Source of the DNA: Hexactinellida sp. DTS-2022
Taxonomy: Eukaryota; Porifera; Hexactinellida
Direction: 5' to 3'
Assembly (NCBI GenBank): GCA_028753945.1
Contig: JAPNXP010000004.1
Coordinates: 3,162,001 to 3,226,000 of the forward strand
Length of the DNA stretch: 64,000 nucleotides
Under the pieces are notes generated by a model that worked only from the letters and a program-made list of their open reading frames with translations, was not told the origin of the DNA and did not search any database. This document shows, one piece after another, positions 1 to 64,000 of the stretch (the stretch's first letter is position 1; the number at the start of each line of letters is the position of its first letter). The translations under genes and the position numbers were made by a program.

Positions 1-170
1 AAAATTAAAAATAATGCTATTTTATTATTGTTAACATATGGTTTCATGTCAACATCCAAGTTGAAGCATCTACAAATGTCATTATGCTGCTATAAGCTTG
101 AATGCATTAATACAAATTATTACTGTTCAAATACTTTTGGCCAGTTAGTGTATATTGAATGTGTGTTAAG

Positions 171-420
171 CGTGGTAGAAAATCAGCATAGATCAGCCCT
201 CTCTAGAATTCACTCTCAACTTGCAGCTATACTAAAAATTTTTAATTCTGACAGGAGAGTAATGCATAATAACTCGGTAATTTGTGTAGACTACTAATTC
301 TTAACTCATTTCTTTGGGCCAGCATTACACCAACTCTTCACAAACTGCTTGCCCATTCGTAAAGATTGATACGCGATTGTAACTCTGGATATGGTCTCAA
401 GTGCCTCTCAGAAGAAGGCC
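171..420 (+). pseudogene. RAG1/Transib-like transposase, C-terminal fragment (copy 4)
   Basis: A short decayed 3' piece of the same transposase family found at 11.8, 17.9 and 22.8 kb. In two frames it reads through a stretch like copy 3's LSVILRLYNSSSK (here LAAILKIFNSDRR), then FLWASITPTLHKLLAHS, a stop, and GYGLKCLSEEGLE. The H-x4-H of LHKLLAH matches the zinc-binding histidines of RAG1, and SEEGLE aligns with the region of the catalytic Glu in RAG1/Transib. The N-terminal two thirds are absent. The sequence just upstream (about 50-165) recurs at about 14200-14300 in copy 1, so it probably belongs to the element. It ends at a hAT-like terminus at 426. Confidence 0.7.
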
Positions 421-1498
421 TAGAGCAGGGGTTGGAAATTTTTGAGCCTTCGGGCCAGATTGAGTAATTTACTGCATTAGTCGTGCCAAGCGATTTACCA
501 TCTTTTAGTCTTACTCGTAATTTGTCAATTGTAGAATTGTTAATTATCAGTAAATACTAACTATACATTGACTAATATTAATAATGTTACCACACTATTA
601 TTTATAAAAATATTGTACACCCTAGCTAGCCCGAACAACAAATTCAAGACTATGTTTCGTATAAATTTGGGGGGAAAAATTGAATATTACAATGGAATTA
701 TGAAATTTTTTATTAGAGAAGTATTTAGGTAGTACTATGTCATATGTTTAGTTTGGATTTAAAAGGTTTGGATTTTTAGTGTCCCATTTTATAGAGGCTT
801 ATATAAATCAAATCGCATTATTTCACGAGTCCTCACGAATTCGAAAATTGGAACAATGGAACAACTCTGTTCCGATTAGCGAGGTAGAGCATCGGGCCTG
901 ATAATTTTATCGACCAAGTGTTCAAAAATTAGGACAACAATTCAAATAGGATGAAATTTTCGAATAGGAGAGCCTTACAATAAATTGATCAAGCGATTCA
1001 GGAAGAATTTGTCAGGAAAAATAGTTTTGAGTCAAATGTAAGGAAATTTTCGTCAGGCTGGCTTCTGAGAGTGACCCTGTTTGGCTGAATTTCAGAAAAA
1101 TTCCATTTGCGCGAGCTGTGGAGAATGTGGGCATTTGAGAAAATGTAAGAAAGGAAAGATAGAATCCAATTCTAATATTGACTAGCGCGCTTCGCTTGCT
1201 AGATTTCTTTTAGGGCACGAATTATGTGCCATTATGTGAAGGTGTGAGAAATTTTGGGTGGAAACCTGCAACTTGTTGGCGGGTTCCCAAAGTTACCCCT
1301 ATATGCCAAAAATCACATTTGGAAACCGTTTACTTTCTTCAATCAACTCGGAAGATACAAACAACATATTTATACACACATACGTATATCCAGTTTAGTG
1401 TTTTAACGCTACCTACGACCTCATGAATGTAACGTCATGGGTAAAATCAATATATTTTACGATGTCAATTCAATTAGTATATCAGTTCCTTTACCTTA
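421..1498. other. Unassigned AT-rich stretch
   Basis: No coding signal seen. A hAT-like end (CAGGGGTTGG) starts at 426, but I could not find its partner end or target duplication. The short open frame at 1226-1426 has no recognisable domain and looks like chance. Confidence 0.4.
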
Positions 1499-1622
1499 CT
1501 GTATAGCAGTGGTTCCCAACCTTTTCCAACAAATGTCACGATATTACCCCCTAACATATATTTTTGCTATAATTACTCCCCAGCACTACAATGTACTATT
1601 TTGGTATTGAAATACTGTTACT

Positions 1623-1777
1623 CAAGGCCGCATTAAGGGTCGTCTGGGCCCTGGTACTGTCCAAATTTCAGGGCCCCTATTTGTCTTATACTGTCTGGAG
1701 GCACGCTACGCGGGCCCCTCAGGCCCTGGGCCCTGGTGCTGCAGCACCCATAGCCCCCCCCCCTTAATGCGGCCTTG
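1623..1777. mobile_element. hAT-type MITE, 155 bp, nested
   Basis: The inverted ends are CAAGGCCGCATTAAGG and CCTTAATGCGGCCTTG. The flanks CTGTTACT and CGGTTACT agree at 7 of 8 bases, consistent with an 8-bp duplication that has since mutated. The inside is rich in GGGCCC and C-tracts. It is inserted in the larger hAT-type element. Confidence 0.8.
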
Positions 1778-2020
1778 CGGTTACTGAAAAACTAAGTGAA
1801 AATATAAATAATACTGTTAATGAGAACAGTCAATATTATCAATACTAGGTATTTTTAATTACTCAGTGATTAAATCATTCAGTGAGACAAAGTGATCCAG
1901 AAAATTTCATAATACGAGCCCTTCGATCTCGGTCACTTTCGACAGATCGGTGCTACACAATACAAGTTAACGGCCGCTACGCGGCCTTACTCCTCGCTAA
2001 ACGATTGATTACCTTATTAG

Positions 2021-2419
2021 CAAGGTTGCAACCGAATAGTTGACCGAATAGTTGCTAGCCGATAAGCAATGAATCGGTCTCTTACCCAAATTCAGGTTTA
2101 TTGGTTTTTTATGAACCCTGATGTATTTAGCTCATCAAATAAAAGCATTGGACCTACCTAAAGATTATATTTTGCTGATCTGATCTTAGTATTCGGTTGA
2201 CCAAATAGTACTATTCGGTTGACCGAATAGTACAATTTGTCAACCGAATACTAACATATATTCACCAAAATATCTTTATCAGGTGAAGCAAATACTTGTA
2301 TTTGTAGACATGGATATATATGCGGTCCAAAATGACAAATAATACTGGGTTTCGGTAAGCGACCGATTCTTAGCTAATCGGCAAGCAACTATTCGGTCAA
2401 CTATTCGGTTGCAACCTTG
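2021..2419. mobile_element. hAT-type MITE, 399 bp, nested
   Basis: Inverted ends of more than 30 bp begin CAAGGTTGCAACCGAATAG and are flanked by the exact 8-bp duplication CTTATTAG (2013-2020 and 2420-2427). Internal repeats of CGGTTGACCGAATAGT (about 2190-2250) are typical of subterminal transposase-binding repeats, although binding is inferred only. Confidence 0.92.
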
Positions 2420-2784
2420 CTTATTAGTAATATTTGTCATAGTTATATACTTATAATACCGGTTGAAAGCCAACTTCTAGGTTTATTATGAATTTTCACT
2501 AATTTGTTTACCTATTTGTGTAAATAACAACAACAAAACTCGTATTATAAATTTATAAACGCGAAATTCGTGTTCAGGATACTTGGAAGTTAGTTTCAAT
2601 CAAAATTATAAATGCGGTTTCTTTTCCCCCATCATTTTATTACAATCCGGATTAACGCACAAACAAACACAACAATCGAGATTTAATAATATAGATATCT
2701 AAGTAGGTGGAATTCCTCCCCGAGGATGGCCAAATTCCTCCCCAGGGAGGAATTCCTCCCAGGTTGGGAACCACTGCTGTATAG

Positions 2785-4816
2785 TATAAATGAAAAATAA
2801 CTAATATCATTGATTTCATTCTTAAACTTGCCTATATTCAATGAAAACATATATAGCGTTGCTATGTAATATAAGCCATAGATATATCTAGTAAAAATCA
2901 TGATAACATGAAACACTTTGTTTTTACTTCATAACTCGTCAAATCAATATGCATTCAACTAGCGTGGACGAGAAAATCACCAATATTATCGAAATTTATA
3001 TTATTTATTAGGAATTCAATAATTTAGGTCAATTTTTCGGTGAAATTTCCCTATTTTGGTGAAATGTGGCCATACAACTTTGCGAATTTAGAAAAAAGTA
3101 TGGAAATGCTCGGAACGTTTTTTATTTATATATATAAACTACATCTCCCAGAAATTTCAAGTTGGTATCATAAATAGTTACGGAGTTCTCTAGCTTTTTC
3201 CACAGCCGGTATTAGAAAATATTTATGTGGAGAAGAGGGTGTAGAAGGACACAATAGTGGCACAAACATTCAATACTTCTGACAGAAAATGGTTTGAAGA
3301 TAATTGAAGCAGTTAATATTCCTCGAAAACGATTACTGATAGTGTTAGCAAGTTAGAGCTAAGCACTTGCTCAACTCTGATTTTCATGATCGATGGTCAG
3401 TGATGGTCACATGACACCTCCATATATGGGCATGGACTTTTTAGCATGGTAACTATTTGGATAATAGTCCAATTAGTTTTTCCAATGATATATGCATAAT
3501 ATATAGATGTGAATAATCGATTAGAGCTAACGGTGTCCGGACAGGGCTAATTACAGAAATTCTTTTATTCCACAGGAATTTTTTTTTAAAATAAATATAC
3601 ACTCAATGACATAAATATTTGTCCTCCAATCTTAATTTTGATTTTGTCATTCATAAGTGTCACAATATGACGTTGCAACACCTCCTTATATGGTAAAGAT
3701 TACAAATTTTGCCGATATCATTGAAATTTTACAGTAGAGTATGAGTAATAGTAGACATTATCTTGTTTTTTCTAGAAGTAATATATTGGGGGGGAATACT
3801 AAGACACTTTAGAATCAAAATGAAATGTTAGTAAGTGACTATATTGAGAAATTAGAACAAATAAACACTTAATTTTCAAATGCTTGTTTCAAAGAATAAT
3901 AAAATTGATTTAGAAAGCTTAGTTTTGATGAAATGGATTGAGTTATCTTTACAAACTCAACTGCATTGTCAATAACATAACTATATCGAAAAAAAATAGG
4001 AAGTAGAATGAGTAATTTATGATTTGGGATTGAATATAGGAACAGAATGTGTGAAATTTCCCAATAAATTGAAGAAATGTGGACTTTGAATCGAAAACTG
4101 TAAAAAAATCGAGGAGAAAAAATTAAATTCATTGTTATCGCTAGTTCGATAGGTTTCTAAGAAACTCAATTTCTTATACAACAACTAGTTAGAAGTTGGG
4201 AAGTGCTTCTACAAAAGATTATAGACTATTAGACTATGTTACGGTCAATTAGAAGCCATTTTTAGAAATTCTATTTATAATTTCCTACATTTTGAAATTT
4301 GAATTTTTGAAAGTGCAGTTATTCTTAGAAATGCCTTCGAAGATACTTGTTATGAATCACAAGTAGTTATGAAGAAGCAATACAAATTTACCATTGTAAT
4401 TTGTCTGAATCCCTATCCGGACACCGCTAAGCTCTGCTTTCTCTAGTTTATGAGATACAAAATTGGTGAATCATCAAAATGTGGCACATATCCATGCCCA
4501 TATATGGTCATTTAAAAAACGGGGCGTCTGAGGGTCACAAAATGTATTAGGGACGCATAGGAAGTCTTGTATTGCCAGGCTTTTTCACTAGTACATTTTA
4601 ATTCTAGGTGCACGGGAGTCTGAAAAACGTATTCAAAGGGGGTGTGTTAGAAATAGGACCCCAAGGATAGATGATGTGCCCTAGCTAGGCGAATTTTATC
4701 TTTCTATATGATTTTTTTATCAATTTTGGTGTTTTTACCACAGACTATCAAATGGGCCAGGTATATTCAGGGAAATCACCAAAAATCTTTTCAGTTACAG
4801 CAAACAATCCATCTTA
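2785..4816. other. Non-coding, with an imperfect inverted-repeat family
   Basis: No gene is supported. Two blocks around 3320-3540 and 4410-4600 carry related sequence in opposite orientation (CACCTCCATATATGGGCATG near 3415 and CATGCCCATATATGG near 4493). The same family recurs at 33850-34250, so this is a dispersed fold-back repeat. Frames such as 3869-4132 (minus) have no domain and strongly biased composition. Confidence 0.5.
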
Positions 4817-5578
4817 GTGCAGCGGAACAACCATACAATTGTTCATTTTTTTGATAAAAGCACCAACATTTGTACACATGTACTTTGATGTAGTGCGAAC
4901 ATTTGAGGATATTGAGGCAATTGAAAGAGTGTCTATATCGGCCATGACAGCTCGTCAAAGTTAACACGTCCGATAGTGTTCGCCGGACTTGTTTCCCATA
5001 ATAACTTGTTCAAATTAAGTTATATCGTCTTTTTTATTGTTGAATTCGGTTTCCAAGTAAAATTTCCGATAATTTGATATATCACAAGACCATATATGGA
5101 AGAGTTTTCCATAGCAACGCTGGAATGTACCAGGAATGTGAAAAAATTTCATCTCCAATTGTGTCTTTATCCAGTCGAGTGACCCCTGTTTCGACTCCCA
5201 TCAACTACCTGAGTATAATTATGATTGGATAGGCACACAATTTGAGAATGGATTGTTCGCACATTCCTGACATATTTTTGATACATTCCAGCGTTGCGAT
5301 GGAAAAAATCCTCCAAATGTTGTCATGTGATATATCAAATTGCTGGAAATTTTACGCTGAGTACAAATATGATGATTATAAGTTGATTAGAATTGATTTG
5401 AGAAAGTTAGTTACGAAAATGTCGGCGATTTACTATGAAATGGCCGACACTGCCACCCGTGTAAAAAAAATTTCCCAAAACGGATTTTGGATATGTTATT
5501 CTACGAAAAATTCCGCTTCTAATGATTCTAAAATACGCTTTGTATGAATTTTTCAAGGTTCAACCTTCCAACGACCAG
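4817..5578. repeat. Dispersed repeat B, copy 1, with internal fold-back
   Basis: The first ~410 bp (4817-5225) is nearly identical to 33186-33600. The second part (5240-5578) matches 19543-19900 in reverse complement and ends at CCAACGACCAG. The two halves are themselves imperfect inverted repeats, sharing the GATATATCACA and ACATTCCAGCGTTG blocks. The 101-residue frame at 5242-5547 is a by-product of this repeat, as its mirror copy near 19.6 kb is also open. Confidence 0.75.
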
Positions 5579-5972
5579 ATTATTAATCCTAGTTCTAATA
5601 ACACATAAAATAATAAAATAACGTTCAATAAATTGCTAAATTCAATACACGTATTAGATATTTCATCCGTTAGTTGACTATAAAGTTCCAAAACTTTATC
5701 TGTCGCGTTCTGTCAAGTTTTCTCGTAAGTTTTATATGATAGCATTTTAAATTCTCTGTTTAATAAAGCAAATTCTAAATTTCCGAAAGTTCCCGATAAT
5801 TTAGTTTAGTTACCTGAACTTACTTTGTCACTAGAAATATTTACAAATTTCAAATTATAAGTTGTATGTAAACATTGTGGTTGCTAAGCTTGCTGATATG
5901 TTGCTAATATGTAAACATTGTGGTTGCTAAGCTGAAATATGAAAAATCATATATCAACAATTAGAGCTATTT

Positions 5973-6060
5973 AAAAGTACCTGGCGCATGCGCTAAAAGT
6001 ACTAGGCGCATGCGCTACTAGTACCTGGCGCATGCGCTAAAAGTACCTGGCGCATGCACT
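5973..6060 (+). repeat. KDZ left subterminal tandem repeat, 4 x 22 bp
   Basis: Four head-to-tail units of the type AAAAGTACCTGGCGCATGCG, with small differences between units. They match the right-end array in inverted orientation and are the likely transposase recognition repeats (inference). Confidence 0.9.
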
Positions 6061-6318
6061 ACTACTACTATTACATTTAATACGTATAGGCAACATTCCT
6101 ATGAAATGTGACCGTTTCCAATGTGAATAGTATGTTTAAATGGAATGTTCAAATATTTTAACTACAAATCATATTAATTGTTTGTCTGGTTACCCGTTAT
6201 TTACCAATATTACTAATTGGAATGTATGCATAATTTGGTTTCGAATTTAAAACTATAAAAAGTTTTTGTCGTTCCTTAATTTGTTTTGCAAATCAAGTTC
6301 TCAAACACTTATATTATA

Positions 6319-9300
6319 ATGGCAGAATACTTCACTTCCTCAATGATGTCTCTGAATTCGAAAAACAAAAAAAGAAAAGCAGAGGAAGAAGACATCACTT
6401 TTCTGACAGAGGATGTAAGGAGAGTGCAATTTGCAGAGGAACCCTTAATTATTTCAGAATTCAACGTATCACAAAGTAAGTGTTCTATTTATATATATTT
6501 GTTGTGAAATACTATTTTTTATAGCGTGCGATGAAAATGAGGATTACTCAGAACTTATTAAAGGAATAGAACTTTCTACTATTGAACAGTATGTAAGAAT
6601 CTTAATTGAGGAGTCTCAACTGTGTCAATTAGAGGACAGTAAATATGTTATAATAACGGATTTCGAACATTCACAAGGTATGCCTTTATATTACTTTGTT
6701 TATATTTAATCGCTGTATCCAAGTTAATTATACAATGTAAGGACGACCAGTTACATAAAAACTAATATTATTTACTGCATACAAAGTTACAAACTAATCA
6801 CATGTGAAAAATATTGATCAGTAAATATATTGCTCCTTAAAACTATTATACTATTGGTCTAGTTAGTCTGCATTACCCATAAATACAAAAGTTATTTGTA
6901 TCTATGGGTAATGCAATAACTTATAGGAAAACTGGTATTCAAAAGAAAAAGCCTTGCTATTGATACAGAACTTCAATTTTGCTCTTGCTGTGACAAAAAT
7001 GATTGTCTTCACTATCAAGCTTTTGTCTAATGTTCACAGATGAAGTGCTTGAAAGTGTGTGAGGCCAACAAACTTGATGAAATAGTCTATTTTCTAGTCA
7101 ATCCTACGAATATATTTATCTCAGCACTTGATACTCTTCATAACTATACTTCAAGAAGTGGTCATTGGTTCTGCAATTCTTGTATTGGTAAATGTAAACA
7201 ACAACCTAAGCTATCAAATATCCTCGCTATGACTGGACATGACCTATCGATTAAAAATCAACGACGGATTGAATACACTGTGGTAACGTCTAATCAAATA
7301 CCAATGAATCTTGATGAAACTCTTTGCTCCAATTATGACAAACAGCTTTCCGAAGGTATCCATCTACCAACTCATCTAATGCCTGAAAAAAACTACTGCA
7401 AGCACGGTTATATTTTCAACGGAGAGGACCAACTTAAATTGGAAAACACTGGAATAGTTATATATACAGAGAATGATGTAATTGAACTCAAGGAACACAA
7501 AGGTAGGATGCTACTTTAATAGCTATCTCTATTTAATTTTTGAATAAGAAAATTCTCGTTATTTCATATTACATATAATTTATCATTTAGTGTACAGCTC
7601 GATATGTGAAGGTCCTTGTAAGTGCCTAGCAGTCTACGAAGGAAATAATTATTTACTCTTAAATATCAACAACAAGTACTTCATTCATTATAGCTTATTA
7701 TACGATTATAGTGAGCTCATGACGATGTCAAGGAATACTCTGTACGGATACTTTAGGTTAGTGTACGTATCCATCGTATTTATTCCAGATAATGTATATG
7801 TTTGAGCAGGGTTTTTTTTAAGGCCGATCTTGCTGTAAATTTTGCACCAGTATTTTTTGGAGTTACACCACGATTTGGGTCGGCCTGGGCCTGTGCAGTG
7901 TTGAGTTATACCAAGGCCGCGCTGAGTTACATCAAGGTCTCAACCTTAAAAAATAGCCTGTGTTTGAGTATACAGTACATCTCTATTAACTGAACTTAAG
8001 ATGTACCCCTTCGAGAATATAAAATAACATATTTTATCAGATTGTAAGTACTAATTAGATCAATTACGTACCTAGCGAGAACTACTGTAATGCCAATATT
8101 ATCTAAATTTATCCTATATTATACGTATGTTTAATTAGTGCTAAAAACCGGAAGCTTCAAAGAATGGGAAGAAAGAGTACCTTCAAGTATCACATAGTTT
8201 ATCGTGCCTGGAACGCATATTTAAGATTAGTTGACCTTGATTACCCCTCACTTTACACCTGCCCCCAATGTAAGCTGCAGCCAAAAATAGTAATTCTAGA
8301 TGGAATAGCTATGGGAACCATGAGATCACTACCAGAAGTTATTGAAACAGAAGACTACGAACAAAAATATTCTATGATTGCAATCTCTGACAGAGTATTT
8401 ATTCATGATTCAACCCTTCGAAAAAAATTCTTAAACTACAGCCTGCAAGGCCTAGCAGAAGATAATTTCAATGAACTGGTAAACATTCATGATACGTTTT
8501 GTGACTACATAACTTCCACTTCTTCAAAGTTGGATAACTGGGTGACAATAAGTGAAAATCATGAGAAGGTTAGGAAAGTGATACAACTTCTGTGTCGTAA
8601 CGAGCCGATAACAGGATTGTTTCAATTCTCTATTTTGGATGCAAGCGAGAGAAAAACTATAGTTCACCTGTCTGATGGGGGATCGGCCAAGGAAGAATCC
8701 TTAAACCTGATCTATCAAAAAATGTATACGCTTGAGTGTTTGATCAAGTCAATACAACCATCCATAGACATAACCGGATATGTCACGTTAGACCCAGTTG
8801 TTGCCTCATTATTGAAGAAAATAATGACTCAAATCGATTCCCTATCCAGAAAACCAACCCGAAAGCTAGTTGAATTCTGTCCCGATAGTAATGAGTACTA
8901 CAATTACTTCCCGGCTTTTGATAAAAACTACAAGTAAGTCTACTAGTAATCCTCTTGTTAAAATGTGACTACATAGTATATACTGTAATATTTTATATGT
9001 TTTCCACAGGATACCAGTGTACGAGAATGCAACCGTCGAGTCGGTGGATAACTGTTCAAAAAGATTTCCAAAGCATCACAAGTTTTCTCCAGGACTGATG
9101 GCTATCACCTGCCAACATAGAGTTTGCTACGGATTTCAGATTCTTAGAAAACATGAATCTACTGTATTAGTTTATAACTTACTACTCAGAATATTCAAAG
9201 TGCAGACGAAAGTGATAATATATGATAACGCTTGCAACTTACATGATACATGTATGAAAAGGTAATTTGTATTACCTCAGTGTTTAGCTCACTGACTGAA

Positions 9301-9611
9301 ATTATTTGCAGTCTATTTCAAAATTGTAGGAATTACCTTTCTCTCTTCTTTATAGAGATCCAAAGTTATTTATGAAGACTACCTTTCTCATCGATCGTTT
9401 TCACTCAACAAATCACAAGTGTTGTCCGTCCTACTCAATGAGAAATATTCACACAGAAGAGATGAAGAAAATTAACTCACAAGTTTGTGAACAATTATTC
9501 TCTTCACTTAGAAGGATTTCAACTCAGATTGCATATATGCGTGTCGAAAACGTCTTTTTCACGACAAGATATTTCCTGGCTTGTTTTAATTCTAGTAAAC
9601 CAAAAGTTTAA
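6319..9611 (+). pseudogene. KDZ transposase, seven exons, one in-frame stop
   Basis: Exons 6319-6475, 6525-6677, 6927-7502, 7591-7756, 8139-8933, 9010-9261 and 9356-9611 have GT-AG borders and join in phase to 2355 nt (784 residues). A Cys-rich region (CSCCDKNDC, about residues 125-135; CNSCIGKC near 195) precedes the RNase H-like core. Likely catalytic residues are Asp ~405 (ILDG), Asp ~688 (IIYDNAC) and Glu ~745 (NSQVCEQ). FLIDRFHSTNHKCCPSY near 710-726 is a hallmark of Zisupton/Dileera-type enzymes. The only break is TAA at 7028-7030 (codon 138), with the frame open on both sides. Read literally, 7025-7039 is a 15-nt GT...AG segment that would remove the stop, but the other introns are 49 nt or longer, so a nonsense mutation is more likely. 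The fourth intron holds a 154-bp MITE. Confidence 0.88.
7807..7960. mobile_element. hAT-type MITE, 154 bp, in a KDZ intron
   Basis: Exact 8-bp duplication TGTTTGAG (7799-7806 and 7961-7968). The ends are CAGGGTTTTTTTTAAGG and CCTTAAAAAATAGCCTG. The ends resemble those of the elements at 41829 and 62997. It lies between exons 4 and 5 of the KDZ transposase. Confidence 0.9.
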
Positions 9612-9677
9612 TAAATATAAATTTATATTTGAATACAATAAATATTAATAGTGTGTAAAAATGTAATGTGGTAACAG

Positions 9678-11474
9678 TTATTCAGTCAATGAAGTTACAT
9701 TTCGAGGGCTACAGGGGGGGCAAGAAAAAAACTCTACATCCTCGCTTACGTCTACGAATCCTACACATGGTTTATGATACCAATTAAGGCATTTAGGGCA
9801 CTCTACCATGTTAGCAAATGCATAAGATGGTAGGTTACAGAGACACCATAACTTAATCTTAAATTCTGATCTTAAAAGGGTGCACATTTTAGATCGAAGT
9901 ATCTTGCTTTCTGTGGTCGGGAAGGGTGTTAATACTTCGTTATTGAAGCAATCACTTACGTGCGACCTCATTCTATTTTGTTTCCAGCGAACAAGGGCTG
10001 GATCATCTCCGTTTGCAATTGCCAGACAGACTGCAGCTGCAAACAATCCGAAGTCTGCACCTCCTCTTTGTTGTTGAATAGGTACAAAAGTAACTTTTAG
10101 TTCTCCAGAACTGCTCCCATAGAGGAGAGATAACTGTACATCCAACTCTTCACTTGTTCTGCTTGTCATCATTGAGTCATAAAGACTGACATTCCCTTCA
10201 ATATCAACACTGGAGCACACCCAATGAAGTGCCCCGTCATGGTGTATTTGCATGCTTGGACGGGGAGCTCTGACGAATTGCCGGTTCTAAAATAGAAATC
10301 TTAAAATAAATTAGGCTGCTATGAGACGAGTGTTGGCCTAATTAAGTAGTAAACTTTATCTTAATTACTTACTTTGGAAAGAATTGTATCCTGAAGGCCC
10401 TGTACATGGGGATAAGTATTCTTCAAGAGATCCTATATAATTTACATCGTAAATATCATAACTATATCTGTTGCTAATCAACTTACACAAAATGCATTAA
10501 TACACGTATCAGTTAGGAATGTATTTCCAGTTGACAGCTCATGTAGGGATTGTGCTTTGTCTTTTCGGGTGACTATCGGTGTAAATTCAAAAATGGGGCT
10601 CAACGGTGTCGTACCCAAAAGCGTGGATAAGCTAGGTGTAGGTACAGGGCAAGTAGGGTCTGTGTAAGAAGAGATTTCGATCTGTTTTAATTCTGGAAAG
10701 AAAGATCCGTTACTACTAGTATCGATATCGGATACCGGGATCGCTTTGGCAGATGAACACTGAGGATGAGTAGTCTCTGCTGAGTGTGTTTGTTGATCCT
10801 CAAATCTGGTTTCTGGAGATATCCTGGGATTTTACTGGAGAACGCTTCTGAAGATGTTCTACGCCTTTTAGTTGCGTGAGGAATCGACTTTGGACTACTA
10901 TGAGATTGCTCTCGAACGTTATCGCGGTTTCTACTATCTTTGTAACACTTGATAATTTTACATAGAGACTCTCTATTGCAGAGCTTGATATTCTTATATT
11001 CCACGTCGTTTGGCCAAAATGATGGTTTTAGGGAATCGTCCTTCCAAAAAGCACTGTTTTTCCCTAATTATAGGATGTCGAGTTACATTAAGCATACATT
11101 CGGGGATAATATTCGTTTTAGTTCCGTTATTTAATAAATAAATGACAACACACCAATCGAATCTTTCGTAATCCACGAGACAAGCTTTCGAAGGGTTGGT
11201 ACATTGACGATGTCCAGATCTCCCCAGATAAGATCAATTATTCGTTGGTCATCAGATAGCTTGTCATGGCGGGTTCGATGTGTTTACCAACTATGGACTT
11301 CGAAACGTCATCTTTCAGAGAATGTACGAGCTGTTGAAATTTCTCTGGCCCTATGGTAGCTAGTTTTCCTCTCCATGTATGTACCACTCCTATACTTTCT
11401 CCTGTTATGGACCGGAATTGCTTGAGAGTAGAGGACAACATCTCACGAGCGTTCGATTTTGTCATTCGAGGCAT
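9678..11474 (-). pseudogene. ULP1-like (C48) protease domain plus PHD finger, KDZ accessory gene; catalytic Cys lost
   Basis: Read on the minus strand from ATG at 11474. The 5' part (11474 to 10488) is open in pieces with apparent frameshifts near 11250 and 11200. It is followed by exons 10432-10373 (DLLKNTYPHVQGLQDTILSK) and 10286-9678, joined by GT-AG introns. The last exon has the ULP1-type core: catalytic His in HHDGALHWV, Asp in LYDSM, and QQQRGGADFGLF, where the family has Cys at the Phe position (codon 10052-10050, TTC). After this comes a C4HC3 PHD finger (CLC, CPKC, HKPC, CPPC). KDZ elements elsewhere carry similar SUMO-protease-like genes. Here the protease should be inactive, while the His, Asp and PHD ligands remain. 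Confidence 0.8.
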
Positions 11475-11497
11475 TTTAGCTACTTGTAAATTATATA

Positions 11498-11575
11498 CAG
11501 TAAACTCTCGTTATAACGAAGTGCTTCAGATATCCATTTCGTTATAGCCGACTTCGTTACAAAGGGAGTTCACTG
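11498..11575. mobile_element. pogo/Tigger-like MITE, 78 bp
   Basis: The ends CAGTAAACTC and GAGTTCACTG are inverted and flanked by TA on both sides (11496-11497 and 11576-11577). The inside contains CGTTATAACGAAGT and its inverse. It sits between the 5' end of the ULP1-like gene and the KDZ right repeats. Confidence 0.8.
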
Positions 11576-11684
11576 TAACTGTTTAGTTAATTATTCAGAT
11601 AGTGCCCAGTACTCAATATTTATTATGTAAAACGAAAGCCTATTTAATTAAACACACCTCATATACGGATGTTGCGTCACACGA

Positions 11685-11774
11685 GTAGCGCATGCACCAG
11701 GTACTAGTAGCGCATGCGCCAGGTACTAGTAGCGCATGCGCCAGGTACTTTTAGCGCATGCGCCAGGTACTTTT
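11685..11774 (-). repeat. KDZ right subterminal tandem repeat
   Basis: Four units of AGCGCATGCGCCAGGTACT, the inverse of the left array. The distal unit has CATGCACC, mirroring the innermost left unit that has CATGCACT. Confidence 0.9.
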
Positions 11775-11822
11775 AAATATATGACAATTAGTAGGTAATG
11801 TATTTTAATGCTTATTTAGAAT

Positions 11823-13480
11823 ATGAACAACTCTGAAGCTTTTCAGTTTTTCTGCGAACACAGAACACAAAGTTCCCGCTCGATTGCCAACCAATTTATT
11901 TCATCTTTCGGCTTCGAACGAAATGATTTGAATTTCTTCCGTTTGAAGTTTACTGAGATTCAGAAAGAGAGGGACTTATTCGATAAGAACTTGGACCTTG
12001 ATACTTGGAATTCTATGTATTTTTGTCATATTCCGAAGAGACCTAAGTTGAGCACCGCTTCTACCATAAGCTTTGAAGAAGACCTCAATGTTATCAAAAG
12101 AAAAGCGATTGGTGATCTAACCACTAAAGCGTTGAAGAATCGTCTATTTCCTCAAATCGCATCTAGATACTGTTGCTCAGAACGAAGGTGTATCTCCTAA
12201 GACAATTGCTACTTATCTCTTATTACTTTGCTCTAATGAGGACCTCGACTTTAGTAGTGCTAAGTTTTGCAAAGAGATAATCGATAAGGGAAATTATTCT
12301 AATATGTGCCCACAATTATCGCTGGATAAATCCGCGTTTCTTATTGACTCCCTTGAGATTGGCAAAAGTAAGTATCTAGAACTCCGACGTACTTTGGTCT
12401 CAGATGATTTCAAATTACCAGGATATAATAGAGTTGAGGTCCATCGGTCTCAAATTAACTTGGTTGATGAGGTGCGGCTGATTCATAGGGAATTTCCGAT
12501 TGGAGTAGGGATTTCTTACACAAAACTATTCTCCCATACTGTTGAGCGCATTGTAATGAACTTAAGTGTTGGTAATCAAGACTTTCCTCTCAAAGTTAAA
12601 ATGTCCGATGGCCTAGATGGATCAGGGTGTCATGGAGTGTATCAACAAGCAAGAAGTTATCCTGAGCTCTCAAAGTCATTTTTGTTATTTGTGTTTAAAA
12701 TTAACCCCATCCTAAATGCAAACAACAATATTCTGTGGAAACCGAATAAACTTAATTCACCATATTCTACTAGACCTGTTGCTCTTTTAGCCATTCCGGA
12801 GAATGAAGAAAATTTGAAGTTTTTGATGGATTCACTAATAAATCCAGAAACTTAGCGATTGAAGAAAGCGGGTTGTGTTTACAGAATGTTCATGCCGAGG
12901 TTAAGATAATTCGTTCTCATTTCGACACGAATATGGCAAAAATCTTAAGCGGCGCTGGTGGAGCAAGTTGCCTATTGTGTACAGCGTCATTCGCTCAAAT
13001 ACATGACATTAGTTTTGTTAAAACTGGCTATCCTGTGAATAGGACAATTCATGATGCTCTTGCTTTATTTGAGGAGGTTGATGAGGATGAATTTTTGTCT
13101 TTCCATCAAATCAGAGATTCGATTTAACTCACAAGCCAATCTCAGATAAAGATATAGTTTAGCTTCTCCTCTACATGCTTATCTGAGAACTTTCAGCTGG
13201 TTCTTATTATTAGTCTCCCATTTACAGTGTGGTGCTAAAAAAATGGTCTCCGACTTCGTTAAAAATTGTAAGTGCTAAGAAGTTTATTACCAACCTAATC
13301 GATGAAAAGATAAATATATCGATTGACGCACCATCAGTCCAGGGTGGAACTTCAACAACAGGAAATGTTGTTCGGAGGTGTTTCACAAGTATGGATGATT
13401 CTGTCAAAGATTTTCTTTATTGGGTTTTGACAGTTATCCCTCAAGAAAATTATCAAAATATCAATAATTTTTTTTATTAA
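11823..13480 (+). pseudogene. RAG1/Transib-like transposase, copy 1, C-terminally truncated
   Basis: It begins MNNSEAFQFF, like copies 2 (MNNIEAFNIL) and 3 (MNNQEARNIL). At least three frame changes (near 12170, 12855 and 13125) separate open pieces. These carry MSDGLDGSGCHG, matching the RAG1 region with the first catalytic Asp; NSPYSTRPVALL, like the CKPLCLML stretch of RAG1; CLLC, a CxxC matching the RAG1 zinc cysteines; and GGTSTTGNVVRRCF, like the GTTNDGNTARRFF block of Transib. The frame ends at 13480, before the LHKLLAH and catalytic Glu region, which is missing. The element's right end survives at 14667-14673. The KDZ transposon occupies its 5' region, so the left end would lie upstream of 5957, but I could not find it. 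Confidence 0.82.
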
Positions 13481-13743
13481 TTTGGGTTCTATTTAATTTG
13501 CATAAGTGTCTCTGCCAAGTGCCAATTCTGGCACAAGTGGCACTAATAAAATGTGCTGTATCTCCGTAGAAAATAATCGCTATATCTCCGTAGAAAATAA
13601 TTGTAATTGCATCTTAATTAATGATGAGAATTTTTTTATTCAATTAGCTAATTATATAGTTAATGAGTTTATCACCTTCCTAAAAATCTGAATTCAAAAA
13701 TTTCCCTATTATATTTTAATTGACATATAAATATATCAAAATA

Positions 13744-14188
13744 CAGTAGAACTCGGTTAAGACGTACCACCTTGGGAGACAAGAAAAAGTACGTACTAAC
13801 CGAGGTACGTCTTATCCGTATGGATATTCCACAAGTTGAAATACTGTTTTGTTCAATGATATGATTAAGATGTATGGTATACAAGTACATAACATACCTA
13901 ACGATATCTTTGAAGTATTTTATTTGTCACCTGCATACTTAAACCAAATAATAACCGAGTTCTGCTGATACTTTTGTAGAGTACGTACTAACCGAATTAA
14001 AATAAATACATTTTGTTTACTTGGGAATATAAATTGGTAAGTCTTATCCGAGGTACGTCTTACCCGAGTACGTATTAACCGAATCATCTATAATGGATCA
14101 GATAGGAGAGAAAATCGGTTATTAGCGAACAGTACTTAATATCCGAGAGTTCGTCTTAATCCGAGTACGTACTAAGAGAGTTCCACTG
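13744..14188. mobile_element. pogo/Tigger-like MITE, 445 bp
   Basis: Starts CAGTAGAACTCGGTTAAGACG and ends GAGAGTTCCACTG, with TA on both sides (13742-13743 and 14189-14190). Internal repeats of TACGTACTAACCGA occur in both orientations. It lies inside the decayed 3' part of RAG1-like copy 1. Confidence 0.85.
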
Positions 14189-14514
14189 TAGCCATGTTGA
14201 AACATCTAATAATGTTAATATGCTACTATAAGCGTTAATTTATGAATACAAATTATTGCTCTTCAAATACTTTTGGCCGATTAGTGTACATATTGAGCAT
14301 ATTTATAACAAACATTCATGCACCTTACAAAGTTTATGATAGGCTCCTAAATGCAGACCTCTTATCAAGGAACACCTCCATATTAGGAACACTTTTCACC
14401 AGTCTCCAAAGTGTTCCCTAATTAGAGGTTTTAATGTAATGTTCAATTGTATAAACTTTCTAATACAAATTGGGGTAACTAAAGTGAGTTAATTAAAAAT
14501 CCGAAAAAAATATT

Positions 14515-14673
14515 TGACAATGACGTCACAACTTTCACACTTGAAGCCATATAAAAATCAAATTATACCAATCGATTCTATGGGTATGATTTCCCATATG
14601 TAAATAATAGTTTAATGCCCTATCTCATACCTAAATAGCTACTTCCAGGATTTGACCATTTCGTGCCACTGTG
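14515..14673. repeat. Right terminal region of RAG1-like copy 1, ending CACTGTG
   Basis: This non-coding tail is alignable with 25085-25255 of copy 3: both contain ATGACGT followed by an ATACCAA-CGATT-CCCATATGTAAATAATA series, and both stop at CACTGTG, the inverse of the heptamer CACAGTG. The immediate neighbour 14685-14735 repeats the GAAGCCATA-AAAAAT motif, so a second degraded end may adjoin. Confidence 0.7.
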
Positions 14674-14829
14674 GTCATAATTTTGTAAATGAAGCCATAC
14701 AAAAATAATAATATGGCCAATCAATTCCCAATTGGCGATAACCTATAGGCTCATAATACATTTGAAATTTTATATGTATATCTGGCACGCTGCACCCAAA
14801 TACCTATTGCCTACAAAATCCCGTTTTAA

Positions 14830-16560
14830 ACCAGTGTCCCGTACTTTAGAGGTAACAGGCATGAAGCTTGCCATCGTTGGGTTGTACCATATAACCCATA
14901 CATTTTGTTACAGTATAATGCTCACGTTAAAGTTTAAATTTGCTACACAGTTAGAGCAGTTAAGTCCTGTATAAGTATGTCTATAAATTCCATGATCGAG
15001 CCATTATCAAGCTTCAGTCGGGTGATCACACTGATTAAGTCCTACAGGTAGACGTAGTATCTAATTATATAGAAGCTCGGTATATATCTGCATGTGAGGC
15101 TTGCTATATAATATTTGCTTAATATCTCCATGCTAATTTGCCACATGTGAAGAGGTTAGCTCTTCATTTGAAAACCAGCAATCTGTAGTTTTTCAGGATG
15201 ACGCTGATATTGAGAGTGCGTTCACTGTAGAAAACAATCCACTTTAACAGGATGGTTTCTAGCTGCCAAAAATCCTGAATATTTTGTATGGGATAAAACT
15301 AAGCGGGAATGGAACCTGCGAGATAATATTACACGGTACCATGGTTGTACGAGTGTTTTCTGCTAATCCAACTTTAGGGAGAGCGCTTCTAATTAAGAAT
15401 TCTTTTGAATCACGTCACTGGGCTGTACCAGCTTTGAGGCTAATCGTACTCTTCCTGTCGGAACTGTATGTGATACCTTCAAGGAGGTCGCATGCCTCCG
15501 CGGATTGCTAGATAATGATATAAAATTTGATCTGTCTTTGCGTATAGTTGTTTCGTGGCCTATGCATCCACAATTACGTAATCTATTCGCTACTATAACG
15601 AACGATGTAATCTTGAAGCAGTTTGGAATAGTATATACAGTATATGCTTTTTCTGCTGACTTTCTGAATCTTGCTAGAAAATATATGCCTGAAATCGAGG
15701 TTGATGAGAACATAAACGATGCTGCATTAGTGGATTATGATGAGCGCTTGCAAAACCAGCGGAATTTCAGCTGATTTCCCTGGGATGCCAATACCCATTC
15801 ACACCAGATGTCCAATGACGAGGCTCTTATTATTCAGAGAGAATTAGATTATAACGTTGATGAGCAGCTAGTAATCATGATGTTCCTTCTCTTAATTCTG
15901 ATTGCTTAGTGTATTTACATTTTTATTAGTAGCGTTAAATGATTCTGAGCAGTATCCCAAAATATTCTTAGTATATAGTCCCGGGGGCACAGGGAAGACA
16001 TTCCTTTATAGTTTATAATCATCTTTTGGCTCAAGTTCACTCACAGAGTCAAATTGCTCTTGGGTTAGCTATAAGTGGCATAGCTGCTCTCCGGGAGCAC
16101 TGCCACGCTAGGTTGAAAGTTACCAATGATATCAATGAGTTATCTGTATGCAACATTTCGAAACAGGCTTTGGCCAGGAAAATAAGCGTACAAAACTTTT
16201 GGTATGGGATGAAGCGTGCATGTCAAATAAGCATGTAACTGAGTGTGCTGATTGAAGTTTGAGGGATATATGTTCCCATGATCTCCCCTTTGGTGGAAAA
16301 TAAATGATTCTTGGAGTTCTTTCGTCAGATACCCCCTGTAGTTAAGCGTGGGTCGAGAGCCGAAGTGGTCTCTTCCTGTCTGAACTGGTCATATCTCTGG
16401 CGATATTTTAAAATAATGAAGCATTATTATCACAAGATGCCGATCGAGGTCAGTAAATTTCCAAATGATTCACATCGATAACAAATTTGTAGTACCAGGT
16501 GATTCCATTACAGACTTGGATACTTCTGTCTATGATGATATAAATAAATTTACCAAAAAA
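14830..16560 (+). pseudogene. Helitron Rep/helicase fragment
   Basis: A multiply frameshifted remnant. From 14830 to about 15170 it matches the second Helitron copy at 45390-45710 at the nucleotide level (Rep-side MKL-NPYLLLKYNAHI block). It continues into PIF1-type helicase: ENN-L-GW-LAAKNPEYF-WD, LGRALLIKNSFESRHWAVPAL, QLRNLFATI, a Walker A motif SPGGTGKTFLY (about 15980-16010), LAISGIAAL, CNISKQ, and a Walker B-side FRQIPPVVKRG. Every segment is in the order expected for a Helitron. The N-terminal Rep motifs and 3' terminal hairpin were not seen. Confidence 0.82.
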
Positions 16561-16561
16561 A

Positions 16562-17868
16562 GTACATTTACCAAAAAAAGACCAATATCAGTATTAGAAA
16601 TACTCTGGGTGCGCCCAAATTAATTCTAATTTCACGCATTCCTGGGTGCGCGCCGTGCACCCAGATGAAGACTTGCTATATTCCTATCTGTTGTGTATCA
16701 GTTCAACAAAAGCACAACCTACTTTTTATTCAGAACACTGTATTTGAAATCAACAAGCTACTTTTCAATCATTTCAATCCGAAGACCATTTCACAATAAG
16801 GTAAGTTAATTTTTAAAATTAATTTTGCAATTCCTAGATATAAGATAGACGTGGTCCGACTTAATTACAACTGTTAGTTCTAGATGGGCAAATTAAATTT
16901 AACGTTATTGCTGTTAATTATCATTCAAATTCTATACTACATGTGAAGATCTAAAACATATAAATATAATTCGAAACATGACTACTATAGAATTCAGAAG
17001 AACCCTCCCGCTCCACAGAGGCGGCGCGAGGGTGGGGCCAGGTGGGGCCTGTGCCCCACCTGAATTTAAGTGTGCCCCACCTCATTAATGTAAGTGCCCC
17101 ATCTGTGACGTGATTGTGCCCCACTAGTGGCGGCTGGCTAGCGCCGCCACTGCCGCTCCAACCAACCTCCCGTTCCAAATAACCTCCCGCTCCAAATGAT
17201 CCTCCCGCATATACTAACGCTCCCGCACCAGAGTGAGAAAATCAGCGGTCATAGCTCAAATTTTGAGGTCTGTATTTGCTCCATTTCTTAAATATGTGTT
17301 GCTTGTATACTCAAGGACCAGAGAAATGTAATTTATTTTCAAATTCCATCTGCAAGTCAAGATATTGTATTTTTAATAACAATCACTAACTATTGTTTCC
17401 AAGATAAACTCGAGTTTTCAAATACCATCAAATACAAGAGCTAAATTTACTACATAAGGAAGCTTTCCAGTGCATTGATATGCCTACTAGTATCACTTTC
17501 TCTTCTAATTTCCAGATATTAATTTTTAATGAGTACATCTCTTATGGTTTCCGAATTCGTTATCATTTATGTAATTCAGTTTTTCGATCATAATTTTTCT
17601 ATATTTAGTGCCCGGTCTTATATGGTAAGAGATGGTCAATTATTACACCTATTCTATCTTAAACTACAGAAAATTCACTTTAAGAAATAACCAGTCACTA
17701 ATTGAGATCATTTGACCCAAAAACTTTCTATACATTATTAAACTGTTCATCGGACTAAAATTTCGGGAAATTACTAAATATTCCAATATTCAGTATAAAT
17801 ATAAATATTGATGACTAATGTGTTTATTTGTTTAATAATGTTAATATATTCAAGTTATCCGGTTAGAA
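16562..17868. other. Non-coding stretch with CTCCCGCTCCA short repeats
   Basis: Apart from the MITE at 17016-17152, the stretch holds degenerate copies of ACCTCCCGCTCCA between 17003 and 17230, and a small hairpin TCTGGGTGC/GCACCCAGA near 16606-16667. The 75-residue minus frame at 16951-17178 comes from these repeats. Confidence 0.4.
17016..17152. mobile_element. hAT-type MITE, 137 bp
   Basis: Ends CAGAGGCGGCGC and GCGCCGCCACTG, with the exact 8-bp duplication CCGCTCCA (17008-17015 and 17153-17160). It landed in the local CCGCTCCA repeats, so the duplication could partly reflect them. The ends are related to the element at 37266. Confidence 0.8.
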
Positions 17869-19535
17869 ATGAATAATATTGAAGCATTCAATATTCTAGA
17901 AGAGTGTAACAATAATACACGTGAAGCATCCGAACAGATAGTACGTGAAATTCAAATCCCTGAAACAGAACTACCATTCATCCGTCCGAAATTAATAAAT
18001 CTCAAGAATAACAGACGAGATTTCGTGAAGCGTGGGGATTTAACAACATTGGAAAGAATGCATTTACTGATAATCCTCACCCTAAGTCCGTGGTCTTGAA
18101 AAAACGAAATCTTCTTCAGATTCTTTATCTGAATCTATCCACCGAGTTGTTTTCGAAATTGACGAAAATCTTGAAATGCGAACACCACTTCTTAAGTTAC
18201 AGTATACACAAATCAGACGCCTCCTCGACTCTGTATTGTCACACATTAAGTCGCTAGCTGAGCTTGAGGAAGTTTCACAAAAGGTAATTGCATCTTTGTG
18301 CCTTCAGTTAATTGCCAACGAAGAAAATTATTATGCTACCATAAATGTGTGATAGGAAATTGTCGAAAAGGGGACTTTTCTGGAACATATTTCCACGTTA
18401 TGTGAAAGGAACTCATCATTTCACTTAGATTCTCTTTCCATCGGGAAAGTAAAGTAGAGAGTTGAGACGATTTTTAAAAGAAGACAACGTTTACATATCG
18501 TTGTATAACAAAGTCGCCAAATTTCCCCAGGAATCATGTACTGTCAATGAAATGCAATATTTCCATAAAGACTTCGAAACACCGATTGGAATCGACATTC
18601 CTTATCGATTGCTTGTTGCCCAAACCATTCGGCAAATTGTTGACATTGAAGCAATTGATACGGCCAATTACCCTCTTAAAGCGAAGCTGGTTGATGCTTT
18701 TGATGGATCTGAGTCACACACCATATACAACCAAATGAGAAACCATCCTGATATCACAACAAAAAATTCATCTTGTTTGCATTTAAGATCAATTGGCTCC
18801 AAGATACCTTTGGCAATATGATATGGAGGAATCCATCTCCAAATTCACCTTTCACTATGAGGCCAGTAGCAATAATTTATTGGCGCTAGGAGAGAATCTT
18901 GAGAATGTAGAGTATTTGATGGACTCTACTATTAATCCAGAAACGAAATTCTTGCAACTAAACGGAGTCATGTTAGCAGCGGGAAAAGTGAATGTTGATA
19001 TCACGCGTTGTTTGTTCGACACAAAAATGGCAGCTATCCTTGATGGTGCAGGCGGAGCATCTTGCCATTTATGCACCTCAACGAAAGAACAACTTACTGA
19101 CATAGAACTCATTCAACAGGGGTTTCCTATCAACCGTTCAATTGACTCGGCTAATCAGATCTTTGATTAGATAAACGAAGAAGAATTTCTCTCTCTACCT
19201 TTCAAAGAGAGGTTTGGTATAAGTTATCACATAAACCATCTTCAGATCCTAACATTCTATCAGCATCTCCTCTTCACGGCTATCTGCGGGTATTCGGGTG
19301 GTTTACGCAGCTTGTGTACCATTTACAAGATGGAGAGAAAAAATGGAGACCAACTTCACCAAATATTCGTCAGTCTATGGAATTTGTACGTAGTTTCCTA
19401 TGGGAGAAGCTAAGTATCCATATTGATTGTCCTTCTCCTCAAGGAGCCACGACTTCAACAGGGAATGTTGCTCGTAGCTGTTTTCAACAATTTGATGATA
19501 GTAAAAAGGATTTTTTTACTGGATTATCACTTTAA
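17869..19535 (+). pseudogene. RAG1/Transib-like transposase, copy 2
   Basis: Starts MNNIEAFNIL and is broken by many stops and frameshifts. Preserved pieces include DAFDGSESHTIYNQ (first catalytic Asp region), NSPFTMRPVA, GAGGASCHLCTS (CxxC zinc pair), SPLHGYLRVF and GATTSTGNVARSCF. It stops at 19535, where repeat B begins, so the zinc histidines and catalytic Glu are lost. It is more decayed than copy 3 and so is probably older. No CACAGTG terminus was found upstream. Confidence 0.82.
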
Positions 19536-19542
19536 TCCCCTG

Positions 19543-20055
19543 TTGTCTGGTCGTTGGAAGGTTGAACCTTGAAAAAATTCATACAAAGCAATTTTTAGTC
19601 TCATTAGAAGCGAAACTTTTCGTAGACTAACATATCCAAAATCCGTTTTGGGAAAAAAATTATGCGGGTGGCAGTGTCTACTTTTCCATTCTAGATCGCC
19701 AACATTGTTCTGAACTAATTTTCTCAAATAAGATCTAATCAACTTATAGATGTCATATTTGAACTCCGCGTTAAATTTCCAGCAATTTGATATATCACAT
19801 GACCCAATTTGGAACATTATTATCCATATCAACCCTGGAATGTATCAGGAATGTGTCAACAGTCCATTCACTAATTTTGACCTATCCAATCGAGTGACCC
19901 CTCATTCGACTCCACTCAGCTTCCTGAAATAAATATACACATATCGACCCTCTAAAATGTGCTTTGATAATATTATTCTATATTTACCGATCACAATATA
20001 TATTATACAGATCCACCTTAAAAAAAAACCCTTTATCTTTAGATGTTATAAAATT
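19543..20055 (+). repeat. Repeat B and left inverted repeat of the CXC element
   Basis: 19543-19900 (from CTGGTCGTTGG) matches the reverse complement of 5225-5578. The distal part, about 19910-20055, is repeated in reverse complement at 30960-31101 with roughly nine bases in ten matching, including CATATCGACCCTCTAAAATG, TTTACCGATCACAAT and ATCCACCTTAA. It truncates RAG1-like copy 2 and immediately precedes the CXC gene. Confidence 0.8.
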
Positions 20056-20149
20056 TGATAATACTTAGGTTATTTTGTTGTGATAATATCAATTACCATA
20101 TTAAACCTAGCGTATTATTTACTTTTCTCTACATGGATGAATGCTAACA

Positions 20150-22070
20150 TTCAGAACTTGTTACAAACATTCTGCAAACCTGCTGCGTGATCTGTAAACT
20201 AGGCTTTGGAGATGAAAAATCGATTACTGTTACTAAAAAGGTGTGTTGAGCCTTGTCTACTATTGTAAAAAACGTGGGAGGTTAGATCTTATCCCCTATT
20301 TAACTGACCGTCTCACAAAGATACCTATTGGAACCGCTTTAGTACATTAAAATTTCCGTCGAGACTTTACTGACCATAAAAGTGGAGTTCGAAGAAATGC
20401 GAAAGCTGAGGTGGTTTGTCCAAAAAGATTGAGATCTAGTTTTGTTCCTTTAAACCGGAAAGAAGACTGCATGCTTTATGGGAAATCTGCTGCAGTTGAT
20501 ACTCGCCATCGAAATTGAAGACAAGTACACAGTGACAACACTCCCCATACGTGGCAAACTTCTCAAGTGTTGTGATAAGCAGGGCCGGCGGAAGAGGGGT
20601 GGCCTGGCCCGCCCCACTTTTTCTGTGATTTTTTGGTACTCTGAAATTTCCCGGGCGTGTTTTTTACTCTGCAATCCTCACAATTATCATCATAATACAA
20701 GCCCGCCCCACCTCTCACGAGCTTCCGCCGGCCCTGGTGATAAGAGAGGGGTTTTATGGGCATCCGTAGTTAAGACTCGTCTACATGGATGCATTAACTT
20801 AGTTGCGTCAGAGGCAGTCTATCATCATCAGTGTTTTTCACGATTTATGCATAATTATGAGCATAGCACAACGTCAATAGCAAAAAAATTTTCAGGTAGA
20901 CCTAAAGATATAGGAATGCTGCATTACATGTGGCTAGATTCCGAAGCAGATGCAGAATTATACACACTCGCAGAATTGTATTCTAAGATGGCAGAATTTT
21001 CTAGCGAATCTGAAATTTACTCAATCAAGAGACTGAAACAAAAGTTACAGGAACATTAAAAGAATTATTAAAATAATTTGTTGTCTGCTTTAGAAACATG
21101 GCAGGTACATCATTAATGAAAAATGGTACTCATACAAGGAAGATAACATAGAAGATGAAGCCGAACGTATAGTAACTGCAGCTTCAAAGATTATAAGAGC
21201 TGAAATCAGAGAGAGTAAATATGATTCGGAATTTTTCCAAACAAACGAAGACATTGCTAATATTGATCGAGGTAGGCAATGTGTACCACGCAACCTACAA
21301 ACACTTTTGAAAATTATTGTTGTGTCAGAACTGAAGCAGAACAGCATAGGACATTGTATTGTTCAGTCAGCTCGGCCAAGATCAGTTATAACTCCATCTC
21401 TATTTGGCTTAGGTATTGAGATGGACCACTTATTTGGGTCAAAGTGGCTCATAAATTAAATGTCGCGGTTGGGATTCTCCATTAGTCACGATGAAGTTAC
21501 CAGATTCAAACAGTCAGTTATCCAATGCGAAGGTTTTGAAAACTTGATTACAGAATACTATCCCGGAACTTTTACCCAATGGGTGCAGATAACGTTGACC
21601 ACAATGTAGCAACGCTTGATGGACAAGGAACTTTCCATGGTATGGGAATTATAGCTGTTCTAACTCCCAAATCTAACACACTACTCATCACAAACTCGCG
21701 GGCGATCAGGAGACTCCAACACATTATCAAGGTCAATAAGTTGGTGAAAGATAAGGGAGTGCCACTTTTCAAGTACACAAGCTCATCTGAGAAAGGCTTA
21801 GCCTCAGTCATCTACAAGCCACTCCTTCAACTGATAGTTCCACACACTCTGCCATCAGAGATAGAATATTCTAATCTCCTTTGGCACTCTGGATGGATAT
21901 TCAGCAAAGCAGCAAGACCAAGACCAAACTGGTCAACTTCATGCAACATGTATTCTCTGATCAGCAGCATTCGATTTCAAAATCAGAAGTCCTTCTGCCA
22001 AAAATCGATTTAAATCCATGTGATGAAACATGCATCTACTCAACTTTGATTTATGTTCAAGTCAAGCAGA
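20150..22070 (+). pseudogene. Large CXC/PIN-type element gene, segment 1 (N-terminal)
   Basis: Segment 1 of a long decayed gene whose conserved pieces I recognise as one widespread, poorly described invertebrate protein. In order: KLGFGDEKSITVTKK, KEDCM with GKSA, HGCINLVASEAVYHHQCFS, ESEADAELYTLAEL, YSIKRLKQKLQEH, EIRESKYDSEFF, RPRSVITPSLFGLGIEMDH, GTFTQWV, DNVDHNVATLDGQGTFHGM, KGLASVIYKPLL and LLWHSGWIFSKA. Numerous stops and frameshifts mean it is not translated. A 157-bp MITE splits CCDK/DKRGVLWAS, and its removal restores continuity. The segment is then cut at 22070 by RAG1-like copy 3. Function is unknown. Confidence 0.72.
20580..20736. mobile_element. hAT-type MITE, 157 bp
   Basis: Ends CAGGGCCGGCGGAAG and CTTCCGCCGGCCCTG, with the exact 8-bp duplication GTGATAAG (20572-20579 and 20737-20744). 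It interrupts the CXC element gene. Confidence 0.93.
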
Positions 22071-22076
22071 GCGATT

Positions 22077-25000
22077 CACAGTGGGGCAACATGGCTGAAT
22101 AAACAAAAATTTACCATTTTTAATTGCTAAATGATTGCGATATTCGAAATCAGAACTATTGAAAACCAAGGAATCCGAATTTTAATTACTCTAACACCAG
22201 TGGTTATGAAATAGTTTGTGGTTGAAAGTATGGTTTCTATTTTATCTAAAATATTCAATATATTTTTATTATATTAGTGACATTTACGTCATCGCCATTT
22301 GAAAACTACGAATCACACGTATTGGAATGTTGTTTGTGAGGGATCTACTATCTACTTGTTGCATTTATAAAAACATTTTGAATTATTCCGTTGAATATTA
22401 TAAACTCCTCATCAGAATTCGTAAAGCTTGTTTCACAAATACATTACAAACGGTGACACTACACTTTAAACTGTCGAAACTTATACTGATCACTGCTGAT
22501 CAAAGAAGTTAGTGATATGTGAAGACAAATATTGATATATATTTAAATTTAGTATTAATTTTAGGGTGACCAAAGATGACCAAAATATCTTTTTTGGTCT
22601 CCAGTTATACAGTTTACGCTAAAACAGTCCCATAATGCATTGTAGTAAAAAAATGTAAATTTATTATCAATCAATATTGTTAGATGTAATATTTATTTGA
22701 ACTTTTTTAGATATCAAACAAGAGAAATGGAATGCAATTAATTTGTTTCATAGAGATATTAGTGACCTAAAACAATGTAGTAATATTGGTCATAAATAAT
22801 ATAATATCTAATAAATTTTCAAAATTCTAAACATTTAATCTAAAATGAACAATCAAGAAGCAAGAAATATTCTCCAAAAGGCGGAAAATAACTGTCGTAA
22901 AGCAACCAGCGAGATGCTGGTCCAATTTGATTTACCAGAATCTCAATTTTCAATGATGAACAGGAAATTTCAGGAATTAACCACTATCCGTAGAGAGTTT
23001 GTCCGACATAATGATCTGAATAATTGGGAAATTTTGCCTTTCTATGAACATGGGGCATGTAAACCTTCAGAAAAGATGAGATCTGATGGAACAGATAAAC
23101 TGACTGATACAATTTCATTTGTTGAACCTCTCTCTAATACAAACAGGAAATCTATTTCAGCAGTTACTCTGCAAACAATAAGAACACGGCTTATGGTACT
23201 ACTCGATCATATCACTTTTCTCGCTGAGAGAGAAAATACTGACTCCAGAACAATTGCAGCTTTAGCACTCCAGTGTATCAGCAATGATAATTATGATAGA
23301 GATATAGCCAAATTATGTCGCGATGTTGCTGCGAGAACTGCACCCAATCAAGTTAACAAGTACCCATTAGAAAAAGCCTCCTTTATGTTAGATCTCTTGG
23401 AAATTGGGAAAAGGAAATACATTGACCTCCGTCGTATCTGCAAGTCAGAAGATATTCATTTTCCTGGTTACAAGAAGATTGTAGCATACAGAAATGAAAT
23501 TTGTTCAGCACAGGAAATCTCTGTCTTAAATAATGATAAGGAAATTCCATAGGAGTGAATATTCCATACTCTACTTTAGTACATAAAACAACAGAAATAA
23601 TAGTACAGTTGATTCCTTCTTGCATAGAATCTCATTACCCTTTTACTCTCACGATAGCTGATGGTTTAGATGGCTCAGGGAGTCATCGACTTTACAACCA
23701 GATTCCTACAAACCCAACCCTCTCAACGAAATCTCTCATATTATTTGCCTTCAAAGCTTTGTCCCTAATCGATAAATCTGGTAAGGAAATTTGGTCAAAT
23801 CCATGCCCTAACTCACCTTTTGTGACGAGGCCAGTTGCATTAGTATCTCAAAAAGAAAATTACGAAAATGTCAATTATCTCATGAAAACACTAATTAATC
23901 CTAAAACTTGTTTACTAGAATCTAATGGCTTAGAACTACGTGAAGGGCATGCAAATGTGATTGTAAAGAGGACTCTGTTCGATGGCAAAATGTCCGCTAT
24001 ACAAAGTGGGGCTGGAGGTGCTGTATGTCAACTATGCACAGCTAATCGCGATCAACTTAAAGATATCGAGTTTGTTAAATATGGCTTCCCCATCAATAGG
24101 CATGTAAAAGATGCAATTGACATTTTCAGTGATGTCAATCCGGAAGAATTTCTCAAGCTACCTTCTGAGATGAGATTCGATTTAACTCATCCTCCAGCCT
24201 CGGATATCAATATCCTACCTGTATCCCCACTACACAGTTATCTATGTGTGTTTAGGTGGTTTATGCTTTTAATTTACCACTTAGATGCTAATCTCAAGAA
24301 TGGTCTCCTACATCTCCAAAAATAAAAAGATCTATGGATAAAATGCGCACTTTGTTGTTGGAGAAAACAGGATTTCATATCGATCTTCCTTCCTGTGATG
24401 GAGGGACAAGTACAACTGGGAACATAGCACGATCCTGTTTTCTAAATGAAAAGGAATTCATAAAGTGGGCAACTTCTACATTATTGCACGAAGATTAGTT
24501 GTCAATATCTCTGATCAGAAGAAATCTCTCTGTTATCTTAAGACTCTATAACAGCAGTTCGAAACTTGACACATTTAAACTCAACAGTTTTTGTAAAGAA
24601 ACTTATCTATTCGTGTTAACAACATTCCCATGGGCCAGCATCACGCCATCTCTACACAAGTTATTGGCTCATTCTGTGTAACTTGTAGCAGATTATAATA
24701 ATGGATGTGGAATGAAAATATTGTCAGAGGAATGCATTGAATCTTTAAATAAATACGTTAGAAGGTACCGAGAGAAGCTATCCAGAAAATTCACGTTTGA
24801 AGATAACATTAAAGATGTATTCATGCGTATTTTATGTCAAAGTGATCCAGTTCTGGCAAGTTATAGGATGTTCACAGAAAAAAAAGAAATAAATATTTGT
24901 AAATTAAGTGAAGAAGATTTCCTTGTTAACTCGTTTATATTAGAATAGGGTATTCAATAAATTGAGGTGAATCAAATTATCAAAATGGCTTTACATGTAC

Positions 25001-25255
25001 TAGCATCATTATAAACAATGGAAATTATAAATCGAAATAGTAATTAACATTAGGTACATTATTGTAGTAAATTAAAAAAAAAATTTTTGTAAATCGCGAT
25101 GACGTGACCACAATTTATAGGGTATCCTTAGAAAAAATCTGAACATACCAAACGATTTCTCATAGTAGAAAACCCATATGTAAATAATACATTTGATAGG
25201 TCTAACTTTAACCCAAACACCTATTCAGCCATTATTGCCATTTTGCCCCACTGTG
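22077..25255 (+). mobile_element. RAG1-like transposon, 3179 bp, with CACAGTG termini
   Basis: The left end is CACAGTGGGGCAACATGGC and the right end, inverted, is CACAGTGGGGCAAAATGGC. Both then share ATGGCTGAATA, with about 10 extra bases on the right. The terminal seven bases equal the V(D)J recombination heptamer. GCGATT lies directly before the left end (22071-22076) and again at 25257-25262, one base beyond the right end. RAG and Transib elements normally make 5-bp duplications, so this is close but not exact. The element interrupts the CXC gene between its segments 1 and 2, which proves insertion. It encodes one RAG1-like protein and no visible RAG2-like (kelch) gene. Confidence 0.85.
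22845..24948 (+). pseudogene. RAG1/Transib-like transposase, copy 3 (best preserved)
   Basis: Starts MNNQEARNIL, with about 235 open residues, then a one-base frameshift near 23551, a second near 24300, and in-frame stops at about 24496 and 24679. Landmarks in RAG1/Transib order: IADGLDGSGSH (23650s, first catalytic Asp region), NSPFVTRPVALV, GAGGAVCQLC (CxxC zinc pair, ~24030), SPLHSYLCVFRWF, GGTSTTGNIARSCF (~24400), FPWASITPSLHKLLAH (H-x4-H zinc pair as in RAG1), SEECIESLNKYVRRYRE (catalytic Glu region), SRKFTFEDN and SQSDPVL-like CQSDPVLASY, as in the Transib C-terminus. RAG1 family enzymes cut and paste DNA at heptamer-bearing ends. The full length would be near 690 residues. No RING-like N-terminus was seen. 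Confidence 0.88.
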
Positions 25256-25256
25256 C

Positions 25257-25620
25257 GCGATTGAATGTACCAACCCCGTGTATAACATTCGATCAACCAT
25301 TGTGGCTCAAAGCAGTGGAAATTATCATGGCAAAATCGATGAATATTGTGTGTAGACTTGGCGGCTTTGATACAATGATAAGCTTCATGGGTGCATTGGC
25401 TCAATGATGAAGGCTCGGGATTAGAGGAAGCATTAGAAACAGCCTATGGCCCTAATGCGGTCATCCATATGATTTCAGGAAGGGCTGTTTCAAGGGCATT
25501 GCGCGCACATTTCTTAGTAGAGGCTGCATTAGTGAACAAGTTAATGATGGCAGTTTTACCATGCGAACCAAATGGAAATGAGCACTTAAACCCTAATGAG
25601 GAATCAATGGAAACACTTGA
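25257..25620 (+). pseudogene. CXC/PIN-type element gene, segment 2
   Basis: Continues segment 1 immediately after the RAG1-like element: LNVPTPCITFDQPLWLKAVE, MNIVCRLGGFDTMISFMG, then in another frame SGLEEALETAYGPNAVIHMI, GRAVSRALRAHFLVEAALVN and VLPCEPNGNE. At least two frameshifts. The conservation breaks off at about 25620 beside an inverted repeat, and the next segment starts near 28790. Confidence 0.72.
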
Positions 25621-25628
25621 AAGTGTAA

Positions 25629-25775
25629 GTGAAAAAAAAATCCAAAATTGCAGCTGTGCCGACGCATGTTCCTTTGTTGGCACTATATTTTGGTGGTGGT
25701 TTATTGATAGTGCCTCCAATGGGACATGCTGTCAGCACAGCTGCAATTTTGGATTTTTTTTCGCCATGTCATCAT
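25629..25775. repeat. Inverted repeat with 30-nt arms
   Basis: An arm around 25631-25662 (AAAATCCAAAATTGCAGCTG) returns inverted at 25735-25766, leaving a loop of about 75 nt. It lies exactly where the CXC gene stops matching, so it may be the end of an inserted element or a small fold-back. Confidence 0.7.
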
Positions 25776-27140
25776 CACTATGAAGGTGTTAAAATATATC
25801 AAAAGGTGTTACAGAAGGCATCGACCCTTAGAGTGGCGGAAGTTTCCATTTAGTTCACTTCATTTCAGAGATATTCAAGTTTGAGTAGAATATAATAGCT
25901 GATGACTCAGCATTTTTTATGTGAGTGTTGGGTCTTCACCCAACTTCAAATAACCCATTTTAAATATCGAATTCACAAAATTGTAAAAATACATTTTTTT
26001 GACGATGTCATCATCACCTCAAGGTGTCAAGACTCACTTGTATAGGTGGTACGTGGCATAAGGACCAATTGATAAATTGAAAGTTTGTTTCTATCTTGTA
26101 TCATCTCTGAGATTAATGAAATTTAGCTAATTAGTATAAATATTTAATTAATAAATTAATAATTTAACATCATTATTATGTACAGCAAAATAAATAAAGT
26201 TCAATTATTTGCACTTATTATTAATTTAAATCGAATTTCACTATCATATTTGAATTCAGCGCACTCGATAACCCCAATAATCCAATTGGAACCGTCTATA
26301 AGTTAAATACAAAAGGAATTAATTATAATAAATTACGTCAGTACATTAATTGTGCAAGAATATTCTCGCGAAATAAATATAATCACTTTATCTGTCGTTG
26401 TTGTGGAATGTAAAATGTTAACGGTTCTATCATAAACCATCTTTAGTTTAATGCCATTCATTACTTATTGATAATAAATTAAATTATTAGTTATTTATTT
26501 TAGCAATGTTATCCACGGTGAGTTGAGTAAAGTCAGCAAATTCCTTATATAAATTAATTTAATTTAATCCATTGTATAGTAATGCTAGAATTAAATAGAA
26601 GCCAGCTGGAATTTATAAGTTAAATCAATATAATTATCGCAAGTTGAATCACTAGAGTAGGATTTAACAAGTTAAATCAATATAATTATTACAAGTTGAA
26701 ACAATAGAATTAAATTTAACACTTTACTGAAATTGAAGTGTGAGTAAACAAAGAAATTTAAACCCCCATTTATGGCAGAAATTGACCCCCTTATTGGAAA
26801 ATTTATTCTCCCATCAGACGCAGAATTTTATGGCGAATCCAAATATGAAATAAAATTTGGGGGTTTAGTAAAACATATTTTGAGTTATGGACCAGACAAA
26901 TTTTTAAAGGTGTTAAAGATGTGTCAAAAATTTGTTAACGAAAAATCGTAACCCCAGGTGCAAATTAGACGGTCCCATCGCACCTACATGCCAAGTTTCA
27001 GCCCATCAACAATTAAGCTCTGGCCAGGGCACCGTCTACGGAGAAAAAAAATAAAAAATAAAAAATAAAGGCAGTGATTCTAATACTGGGCCACTATACT
27101 ATAGTATAGTCGGCACAGTAATAATCAAGCCTCCTCTCGT
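25776..27140. other. Non-coding, AT-rich
   Basis: No gene seen. It contains short internal duplications (for example AAGTTAAATCAATATAATTAT twice around 26620-26690). It lies between CXC segment 2 and the P-like transposase. Confidence 0.4.
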
Positions 27141-27143
27141 GAT

Positions 27144-28512
27144 ATGCACGATGTCGAGATGGAAACTGCATTACCGTGTGGAGAAATGGAGACAGGTTCT
27201 GATTTAGACATAGTTGACAAAGTTATTGCTACTGATATAGAGAAAAATCACGATTTGTACGACGGAATTATAGACAAATCTATTCCAGCTGCCAATACAG
27301 TGGAATCCCGCGTATCGGGGCACCTCCGTCCAAGCGCTCAGCGCCCCGATACGCGGGGTTCTAAGAGAACTCCAATATGTTTGGTTAAAACAATTAAATT
27401 AGCACTTACACAACAAATCATACACATATAGTCAAAACCTAGAGTTAAGGATGATATTTAATGTAAATGTTCCATATAAGCATATTCGTTTAAATGATTC
27501 TTCATGTCGCCCTTTCACAGTTAATGACGAACGCTTTATCTTTTTATCCAGGATAGTAAATTGGCTAGAGACTTGGGAATCACACTCTTTGAAAGATGGC
27601 AAATTGAGCAAGCAAACTTTTACAAGCTTAAGACACGCGTGCATTGACTCCCTCAAATAGTTAATTATCTAACTGGACAGTGTGGATATGCTTACATTTT
27701 AACACGTTTCTTACAGACAGATCCACTAGAGCACCATTTCGGACTTTATCGGATGATGTCTGGATCAAATTACCATGTTTCGTACCTTCAAATTTTAGAA
27801 GCTGAACGTCGTTTGAAGATCTCCAAACTATTAACTCTATTTTCTAATACCAACACTCAACCATCCAGCCAGATTTCTATGGAGGAATTTATTCAGTCTT
27901 TCTCTCCCATTTATAGCGTACATACAGGTTCAGAAATTGACATTGATCCTTTTCTTGATGCTCTATCAGATGTATCAGCCATTAAGTGCGATACCCCAAC
28001 ACTCAGTCACTAGCTTTTATTGCTGGGTATGCTGCCTACCAATACCTTAAGGATTCTTCACCGTGCTTAATATGCCGAGATCTTTTAATTATCGACAAAG
28101 ATATTCTAGTAGATGAATCCTTCGAATTCCGGTACCAACTACTGCAGCTTTCTGATCGTGGTGGTCTAAAGTCTAAAGTATCCTTCAGAGCTTGCATTGG
28201 AATCTTTAATTATTGTTTGGAAGATTCTAACTATAATCCAAAGTAATAGTGAACTTATGTCCCTGTTGATAGAAGGTCAAACTAGAAAGATTTTAGTAAC
28301 ACTTGCTTTTGGCTCCCTAACTGGTCTTGATAGTGGTTTTGAAAGTTGGAGAACTACTTGTCCTTCTTGTAAATGTGAAAGGTTCAACCATTCTATCAAG
28401 TCTCGTTCGGAGTGAAGCAAATTGTCTAATTGCAATTCTTGTCAAGAATTACAATTCGAGCCTTACTTTAAAGGGATTAGAAAAGCGGAAATTGAAAAAG
28501 TTCGATTCCTGA
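27144..28512 (+). pseudogene. P-element/THAP9-like transposase, C-terminal half
   Basis: Across two or three frames the pieces follow P-transposase order: YKHIRLNDSSCRPFTVNDE, RIVNWLETWES, LSKQTFTSLRHACIDSL, GYAYILTRFLQTDPLEHHFG, YRMMSGSNYHVSYLQILEAE, LAFIAGYAAYQYLK, SSPCLICRDLL and a late CPSCKC. FLQTDPLEHHFGLYR-SGSNYHVS is the signature of P/THAP9 proteins. No THAP domain is present here; separate THAP fragments lie at 57 and 60 kb. Frameshifts lie near 27660, 28010 and 28190, and a hairpin insertion at 27297-27367 breaks the first part. It is inserted within the CXC element. Confidence 0.8.
27297..27367. mobile_element. Pogo/Tigger-like mini-element or hairpin
   Basis: The left end CAGTGGAATCCCGCGTATCG is preceded by TA, and a perfect inverse CCCCGATACGCGGG follows across a ~20-nt loop. 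The right end (GGTTCTAAG) is degenerate. It is much richer in GC than its surroundings. Confidence 0.6.
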
Positions 28513-28789
28513 TTATTTAGATACGAGTTAGTTGTCTTATGTGAAGTAAATATATCTACCAGAGTAAATAGAGGTTTTCTAGTAGTTTCTGTATTGTGTA
28601 TGTTATGTGACTGTATTCAAACTCACAAAGTAACAAGATTAATGGTATAATGAGAGTATACGTATTACTTTATTACAGTTGCTAGTTATTGAGGTAGCTG
28701 TTTTTAAGCAGTAAGTCACTATATTTGATATAAAATTGCAAACCATAATTTTCGTTTCCCGGCGGCGACCGCATCCCTGGTCCAGATTT

Positions 28790-30840
28790 CATATTTTACT
28801 GTGAGGCCTTATGTATAGTAGGCTATGGATGAATCTGTTTGCTGCAACACGTCATGTCAACTACGCCAAAAGTTTCCGACTATATTTGCAGCTGATGCTA
28901 GAGTTGCCAACTGATCATCCTTGGCTACATCATTGCTTCATCGAACTTGTATTTCATACCCCGCAGAAGCAGTAGATATTGGGCTGAACTGTGGACTGAC
29001 CTAACAATTGAACAGATTATGATGCGATCTATCAAGAGCAGTGGAGGACTAACACGAGGACAAGGAGTAACGGAATCCGTCCGCCTGCAGTGGATTTACA
29101 GTATACACAAGTGTGCTGGGATTCATGAAGCTATGACGACATTCACAAACTTGAAGCATATGACAAGTGAATAGCACATCGAGTTTGGCACTTCTAGGTG
29201 TAAGCACGATTATAAAGACTTTAGCAACATTCTGGAATGGTTCAATCAACGCGAACCATTCGATTTCATTGAGCAAAACTTCGATTATTGTCGTCGGGGT
29301 AAACTGCTACTGATGGTGGCTTGAACTGTGACAAGGCAGAGCAGGTTGGAGCAAAGATCCAAGCACTGCTCGACAATGTGAGTATCTCAAAAGCATCAAT
29401 TAAAAGAACTGAGCAAGTTAGAACTTTAAACAAGTTGTCTATAGGAATCCTAGTTGATAAGCATAAAGTTAATATCAATCCAAACATATTATTTTCTCGG
29501 CTGATAGCTATTATACAGAGAGATGAAGATATGACCCCATACTTTGACTACGAGCTTACAGCAATCCCAACTTCTCTATTCAAGGACAATTATTTTCGGA
29601 AACTGTGAAGGCGAACTTAGCAAAAGCCCTACAAATGCTGTGCAACCATCTGAACGAAATATCAAAGCAATGCATGTTCTTGATGGTGGGGCCCTTATTC
29701 ATAGGATTAAATGGGCGAAGAAAGCAACATACAAAGATATAGCCCAACAATATGTAAGTTATGTGCGTGGAAAGTATGGACATAGTTGCATCGTTTTTGA
29801 TGGGTACGAACAGGGTCCGTCAATAAAAGATCAGGAGCATTAAAGAAGAATTGGGAAAACTAGTGCAGATTTTCAGCTCAGAGAATCTATGAAGGCTCAC
29901 TTTAATCAAGAAGCTTTTCTTTCTAATCATAGGAATAAAAGTCAGTTCATCTCATTGCTTTGCCGATACTTTGAAGCTGATGATCATGTCGTTCACAACA
30001 GCACTGGAGATGCAGACACGATGATAGTTGCATGTGCCCTTCAATTTGCAATTGGAGGGAGAGAAGTAAATGTAGTAGCAGATGACACAAATGTGCTTGT
30101 ACTTTTGATTTATCACTGGAAGCAGTCTATGGCAGATATTTACTTCCTGTCAGAGGTAAAGAAGTCAAAGAAGAAAGGTTTGATGATATGGAAAATATGT
30201 GATCTTGTTACCAAAGCTGAAACATCGAATCTTCTGTTTATGCATGCATGTAGTGGTTGTGATACGACATCTGCAACATTGGGCAAGGAAAAACCAGCTT
30301 ACTGAAGAAGATAAAAGAATCTGAAGAATTGCAACATATCAACCTTGATTAGTGAGCCTGACATAACGGTGGAACAGATTGGTAAAGGTGGTATTCGATT
30401 ATTCGTTGTCGTGAATGGTGGCAAGCGAGAAGATTCCTGGGACAGTTTACGGTATGCTAAATTCATAGAGATGATATCATCTAAAACATCATTCGATCCC
30501 CAGAAGCTCCCTCCTACAGAGAAAGCAGCGCATTTTCATAGCTTGCGGGTTCACCTGCAAGTCATACTTTGGAGGAAACGCAGAAACAGTGAACTGGACC
30601 ATGAGCAATGGGATTGAAAACTTAATGGTACGGTACTAAAGCCAGTAATGACAGATTTGAATGCAGCACCATAAAGTCTGCTGAATTTTGTACGATGTAA
30701 ATGCAAGCTAGCGTCGAAAAATCCATGTGGAAGTAACTTATGCATTTGTCGTTAAAATGGACAGAAATGTCTAATAGCTTATGGAGATTGCCGAGGAGAA
30801 AGTTGTAAAATGCTGAGGAGGTAATTTTTGAAGATGAAGA
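28790..30840 (+). pseudogene. CXC/PIN-type element gene, segment 3 (nuclease-like and CXC region)
   Basis: Conserved pieces in order: FAATRHVNYAKS, YLQLMLELPTDHP, RRSSRYWAELWTDLTIEQIM, MRSIKSSGGLTRGQGVTESV, CDKAEQVG, YELTAIPTSLFKDNYF, MHVLDGGALIHRIKWAKKAT, CIVFDGYEQGPSIKD, STGDADTMIVACALQ, VVADDTNVLVLLIYHW, LLFMHACSGCDTTSAT, LPPTEKAAHFHSLRVHLQVI, then a Cys-rich tail VRCKCKLASKNPCGSNLC and GDCRGESC (about 30684-30815) like Tesmin/TSO1 CXC domains. The acidic residues in LDGG, FDGY, GDADT, DDTNV and GCDTTS are spaced like a PIN/FEN-type nuclease (inference). Breaks include stops near 29172, 29842 and 30304 and a stop inside the CXC module. Confidence 0.75.
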
Positions 30841-30959
30841 AGAAAAATAAGCATAGATGAATGATTTATGTTTCGTTCATAGGTATCTCTAGCTTTTTGG
30901 CCTAATTAGATCTAGATTAATATATACTTTACAAAGAAATCTTAAAAAAATAAAATTTA

Positions 30960-31101
30960 TAAAAAGATAAAGGTTTGTTTTATTAAGGTGGATCCTTATA
31001 ATATAGATTGTGATCGGTAAATGTAGAATAATATTATCAAAACACATTTTAGAGGGTCGATATGTGTATATTTATACTCAGGAAGCTGAGTGGACACAGT
31101 G
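30960..31101 (-). repeat. Right inverted repeat of the CXC element
   Basis: The reverse complement matches 19912-20055 closely, including GGATCCACCTTAA, TTTACCGATCACAAT and CTCTAAAATGTG. Together the two copies bracket the whole decayed CXC gene, about 11 kb. Directly beyond the match is CACAGTGGCCGAAAATAGC (from 31094), which looks like a solitary RAG1-like terminus. Confidence 0.78.
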
Positions 31102-31395
31102 GCCGAAAATAGCAATCTACAACGAATAGACATTTATAGAGCAGATAGATCCAGGAAATGTATTATATTCTATTAGGTTATCCAGCCCAAGGAATTGAAT
31201 GGGATTCGGCAAATATTTGTACGAGTTCATTCATGTGAGAAATGGCGTCACAAAATTGAACACAGTTCATTTTTATTTCATATAATTTTAAATACATACG
31301 AGCAGCAAAAGTGGGTTTCTCATGTTTTAAAGATGGATCTACAGATTCTTGGTTATTCATTTTATTGCTATAGTATACAAAAGTATAGTATTTAT

Positions 31396-31609
31396 CAGGG
31401 TGTTATCCAGGCGTATTGGGCACTCCTAAAGGAGCGTAATTTGGATGGATTTTAATCTAGGCGTACAAAAATCGTGTCTAGGTGTACAATATCGAGAAAT
31501 GCTCCCATAGACTTAATACAAAATATGCAAATTAGGCGTACAAAATGAAAAATGAACGAGCTCAAACTAAATCTAGGCGCGCAGAAATTTTTGTCTGGAT
31601 GAAAGCCTG
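31396..31609. mobile_element. hAT-type MITE, 214 bp
   Basis: Ends CAGGGTGTTATCCAGGCG and GTCTGGATGAAAGCCTG, exact 8-bp duplication GTATTTAT (31388-31395 and 31610-31617). Internal AGGCGTACAAAA repeats. Confidence 0.9.
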
Positions 31610-31914
31610 GTATTTATAGATTAGTGTAGTAATGTTACTATAAAACTTTGTACTAAATCCAAAGAAATACTTACAGAATTTTCAGTGAAATTCGTAAAAA
31701 GTGTCCAGACTTTAGGTGCTAATTTATTTTCGACATCTCGCGGGACTAAGGAAAGATGCGAAAAACATAGATAAATTTATACCCATCCAAATCTATACGG
31801 TCTCTAAGGTGGTTGTGATTGGTCCTGAAAGATGCTATTGTATATACCCACAAATCGGACAACTAAATATATATTTTGGAACCGATGAAATTATGTTTTA
31901 AAGGTAAGCTAAAT

Positions 31915-32161
31915 TAGGGGCGGATCTAGGGGGGGGGAGCAAGGGGGGCCCTGCCCCCCCTGAGATTTTTCTCATTGAGGGATTTTTTGTAATTTTAGTC
32001 ATTTTAGTAATAGAAATGGTAATAGATCAATATCTGGCTATCAAAGGGTAATTCTTTTCTTTGAGGCAAGCCCCCAGACCCTCCTTACCGTCGCTCGTTT
32101 TACTCGCTCCATACCCCTCCAAATTAGGGCCCCCTGAGTCGAAGGGCTGTATCCGCCCCTG
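31915..32161. mobile_element. hAT-type MITE with G-tracts, 247 bp
   Basis: Ends TAGGGGCGGATC and GTATCCGCCCCTG, exact 8-bp duplication AGCTAAAT (31907-31914 and 32162-32169). It carries runs of G and C just inside the left end. Confidence 0.9.
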
Positions 32162-32299
32162 AGCTAAATATCTATATTTATTTGCAATGTAAAGAAATAA
32201 TATTATGTACACTTCAAATAGAGCTATAATTATGGTTCTATAGAAACTATATTGTAACTTATGAAATTTTATATTTATAACCAATTTGAGGTGAAATCA

Positions 32300-32575
32300 C
32301 GATGTTTAGGATTCTGTATTTGTTGACTCGATACCCAGTAGTAGGAATATAATTAGAGAGTTCTGTTACTTGTGCTTTTGTTGACTCGATACCCCGTAGT
32401 TAGTAACTTAGTAGAGAGTGCTGTTGATTATGTATTTGTTGACTCGATATACCCCGTAGTTAGGAATATAATTAGAGAGTGCTGTTGATTGTTTATTTGT
32501 TGACTCGATACCCCGTAGTTAGGAATAGCTAGAGAGTGCTGTTACTCGTGCTTTTGTTGATTTGATGCGCAATAG
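32300..32575 (+). repeat. Tandem repeat, ~65-bp unit, 4 copies
   Basis: Each unit contains TTGTTGACTCGATACCCCGT, AGTTAGGAATA and AGAGAGTGCTGTT. A diverged relative lies at 35220-35360 (TTTTTGACTCGATACCGAG). Non-coding. Confidence 0.85.
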
Positions 32576-33185
32576 GTTCTTTAGGAGATTCTGGCCTGAA
32601 TAAATATACAAAGTGGTTAGTAATAAATGCAAACACGTTATGTACCTGTTGAAGCCGTATTCCTCTGAAGTCCTATTCCCTTGTAATCTAAAAAGCTATA
32701 ATTATACATATTATCTATTCATAATACTAATTATTCTACTATACTTATTCTAATAGGTACTTACAGTATAATAATGTTAATTATTTAATATTTACACCAA
32801 TTTTTCTCTTTTTACTCCTTTTTTTCTTAAAACGGGGTGGCTAAACCAGGGAAAAGGAAAATAAGCACATTTATTGCAAATTACCTTAATAACTATATCT
32901 AGGACATCCAACATCCTAAAAGCCAATTGTTGGTCCACTGTTAACCCCCTCTCTTCCCTCCAGGGGCGTAGGAATGGGGGGGCCGTGGCCCCCCCAACAT
33001 CCAACACTGGGGGGCCTGCCCCCTATGAATTTAATATAAATCAAAAACATTTATCTGCATATGCATATCGGGCATATATGATGCGATTATTTTGAATTAT
33101 TGAATACCTCTATTTACTGATTCAATTAAAACTGATATGTTAATCGATAAATATACAAACAGTGATGAATGCATAGTATACACTA
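32576..33185. other. Non-coding, possible truncated MITE end
   Basis: A hAT-like end CAGGGGCGTAGGAATGGGG occurs at about 32961 followed by G- and C-tracts; the partner end was not found. No gene seen. Confidence 0.35.
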
Positions 33186-33600
33186 ATAGTGCAGCGGCAC
33201 AACCATACAATTGTTCATTTTTTTGATAAAAGCACCAAAATTTGTACACATGTACTTTGATGTAGTGCGAACATTTGAGGATATTGAGGCAATTGAAAGA
33301 GTGTCTATATCGGCCATGACAGCTCGTCAAAGTTAACACGTCCGATAGTGTTCGCCGGACTTGTTTCCCATAATAACTTGTTCAAATTAAGTTATATCGT
33401 CTTTTTATTGTTGAATTCGGTTTCCAAGTAAAATTTCCGATAATTTGATATATCACATGACCATATTTGGAAGAATTTTCCATAGCAACGCTGGAATGTA
33501 CCAGGAATGTGTCAAAAATTCCATTCTCCAATTGTGTCCTTACCCAATCGAGTGACCCCTCTTTCGACTCCACTCAACTACCTGAGTATAATTATACACA
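33186..33600 (+). repeat. Dispersed repeat B, copy 2
   Basis: Nearly identical to 4817-5225 over about 410 bp, with only a handful of differences. It is followed by TACCGACCCTGTAAAACGTG, the block that also ends the inverted repeats of the CXC element, and by a perfect ~21-nt palindrome at 33656-33702. Confidence 0.85.
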
Positions 33601-33849
33601 TACCGACCCTGTAAAACGTGATTTGATAAAATTATTCGATGTTTATGGTAAATCACGGTGAATCTCGAATAATTTTATCAAATTATTCGAGATTCACCGA
33701 TCAAAACGATTTCTTTCGTTTCTATAGCTATATTTGATACTTTTCTCACAAAATATCAAATATTGGGAGACAAAAATTAAGGAGTGATGCGCAAAATAAT
33801 ATTGAAACATTCTAAATTAGACCATTTACCTTGAAATGTATTACTGATA

Positions 33850-34260
33850 TGACTAGGATGTGAGAGCTAAGCTCTAGCATAATTTTTAATTTGAAGTTTT
33901 ATGTGACATCTCAGAAATCACACCACCATATATGGGCATGTGAAATTATTGCATTGGAACCATTTGGATAATGGTCTCATTTGATCTTCCAATGAGTTTA
34001 TAATTGGATATTGATGTGATTAGTTGGTTAGAGCTAAGCTCTAGAGTTTATACAATTAGGAGAGAGCAAATTTGCCTCGTCATCAAAAATGGGCACATTA
34101 CATGCCCATATATGGATCATTTTGAAAACTGTGGGTGCTAGAGTAAAAAATGTATTATGGACGGATAGGAAGTCGGGTATTGCGAACATTTTGAGACGTA
34201 TTAGTTGATTATTACTGCTCGGGTTATTGAGATACAAAAAAGTACCTTCGAATGAGATTA
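33850..34260. repeat. Dispersed fold-back repeat, second copy
   Basis: Related to 3320-4600: AGAGCTAAGCTCTAG palindromes, CATATATGGGCATGTG in one arm and ACATGCCCATATATGG in the other, and ATGTATTATGGACGGATAGG. Confidence 0.65.
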
Positions 34261-35876
34261 TGGGCGATAAACTTTCAAATTATAACTTTTTAATATTTTT
34301 TTTTGATCAATTGTTGATTATTTTTGTCATAGAATACATGGAAAGTGTAATTGACAATATCTATGATTCCATTATTGGGGACTAATGTGATAGTTGTCAT
34401 TTAAAACGGTGAAAACAATGGACAACTCTACAAAAAGGGTCATATCTCTGAAAATCTTGGTGGAAAAGTCTCAAAACCAAGTGCAAACTATATATATTGT
34501 CAGTCTCTACTGTTTGACAAAAGTTAAAAAAATTCTGTATATTTATTTTTTCTTCAGAAATTGAAAATTTTTGCTGCGTACGATACCCTTAACACCTCCA
34601 TATAAATTTTATTATACTTCACATATCGTTCTATGTAAATAGCAGTGTTTATGCATCTACCAATCCTATTCTGCTTCTAGAAGCTTGAATGTTAAATACA
34701 ATAAGCTTGAATGTATAAATAACAAAATTAAATTAGCTTTCTAATTTCTAATTTAAATTTGTTTTTGTGTCTAGGATTAAATTAGTGCAATAAAACTTGA
34801 TTAATTAATTAAACAATCTTATTTATTGATAGCCTTAAGAAAAATTTTTAATTCGAAGAGTATTTAGCAAACTAAGAGACAATAGAAATAATGTTGAAGA
34901 TTTTCGTGCCCCCCCCCCCCCCCCCACAACACAATAATGTTCCTACGCCGCTGCTTCCCTCTATTATTATTTTTCATCCTCCCTTTTTCTCCCTTTTTGA
35001 AGTCATTAGCGGGAGGGTTGGTATCGGGAGGGTTGGTAGCTGGAGGGTTGTTAGCAGGAGGGTTGGTTTCCATTGTGGACAAGTTTCGAATTATATTACG
35101 TTGTATTTTATATTTATAGGTTTTAGATCCTTACATTAGAGTAATTTTGGATTAAATTAGCTACAAAGTTAAATTTAATAGGCTATCTAGCTCTAACAGT
35201 TTTAATAAAAATGTCTTGGATTGAAAAGTAGCTTGTGCTTTTGGATGATTTGACGCACATACACAGTAGACAGGAATATAGCTGGAGAATGTTGCTGCTT
35301 GTACCTTTTTGACTCGATACCGAGTAAATAGTAGTTATTGGGGCAGAGTGATTATTGCTTAGTATTTACCTTTGTACAGCTTATTATATTAATTAAAACT
35401 GGTTAACAAATGTATCAATGAATACACAATTATTACTAACCTTATTGTGAAATGATTCTGAATGTTGATAGACATGCTTATAGTTCTACTGGGGTACACT
35501 ATTTAGGATTATCTTTTTGATCATGAATTTGGTGACTGGAAGGTATCGAGAAATTGGTTGGTGTTATGAAATTATATGTGAAATGTAATAATACAAAAAT
35601 TGCACAGATTTAATGGCGCTAAGTGGGTCTCGTGTAGATACCAAATATAATCAAGTATAACAGAGCCCACAGCAAAGAAGCCATAAAATAATCAGATAAG
35701 TGTTCATAAAGAGTAATTAAACTCCTGGACAATAAAAAAATGATGAGTATCAAACTTTGATTGAAATAATTTTCTAAGTTATGAACTTATGAACTCATCA
35801 AGAAGGGCGCTAGTTCTGACTTAGAGCCTGAACTGTAAGCAGCCGACGTAATATTCATCAATGCGATGAAACATTA
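34261..35876. other. Non-coding, with poly-C and a 15-bp minisatellite
   Basis: Holds a poly-C run of about 17 at 34909-34925 and four units of GGGAGGGTTGGTAGC at about 35009-35070. These units open the Pro-rich minus frame 34864-35082, which is therefore not a gene. No other feature recognised. Confidence 0.6.
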
Positions 35877-36092
35877 CTAAGCAAAAAAGAAGGAATCAAA
35901 ATGTTCATTTCCTTCTAGACGGCTAAGTCTATGATGTAAAATACATACTTTATGTGCATTAAAAATCGGATCACATTCAATAGGAGTGTCTAACTTATTG
36001 TGTAAATAGTTAGGGAGAATGTTCCAATTCATTGAGTTGACATCAGTACAGTCAACTGATATTATGTCAATTCCAGCCAAGGCGGCTAACAT
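35877..36092 (-). CDS. Unrecognised 71-residue open frame
   Basis: The frame reads like a coding exon (VDCTDVNSMNWNILPNYLHN, CDPIFNAHKVCILHHRLS) with balanced residues and regularly spaced Cys and His, unlike the surrounding low-complexity frames. I recognise no family. There are no matching neighbours; it could be a leftover exon or chance. It stops just before the 36101 inverted repeat. Confidence 0.25.
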   Translation of the reverse strand: MLAALAGIDIISVDCTDVNSMNWNILPNYLHNKLDTPIECDPIFNAHKVCILHHRLSRLEGNEHFDSFFFA

Positions 36093-36100
36093 ATTAATAT

Positions 36101-38204
36101 TAGGGCTTTACATAAATTATTGATTTTGATTTTAACTGTAGACTGCCTAACTGATACACGTTGTGTCAGATGGAAAACCGGTAGATCAAATTATTCAAAT
36201 TACGTGAAAATTCGGATTTAGACATGGTTTTGTACTCTCTATCGATTTTAATAAAAAAATAAAAAAATTCAGAAATTGTTATGATGACGTAGCATAATCG
36301 CGTACTTCTCCACTTGCCTGCCACTTGCTTTCGCATGTTAGAAATGTTAAAATTTCACTGTGGAAATACTCGTAAGAAGATATTAGACTAAATATTAACT
36401 GTTCAGGATATTTGCTTTGGCTTATATAGAGTTGTGATAGATATAACTCAAATATATGTATTTTTTCGTAATCCATGGTTCATCATGAATAGATTAGTCG
36501 ATTTTTTTTTAATGTTGTAACTTTCGTTTACTGAGGCGGATTTGTTCAAATTTTGAGATATGATAACTAAAAAGATAGTCTTGATTGTTCAAATTTGGAA
36601 ACAAAGGATTACTTACATGTCAACGGCGTTATATCGATTCAAAGATAATGTATGTGTCATTACTTTTTGTCAAAATCCTTGAGTAAATCTTTCAAAAAAT
36701 TCTAGTTAGTTGATATATTATTGTACTCTTGCTGGATTTCAATTTAATAGGCTCTAAATATTAAATACAAAGAACTACAGGGTTTTCTATTTTCCTGAAA
36801 ATCTCTCCGGCAGTCTACGGTTAAATTAAAATCATTCAAAATATGTTATGTAAAAAATCTATCAAATTCAAATCATTCAAAAAGTGAGTTTGAAAAAATC
36901 AATCATCAAATCATCTTGATTTACCACAAAATCATCAAAAATCAAAATCAAATCATTCCAAATTACGAAGATATAATTAGTTTTTGTTCTACTCCCGAGT
37001 CCCGACGATGTTCTTTGAGACGAATACTAAGTATCTAGGTTGACTAATTCATTGAAATGGCAAGAATTATTGATTATTCATGAACTCACAATCAATTGTG
37101 GATCATTTAATACCAGCGGTAGCAGTAATATATGACTCATTTCAGGTTCTTAAAGTAATACAATTGACAATTGTATCCAAAAAAATAGTGGAAACCACCG
37201 AAATGATGAAAATAAATTTTGAGTGATTCTTGAATGATTCATGAATTAGTCAACTTAGCTAAGTACAGTGGCGGCACCAGGTGGGCAAACCTGAACCCAG
37301 GGGGGGCACACCTTTTTAGAAAAAAACGCAGGAATTCATAGTTGCCGTCGAGACTCGAGAATCCACATATTTTCCCAGTAGAGTATAAAAACTAATCCCA
37401 ATTTGCCCAAAAATCCAAGAATCGCAAGCCGTTCGCATTTCAAACTGGTGGATCTTGTTGTTCATGTTCAATATTGTTCATTTGTTTTCCAAAGAATCTT
37501 TCAAAAGTGTGCCCCCCCTGGCCCCCCCTGGCGCCGCCACTGGCTAAGTATACACAATAATAATTTATAATAGGTGATCTAAGAATCTTAATCAATATAA
37601 TAGCTATAATAACAAATAACTATGGTTATTAGGAACTGGGAAAATACATACAAGTGACCATAAAATTAGTAATCCTTTTTAGATGTACCTATTAAAGGGT
37701 CAAAATGACTGATTCCGAGGTGACTCTAATAAGCGGAGTCGATAATAACAGTAACATGCAAGTATATTTCAGCCCTTAAACCGGATCAATCTAAGACTAA
37801 AGTATTGGGTTGTTCCTGGTCAAGTGATCTGGTTTAATTTGGGTTCGATTTAGCTGAGTGATTGTAGTTTTAAACGGGTGTGAAGTGGAACGATAAAATG
37901 TACATAGAACGCTATTGTATTTATCGTGTTCACACTACGATAACCTCCTGGAGTGAAAGAATATATAACATAAATATGGCTTAGTAATACAGTACACGTA
38001 CTAATATTATTACAGAGAAGAAAAATGATTTGATTTAAAAAGAAAATCAAATCATTAAATTTTGACAAATCAATCAAAATCAAATCATTCTAAAAATGAA
38101 ATCGAAAAAATCAATGATCAAATCATTGAATGTAACCCAAAGATCAATCATAAATCATTGTTTGATTTGAAAAAAATCATCAAAATGATTTATGTAAAGC
38201 CCCG
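36101..38204. mobile_element. Possible hAT-like element, 2.1 kb, no gene
   Basis: Inverted ends GGGCTTTACATAAAT (36103) and ATTTATGTAAAGCCC (to 38203). The subterminal regions at both ends are filled with AAATCATTCAAA/ATCAAATCAT repeats. No clear target duplication and no transposase frame. A younger MITE sits inside at 37266-37542. Confidence 0.55.
37266..37542. mobile_element. hAT-type MITE, 277 bp
   Basis: Ends CAGTGGCGGCACCAGG and CCTGGCGCCGCCACTG, exact 8-bp duplication GCTAAGTA (37258-37265 and 37543-37550). G-tract near the left end, C-tracts near the right. Confidence 0.93.
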
Positions 38205-38228
38205 ATTATAAGTGTATAGGGAGTTAGG

Positions 38229-39075
38229 AACATGAAATCAAGGCAAACATAACACCCTTTAGAATTGTGATATATCACCATTTGATTACGTAATCGCTAT
38301 TTTTCGTGGGAATTATCGTGTCTTTAGAGAATGCTTTTTACATAGTTAAACGCGTTATAAATGTTCAAATTGGAACATGAGCATGTCCATAACTAGTTGA
38401 ATGAAATACAGTTGAAACCGGGTTTTTCTAACCATTTCTATTCAGATAAAATAGTAAGAAATAACCGATAGTTAGAAAAAACCGATGAAAAATACAGTAT
38501 AGTTGGAATTTCTTACAAAAGTTTGCATAACTAATAGTTACAATAAACCGATAAGTTAGAAAAACTCGAGTTAGAATAAACAGGTTTCGACTGTATATCG
38601 AAATTATAAATGAATGTTGACACATTCCTCGGTTGCCAGCGAAATGCATATTTCTTGAAATGAGCCATAACTCAAAAACTATCTATGTATGTAAACTATG
38701 CTAGTACTGATCTATCCGCAATTGGTAACTTCCTATTCATTGATAATACTTTTTCTAGGCCTAACTTCAATAATTTTTGAGATAATGAGTGTATTGCCAT
38801 GAAAAGAATTAAGTACTAATAATTTTAAGAAATATGCAAGTCCCTGACAACCGAGGAATGTGTCAACATTTCATTTATAATTTCGATATATTTCATTCAA
38901 CTAGTTTTGGACATCGTCATGTTCCAATTTGAACATTTATAACGCGTTTAACTATGTTAAAAGAAGGCTATAAAAATACGATAATTCACACGAAAAATAG
39001 CGATTACGTAATCAAATGGTGATATATCACAATTCTAAAGGGTGTTATGTATGCCTTGATACCATGTTCCTAACT
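38229..39075. repeat. Fold-back repeat with arms of about 200-400 bp
   Basis: The left arm (38229-38660) contains ATCACCATTTGATTACGTAA, AACGCGTTATAAATGTTCAA and CACATTCCTCGGTTG. The inverse of each appears in order at 38865-39075. The left arm is split by a MITE at 38409-38593. Related sequence recurs at 59460-59880. Confidence 0.8.
38409..38593. mobile_element. Tc1/mariner-type (TA) MITE, 185 bp
   Basis: Ends CAGTTGAAACC and GGTTTCGACTG, flanked by TA on both sides. Repeats of AACCGATA(A)GTTAGAAAA inside. Confidence 0.8.
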
Positions 39076-39572
39076 TCCTATATAATTATGATGCATTTCT
39101 CAGGTCTCTCATTACTAGCCATTGAGATAAAGATATGACAGCTAATAATCAATGGCCTTTAAGTAATCCATGTTCCAGCAAATCTACTCAGTAGAAAGGC
39201 CCTTATATAACCAAGGTCACGATTTGCAAAATTGACATTTCTTGAAAATGGCTTGATTATTTTAGATTAATATGCTAAGTTTCTGGTTGAGCCTTGTGTA
39301 CCCCCGCAGACCCCAGGTTGAGAATCACGCACTGTGTAGTAAGTATGTACAGTATGTATATATTTATATTGAATGGCGGACACTTCGTCGATGGACATTT
39401 CGTTGACGGACATTTCGTCGAACGGACATTTCGTCGAACGGACTTTGGGTATAAAGGACATTTTTGTCAGTTATATATTAGCACCTTTAATTATTTTGGT
39501 TTATTCAATTGTGTGTTATACTTTCACAAGCAATCGGACACTTCATTGAATGACTTCACAGCTTAACATACG

Positions 39573-40915
39573 ATGACACTCATAATTGGTATGGTTTATG
39601 TTATCAATTGTGTTATATTTTTATGGTTGCATAAAACGAAGATCTGTATGAATAAATGTACATTTGCTTATGAATATGAAAATCAGTCAATGAAAGAGTG
39701 TGCATCAAACTCGGGAGAGAAACCTCGATTGATTTTATCAAAAGGCATTACCAAAATCGATGAAACTAGTATAATAGCGCTACCTAGACTCGATTCAGTT
39801 AAACGAACGCTCAGCAGACATAAGTGTTTAGATGAAGACACTAGTATTAACCAAGCATCAGCTGCAGAGATGATTATACCTGACAAATACAGGATTACTC
39901 TAAAGGGTGAATTATTCTTAGTGTACGATTCTGGAATTGGAGATTCAAACCGTATGTTAATTTTCAGTGCACCTAAAATGCTTTCATTACTGCAAGAATC
40001 TCAAAGTTGGTATGCAGATGGCACATTCAAAGTTGTACCTGAGCAATTCTTCCAACTTTACACTATTCATGCCGAAAAAGGTAGTACTATCAGGGTTCTA
40101 TCTAGGATGTTAAATTTGGGGGGGGAAGCTTCCCCCCCACCCCCCAGTAGATAGAACCCTGGTCATTAATAGTACATTTTTGAGATTTTTGGGGGGGAAG
40201 CTGAAGTGTTTGGGGGGGGAAGCTTCCCCCCACCCCCCTCAGTCGATAGAACCCTGACTATAATCCCATGCATATATGCACTACTGACTAACAAAACTCA
40301 AGCCACCTATAAGAAACTATTCACAAAAATTCTTGAAATAAATCCTCAATTAAACCCTTTTCTAATTATGGTGGATTTTGAGAAGGCCTCCATTAATGCT
40401 TTTGAAGAGAAATTTCTTAGCGTAGTGTCAGGATGTTTTTCCCACCTGTCACAAAATATATTTATCGCAAGATACAATCAGCTGGGCCTACTAACCAATA
40501 TATTGAAGATACAAATTTCGCTCTCCAAATAAAAATGTACCCAGTTTAGCATTTGTTCCCCAATACAAAGTTATTCAATCTTTTACAGCACTTATGGTAG
40601 AATTTGCCAACAACTGCTATAGAAATTGCAGAATACTTTGAAGACACTTATGTTGGAAGAATATTGCCAAACAATACCAGAAAAATTCCACCATTTCCGA
40701 TAAGAATATGGAACCAATATACTCGAGTTAATTTGCACGTCGCTCGAACCTATAATTCTGTAGAAGGGTGGCATAATGGTTTTCAATCTGGCATTAGTTG
40801 TGCTCACCCAAGTTTTTCCAAGCTTTTGCATTTTTACAGCTTGAGCAATCTTTGCAAGAAGCGAAGTTTGCAAAATGGGAGTCTAGTGATGTTATGTCTC
40901 ATTCTAAAGATTATA
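39573..40915 (+). pseudogene. MULE-type transposase, decayed
   Basis: The first frame carries KPRLILSKGITKID, KGELFLVYDSGIGDSNRMLI and ESQSWYADGTFKVVPEQFFQLYTI. The DGTFK Asp is the first catalytic residue of MULE transposases. A 166-bp MITE follows; after it the gene resumes with IPCIYALLTNKTQATYKKL, MVDFEKASINAFEEKF (second Asp), SGCFSHLSQNI, and, after stops near 40530, TYNSVEGWHNGFQSG, where Glu of VEGWHN fits the third catalytic residue. Broken by at least two frameshifts. Confidence 0.85.
40091..40256. mobile_element. G-tract MITE, 166 bp, inside the MULE
   Basis: Ends CAGGGTTCTATC and GATAGAACCCTG, with ACTAT on both sides. Removing one ACTAT and the insert rejoins the MULE frame as ST-IIPCIYALL. 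It contains an internal extra end (GATAGAACCCTG at about 40149-40160), so it looks like two tandem copies. Confidence 0.85.
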
Positions 40916-41380
40916 TAGCTAGGACAAGCGCATCGTAGCAATTGTTACATATTTTCAAAATAGGGATATTATAACTTATCTGAAAGGAATAGCTCATAAT
41001 TTTAACTTTTAATTATTTTGTTTCAATAATAGCTTTTCCGTTGTTATTATGCTCATTTATTCATTTCAGTAATTATTTGCTTTTTCTATTATTACTTACT
41101 TAATCATTGATTAAATGCTTATATTTAAATTCATATTCTAAATAATACGTAGACGTAATGTCCGTTCGACGAAATGTCCGTTTACCATTCATATTATAGT
41201 AGTAATCTATATATAAATTTGTACCCTCAAAATGGTATAATTTCGCTTAATTGAATTCTCCGCTTTATCGGGTCAAACTACCCTTGGATAGTAACCCAAT
41301 TAAGCGGAGAGTTGACTGTTTTCTCAATTTTGTCACTAATTCATAAGTTGGTATAGTTGTTGCAGTGTATTAGAAAACTT

Positions 41381-41510
41381 TGTGTGTTCACGAACACACA
41401 TGTGTATTCGTGAACACTAAACACACAATATTTACTGTGTGTTCGTGAAAACACAGTTTTCAAATTTTGTGTGTTCGCAAATACACAATGTTATTGTGTG
41501 TGTATGAGTT
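41381..41510. repeat. Palindromic TGTGTGTTCGTGAACACACA repeats
   Basis: Four or five imperfect palindromes of this type in 130 bp, spaced by AT-rich DNA. Non-coding. Confidence 0.7.
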
Positions 41511-41828
41511 TTTATTGATTATGGGCGCTCAAAAACAATTATATTAAATAATTTATGCAATGCATACTGCATTAGCGTGGACTAGGAGCGGGGATTGGTA
41601 GGGCCCTTGTGACTCGGATTTTGGTTTAGTTGGCCCACTTTTATTTGAAATAACGGAATATAACTATTGTTAGAGCCATTGGCTCATGAGTCATGACCAG
41701 TGGCGGATTAACTGCACTTGAGTTCTGAGGCTAATTGCCTTTGAGGGACCTCTTATATACGTACTGTCACATTTCTTGCTAAACAATAAGTTGCTATATC
41801 TATATTATTAAATCTCGATTGTTGTGTG

Positions 41829-42013
41829 CAGTGTTTTTTTTAAAGGATTTGCTTGGAGGGCCCTGCCAACAATTAAAGGCCCTCACCCCAACAATTAGAG
41901 GCCCTCACTCTACATTTCATGATATTGAGTACTTAGCACGTTAAAAATTAGAGGCCCATTGATAAAAATTAGTTTCCATTTTGGGCCTCTAATTTGCCTT
42001 AAAAAACACACTG
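41829..42013. mobile_element. hAT-type MITE, 185 bp (family shared with 62997)
   Basis: Ends CAGTGTTTTTTTTAAAGG and CCTTAAAAAACACACTG, exact 8-bp duplication GTTGTGTG (41821-41828 and 42014-42021). About 90% alike by eye to 62997-63180, with repeated AATTAGAGGCCCTC units. Confidence 0.93.
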
Positions 42014-42468
42014 GTTGTGTGTTTGTTTGTCTGTGTTTGTCCGGATTGTATTAAACTGATGGGGGAATAGAAACCGCAATTATATATGAGATATAAACTA
42101 ATTTTCAAATGTTATAATTGGTAAACAAATATTATATTGGGTAAACAAGTATGCTGAACACGAATTTCGCGTTGAAAAATTTATCATATGAATATTTGTT
42201 GTTGTTGTTGTTTACACAAAATAGGTAAACAAATAAATGAAAATTCAAAATCAACCTAGAAGTTAGCTTTCAAATGGTATTATAGGTAAACAGTGTGGTT
42301 ATTTCGAATTTCTCGTTTCTAAATTTCTAAACAGATATGATACTATAGATAATTCGATTAATTAGAATTTAAAAATAGTGTAGTTAACCAATGAGATGCA
42401 TGCAGGAATTATTAACCTATGAGAATTAATTATTAAGTATGCAGAGAGCTTTATATAAATAGTGTATA

Positions 42469-42623
42469 CAGTGGCGTCGTGCTCTATGGGCCCGGGGGGG
42501 CCCGGGCCCCCCCAAATTTCTTGTGCCCCCCATTTTTAATGGCTTGTCCCGAAAAACATTGATCTGGTCACTAACTACGACACTCTGTGCCCCCCCAGAA
42601 TGTATTCAAGCACGACGCCACTG
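42469..42623. mobile_element. hAT-type MITE, 155 bp
   Basis: Ends CAGTGGCGTCGTGCT and AGCACGACGCCACTG. Flanks AGTGTATA and TGTGTATA agree at 7 of 8 bases. G- and C-tracts inside. It lies just 5' of the Helitron gene start. Confidence 0.85.
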
Positions 42624-43363
42624 TGTGTATAGTAGCTGTATAGAGCTCAAGAATAAATTTTGTTCAAGAATGTCGAAAAATAATTTTCCAAATACTAAAC
42701 CGTTCAAGACGGAAGCTGAGCGAAAGCGCTTAATCGTGAGAATGAGACTCCTGGCGAAAGAGTACTCCGTTTGAGAAGCAATGAGAGCGGAAAACCTCTC
42801 AGAGACTGGCGCAGTCTGACTCAGAGACTGCTATGCGCTTGGAGTACAAGCGCAAACACCAGTGGGTCATCAGACAAAGTTAGTATGAGGGCGAATCAGC
42901 TGATCGCTTGGAATACCAGCGAAAACACCAGGTCCTCAGACAAAGTGAGTCTGAGGCTGAATCAGCTGATCGCTTGGAATACCAGCGCAAACACCAGGGG
43001 GTCCTCAGACAAAAGGAGTCTGAAAATGAGCGAATTGTTCGTTTGAAGTCCCGGACTCTGTTGTATGATACGAGTAAGACTCTCCAATCTAAGAGGTACT
43101 CAATTTAGCTAAATCACAAATCTCTTCAGAGTTTAGTGATGGTTTGGTTGATGAACATTAAATAGGTAGTATGTCCTATAGTTGTTCAATTTGTGATGCA
43201 AAGTTTTGGGAGAGTGAAAAGCTTACCACTAGTGCGAAAGCATGTGCAAAGTTTCCCTCTGTTGCGGAGAGGGCAAGGTTGTTCTTCCCTCTTTAGATAA
43301 AATTCCTGAGTTGTTAGGCCATCTGCTCACAGCTGCTGATAGCAGAGGCAAGTATATCAGGAG

Positions 43364-44655
43364 CAGTGCTGCCAAGTGAGTTCAGATAAATTCCTGGAGA
43401 TTGACCATAAAATTTACGGAGAAACAAAAGTTTTTACGGAGCATGCTAAAATTCCCTCTGCGACCCAATAGTTCTTAATTTGCTTTTTCAAATCATATAA
43501 ACTAACTATTTTGTATGAATAATCATTTATAAAGGTAGTGTTATGGACGCTTTCGCGCTTGTAAACAATAAGATATACTCACTAATAGTATGTATCAAAC
43601 TATCAAAGTCATAGATGCATTATACGATTATACGTTATACGTTCGGGGAGCGTATAATGGATCATATATACGTTCGAGCGTATAATCATCGTATAACAAA
43701 TGGCCAACGTATAATACCATCATACGATTAACTGAATTCACTGCCCACCTCAGCCTTTGATTGTTTACAATAATAACAATCAAAACATTTGTAATTTGTG
43801 GTTTATAACTCTCAATAAATTTCTCACCATGATAAATTCCAGTCAATGCAATAGATTGTCATAACATGTTCTCAAGGAAAGTATAGTAACTAATCCTAAA
43901 TACTGACAGTAAACTAAGATGCTATCGTATTGTACGAAGAAGCCCATCCAATTAGTGATGCTAATTGACGACAGGTTTCTTCGCTACATAACACTATTAT
44001 AAATCCAACAAACGTAACTGGCATAGTCATAAATGATAAATAATTCCATAAACAATGCCCCGCTGCAATTCCACCGATACTCCAAAACGCCGACACCTCA
44101 TGAACAGATAAACCCTCTCCGATGAACGTATGATAACGTATGATAACGTATAATGAACGTATGATAACGTATAATGAACGTATGATGAACGTATGGTAAC
44201 GTATAATGAACGTATGATGTAAATCGTATAAAATCGTTATACGTTATACCTCGTATGATGATTATACGTTTTCCCCATATGATCCTCTAACGTATGATGG
44301 CATTATACGTTCACCTATCGTATAATGGTACCATATATACGTTATACGTTACGTATAATATTGCAACTATGATCAAAGTAAGATTTAATTCAACTAATTT
44401 TTAATTGTGCAACTGTTTTAATCAAGAGTATTCTGCGATTGGAATAATTCATCACAGTGATATTATTTAACATATTATAAAACATAAATAATGATATGGT
44501 GGTTCACTAGTAAAACAAAACGCAGTTATATGTTAAACAAGAAGTCTTAAATATATTTCGCTAGAAATACGTAGAAATAAGTCTTCATACGTAGACACGT
44601 AGATAGGGGTATATTTACGTAGTCTACGTAAATTTACGGAGACTTGGCAGCGCTG
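43364..44655. mobile_element. hAT-type non-autonomous element, 1292 bp, inside the Helitron
   Basis: Ends CAGTGCTGCCAAGT and ACTTGGCAGCGCTG, exact 8-bp duplication ATCAGGAG (43356-43363 and 44656-44663). Removing it restores GKYIRS-HIRAYNSSLAF. It contains a second hAT-type element (43610-44371). Confidence 0.93.
43610..44371. mobile_element. hAT-type element with CGTATGATGAA arrays, 762 bp (family of 48156)
   Basis: Left end CATAGATGCATTATACGAT; the right end is inverted and slightly diverged (ATATTGCAACTATG). Exact 8-bp duplication ATCAAAGT (43602-43609 and 44372-44379). The right part carries many GAACGTATGAT / GATAACGTAT units. Compared with the 48156 copy it holds ~200 bp of extra middle sequence. 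Confidence 0.88.
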
Positions 44656-45730
44656 ATCAGGAGCCACATACGAGCATACAACTCAAGCCTTGCGTTTTGT
44701 TCCCTCGGAGCAAATATCGACAAAGAGCTTGCTAATGCTAGACGTGGTGTATATACCTTCCGTATTCAGGGAGTTGTGCACCATTACATTGTAAGTTTGC
44801 TTCCAAATTGTGATGAAGCACCAGTGGATCTGTATAGTGGATTGGCTGATGCTGTTGCCAAATGAGACACTAATGCGACTGAGTTGGGACGGAATAATAT
44901 TATACCCTCGAGCTATACCAACTCTCCGAGGCAAATGTTCCAACTTTATCAGGACGCAATGACAATAGTGCGGAAATTTGCTAAGCCAAATTTATTCATT
45001 ACATTTACATGTAATCCGCTTTGGGACGAAATAACGAGTAGTCTTTTGCCTAACCAGAAGGCTCTGATCGTCTCGATTTAATTGTTCGTATTTTTAAACA
45101 AAGGTTAAGGGAAATACTAAATGATAATCTTAAGAAACGATGATAGAAAACCACGTGACCCTTCTGATTACGATAAGATTGTGTGTGCTGAACTTCCTGA
45201 TCCTGCTCTCAATCCGAGATTGCATCAGATTGTGAAGCGCTGTATGTTACATGGTCCATGTGGTACTGCAAAGAAGGCTGCTCTTTGTATGCGCAATGGT
45301 TCATGTTCTAAACAATACCCAAATAAATTCTCTGACGTCACTACCACCCTAAGGATGGTTACCCATTGTATCGGCGCAGAGATAACTCCAGTACTGTAGA
45401 GGTAGCAGGCATGAAGCTTGACAATCTTTGGTTTGCACCATATAACCCATACCTTTTGTTAAAGTATAATGCTCATATTAGCGTTGAAATTTGCAGCACA
45501 GTTAGAGCAGTTAAGTACCTCTATCAGTATGTCTATAAAGGCCATGACCGAGCCATTATCGAGTTCCAGTCGGGTGATCACACTGATAAACCGCGGCAGG
45601 TAGACGAAGTATCTAATTATGTAGAAACTCGGTATAAATCTGCATGTGAGGCTTGCTACAGAATATTTGCTTACGATCTCCATGCTAATCTGCCACATGT
45701 GATGACTGATGACTCGTCAGTCATCCTGAA

Positions 45731-46075
45731 ATGACCTGAAATGACCTGAAATTCAGGACTTTTCACGAGTCATTTGATTGACTCGATGACTCGCGAGTCA
45801 CCACGAGTCATCGAGTCACTGAATTTTGTCACGAGTCAGATGACTCGGTGACTCATGAAAGCCCTGCTGAAATTGACCTGAAAGGGACCTGAAAATGACC
45901 TGAAATTTACCTGAAATTTACCTGAAAATGACCTGAAAATGACCTGAAATTGACCTGAGAATGTGAAAGACCTGACCTGACCTGTATGATTTTTTTTCCA
46001 CCATGACCTGACCTGACCTGAACGTAAATATTGTATATAAGACCTGACCTGACCTGACCTGACCTGACCTGACAA
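45731..46075. repeat. GACTCG and GACCTGAAA / GACCTGACCT satellite block in the Helitron
   Basis: First ACGAGTCATCGAGTCA-type repeats (to about 45870), then GACCTGAAAATGACCTGAAA units, then pure (ACCTG)n. It separates the Rep and OTU parts of the Helitron frame. The two ORFs seen here on the minus strand are repeat artefacts. Confidence 0.85.
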
Positions 46076-46846
46076 TGCGGGACCTTTTGACAAGCCTGAT
46101 TGTATCACCACTATCAGATCGTGAATGTATATTTGATGCAATAATTCGAGATCCATTCGATTTGTCAGAGTATTTTCTCAATGGTACGGTGAATAATATC
46201 CCAATGCGGCAGAAGATTGCGCATAGTATTGAATTACACGAGATACTAATTTTACCTATTCGTGAGACTCGAGGTGCAGTAAGCAATTATTACACCTCAC
46301 TTAAAGCACAACTGACAACATATTTTGGTCAGAATGTTTCAGTGTATAATGTTCAACCAGATGGTAACTGTTTGTACCGTACCCTATCTCATATAATATT
46401 TGGCACTGAAAATTTTTTCGAGATAATAAAGTACAATCTCAGTAATACATTCATTACAACGTTATGCGCACATCTGGCATACTCAGTGAGCAGGAATTGC
46501 ATGAACATATTTACGCTATTTCTGCACCCAATGCATGGGGTACAAATGTTGAACTTAAGGATGCTTGCTTCGGAATTCTGGCGAATTAATCAACAAAGTT
46601 GAATTTCGAGATTAGTGTGAAATATATTACTACTGTATCATGGAATTATGCTGGAATTGAAAATTTTCAAAATTCAGTCCTCTATCCCCTTCAGGGGACA
46701 TTTTAGTGACGTCATTATTTATGTTTTGGCAATTAAATGATTGTATATGTACATTTATTCACATTTATTCACATTTATATACATGTATTATATTCTATAT
46801 TCCATTTATATGGAATAGAATACATTTTCTACTATCTAGAAGTTCC

Positions 46847-46918
46847 AGTAGTTCAGTTGGTAGCATATCGGAACAGTATGCAAGTGTTCCTGGGTTCGAA
46901 CCCCAAACCTGGTATGTC
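46847..46918 (+). ncRNA. tRNA-like sequence, probably a SINE head or tRNA pseudogene
   Basis: TAGTTCAGTTGGTAGCA fits a polymerase III A box and GGTTCGAACCCC a B box with T-loop. The acceptor can pair only weakly (CCAG/CTGG), the anticodon stem (GCATA/TATGC) encloses 9 rather than 7 nt, and the T stem has one mismatch. No functional tRNA; a tRNA-derived SINE is the likely source, with its 3' tail undefined. Confidence 0.65.
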
Positions 46919-46921
46919 TTT

Positions 46922-48155
46922 TTGTCAATGAACTACAATATACAAATTCATAAGCATTATTCTTATAATCTTATACACTATGGACTAAGTACATAAAACC
47001 AAAGCTAAACTGACATGTATAATGACAAAAATAACAATTTCAGATAGTTATTGAATTTCATTTTGCTTTAAAAAGTGTCCCAAAAGAACTTGGACTGCTA
47101 TTGACAGTTCCAATTCATTCCAAACCTACACAATATTCGAAATACAATGTTTATTTAAATGGGAGCTTAACTGATGAATACATCCCGGGATGAAACACAT
47201 TGTAGTAGATTAGTTCTAATTGAATTTGCAGGCAAAAACTTTGAGCGTCGATTGCTCAATTCCAGATTTTTGGAGCTTTCAACCAAGATTTTAGAAGAAG
47301 TATTGAATTTTGCTCAATGAAATTTTTATGTATATTAGTATACACTGTAACTAACATATTTGACCTTTAATGAACAGAACTAAGATTTGGTTCCTGTTCA
47401 GTGACAGATAAAAAGGCATAAAATGGGAAATTTTAACGAATTTCACGCATTTACAGGAGTTTGTAATTCTAGAATACTTTACTATCATCTAATCAGTCTG
47501 AAAATGGTCAAATTTGTAGATCTAATACTGTTGATTATATAGATTAATTTATAGAACCATTGCTTAGTTAGTTTCCTAGAAATCTTGGTCACGCTTTGAT
47601 ATCGATAGTATTACCGAGATAGGAAGCCTTAAACAATGTTATTCAAAATAATTCCGAAAATAGAACAAAGTAAGTTATACAGTGGTCATTACATGCTTAG
47701 TTATGTAATTACAGTCTAGTATAGAGAGCTTCAATGCAATATTCAAAATATTGTGGAAACCACCCATATCGCTAATACATTTTTGGCGGCAAGCATCCTT
47801 AAATAAAAAATAATAAATAAAATAAATAAAATAAAAATAAATAAATAATTTAATTTTAATTTAATTTATAATGCATTTCTCAGGTCTGTCAATACTAGCT
47901 TTTGAGATAAAGATATGTCAGCTAATAATCAATGGTCTTTAAGTAATACATGGTTCGGAGTAGTAGTAAGGCCTTATATAACGAAGGTCACGGTCAAATA
48001 CATATGGCATCCTTAACTAACGGCCTCAATTCCCCTGGATCAGAAAAGTTCTTTAGCTAGATAGTTTATTCCATTATACCCTTACTTATTAGCTATTATT
48101 CAAAACAAAGTTTGGCTCTCTAGCTCATATACATTCCAAGTTATAGTCAAATATT
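46922..48155. other. Non-coding, with dispersed repeat arms
   Basis: 47870-48000 is related to 39090-39230 and 59890-60030 (TGCATTTCTCAGGTCT, GATAAAGATATG, GCTAATAATCAATGG, GAAGGTCACG). From about 48010 to 48147, continuing after the MITE to 48905, it resembles one arm of the 49 kb palindrome. No gene seen. Confidence 0.6.
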
Positions 48156-48703
48156 CATAGATGCATTATACGATCATACGTTATACGTTCGGGGAGCGTA
48201 TAATGGATCATATATACGTATAATGGATCATATATACGTTCGAGCGTATAATCAACGTATAACAAATGGCCAACGTATGATACCATCATACGAAGAAACT
48301 GAATTTAGTCAATTTAGTAAAAACTAAAACGTGACTATTAGTGATGCAAAGGAAGACAGGTTTCTTCGATACATAACGTATGGTAACGTATAATGAACGT
48401 ATAATGAACGTATGATGAACGTATGATAACGTATGGTAACGTATGGTAACGTATAATGAACGTATAATGAACGTATGATAACGTATGATGAACGTATGAT
48501 AACGTATGGTAACGTATAATGAACGTATAATGAACGTATGATGAACGTATAATGAAAATCGTATAAAATCATTATACGTTATACGTCGTATGATGATTAT
48601 ACGTTTTGACCATATGATCCTCTAACGTATGATGGCATTATACGTTCACCTAACGTATAATGGCACCATATATACGTTATACGTTACGTATAATGCATCT
48701 ATG
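48156..48703. mobile_element. hAT-type element with CGTATGATGAA arrays, 548 bp
   Basis: Perfect inverted ends CATAGATGCATTATACG, exact 8-bp duplication CAAATATT (48148-48155 and 48704-48711). The middle is a dense array of AACGTATGAT and AACGTATAATG units. Inserted in an older relative of the neighbouring palindrome. Confidence 0.93.
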
Positions 48704-48910
48704 CAAATATTTGATTCTGGAACCAAATTCATGTTATCATTGTTTAACATTAATTTACCATTAATTGAAAATTGACTATAGACTATTGTTTCCCAGAGAT
48801 TTGGGTAGTTATCAATGTAATGTTAATGCCTATAAAGGTAGTACTAACTAGTAAGAATAGGCTCATTAGACGGCTTTTTTGATCTCGTGTTTACTTTCAA
48901 TTCTACTGGA

Positions 48911-49618
48911 GGCCTCGGATCCCCTGGAAACTGGCGGGGGCCATACACTTGTTATTTTGTTCTATTATACTCTTCCCAATTATCTATTATTCAAGACAAA
49001 GTTTGACTCTCTAGCTCATATACTTTCCGAGATATAGTCAGTTATGTGAATATGGAACTAAATGACATATCAATTACCATAACATTAATTGAAATTTTCC
49101 TACCCATAGGAAAATATTAGAGAATTGGGCAGTTATCAATGCAGTGATAGATACTATAAAAGTTACTACTATATAGTAGGCATTAGGCGATAGAGAGCTT
49201 TTATCGATTCATTGTTTACTTTCAATACTACTTGAGTGACTTGTTGAAATTTTCTGGAATGTGCTTACATTCCAGAAATTTTTATCAAGTCACTCCAATA
49301 GTATTGAAAGTAAACAATGAATCGCTAAAAGCTCTCTATCGCCTAATGCCTACTATATAGTAGTAACTTTTATAGTATCTATCACTGCATTGATAACTGC
49401 CCAATTCTAGAATATTTTCCTATAGGTAGGAAAATTTCAATTAATGTTATGGTAATTGATATGTCATTTAGTTCCATATTCACATAACTCACTATATCTC
49501 GGAAAGTATATGAGCTAGAGAGTCAAACTTTGTCTTGAATAATAGATAATTGGGAAGAGTATAATAGAACAAAATAACAAGTGTATGGCCCCAGCCAGTT
49601 TCCAGGGGATCCGTGGCC
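48911..49618. repeat. Near-perfect ~708-bp palindrome (352-bp arms)
   Basis: Arms 48911-49262 and 49267-49618 are reverse complements with only scattered differences, separated by 4 nt in TTCTGGAATGT-gctt-ACATTCCAGAA. The outer edges are GGCCTCGGATCCCCTGG and its inverse. A diverged relative of the left arm lies at 48010-48905, so this is a fold-back element family rather than a one-off event. Confidence 0.9.
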
Positions 49619-49624
49619 TTCAGA

Positions 49625-50615
49625 TTATATAATACTATTTCTTTTATTATCGAGTTGAACAGCACAAGTGTTTAAAACATCAGTTGTCTTTGTATGAAAT
49701 AGCAGTAAATAATAATTTGGAGTTTTGAATGCAGTATACATGTTGAGCATAAAATACGAGAACTAGCCTGTATAAGTATAAATGATAATCGTGAAGACAC
49801 ATCGGAAAGGCAAAACTATAATAAACCATTATTGAATTATCACCAAATAGATGAATATAGCTAGTTAATACACAATACCTCACAGACAATACTTCATACA
49901 GAATAAACTTAGAATATTAACTTTGGTATGTAAGATAGGTGTATTTGATGACAGAAGTGGAGAGTGAGAGAGAAGGAGAGAGTTTATGATTCTCTTGTTT
50001 GAAGATGTATATCGCGAATTTGGTTGGCGTATATTAGACCTCTACGTCATAGGCGTAGAACTCGCGGGTTCTTGCCGGTCAAAGGATCTGAATATTTTGG
50101 GACGTGCGGGTTCGGGTCACGGGAATTTTTGCAGGTTGGTGTGGGTTAGCGTGGATTAGTTGCAAGAGAATTACTTCAGAGGAATTTGGAGTCACTGAAT
50201 CAAGAATATTACTACATTTATTTTAATTGAGCACCATCTAGGTTTTGAATTACTATTATACTCAAAGTAATACCTGCGCTTGCGGATTGGTTATTGTGAG
50301 CTAGATGCGGGTTGATTTGGTTATTGCACTGTGTTTTGCGGGGCAGAAACCGCATACGACCCGCGCTGAGGACTAGTGTAGATTTGAGGATCTAGTGTCT
50401 TGTTTGGGGGGGAAATTTATCAATCTATACCAAGTCTCATTGTTTGAGTAGATAATCATATGATGGCTATCTGTTAATGTTGTCTATAGATGTTAATGAT
50501 AAAGCTTCTGTGTGTCTTGTTTCCATAAATATTCCAGTCTGAAGGTTAATGTTTTTAAGATCGTGCATTATACAATATTATTAATGTAAATAGTTATGAA
50601 GATATCTTTTTTGCG
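49625..50615. other. Non-coding, GCGGGTT-rich part at 50040-50380
   Basis: Between 50040 and 50380 there are many GCGGGTT, CGGGTCACGGG and CGCATACGACCCGC motifs, suggesting the subterminal region of a hAT-like element whose ends I could not place. A GAGAGAGA-rich bit occurs near 49955-49985. No gene seen. Confidence 0.4.
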
Positions 50616-50619
50616 TTTG

Positions 50620-51125
50620 AAGCTTGAATGGTATTTAACATGAAGAGAAGTATTACTTGTAAATTTAGAATTGAGAAAAATTGTTGATTGATGGAATGGG
50701 GTTTTGATGAGGTGAATAGTTTGAAGAATAATCCATCTTTTGTAGTAGATGCACTATAAGCTGTTGCAGGTGTTTAACAGAAAGAGAACTATTATATTAA
50801 GGATTAAGGAGAATTGTTGATTGATGAAATAGGTTTGCATGAGCTGAACAGTTTTAAGAAAATCGATGTTGTTTATAGTAAATAAAATATAAGCTGGGCA
50901 GGTGTTAACAGGAAGAGAACTATTATATTAACTTAAGGATTGAAGGGAATTGTTGATTGATGAAATGGGTTTTTGATAAGATGAATAGTTTGAAGAATAA
51001 TCCATCTTTTGTAGTAATGGACTACGTATAAGATGGGGATGCGTTTAACAGTAAGATAACTAATATTTTCTGGATTGAGAAGAATTGGCGATTGATGGAA
51101 AGGGTTTTTGATAAGATGAAAGCCG
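50620..51125 (+). repeat. Tandem repeat, ~125-bp unit, about 4 copies
   Basis: Each unit runs AGAGAACTATTATATTAA, GATTGAGAAGAATTGTTGAT, TGATGGAATGGGTTTTTGAT, AGATGAATAGTTTGAAGAAT, AATCCATCTTTTGTAGTA, TATAAGCTG, GGTGTTTAACAG. The first and third units are the most alike. Non-coding. Confidence 0.85.
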
Positions 51126-51619
51126 GCTGAAATCCTTCAGGTAGCATTAGATCAGTATTACATTCCAATTAAATAAACTTCCTTAATTTTTAACACTGAG
51201 AGAGAATATATAGCTAATTTAATTGATGTCTATCTGACGTCATGCCAAAAAATCAGTGCCTTTATAGAGTATATTAGTGCATAATATAAGTAGATAACAA
51301 ATATAATAAATACCATGTCTAATGAATAAAACTTATATATAATATTTGTAACTCTTTTCTTTTTGTACTTTTTATAGATACATTTCTATTTTTTTAATTT
51401 TTTGTGGTATTTATATTTTTATATTATTAATTTGATAAATTATCAGATGTAATATGATGATGTAATTCCAATATCGGTTCATAATGGTCCACCGTATGTT
51501 TTATATAGTATGATCCAGCATCATTAGCTGGAGGGGCATCCATTATTTGCTCCAAACTAGCACCTTTTCCAGAATATACCATCCATTTATTTTTCATTTC
51601 TGTAGTATTTACCCATATA

Positions 51620-51834
51620 CAGTGTTGGATCTAGACTTTCACCTCAGGGGGGGGGGTTAACGAAGTCCAATTGAAGTCAGGGGGGGGGGGGGGTAATTTA
51701 CATTTCGCTATAGTTAATCAAACCCTCCCCCCCTGAGAGGGGGGTCAGAAAAAATCTCAGGGGGGTCTTTTTTCTCAAAAAAAAATTTCAGGGGGGGCTA
51801 ACCCCCCCCTGAGGGGGGTATAGATGAAACCCTG
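51620..51834. mobile_element. hAT-type MITE with long G/C tracts, 215 bp
   Basis: Begins CAGTGTTGGATCTAGA, ends GGGTATAGATGAAACCCTG, exact 8-bp duplication CCCATATA (51612-51619 and 51835-51842). It contains a run of about 13 G and six other G- or C-runs. Confidence 0.85.
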
Positions 51835-52051
51835 CCCATATATCTGTGTTTATTAATAAAGCCATCGAAAATAATTCAATGTCTCCGCCCCAGGTTTTGA
51901 CAATATGCATTTTTGATTTACTTATATACTCCCTTGTGTTGCGATATATAAGTGGGAATTTAATCTGTATGAACTTCAAACAAATTTGGCTTAATTTTCC
52001 CATTATGTTGTCAGTTATTATCTTGCGTTCTATAACTAGTGCTTCCTGTAA

Positions 52052-54960
52052 TTATATATGAGAGAGTTGAGAATAAACAATTCCATCACCTGAAATATTG
52101 AATGTTAAAGATGGAACTAATTGATTTAAATGGATATCTTTTCTACTACAGCTACTAGCCAAATTAATCTTACAAGATATTGGATTTATTACAGGCAATT
52201 CTAACATATTACAAATATTAATCTGACCTATCAGTGAGAGTTGATTAAAAGGTGATAAGATAATGTCAAGTGTACCAAGCGCAATTATATCCAAATCACA
52301 TATAATCTCAATCTCCTTTGCTTTTATCGGTAGTGGTTCTTCCAACTTAACTCTCTTTAGTCTAGGAATTAAAGGATTCCTTATTCTGGAGATCTCAAAA
52401 TTTGAATCCTGTAATTTCTCAAATACTTTAGCTACTTTACTTTTGTTCGGATTAATGTAACTATTTTTCTTATTTTTCCTCCTTCGCCAAATTTCTATAG
52501 ATTCTTCCTCGTTACTAACCTCTCTAACTTTTTTCTTAGCCTTAAATACTCTATGAGCCCTTGGTTGAAATGCGAATTTAAAGGAAGCCAATCTATCTTC
52601 TATATGTCCAAAAATGTGACGTACAAAATCACCAACTCTGATATTAACTTGAGATGTAAATATGGAGTGTTTTACTATTTTAAACCAATTCTCAATTTGT
52701 GCATTGCTATCAGTTGAAACAGCATTGACTTGTACTTTGCTTAGTATAACCCCACTCCAAAGAGGAAGCAATGGCATATAATAAGTTAACAAATATTCAA
52801 GTATTTTGGGATAATAGCATACATTTTTATCATTTGCAAGTACTTTATGTCCTAGAAATTTGAAGGTGGCTTTTAAGTACAATTCTTCAAAGTATTTACC
52901 AAAAGGAGACGTTTTTCTATAAGTATCACTTTCAATATTTTCAGGGTAATCATCAATAAAATAGCATTCTGAACTATAAATTTTGAGATCTCCCTTAACT
53001 AATTCTTCTAGTCTAATGAGCTCTTAGTAACCCGAGGCAACATTAATTCAGTGTTCAGAACAATACACAAAGATTCAAAAACAAGATTTATTTCTTCCAT
53101 ATTGCTACTTTTACCATAGCACCAAATGCATGAAGCACTAAGCATTTACCTTTTTGTTTATTTTATACTTCTTATCCAATTTGTAGCTTATTTGATGCAT
53201 AATATGTGCCGAACAGAGATGCTAAACAGTTGGAATGGTTAATTTGGTGCTAGTTTTGTCGCTTACAATATCCCAACATTTACACAAATATAGTGCTATA
53301 CTCAGCTTATTAAATGCTAAATATCTGCTGTGCATTATGGCCCAACTATAATCCATTTTAATTTTGTCTATATTTAAACCCTTATGTAGATTGTCTTACA
53401 AGTTAATACCCATTTATTCAAAAAATGGGTGATCTCTGCAGTTCCATGATCACTACTGATCATTTCTGCAACAGGAAGAGGACTAGTGCAGTATACAGGG
53501 TGTTGTAGTGTAAGAACATAGTAATAGATCGACTTTTACACATTGGTGGCCTTTTAATAATGGAACCAGTTGCATCTATATTAATAACGGTGTTGTCATT
53601 TTTGAATAATTTGAATATTTCAATCTGCTTTTTTGTATATAAATGGATTATAAATGGATCTTGTGCAATATATTGGACATAACCAGGTATCAGATTATCT
53701 GGTAATACCGAACGGAAATACTGTTGAGTTTCCCAAATATCCACAGAATCATCATTGGAAAATCTCTCTAGATTTAACGTCTGACTTAATTCGTCTTAAA
53801 GTTTGCTGTGATATTAAATTAGTGAAATTCCCTATATTGAATGTCTCTACATTGTTCTCAATTCTAAACTGCTGATGAAATACGGTATGTTACCTGCTGC
53901 GTTTTGAATCAATTTTGCACCCATGTTTTCCCTTTTTTTCGAAGTAATGTGACGTGCATGGATGGTTTTACCATCTTTGTGTTCAGATGAAAGTTCACCG
54001 TTACATTTATAGTGCACAGCTATTAGATCATCAGCAAATGAGGCAATATCATTATTAATTGAAAAGGTAACTGAGCAGCAGTTAGAAAACTTACACACAG
54101 CCAAGCTTGAAAAAAAGGAGAGTTCAATTTCCTACTATCCCTTTTCTTAAACCAAAAAAGTTTAAACTTCAGTACGCAAATCGAATTTATTTTAGAGAAC
54201 TTATCAGCTATTACATTAGTCCAACCTGTTTTCATATGATCTATATCATCCTTATCTAAATAACTTCTAGCATTCCATTCAGCCTTATCTAGATAAAACT
54301 CGCCAAATGTTTGAAAATAAATTGCATCATAAGTGCTGTTTTCGTTTGCTCTAGAAATTGGACATTCTATATGACCACTATCACTATTTTCAATTTCACC
54401 GACTTCATCTGCTGCCTCTAAAGCTAAATTTTGTGCATTATTTTTTAGTCTACTGTTTTAAACTGTGTAAATTGATTCCAAAACCTCTATACCATTTTAT
54501 TCAAAATCAATGTTTAACTTCTCTACCCAAACAACAAAATCTGTTAGCATTTTACTAGTTAATAGTACATAATTTTTGTTGAATAAGTTATTTATTGATA
54601 TATTATTTAAGTCACTAAATAGCTCTGGTGCGGATGCTAACCATACGAGTATTAACGTACACTGTTCAATGAGATTATCAGTAAACTTGAACGAATCTTC
54701 AAATCCTTTACATGCTTCAAATTGACTAAGTTCAAAAAACTGTAAGAACCCAGGAATAACTTTCGGCCCTTTAAACCCATAAAAATTATAGCCATCGAGC
54801 CATAATATTGATTCATAGTTAATAAATGAGTGAATTAATGGCTGTCCTAGGTTATTGTAACAATCTAGGGGAATCTTTGAGTATTTATTTTTGAATTTAT
54901 AATATAATTCTAATTAGGAGGAAACAGAAGAGCAGATAATTAGAATATTAGCACAATGTA
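52052..54960 (-). pseudogene. Decayed DDE-type transposase of unclear class
   Basis: Reading on the minus strand from ~54960 down, pieces in several frames keep protein-like sequence. These are TFGEFYLDKAEWNARSYL and DIDHMKTGWTNVIADKF; then HYKCNGELSSEHKDGKTIHA and RHITSKKRENMGAKLI; PGYVQYIAQDPFIIHLYT; VINIDATGSIIKRPP; MDYSWAIMHSRYLAFNKLSI; HLCSAHIMHQISYKLDKKY; KCLVLHAFGAM-like; then the 276-residue frame 52882-52052 with YYMPLLPLWSGVILSK, STDSNAQIENWFKIVKHSIF and VGDFVRHIFGHIEDRL. Asp of DATGS, Asp of DYSWA and Glu of IENWFK are spaced and placed as a DDE triad (inference). The gene has many frame breaks. It resembles MULE-like proteins in layout, but I cannot assign it. Confidence 0.6.
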
Positions 54961-55173
54961 ATAAATCTGACTCAAATTTTGCTAAATCAAATTGCATGGT
55001 TGGTAAATTGTTAGTTAAGTTATCTCCTTGTAATCTAGCACTAATATCTCTCAGTATAGTTTCCTTTATTAAGGAAGTTCTACATTAAATGGAAAGTAAA
55101 TCTAAGCCAATACGTACCTGGAAATTGTTGGAAACAGTTGAATTGAGATCATACTATTTGACCTTATTGTAAA

Positions 55174-55871
55174 GGTAACCGGGCGTTTCGGCCCACCGGT
55201 CAATTCGGCCTAGGTGAATTCGACCTACAGTATTTAGGCTAACTCGGCCTGTGAGTGAATTCGGCCTACGGTATTTTCAAACAGATTTCCAGTTATTTTA
55301 ATTGTAAAAAAAACAAACTAGTATTCTATTAATCGCTTAGTAGTGTCTTTGGAGCACACTAGACACCATACTAGGTACTCAATTTAAAGTGCCGGTTTTA
55401 CCAACACGGGAGAACATTCGCAAACCAGTGTTTTTGGTGCGTTACTGGGGGCATTCCTAACACAATTAACGGGCTCGGGTCTCCCTCGATATGAAAACAA
55501 GTCACTGGGACTTCCTAGACGCTACCGGCTACGGGTTTTCCCCAAGAAACATACAAATTACGCCATTTAGAGGGACTTGGCTATTACTTTGTGATCCATA
55601 GTACTGTATTCAATTGCATGGCACTTTTACCAGAATTAAACTCGACTTACAAACAGCTGTTATGGCACTTTACCCTCCCATAGATCAGACACACCCTAGA
55701 CGACTGGGGTTTTCTCTCTAGACACCATACTACTCAATTTAAAGCGCAGGTTTTACCAACACGGGCCACCAATTTCTTCCGGCCGAATTCACTCATAAGC
55801 CGAATTCACCCATTTTCAGGTCGAAATCACTCGTAGGCCAAATTTGTTCTAGGCCGAATCCCCCTGTATTC
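55174..55871. mobile_element. MITE-like element, 698 bp, with GGCCGAATTC arrays
   Basis: Exact 8-bp duplication ATTGTAAA (55166-55173 and 55872-55879). Both ends carry arrays of TTCGGCCTA / TAGGCCGAATTC in opposite orientation. Terminal bases match only partly (GGTAACCGGGCG and inverted GAATACAGGGGG). Two internal segments share AATTTAAAG-GC-GGTTTTACCA (55381 and 55737). Confidence 0.8.
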
Positions 55872-55879
55872 ATTGTAAA

Positions 55880-56748
55880 TGTTATGGGAATTATTCTTTT
55901 ATTTGAGGTATAAGCTTTTCCTTAAATCGGCCCTATTCCTTCCGAAAATGTGTTCTGGAAAATTTCCCCAAACCGAATTTGAGACGGAACAGCTGGCTGT
56001 TAAAGCTTCAGGGCTTAAGTTTCTGGCTTTACAAAAATCTAGAAACATCGCTAAATCGATGGGTAAAGCTATTGAATACATATAATTGATTAAAGATAGA
56101 ATTCTCCATATTAGAATAGATATTAAAGTTGAAAATCGAATTTACATTGATAATCTTTATCCATTGGATCTCTGAATCGTTTCAATAGGGAAGGAATATA
56201 ATATTCGTTGGTTAGTGGCGCAGAATAAATTTATAATAATATTAGTGAATCTTCGCAAGGTTTTATAGAAGGAATTTCAACAAGAATTGTGTGTGATATT
56301 TATTTAGTCTACGTTTCAGGTTTCATCCAATTGTAATTGGTTGTGGCTGTTATATATATATAAGCTGTGACATAAACACACAATCTGGTGGTTCTAATCT
56401 AGCAATTGTATTGTGTTAAACTCTTGGCTGTTCACTCGATAATAAAGAAATAGTATATAATCTGAAGTAAACACATGTTCAACTTTGCCAAGCTATATCT
56501 CATAGGAATGTTAATATATATTTGAAATATTTTGGCATAAGAAACGTCCCATAGTCAGTAAAGGTTCACTAGGCAAAGGTATAAATTTGTTGAGAAGTTT
56601 GTAAGCAACATTAGAAGTATACTGGAGCAGTAAAGAAAATCATAAAACTACTGAAGGATGGTGACGCCCACGGGGATGATAAAAACGCATCTTTATCAAC
56701 TCTTTGATTACTTCGATATGGTAGTTGTGTGACGCATGTCTAAGGAAG
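55880..56748. other. Non-coding
   Basis: Two overlapping short frames on opposite strands at 55879-56085 show no domain. No repeats or RNA genes recognised. Confidence 0.4.
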
Positions 56749-57340
56749 TCAATTTAAATCCAGCTGCTGTGGATATGTAGTCAGGAAGGGGAATAGGAGA
56801 TGATTCAAACTGAGTATAACGTGCAAATCATTTGTTACATGTACACACTCTTGAATCACAGCTATTCTTGAGTCTATCTTGACTCGATGTGCAGTAACTC
56901 CAAATTCTGAAACATCAACATGGAAGTTCCAGTATTCATCTGCTACTTTCATACAGGAGACAACACTTTCCTTGGTAATTACTGTATATTTATCCATAAA
57001 GAGAGACAGCTCATCCTTTTGGAAAACACGTGGTTTGGGAGACTTTCGCACTCTGATGGGAATAACTGATTGGCTTTTAGAAATAGACGAAGGATGTATA
57101 ATTGGAATAGGGTTGAGGGAATAATTAAGTCGAACTAATTTTTTTACCAAGAGAAAGGTAAGTACTTTCGAAGTGATCGATACAAATCCTTGAGCTCTCA
57201 GTTATGACGAAATCCTTACGATTAACAAACTCAACCCACTTCGTACGTAGGATATCTTTTTCTGGGAATTGAAATAAGGCTCTTCGAGGTCCTGAGGAGT
57301 ATCCAGTCTTGCAAACAACAACTGAACATTTAAAATTCAT
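56749..57340 (-). pseudogene. THAP-domain protein fragment
   Basis: From ATG at 57340: FKCSVVVCKTGYSSGPRRAL, KWVEFVNRKDFVITESSRIC and IDHFESTYL form a THAP zinc finger (Cys-x3/4-Cys ... Trp ... Cys-x2-His). A frameshift near 57140 leads to KKLVRLNYSLNPIPIIHPSS, a linker type seen after THAP domains in P-like and related elements, and then VTAHRVKIDSRIAVIQECVH. No transposase core follows on this strand. It could be a P-like element 5' end or a host THAP pseudogene. Confidence 0.7.
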
Positions 57341-57887
57341 AATGCAAGCGGTTGATTAATTTAGCTAATAACATACAAAATTAAGGTTAAATTACCCCAC
57401 GTGAATGAAAGTTCTTGTATTAATCTGTAATTGTGAGAAATAGATACCTATACGATACAAAGCAATAAACCAAAAAGAAAATGTCCCTATCTATTATACT
57501 TTTTATTTTTTGTCGGTTTCAAAATTTGGCTAATACAAATCTCCCATAGGCCGATTTCCAAAGGTGGATGGTCGATATTATGCGGTAATTTGGCAATGCG
57601 GCCATCAATGTTTGTTATCAGAATCAATATTTAAAGATTATAAGCGTACGGAGTTGGTAGACGGTTTACATTTTTGAATTATGACTCCAAATTTATTTTT
57701 TCAAACATTTTATCAAATATCGCATCAAAAGATGACCTCAAGGCTGGATTCGGTTAACCGATGTCAGCCTGACATCGGTTAACAGTTAGAGATTTTATTA
57801 ACCAGTTAGCCGGTCTGTTGAATATCAGCAGAGTTATTGGGAAATTAATGTATATAGTATTAAAATCTTTTGAATTTTATCAGAATA
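57341..57887. other. Non-coding, short palindrome
   Basis: GGTTAACCGATGTCA and its inverse abut at about 57750-57783. A GGTTAACCGGTTAACC motif at about 58830 may be the same family. No gene seen. Confidence 0.4.
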
Positions 57888-58636
57888 CAGTAATACCTTG
57901 TTTTACGCGGTTTTTTTTACGCGTTTTCGTTTTACGCGGGACAATTTTTTATGACCAAAACTTTTTTTACGCGATCCTCAACTCGTTTTACGCGGTTTAT
58001 CTATTATTTTCATGCAATTAATTCTCTTTTTTATGGAGATTTAGATAATATATAATATTTAGTTGTAACAAAGCGGTTCTACATTTCCAAAAAGACAAAA
58101 AATGATGATTTATGGATAGTAGATAGTTAGGGATATGTATTTGACATATAGAAAGTTCATCCAAATATATTATTGGTCAAATGAATACATATTTGCTTCA
58201 CTAAACACACTAAAGATACCCGTTGTGGGAGGTATCCGAAGGTGGTTAGGGTTGCGGTGTGAAGGGAATTTTAATTCCCTTGACAACACAATACCCTTTC
58301 TATGGGAATTCCCAAGTATTCTCACAAGTTGGTTTATATCAGGATTCCCATAGGTTTAAATAATTTCCATTCCAATCCCATATTGGAAATCTCATGGGAA
58401 TTCCCATGGGATTAACATACACACGGAAACCTTGGTTATCTGAGAGGTCCGGATGTTGGAGGTTTCAGTGTTTAAACACTAGGTATTTAAAATATTATTC
58501 TATGTTGATAATATTTGGAAACGCATCTATTGGTTTAATATGTGTTACTATGAGAATAGACCGTTTTTTTTACGCGATTTCGTTTTACGCGGGCTTTTCA
58601 AGGAACGCATCTACCGCGTAAAAAAAGGGATACCTG
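57888..58636. mobile_element. pogo/Tigger-like MITE, 749 bp, with TTTTACGCG arrays
   Basis: Starts CAGTAATACCTTGTTTTACG and ends AGGGATACCTG, flanked by TA (57886-57887 and 58637-58638). GTTTTACGCGG units cluster at both ends. The centre has palindromic ATGGGAATTCCCATGGGA sequence (58395-58412). Confidence 0.8.
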
Positions 58637-58638
58637 TA

Positions 58639-59459
58639 TGTTAGTCCTAAATCCATTTCTCATAACCACTTAATAAATTTTATTAGACAACATTGATTTA
58701 AATTTACCTAAAGCACGAAATGTATTAGTTAATATACTTATGCGGTTATACTTTATACATCTGAGTCTTATTCTGTAGTATAATCAAATTTTTATAAAGG
58801 ATTTATTGTATTGAGTAGGATGGGCGGTTAACCGGTTAACCGTGGCGAGAAAATGAAATGTAACCGTAGCTTCACATCTGTTAACGATCCCGCCCTTAAT
58901 GACCTTTTTATTCATTTTTTGCGTTCAAAAGGTCGCAATATTATTTATTTAGATCTTATCAAAATTCTAAACCGCCCACCAACCGCCCATAACGATGATC
59001 TATCTGATAGATCACACAGTATAGGTCTTTAGAAAATAATGATCTCGAAATCCACACACATATCAGGTGGAGTATGAAGAAATTCCACTATGGGACTTTT
59101 GTATTAGCATAAACCTGCACGCCCAATAAAATCGAGGTTATTGAAGATAATTTGATTTCGTTTTCAGTTTGAATCTAGCTATAATGTCTTCTATCATATA
59201 TCTGAAATTCAAACTCCCACCTTCAAAACTAAATTCATGTGTATTTTGTGTGAATCTGCCGTAATTTAACCTTAAGAGAGGGTAAGATTAATTAACACAA
59301 GTTTGAGGATGAGATTGTACCAAATGTGTTAGCGAGTAAAAAGAAACATTTGTTCAACTGAAATGACAAGTAATAGTAGTAGTCAATAATATAAAAATAA
59401 TTGTTGTGTTTTGGTATAAATGAATTAACTTTTATTTTGGCATTGTATTCGGTAGGTTG
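58639..59459. other. Non-coding
   Basis: Contains GGCGGTTAACCGGTTAACCG near 58826 and ACCGCCCACCAACCGCCC near 58973, perhaps a degraded MITE. No gene seen. Confidence 0.35.
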
Positions 59460-60035
59460 CATAGTCATTACCTAATAATGAATTAAGTGTTAATTATCTC
59501 ACTATCTCAAAGATTATTGAAGTTAGGCATAGAAAATGTATTATCGATGAATAGGAAGTTACCTATTCCGGACAGATCAGTACCAGTCTAGTTTACATAA
59601 CATTCATAGTTTTTGAGTTATGGCACATTTTAGGAAACATACATTTTCCATGGCAACCGAGGAATGTGTCAACATTCCATTTATAATTTCGATATATTTT
59701 ATTCAACTACTTCTGGGTATAACCATGTTCCAATTTTGAACATTTATAACGCGTTTAACTATGTTAAAAGTATGCTAGAAAAACAAGATAATTCGCAACC
59801 AAAATTACCATAACGTCATCAGATGATGATGACATATCACAATTCTGGAGGGTGCTATGTATACCTGGATACCATATTCCTATATAGCTATAATACACTT
59901 TTCAGCTCTATCATTGCTAATTATTCGAATAAAGATCAATTCTCCATTTTTCAATGCACTTTAAGTAATCCATGGTACACAAATTTTCGCCTAGCAAGTC
60001 AGGCCTTGTATATCGAAGGTCACGACCGTAACGTA
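59460..60035. repeat. Dispersed repeat, related to 38229-39230
   Basis: Shares AACCGAGGAATGTGTCAACA, TTATAACGCGTTTAACTATG, TATCACAATTCT-AGGGTG and GAAGGTCACG with the 38-39 kb fold-back. Only one arm is present here. Confidence 0.75.
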
Positions 60036-60385
60036 GTAATATATATTTAGCTGAACAATTTATTAATCATATTTTCAACAATATCATTCCTAGTTAAGAG
60101 GATATTTCGAATTTAGTGTTATGATGAAGTAATAGAACAAAAATATGGAATTGACCATATTTGGGTGTGACCACGCCTTTTGCCAAAATTAGGGCGGGGA
60201 GTGAGTTTTTGAACCTTGAAATTGTCATTTTTGAATTCAGCGCCCAAAGATTGTGTTAGATACCAAATTTAGTGACTAAAAATACAGAATTGACCATATT
60301 TTCAGTCATACAATGTTCAGCCTACGCATTTTTGACTGTGGTTTGGCTTTGTCGCGTCCGGGTATCTAGTAGTCCGTGCCTTTAC

Positions 60386-60568
60386 TTAAAGGATGAAACT
60401 TGACTTTAGCTCAAAGTGTCGTGAACAAATAAAAGAATTATCTGTCAGTTCATAATTTGCTGGTCTGTTGAGAAAGAGTAACCATTTAGCAATATGTTCT
60501 TGGTCTAGAGGGAACTTGGAACGAGGGTAATCTGGTCCATCTTTATAACCAGATCTACAACAAACCAC
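60386..60568 (-). pseudogene. THAP-domain fragment, second copy
   Basis: VCCRSGYKDGPDYPRSKFP, KWLLFLNRPANYELTD and FICSRHFELKSSF give a THAP zinc-finger pattern (Cys pair, Trp, Cys-x2-His) over about 55 residues. It resembles the 57 kb domain (CKTGYSSGP... ICIDHFE). It ends at a stop within the domain's tail, and nothing recognisable follows. Confidence 0.65.
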
Positions 60569-60599
60569 CTAGCACTTGTATTCTAATTTTGGTTTGAAA

Positions 60600-61785
60600 A
60601 TATACAAAACATAAAATATTCTGTTCTGAGAAAAACAGTCCGCCCGGACAGTTTTTGTCAAATCTAGCCAAACGATACTATTACAACGACATTAACTTAA
60701 AGTGTCAGACAGGGGGCTCACTCGGATATGCTTGGTTCTTGGACTGTCCTCAGAGATGGAACATAAAAGTGCATTGCTTATATCCAAGGAAAATATAGTG
60801 GGGAACAGTATCCTCTAGAAAATAATATTTGGGGAACCATTTTTTCTTAAGAAATAGTGACGGCAACAAAAATATGGGGTAACAGGATCCATAATGACAA
60901 AGCCACTTATATTTGTCAGCATATTACGCACAAAATTGAATCTGGTTAAAAAAAGGTTAAAAAAATTCTGAATCAAATTTTTCTTTCGGATTCGGATAGA
61001 TAGCATGTTAGACTATATTTAGAAATGCTAATACATTTAAATGTGCTTTTTAATTTGATTTCCTGAAATCGAGAACTACCGCTAAAATCTTTCGACTTAT
61101 ATACTCTCACAAGTAATTTTAAACGATATTTTTTTGATACTGAGCCCCAATTCAAACATGAATCTGAAGTTCCTTAGCGCTACCTACGACTACTTGAGAT
61201 GCTTGTGATGGGTTAAAAAAAGGACTTGACGGACTCAATTCAATTAGTGCTTCAGTTCCTATAACATACTATATAGTAATTATTTTATAAAAAAAATCAT
61301 AGATTTTCAAAATAGTTTTGACACAAATATGTAAATACATACTTTCCGTTGCTATAGTAACTAAGCAAGAGATTTTCCTAGTAGAAAATGACGAGAGCAT
61401 GAATTACTTTGCTTTTAACTCGCAACGCGTCAAATCAATATGCGTTCGATACGGGTACCCGCCAAAATCTCCAATTTTGTCAAAATTAATTTAGTTAATT
61501 AGAATATTAATATATTAGGTCCAATTACGTATGGAATTTGTACTTTTTTGGGATTCTTGGCCTTATAACAATTTGAATTAATAAAAAAGTTAGAAAACGC
61601 TCTGCTATTGTTTTACATATATATGTATACTACATAACCCCCAAATTTATAGTTTCTATTATAAATACTTTCGGAGTTCACTAGATTCTCTCATATTCAG
61701 TATTGCAATAAATTTATTTGGAGATAATGAGGAAGAAAGACAAATTCAAGACAAATACATGCAATCTAAGGTTACTAACACAAAT
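60600..61785. other. Non-coding
   Basis: A small palindrome near 60633-60657 (ACAGTCCG-CCCGGACAGT). 61170-61270 resembles 1400-1500 (GCTACCTACGAC, ATGGGT, CAATTCAATTAGT), and 61360-61690 resembles 2900-3220 (ACTCGTCAAATCAATATGC-type and CTAGATTCTC), so this is a diverged copy of the sequence into which the 1507 MITE inserted. No gene seen. Confidence 0.5.
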
Positions 61786-61789
61786 ATAT

Positions 61790-62685
61790 CTAAGGATCTT
61801 GCTCTTCACAGTCGAAACACTGGAATGGTTCATCTCCTACTTCCTTCAGGGTCACTTTCATGCACCTAGCGTGATACCACTGGTCGCAGAATTCGCAAAA
61901 CACCCAGTCATCGGTCTTCCGCTTTCTTCCGATCGGACAATTTCGCAACTGGCACTCTTCGCAAACGGTGTCTGATCCGTCACCAGTGGACGCTTTTGCA
62001 ACGGCTTTCTTCGCAGGGGTACTCGATGAAGCTTCACTACCAAAGGCTTTGGACTTATACTTTGCCCCAGCCTTTTCCCGCCTGCGTCTGGAAGATTCTG
62101 CGGTCAGAAACTGGGACTGGAGTAACCTTCGTCTCCTCTTCTGGGTTTCAGAGACAGCTTTGATACGACACCGGTTGCGTTCTTTGTCCTTTCTCGCGAA
62201 ATAGAGCAAGGTCTTATGTGAACAGGCTACTCCTAAGTTGGTAAGCACGCTAGCCAGAGACATAGAGCCCTCGTTGAAAGTGGTGACCGCCAGCGCTGCA
62301 GAGGCTTGGAGGTACTTCTGGCCGACACGCTTGATTTTCGGCGCGTTATGCCATAGGACGGAGTGCAGAGATTCATTCGCGTTCTGCGTCTTGCCAAGGG
62401 TTACGGCGGAACATAAAGCAATGCTCGCGAACTTCTGAAAGACATCCAAGAGGCGAGCCAGTTCTGGTGCCGTGAGGTATGGGGCCCGGAGATTCACCGG
62501 TGAAATTGTGTCGTCATCCTTTACTTCAGCAATATTCTTCCCCATATAGCACCACGAATCTCTGGTATGAGGACAGTTATCATGGTTCTCAACAAGGTGA
62601 TCGGCAAGGACGTAGAGAGCTTTCTGTATTTCTTCAGGACTCTTTCCCCTGTTCTGTACAATAACCAGCCCACTGGTTGGAGTTT
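61790..62685 (-). pseudogene. Mutator-like transposase-domain protein, C-terminal half, with PHD finger
   Basis: The frame is open from about 62685 (LVIVQNRGKSPEEIQKALYV, NHDNCPHTRDSWCYMG) through ATG 62545 to a stop at 61790. LGKTQNANESLHSVLWHNAP is the signature of the Mutator-like domain found in many arthropod and cnidarian elements. A basic linker (RKDKERNRCRIK, SRRRREKAGAKYKSK) leads to a PHD-type finger: CEECQLRNC, CEFCDQWYHARC, FQCFDC. The codon usage is richer in GC than the surroundings, suggesting a recent arrival. The N-terminal part with the first catalytic residues is missing, so I call it truncated; the retained part has no stops. Confidence 0.78.
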
Positions 62686-62996
62686 ATGACTAGTTATGTG
62701 GCCAAAAAATTCAAATATGATAAATCTGATTTTGCCAGTTTCTTAGGAATTGGCAGAGGTGTCTATAAACAAAAAGTTAACTTTAGAACAAAAGATTTTT
62801 TTTTCTGGAAAAATGGGAAAATAGTAGTCGTAGGTAGCGTTAGTTATTTTGTGAATTTCAGTCTTAATTTCGGTCAATTTAGTATCTAAGGGGGGCCTCA
62901 TGGCTCATGGCTCATGCCCCCTGCCCCCCCCCCCCATCCTGGAACCGCCTCTGATCCATGTTCCTCTTTTGTTTTCAATTGAATACATGATACAAC

Positions 62997-63180
62997 CAGT
63001 GTTTTTTTTAAGGATTTGCTCAAAGGGCCCTGCCAACAATTAGAGGCCCTCGCCCCCAACAATTAGAGGCCCTCACTCTACATTTCATGATATTGGGTAC
63101 TTAGCACGTTAAAAATTAGAGGCCCATGGAGAAAAATTAGAGGTCCATTTTGGGCCTCTAATTTGCCTTAAAAAATACTG
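62997..63180. mobile_element. hAT-type MITE, 184 bp (family shared with 41829)
   Basis: Ends CAGTGTTTTTTTTAAGG and CCTTAAAAAATACTG, exact 8-bp duplication GATACAAC (62989-62996 and 63181-63188). A fragment of another hAT-like end (GGAACCGCCTCTG, 62941-62953) precedes it. Confidence 0.93.
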
Positions 63181-63188
63181 GATACAAC

Positions 63189-64000
63189 CAATAAATTTAA
63201 GTTGTAGATATCACCATAATTTCCTGAAATAGACATTCAACTTAAGATTGATATGGTCGAAGGGCGGCATAGGTGTAAGTTACGTATCTGTTGAGTTGCT
63301 TAATTTTTGCCAAATCTCAAGTTGGAGTTCCTTATCAAAGTGTTCCTTATATATAAACGCGTATAATGAATTTATTTACAAATGCATATTTGACATATCT
63401 ATATTCTAGATGGAGTCAACTTTGTTTAGTTATTTATACGTGTATTAGTTATTTTAATAATACCATATATGGTCAAAACTGGAACTATATAATATTTTGT
63501 GTTAGGGCTGTTTCATAGGATTCTGACCCGCAAGTCGCAATTTCATTTTTGTGTAATCTGTTCTATCCCTAGTATCTCGGTTACTTATAAAAATGCTACT
63601 TTCTAAGATTTACTTACACTAATTGTATTATTGTTTCTAGATTTTAAACTTAAAATTTGACATTGACGATTATTATGGATGCGAGCGAGTATCAATCATA
63701 CACTAACAAGCCAAAAGCATTTGAACAATAGGGATTTTTATGCACACACATTACTTGTCTGGTAACTTATTAACGGCTATCTAAACTACTCTGAAATGAC
63801 TACAAATATATTATTATAGATATACATTGCAAAATATTGTGATTTCTATTCAATTTTGAAAAGATTCACGAAGTGGCGTACAAATGGAAATGTGGCTATA
63901 TCACAGCAGAATATATTCGGACTGATTTGATGCACTTAGAGTAATTTAATTAACCATGTGGAATTAAAATCTGCTATCAGAATTAATATATTAACATTGC
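63189..64000. other. Non-coding, AT-rich
   Basis: No open frame, repeat or RNA gene recognised. TTAGGGCTGTTTCATAGG near 63503 resembles a hAT end without a partner. Confidence 0.4.

Follow-up and report, generated by a model that had tools for sequence, protein, structure and literature searches.

The heptamer CACAGTG marks the cut sites of antibody genes, and RAG1 cuts beside it. The ends of Transib transposons are similar but usually read CACWATG, as also stated in a preliminary description of the locus studied here.

All Transibs of Subgroup I have asymmetric TIRs; they also possess the alpha11-alpha12 segment and the CTT1 tail and are seen as possibly intermediate between Transib and RAG1L (Tao et al., 2022, PMC9435367). 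Subgroup II comprises most of the previously known Transibs (PMC9435367). Transib-like proteins occur in ctenophores, plants, fungi and bacteria and, by the hundreds, in other metazoans that are not listed in the text of that study (PMC9435367); sponge members may be among these metazoan proteins, and some of the TIRs in its Figure 1g may match the element described here more closely. The TIRs of HzTransib are described as symmetric, and the heptamer CACTATG and spacings of 27 and 31 are given for ProtoRAG (PMC8289069). In AanRAGL, two conserved end elements lie 4 or 13 bp apart, which is also a 9-bp difference (PMC9435367). TIRs of a 12/23-like type were reported for Drosophila Transib5 and Anopheles Transib2/N1-N3 (via PMC8355894), and mouse RAG1 without RAG2 exhibits no 12/23 preference according to the same review. 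The origin of the 12/23 rule is linked to RAG2 and the vertebrates in one view and, in another, traced to asymmetric ends of ancient transposons (PMC8355894; PMC9435367).

Here, we describe an element of a glass sponge, one copy of which lies in the window (the whole stretch of DNA that was analysed, 64,000 nucleotides). It is best explained as a DNA transposon of the cut-and-paste type that belongs to the Transib superfamily, more precisely to an ancestral-type branch near Subgroup I, and has bipartite short and long ends. We regard this explanation as likely; in it, the copy in the window is the dead remnant of a transposition system.

The element, its copies and its flanks

The insert covers positions 22077 to 25255 of the window, and its first and last letters are CACAGTG and CACTGTG, respectively, as given in the preliminary description. 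Its terminal arms of 19 nt are 95% complementary. A search with the insert in the genome to which the window belongs (112.4 Mb, 18 contigs) recovered two other full-length copies (98% and 95% identity), besides several fragments and many partial matches with 65% to 79% identity. Both full-length copies have the same termini as the window element, which are therefore not a matter of chance.

The repeat GCGATT flanks the window copy on the left (22071 to 22076, plus strand) and, one base off the heptamer, on the right (25257 to 25262, plus strand). This inexact target duplication (AGAGCGATT ... CGCGATTGA) was described before including the extra base, but it is not the rule among the relatives. 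In seven of the ten distinct insertions for which both ends were in hand (the window element and relatives), an exact duplication of 5 bp was found, and none of the ten had an exact duplication of any other length (3 to 9 tested). A 6-bp duplication as the rule was thus rejected. The relatives thereby show the 5-bp target-site duplication that is a trait of the Transib superfamily; the window copy, L003 and L020 are the insertions without an exact one. L009, L010 and L011 were counted once, because their flanks are identical and they are segmental duplicates, not independent insertions. A search for an empty-site paralogue recovered only the window locus itself, and the continuity of the reading frame across the joined flanks is compatible with more than one duplication length.

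Bipartite ends and their pairing

The left, short end of the window element consists of the heptamer CACAGTG (22077 to 22083, plus strand; the same in L002, L003, L008 and other families), a 14-nt spacer with the sequence GGGCAACATGGCTG (22084 to 22097, plus strand) and the distal six-base block AATAAA (22098 to 22103, plus strand). At the place of this block, families B to D have AATAGG and family E has ATTAAG. The right, long end lies on the minus strand and comprises the same heptamer (25249 to 25255, CACTGTG on the plus strand), a spacer of 23 nt (25226 to 25248) and the block AATAGG (25220 to 25225, CCTATT on the plus strand). The terminal repeats are therefore asymmetric, a trait of Subgroup I, with 14 nt versus 23 or 24 nt among the relatives. 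The preliminary description had pointed to ACAAAAATT, which does begin 19 nt past the left heptamer (22103 to 22111, plus strand), as reminiscent of the RSS nonamer and had seen nothing similar at the right end. The nonamer reading was rejected: ACAAAAATT has no right-end counterpart and its sequence is not fixed, so that it is at best an A/T tract of the short end. What the two ends do share is ATGGCTGAATA, whose distance from the heptamer is 9 nt greater on the right than on the left. On the short ends of families A to E, the block is followed by an A/T-rich tract, which may still be of importance. The alignment of the ends of many insertions, which had been proposed along with the nonamer reading, yielded the 5-bp duplication mentioned above and a conserved distal block, AATAGG, which takes the place of the nonamer.

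The distances of 14 and 23 nt recur in families B (L010), C (L026) and E (L048, L049), although the spacers differ, and family D shows 14 and 24 nt. On the 5' side of the transposase gene, the AATAGG-type block follows the heptamer after 14 nt, and on the 3' side after 23 or 24 nt. All 10 distinct short ends of the fetched loci have 14 nt and the 14 long ends have 23 (11 ends) or 24 nt (three ends), in a scan that took spacings of 13 to 15 and 22 to 25 only and is therefore no test of a spacing rule. With a looser scan, L020 was identified as an element with 13 and 23 nt. The scan of insertions for both ends asked for unlike ends and is therefore no test of asymmetry.

Genome-wide, the pattern CACAGTGG-N4..33-AATAGG has 589 matches, compared with 27 for the reversed pattern. 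Spacing 14 accounts for 170 matches (control 11) and spacings 23 or 24 for 341 (control 0), so that 511 of the 589 matches fall on three of 30 spacings. Among the first 100 of the 589 matches, the spacings were 14 (32 matches), 13 (three), 22 (three), 23 (35), 24 (21) and others (six). The corresponding pattern with the other heptamer, CACWATGG-N4..33-AATAGG, was found 66 times versus 20 times for its reversed form, and only 12 of the 66 have a spacing of 14, 23 or 24. This rarity indicates that the heptamer of these elements is mainly CACAGTG and that CACWATG, the end given above as usual for Transibs, is rare in this setting in this genome. The 40 distinct short spacers, of which 37 stem from the first 100 of the 170 spacing-14 places and three from the fetched loci, form 12 sequence clusters with a constant distance to the block.

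Short and long ends are also found together. Convergent ends within 12 kb, taken from the first 100 of the 589 ends, form 23 pairings, and 22 of these join a short and a long end; in 20,000 trials with shuffled labels, the mean was 11.0 unlike pairings, and 22 was not attained once. Two pairings each were formed by three of the minus-strand ends, and the sole long/long pairing is among these and spans two families. If only the nearest partner is considered, 20 of 20 pairings are unlike. The pairings are not independent events, because the copies are related. More than half of the 23 pairings span only about 1.0 to 1.35 kb (e.g., C1:2191915-2193051) and are probably non-autonomous relatives mobilised in trans. 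The long end was always located 3' of the transposase gene in the eight cases with a matched end among 14 examined. These 14 belong to the 40 listed transposase matches and lie on contigs 1 to 5, six of them being without a matched end; two matches on contig 5 beyond the listed long ends and one matching only the N-terminal part of BbRAG1L were left out. The constant polarity thus rests on eight cases and not on each of the 12 end clusters.

The element might be an ordinary Transib whose end geometry is merely inherited, from an ancestor with an insertion of 9 to 10 bp in one end, and whose transposase does not read block and spacing. The families are related (a single clade in the tree described below), so descent could explain what they share; however, their short spacers have diverged into the 12 clusters while block and distance stayed constant. 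The length is not absolute, with 24 for 23 and 13 for 14 nt in some elements, but the confinement of the matches to three of 30 spacings argues against a geometry without function. The blocks themselves point in both directions: in family A they are unlike (AATAAA on the left, AATAGG on the right), whereas in family C (ATCTTCGAATAGG) and in family E (CGATTAAG and CGATTAGG) the two ends of an element have similar block regions, which differ between the families, as would be the case for a binding site. We consider it unlikely that the geometry is only inherited. For the transposon with functional bipartite ends, the chance that a short/long pairing rule operates appears about even or a little better, and the genomic pairing is consistent with such a rule.

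Two long-type ends were observed elsewhere in the window. One of the 23-type with two mismatches is located at 14673 (minus strand), downstream of a second decayed Transib-like transposase (11823 to 13465, plus strand) and in the expected polarity. The other, at 31095 (plus strand), reads CACAGTGG...AATAGA and has no scanned transposase match nearby.

The transposase and its placement

The transposase gene of the window element (22845 to 24948, plus strand) displays the landmarks of RAG1 and Transib in the order given in the preliminary description, but the single gene described there is not intact: frame changes and in-frame stops divide it into five open stretches. An uninterrupted frame of 726 amino acids between CACAGTG ends was identified in family C at locus L026, in an element of 3,665 bp with an exact 5-bp duplication, whose DNA is about 66% identical to the window element where the two align at length. 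The protein encoded there has 42 protein relatives, of which the six named ones all belong to the glass sponge Oopsacas minuta. Scans of genome-contig and viral-contig collections revealed no relative.

Compared with all PDB sequences, the 726-aa protein matched HzTransib best (E 6.8e-23), followed by BbRAG1L (9.2e-7) and, weakly, RAG1 (0.013). A profile of 22 members scored 154 bits with HzTransib, 62 with BbRAG1L and 47 to 56 with RAG1 chains. The tree of 102 sequences comprised 43 sponge-type proteins, 24 insect-type Transibs and 35 sequences of RAG1L plus mouse RAG1, each bipartition having 100% support; the sponge-type proteins are thus outside the separate group formed by RAG1L and mouse RAG1. 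Because this three-group tree is unrooted, without an outgroup and without a known Subgroup I member, the grouping of sponge and insect sequences seen after midpoint rooting was not counted as evidence. In profile-profile comparisons, the sponge-type proteins scored 426 against insect Transibs and 257 against RAG1L, and insect Transibs against RAG1L scored 167.

The four catalytic residues D600/E662/D708/E962 of RAG1 correspond to D281/E343/D385/E639 in L026 and are retained in the window copy, but some of the broken or partial sponge-type proteins have not kept them all. The segment following the zinc CxxC has a median length of 64 amino acids in the sponge-type clade (measured in 41 of 43), 66 in RAG1L (34 of 34) and 29 in insect Transibs (24 of 24), and of 63 in mouse RAG1. 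An equivalent of alpha11-alpha12 appears to be present in the sponge-type clade, judging by length and alignment, and an NBD-like N-terminal domain is predicted at approximately residues 105 to 169 of the 726-aa protein. The CTT1 tail (Cx2Cx3GHx4C) is absent from the window's family A and also from families C and E. Within the sponge-type clade, 10 of 23 testable tails have Cx2Cx3GH, two of them with the full published spacing; the motif was found in 30 of the 32 RAG1L tails tested and in none of the 21 testable insect-type tails.

The element is almost certainly a member of the Transib superfamily. By its sequence features, it is a Transib of the ancestral type and not a RAG1L family; the scores of HzTransib, BbRAG1L and the RAG1 chains and the three groups of the tree do not support the RAG1-like family of the preliminary description. 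Its description as lying between Transib and RAG is supported in a structural sense by the profile scores and by a zinc segment close to that of RAG1L. Likewise supported are its single gene related to RAG1 and the exact match of its termini to the RSS heptamer.

An origin from a RAGL transposon, with RAG1L and RAG2L, by loss of the RAG2L gene would account for the RAG1-length zinc segment, the NBD-like fold, the exact RSS heptamer and the CTT1-type zinc tails of the 10 relatives. It is at odds with the separate, fully supported group of RAG1L and mouse RAG1 and with HzTransib as the best sequence match. No RING finger was found by Pfam in the intact relative. Besides one open stretch of 749 amino acids, the intact element of family C has no frame longer than one of 108 amino acids on the opposite strand, and hence no RAG2-sized gene. 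To this extent, the absence of a RAG2 partner noted earlier was confirmed; the genome-wide search for the RAG2 family gave no match, but neither did its control. The loss of RAG2L from a RAGL transposon is very unlikely. Pfam found no useful match for the window fragments and only a sub-threshold RAG1 match for the intact relative, which might suggest an unrelated transposase superfamily with CACAGTG at its termini by chance, but the results presented here contradict this reading, and its probability is negligible.

Further transposase remnants were observed in the window. A third decayed Transib-like transposase (17869 to 19540, plus strand) was closest to P0018 among eight queries and has no scanned end beside it, and a fragment of a fourth (151 to 425, plus strand) was most similar to P0016/P0020, in which the CTT1-type tail is retained. 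In family E, the part between the short end and the transposase contains a second open frame in the opposite orientation (L049:1234-1704, minus strand, and the matching part of L048). It is repetitive, EEDR-rich and coiled-coil-like by eye and has no Pfam match. At 61790 to 62545 of the window (minus strand), an open frame encodes a PHD finger (Pfam PF00628, E 2e-06).

Proposed mechanism and comparison with known systems

By analogy with RAG1, a transposase dimer would cut at the two heptamers with an RNase-H-fold active site consisting of D, E, D and E, and cleavage would proceed by nicking and hairpin formation as in RAG1 and HzTransib. The two distal blocks might be held by a dimer of the NBD-like N-terminal domain. 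Because the blocks are offset by approximately one helical turn, a good synapse would form only from a short and a long end. The excised element would then be reinserted with a 5-bp stagger.

As a tentative and rather doubtful extension, a pairing of the 12/23 type with the exact V(D)J heptamer could be intrinsic to a RAG1-type transposase without RAG2 and could have persisted in an early-branching animal through a dozen clusters of ends. V(D)J recombination would then have inherited the asymmetric signal pair, offset by a helical turn, from ancestral transposons, and short/long pairing could be enforced without RAG2. The odds of an intrinsic rule are lowered by the lack of a 12/23 preference of RAG1 without RAG2 (PMC8355894) and by the unlike blocks of family A. 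Hundreds of RSS-like ends, exact heptamers, several open transposase frames and an intact element without a RAG2-sized gene allow the origin of the 12/23 rule to be tested directly on one protein.

Transibs with one gene and asymmetric ends are already known from Subgroup I (PMC9435367) and from the 12/23-like ends in insects (PMC8355894). Glass sponges are indicated as hosts of ancestral-type Transibs. No description of a Transib host among the glass sponges was found in the listed titles and beginnings of abstracts of keyword-matched papers, and the words 'Transib' and 'RAG1' do not occur in the main text of either of two papers on glass-sponge genomes. In the literature consulted, we found no account of a host among the glass sponges, of hundreds of ends with the exact RSS heptamer, of the 14/23-24 spacing across 12 end clusters, of the constant polarity (eight cases) or of the lack of CTT1 in the window's branch while the NBD-like domain and the spacing remain.

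Judged by features and by the published description, the Subgroup I Transibs appear to be the nearest published kind. They resemble the sponge elements in the single RAG1-like gene, the asymmetric TIRs, the equivalents of alpha11-alpha12 and NBD and, for part of the sponge-type clade, the CTT1-type tail. Unlike them, the window family is devoid of the CTT1 tail, and the exact RSS heptamer with 14/23-24 spacing is documented here over hundreds of ends. Compared with the insect Transibs, including HzTransib (PDB 6pqn/6pqx, Subgroup II), the difference lies in about 35 residues of the zinc region, which the 24 insect-type proteins lack. Transib5 and Transib2/N1-N3 are likewise Transibs with unequal end spacing, but they are known from insect hosts, with a nonamer-like distal sequence and in few families (PMC8355894). 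The RAGL transposons (amphioxus ProtoRAG, algal AanRAGL) share the CAC-type terminus and bipartite asymmetric ends with the sponge element; in contrast to it, they carry RAG2L, and their RAG1L proteins form a separate group in the tree. The V(D)J system differs in that the sponge case is a transposon with no RAG2 seen in the element and not an antigen-receptor system, and the distal block of the sponge ends is AATAGG at 14/23-24 instead of the RSS nonamer ACAAAAACC at 12/23. With vertebrate RAG1 and the 12/23 RSS, the sponge elements have in common the identical heptamer CACAGTG, the RAG1-core fold and two spacer classes approximately one helical turn apart, the short one being paired with the long one.
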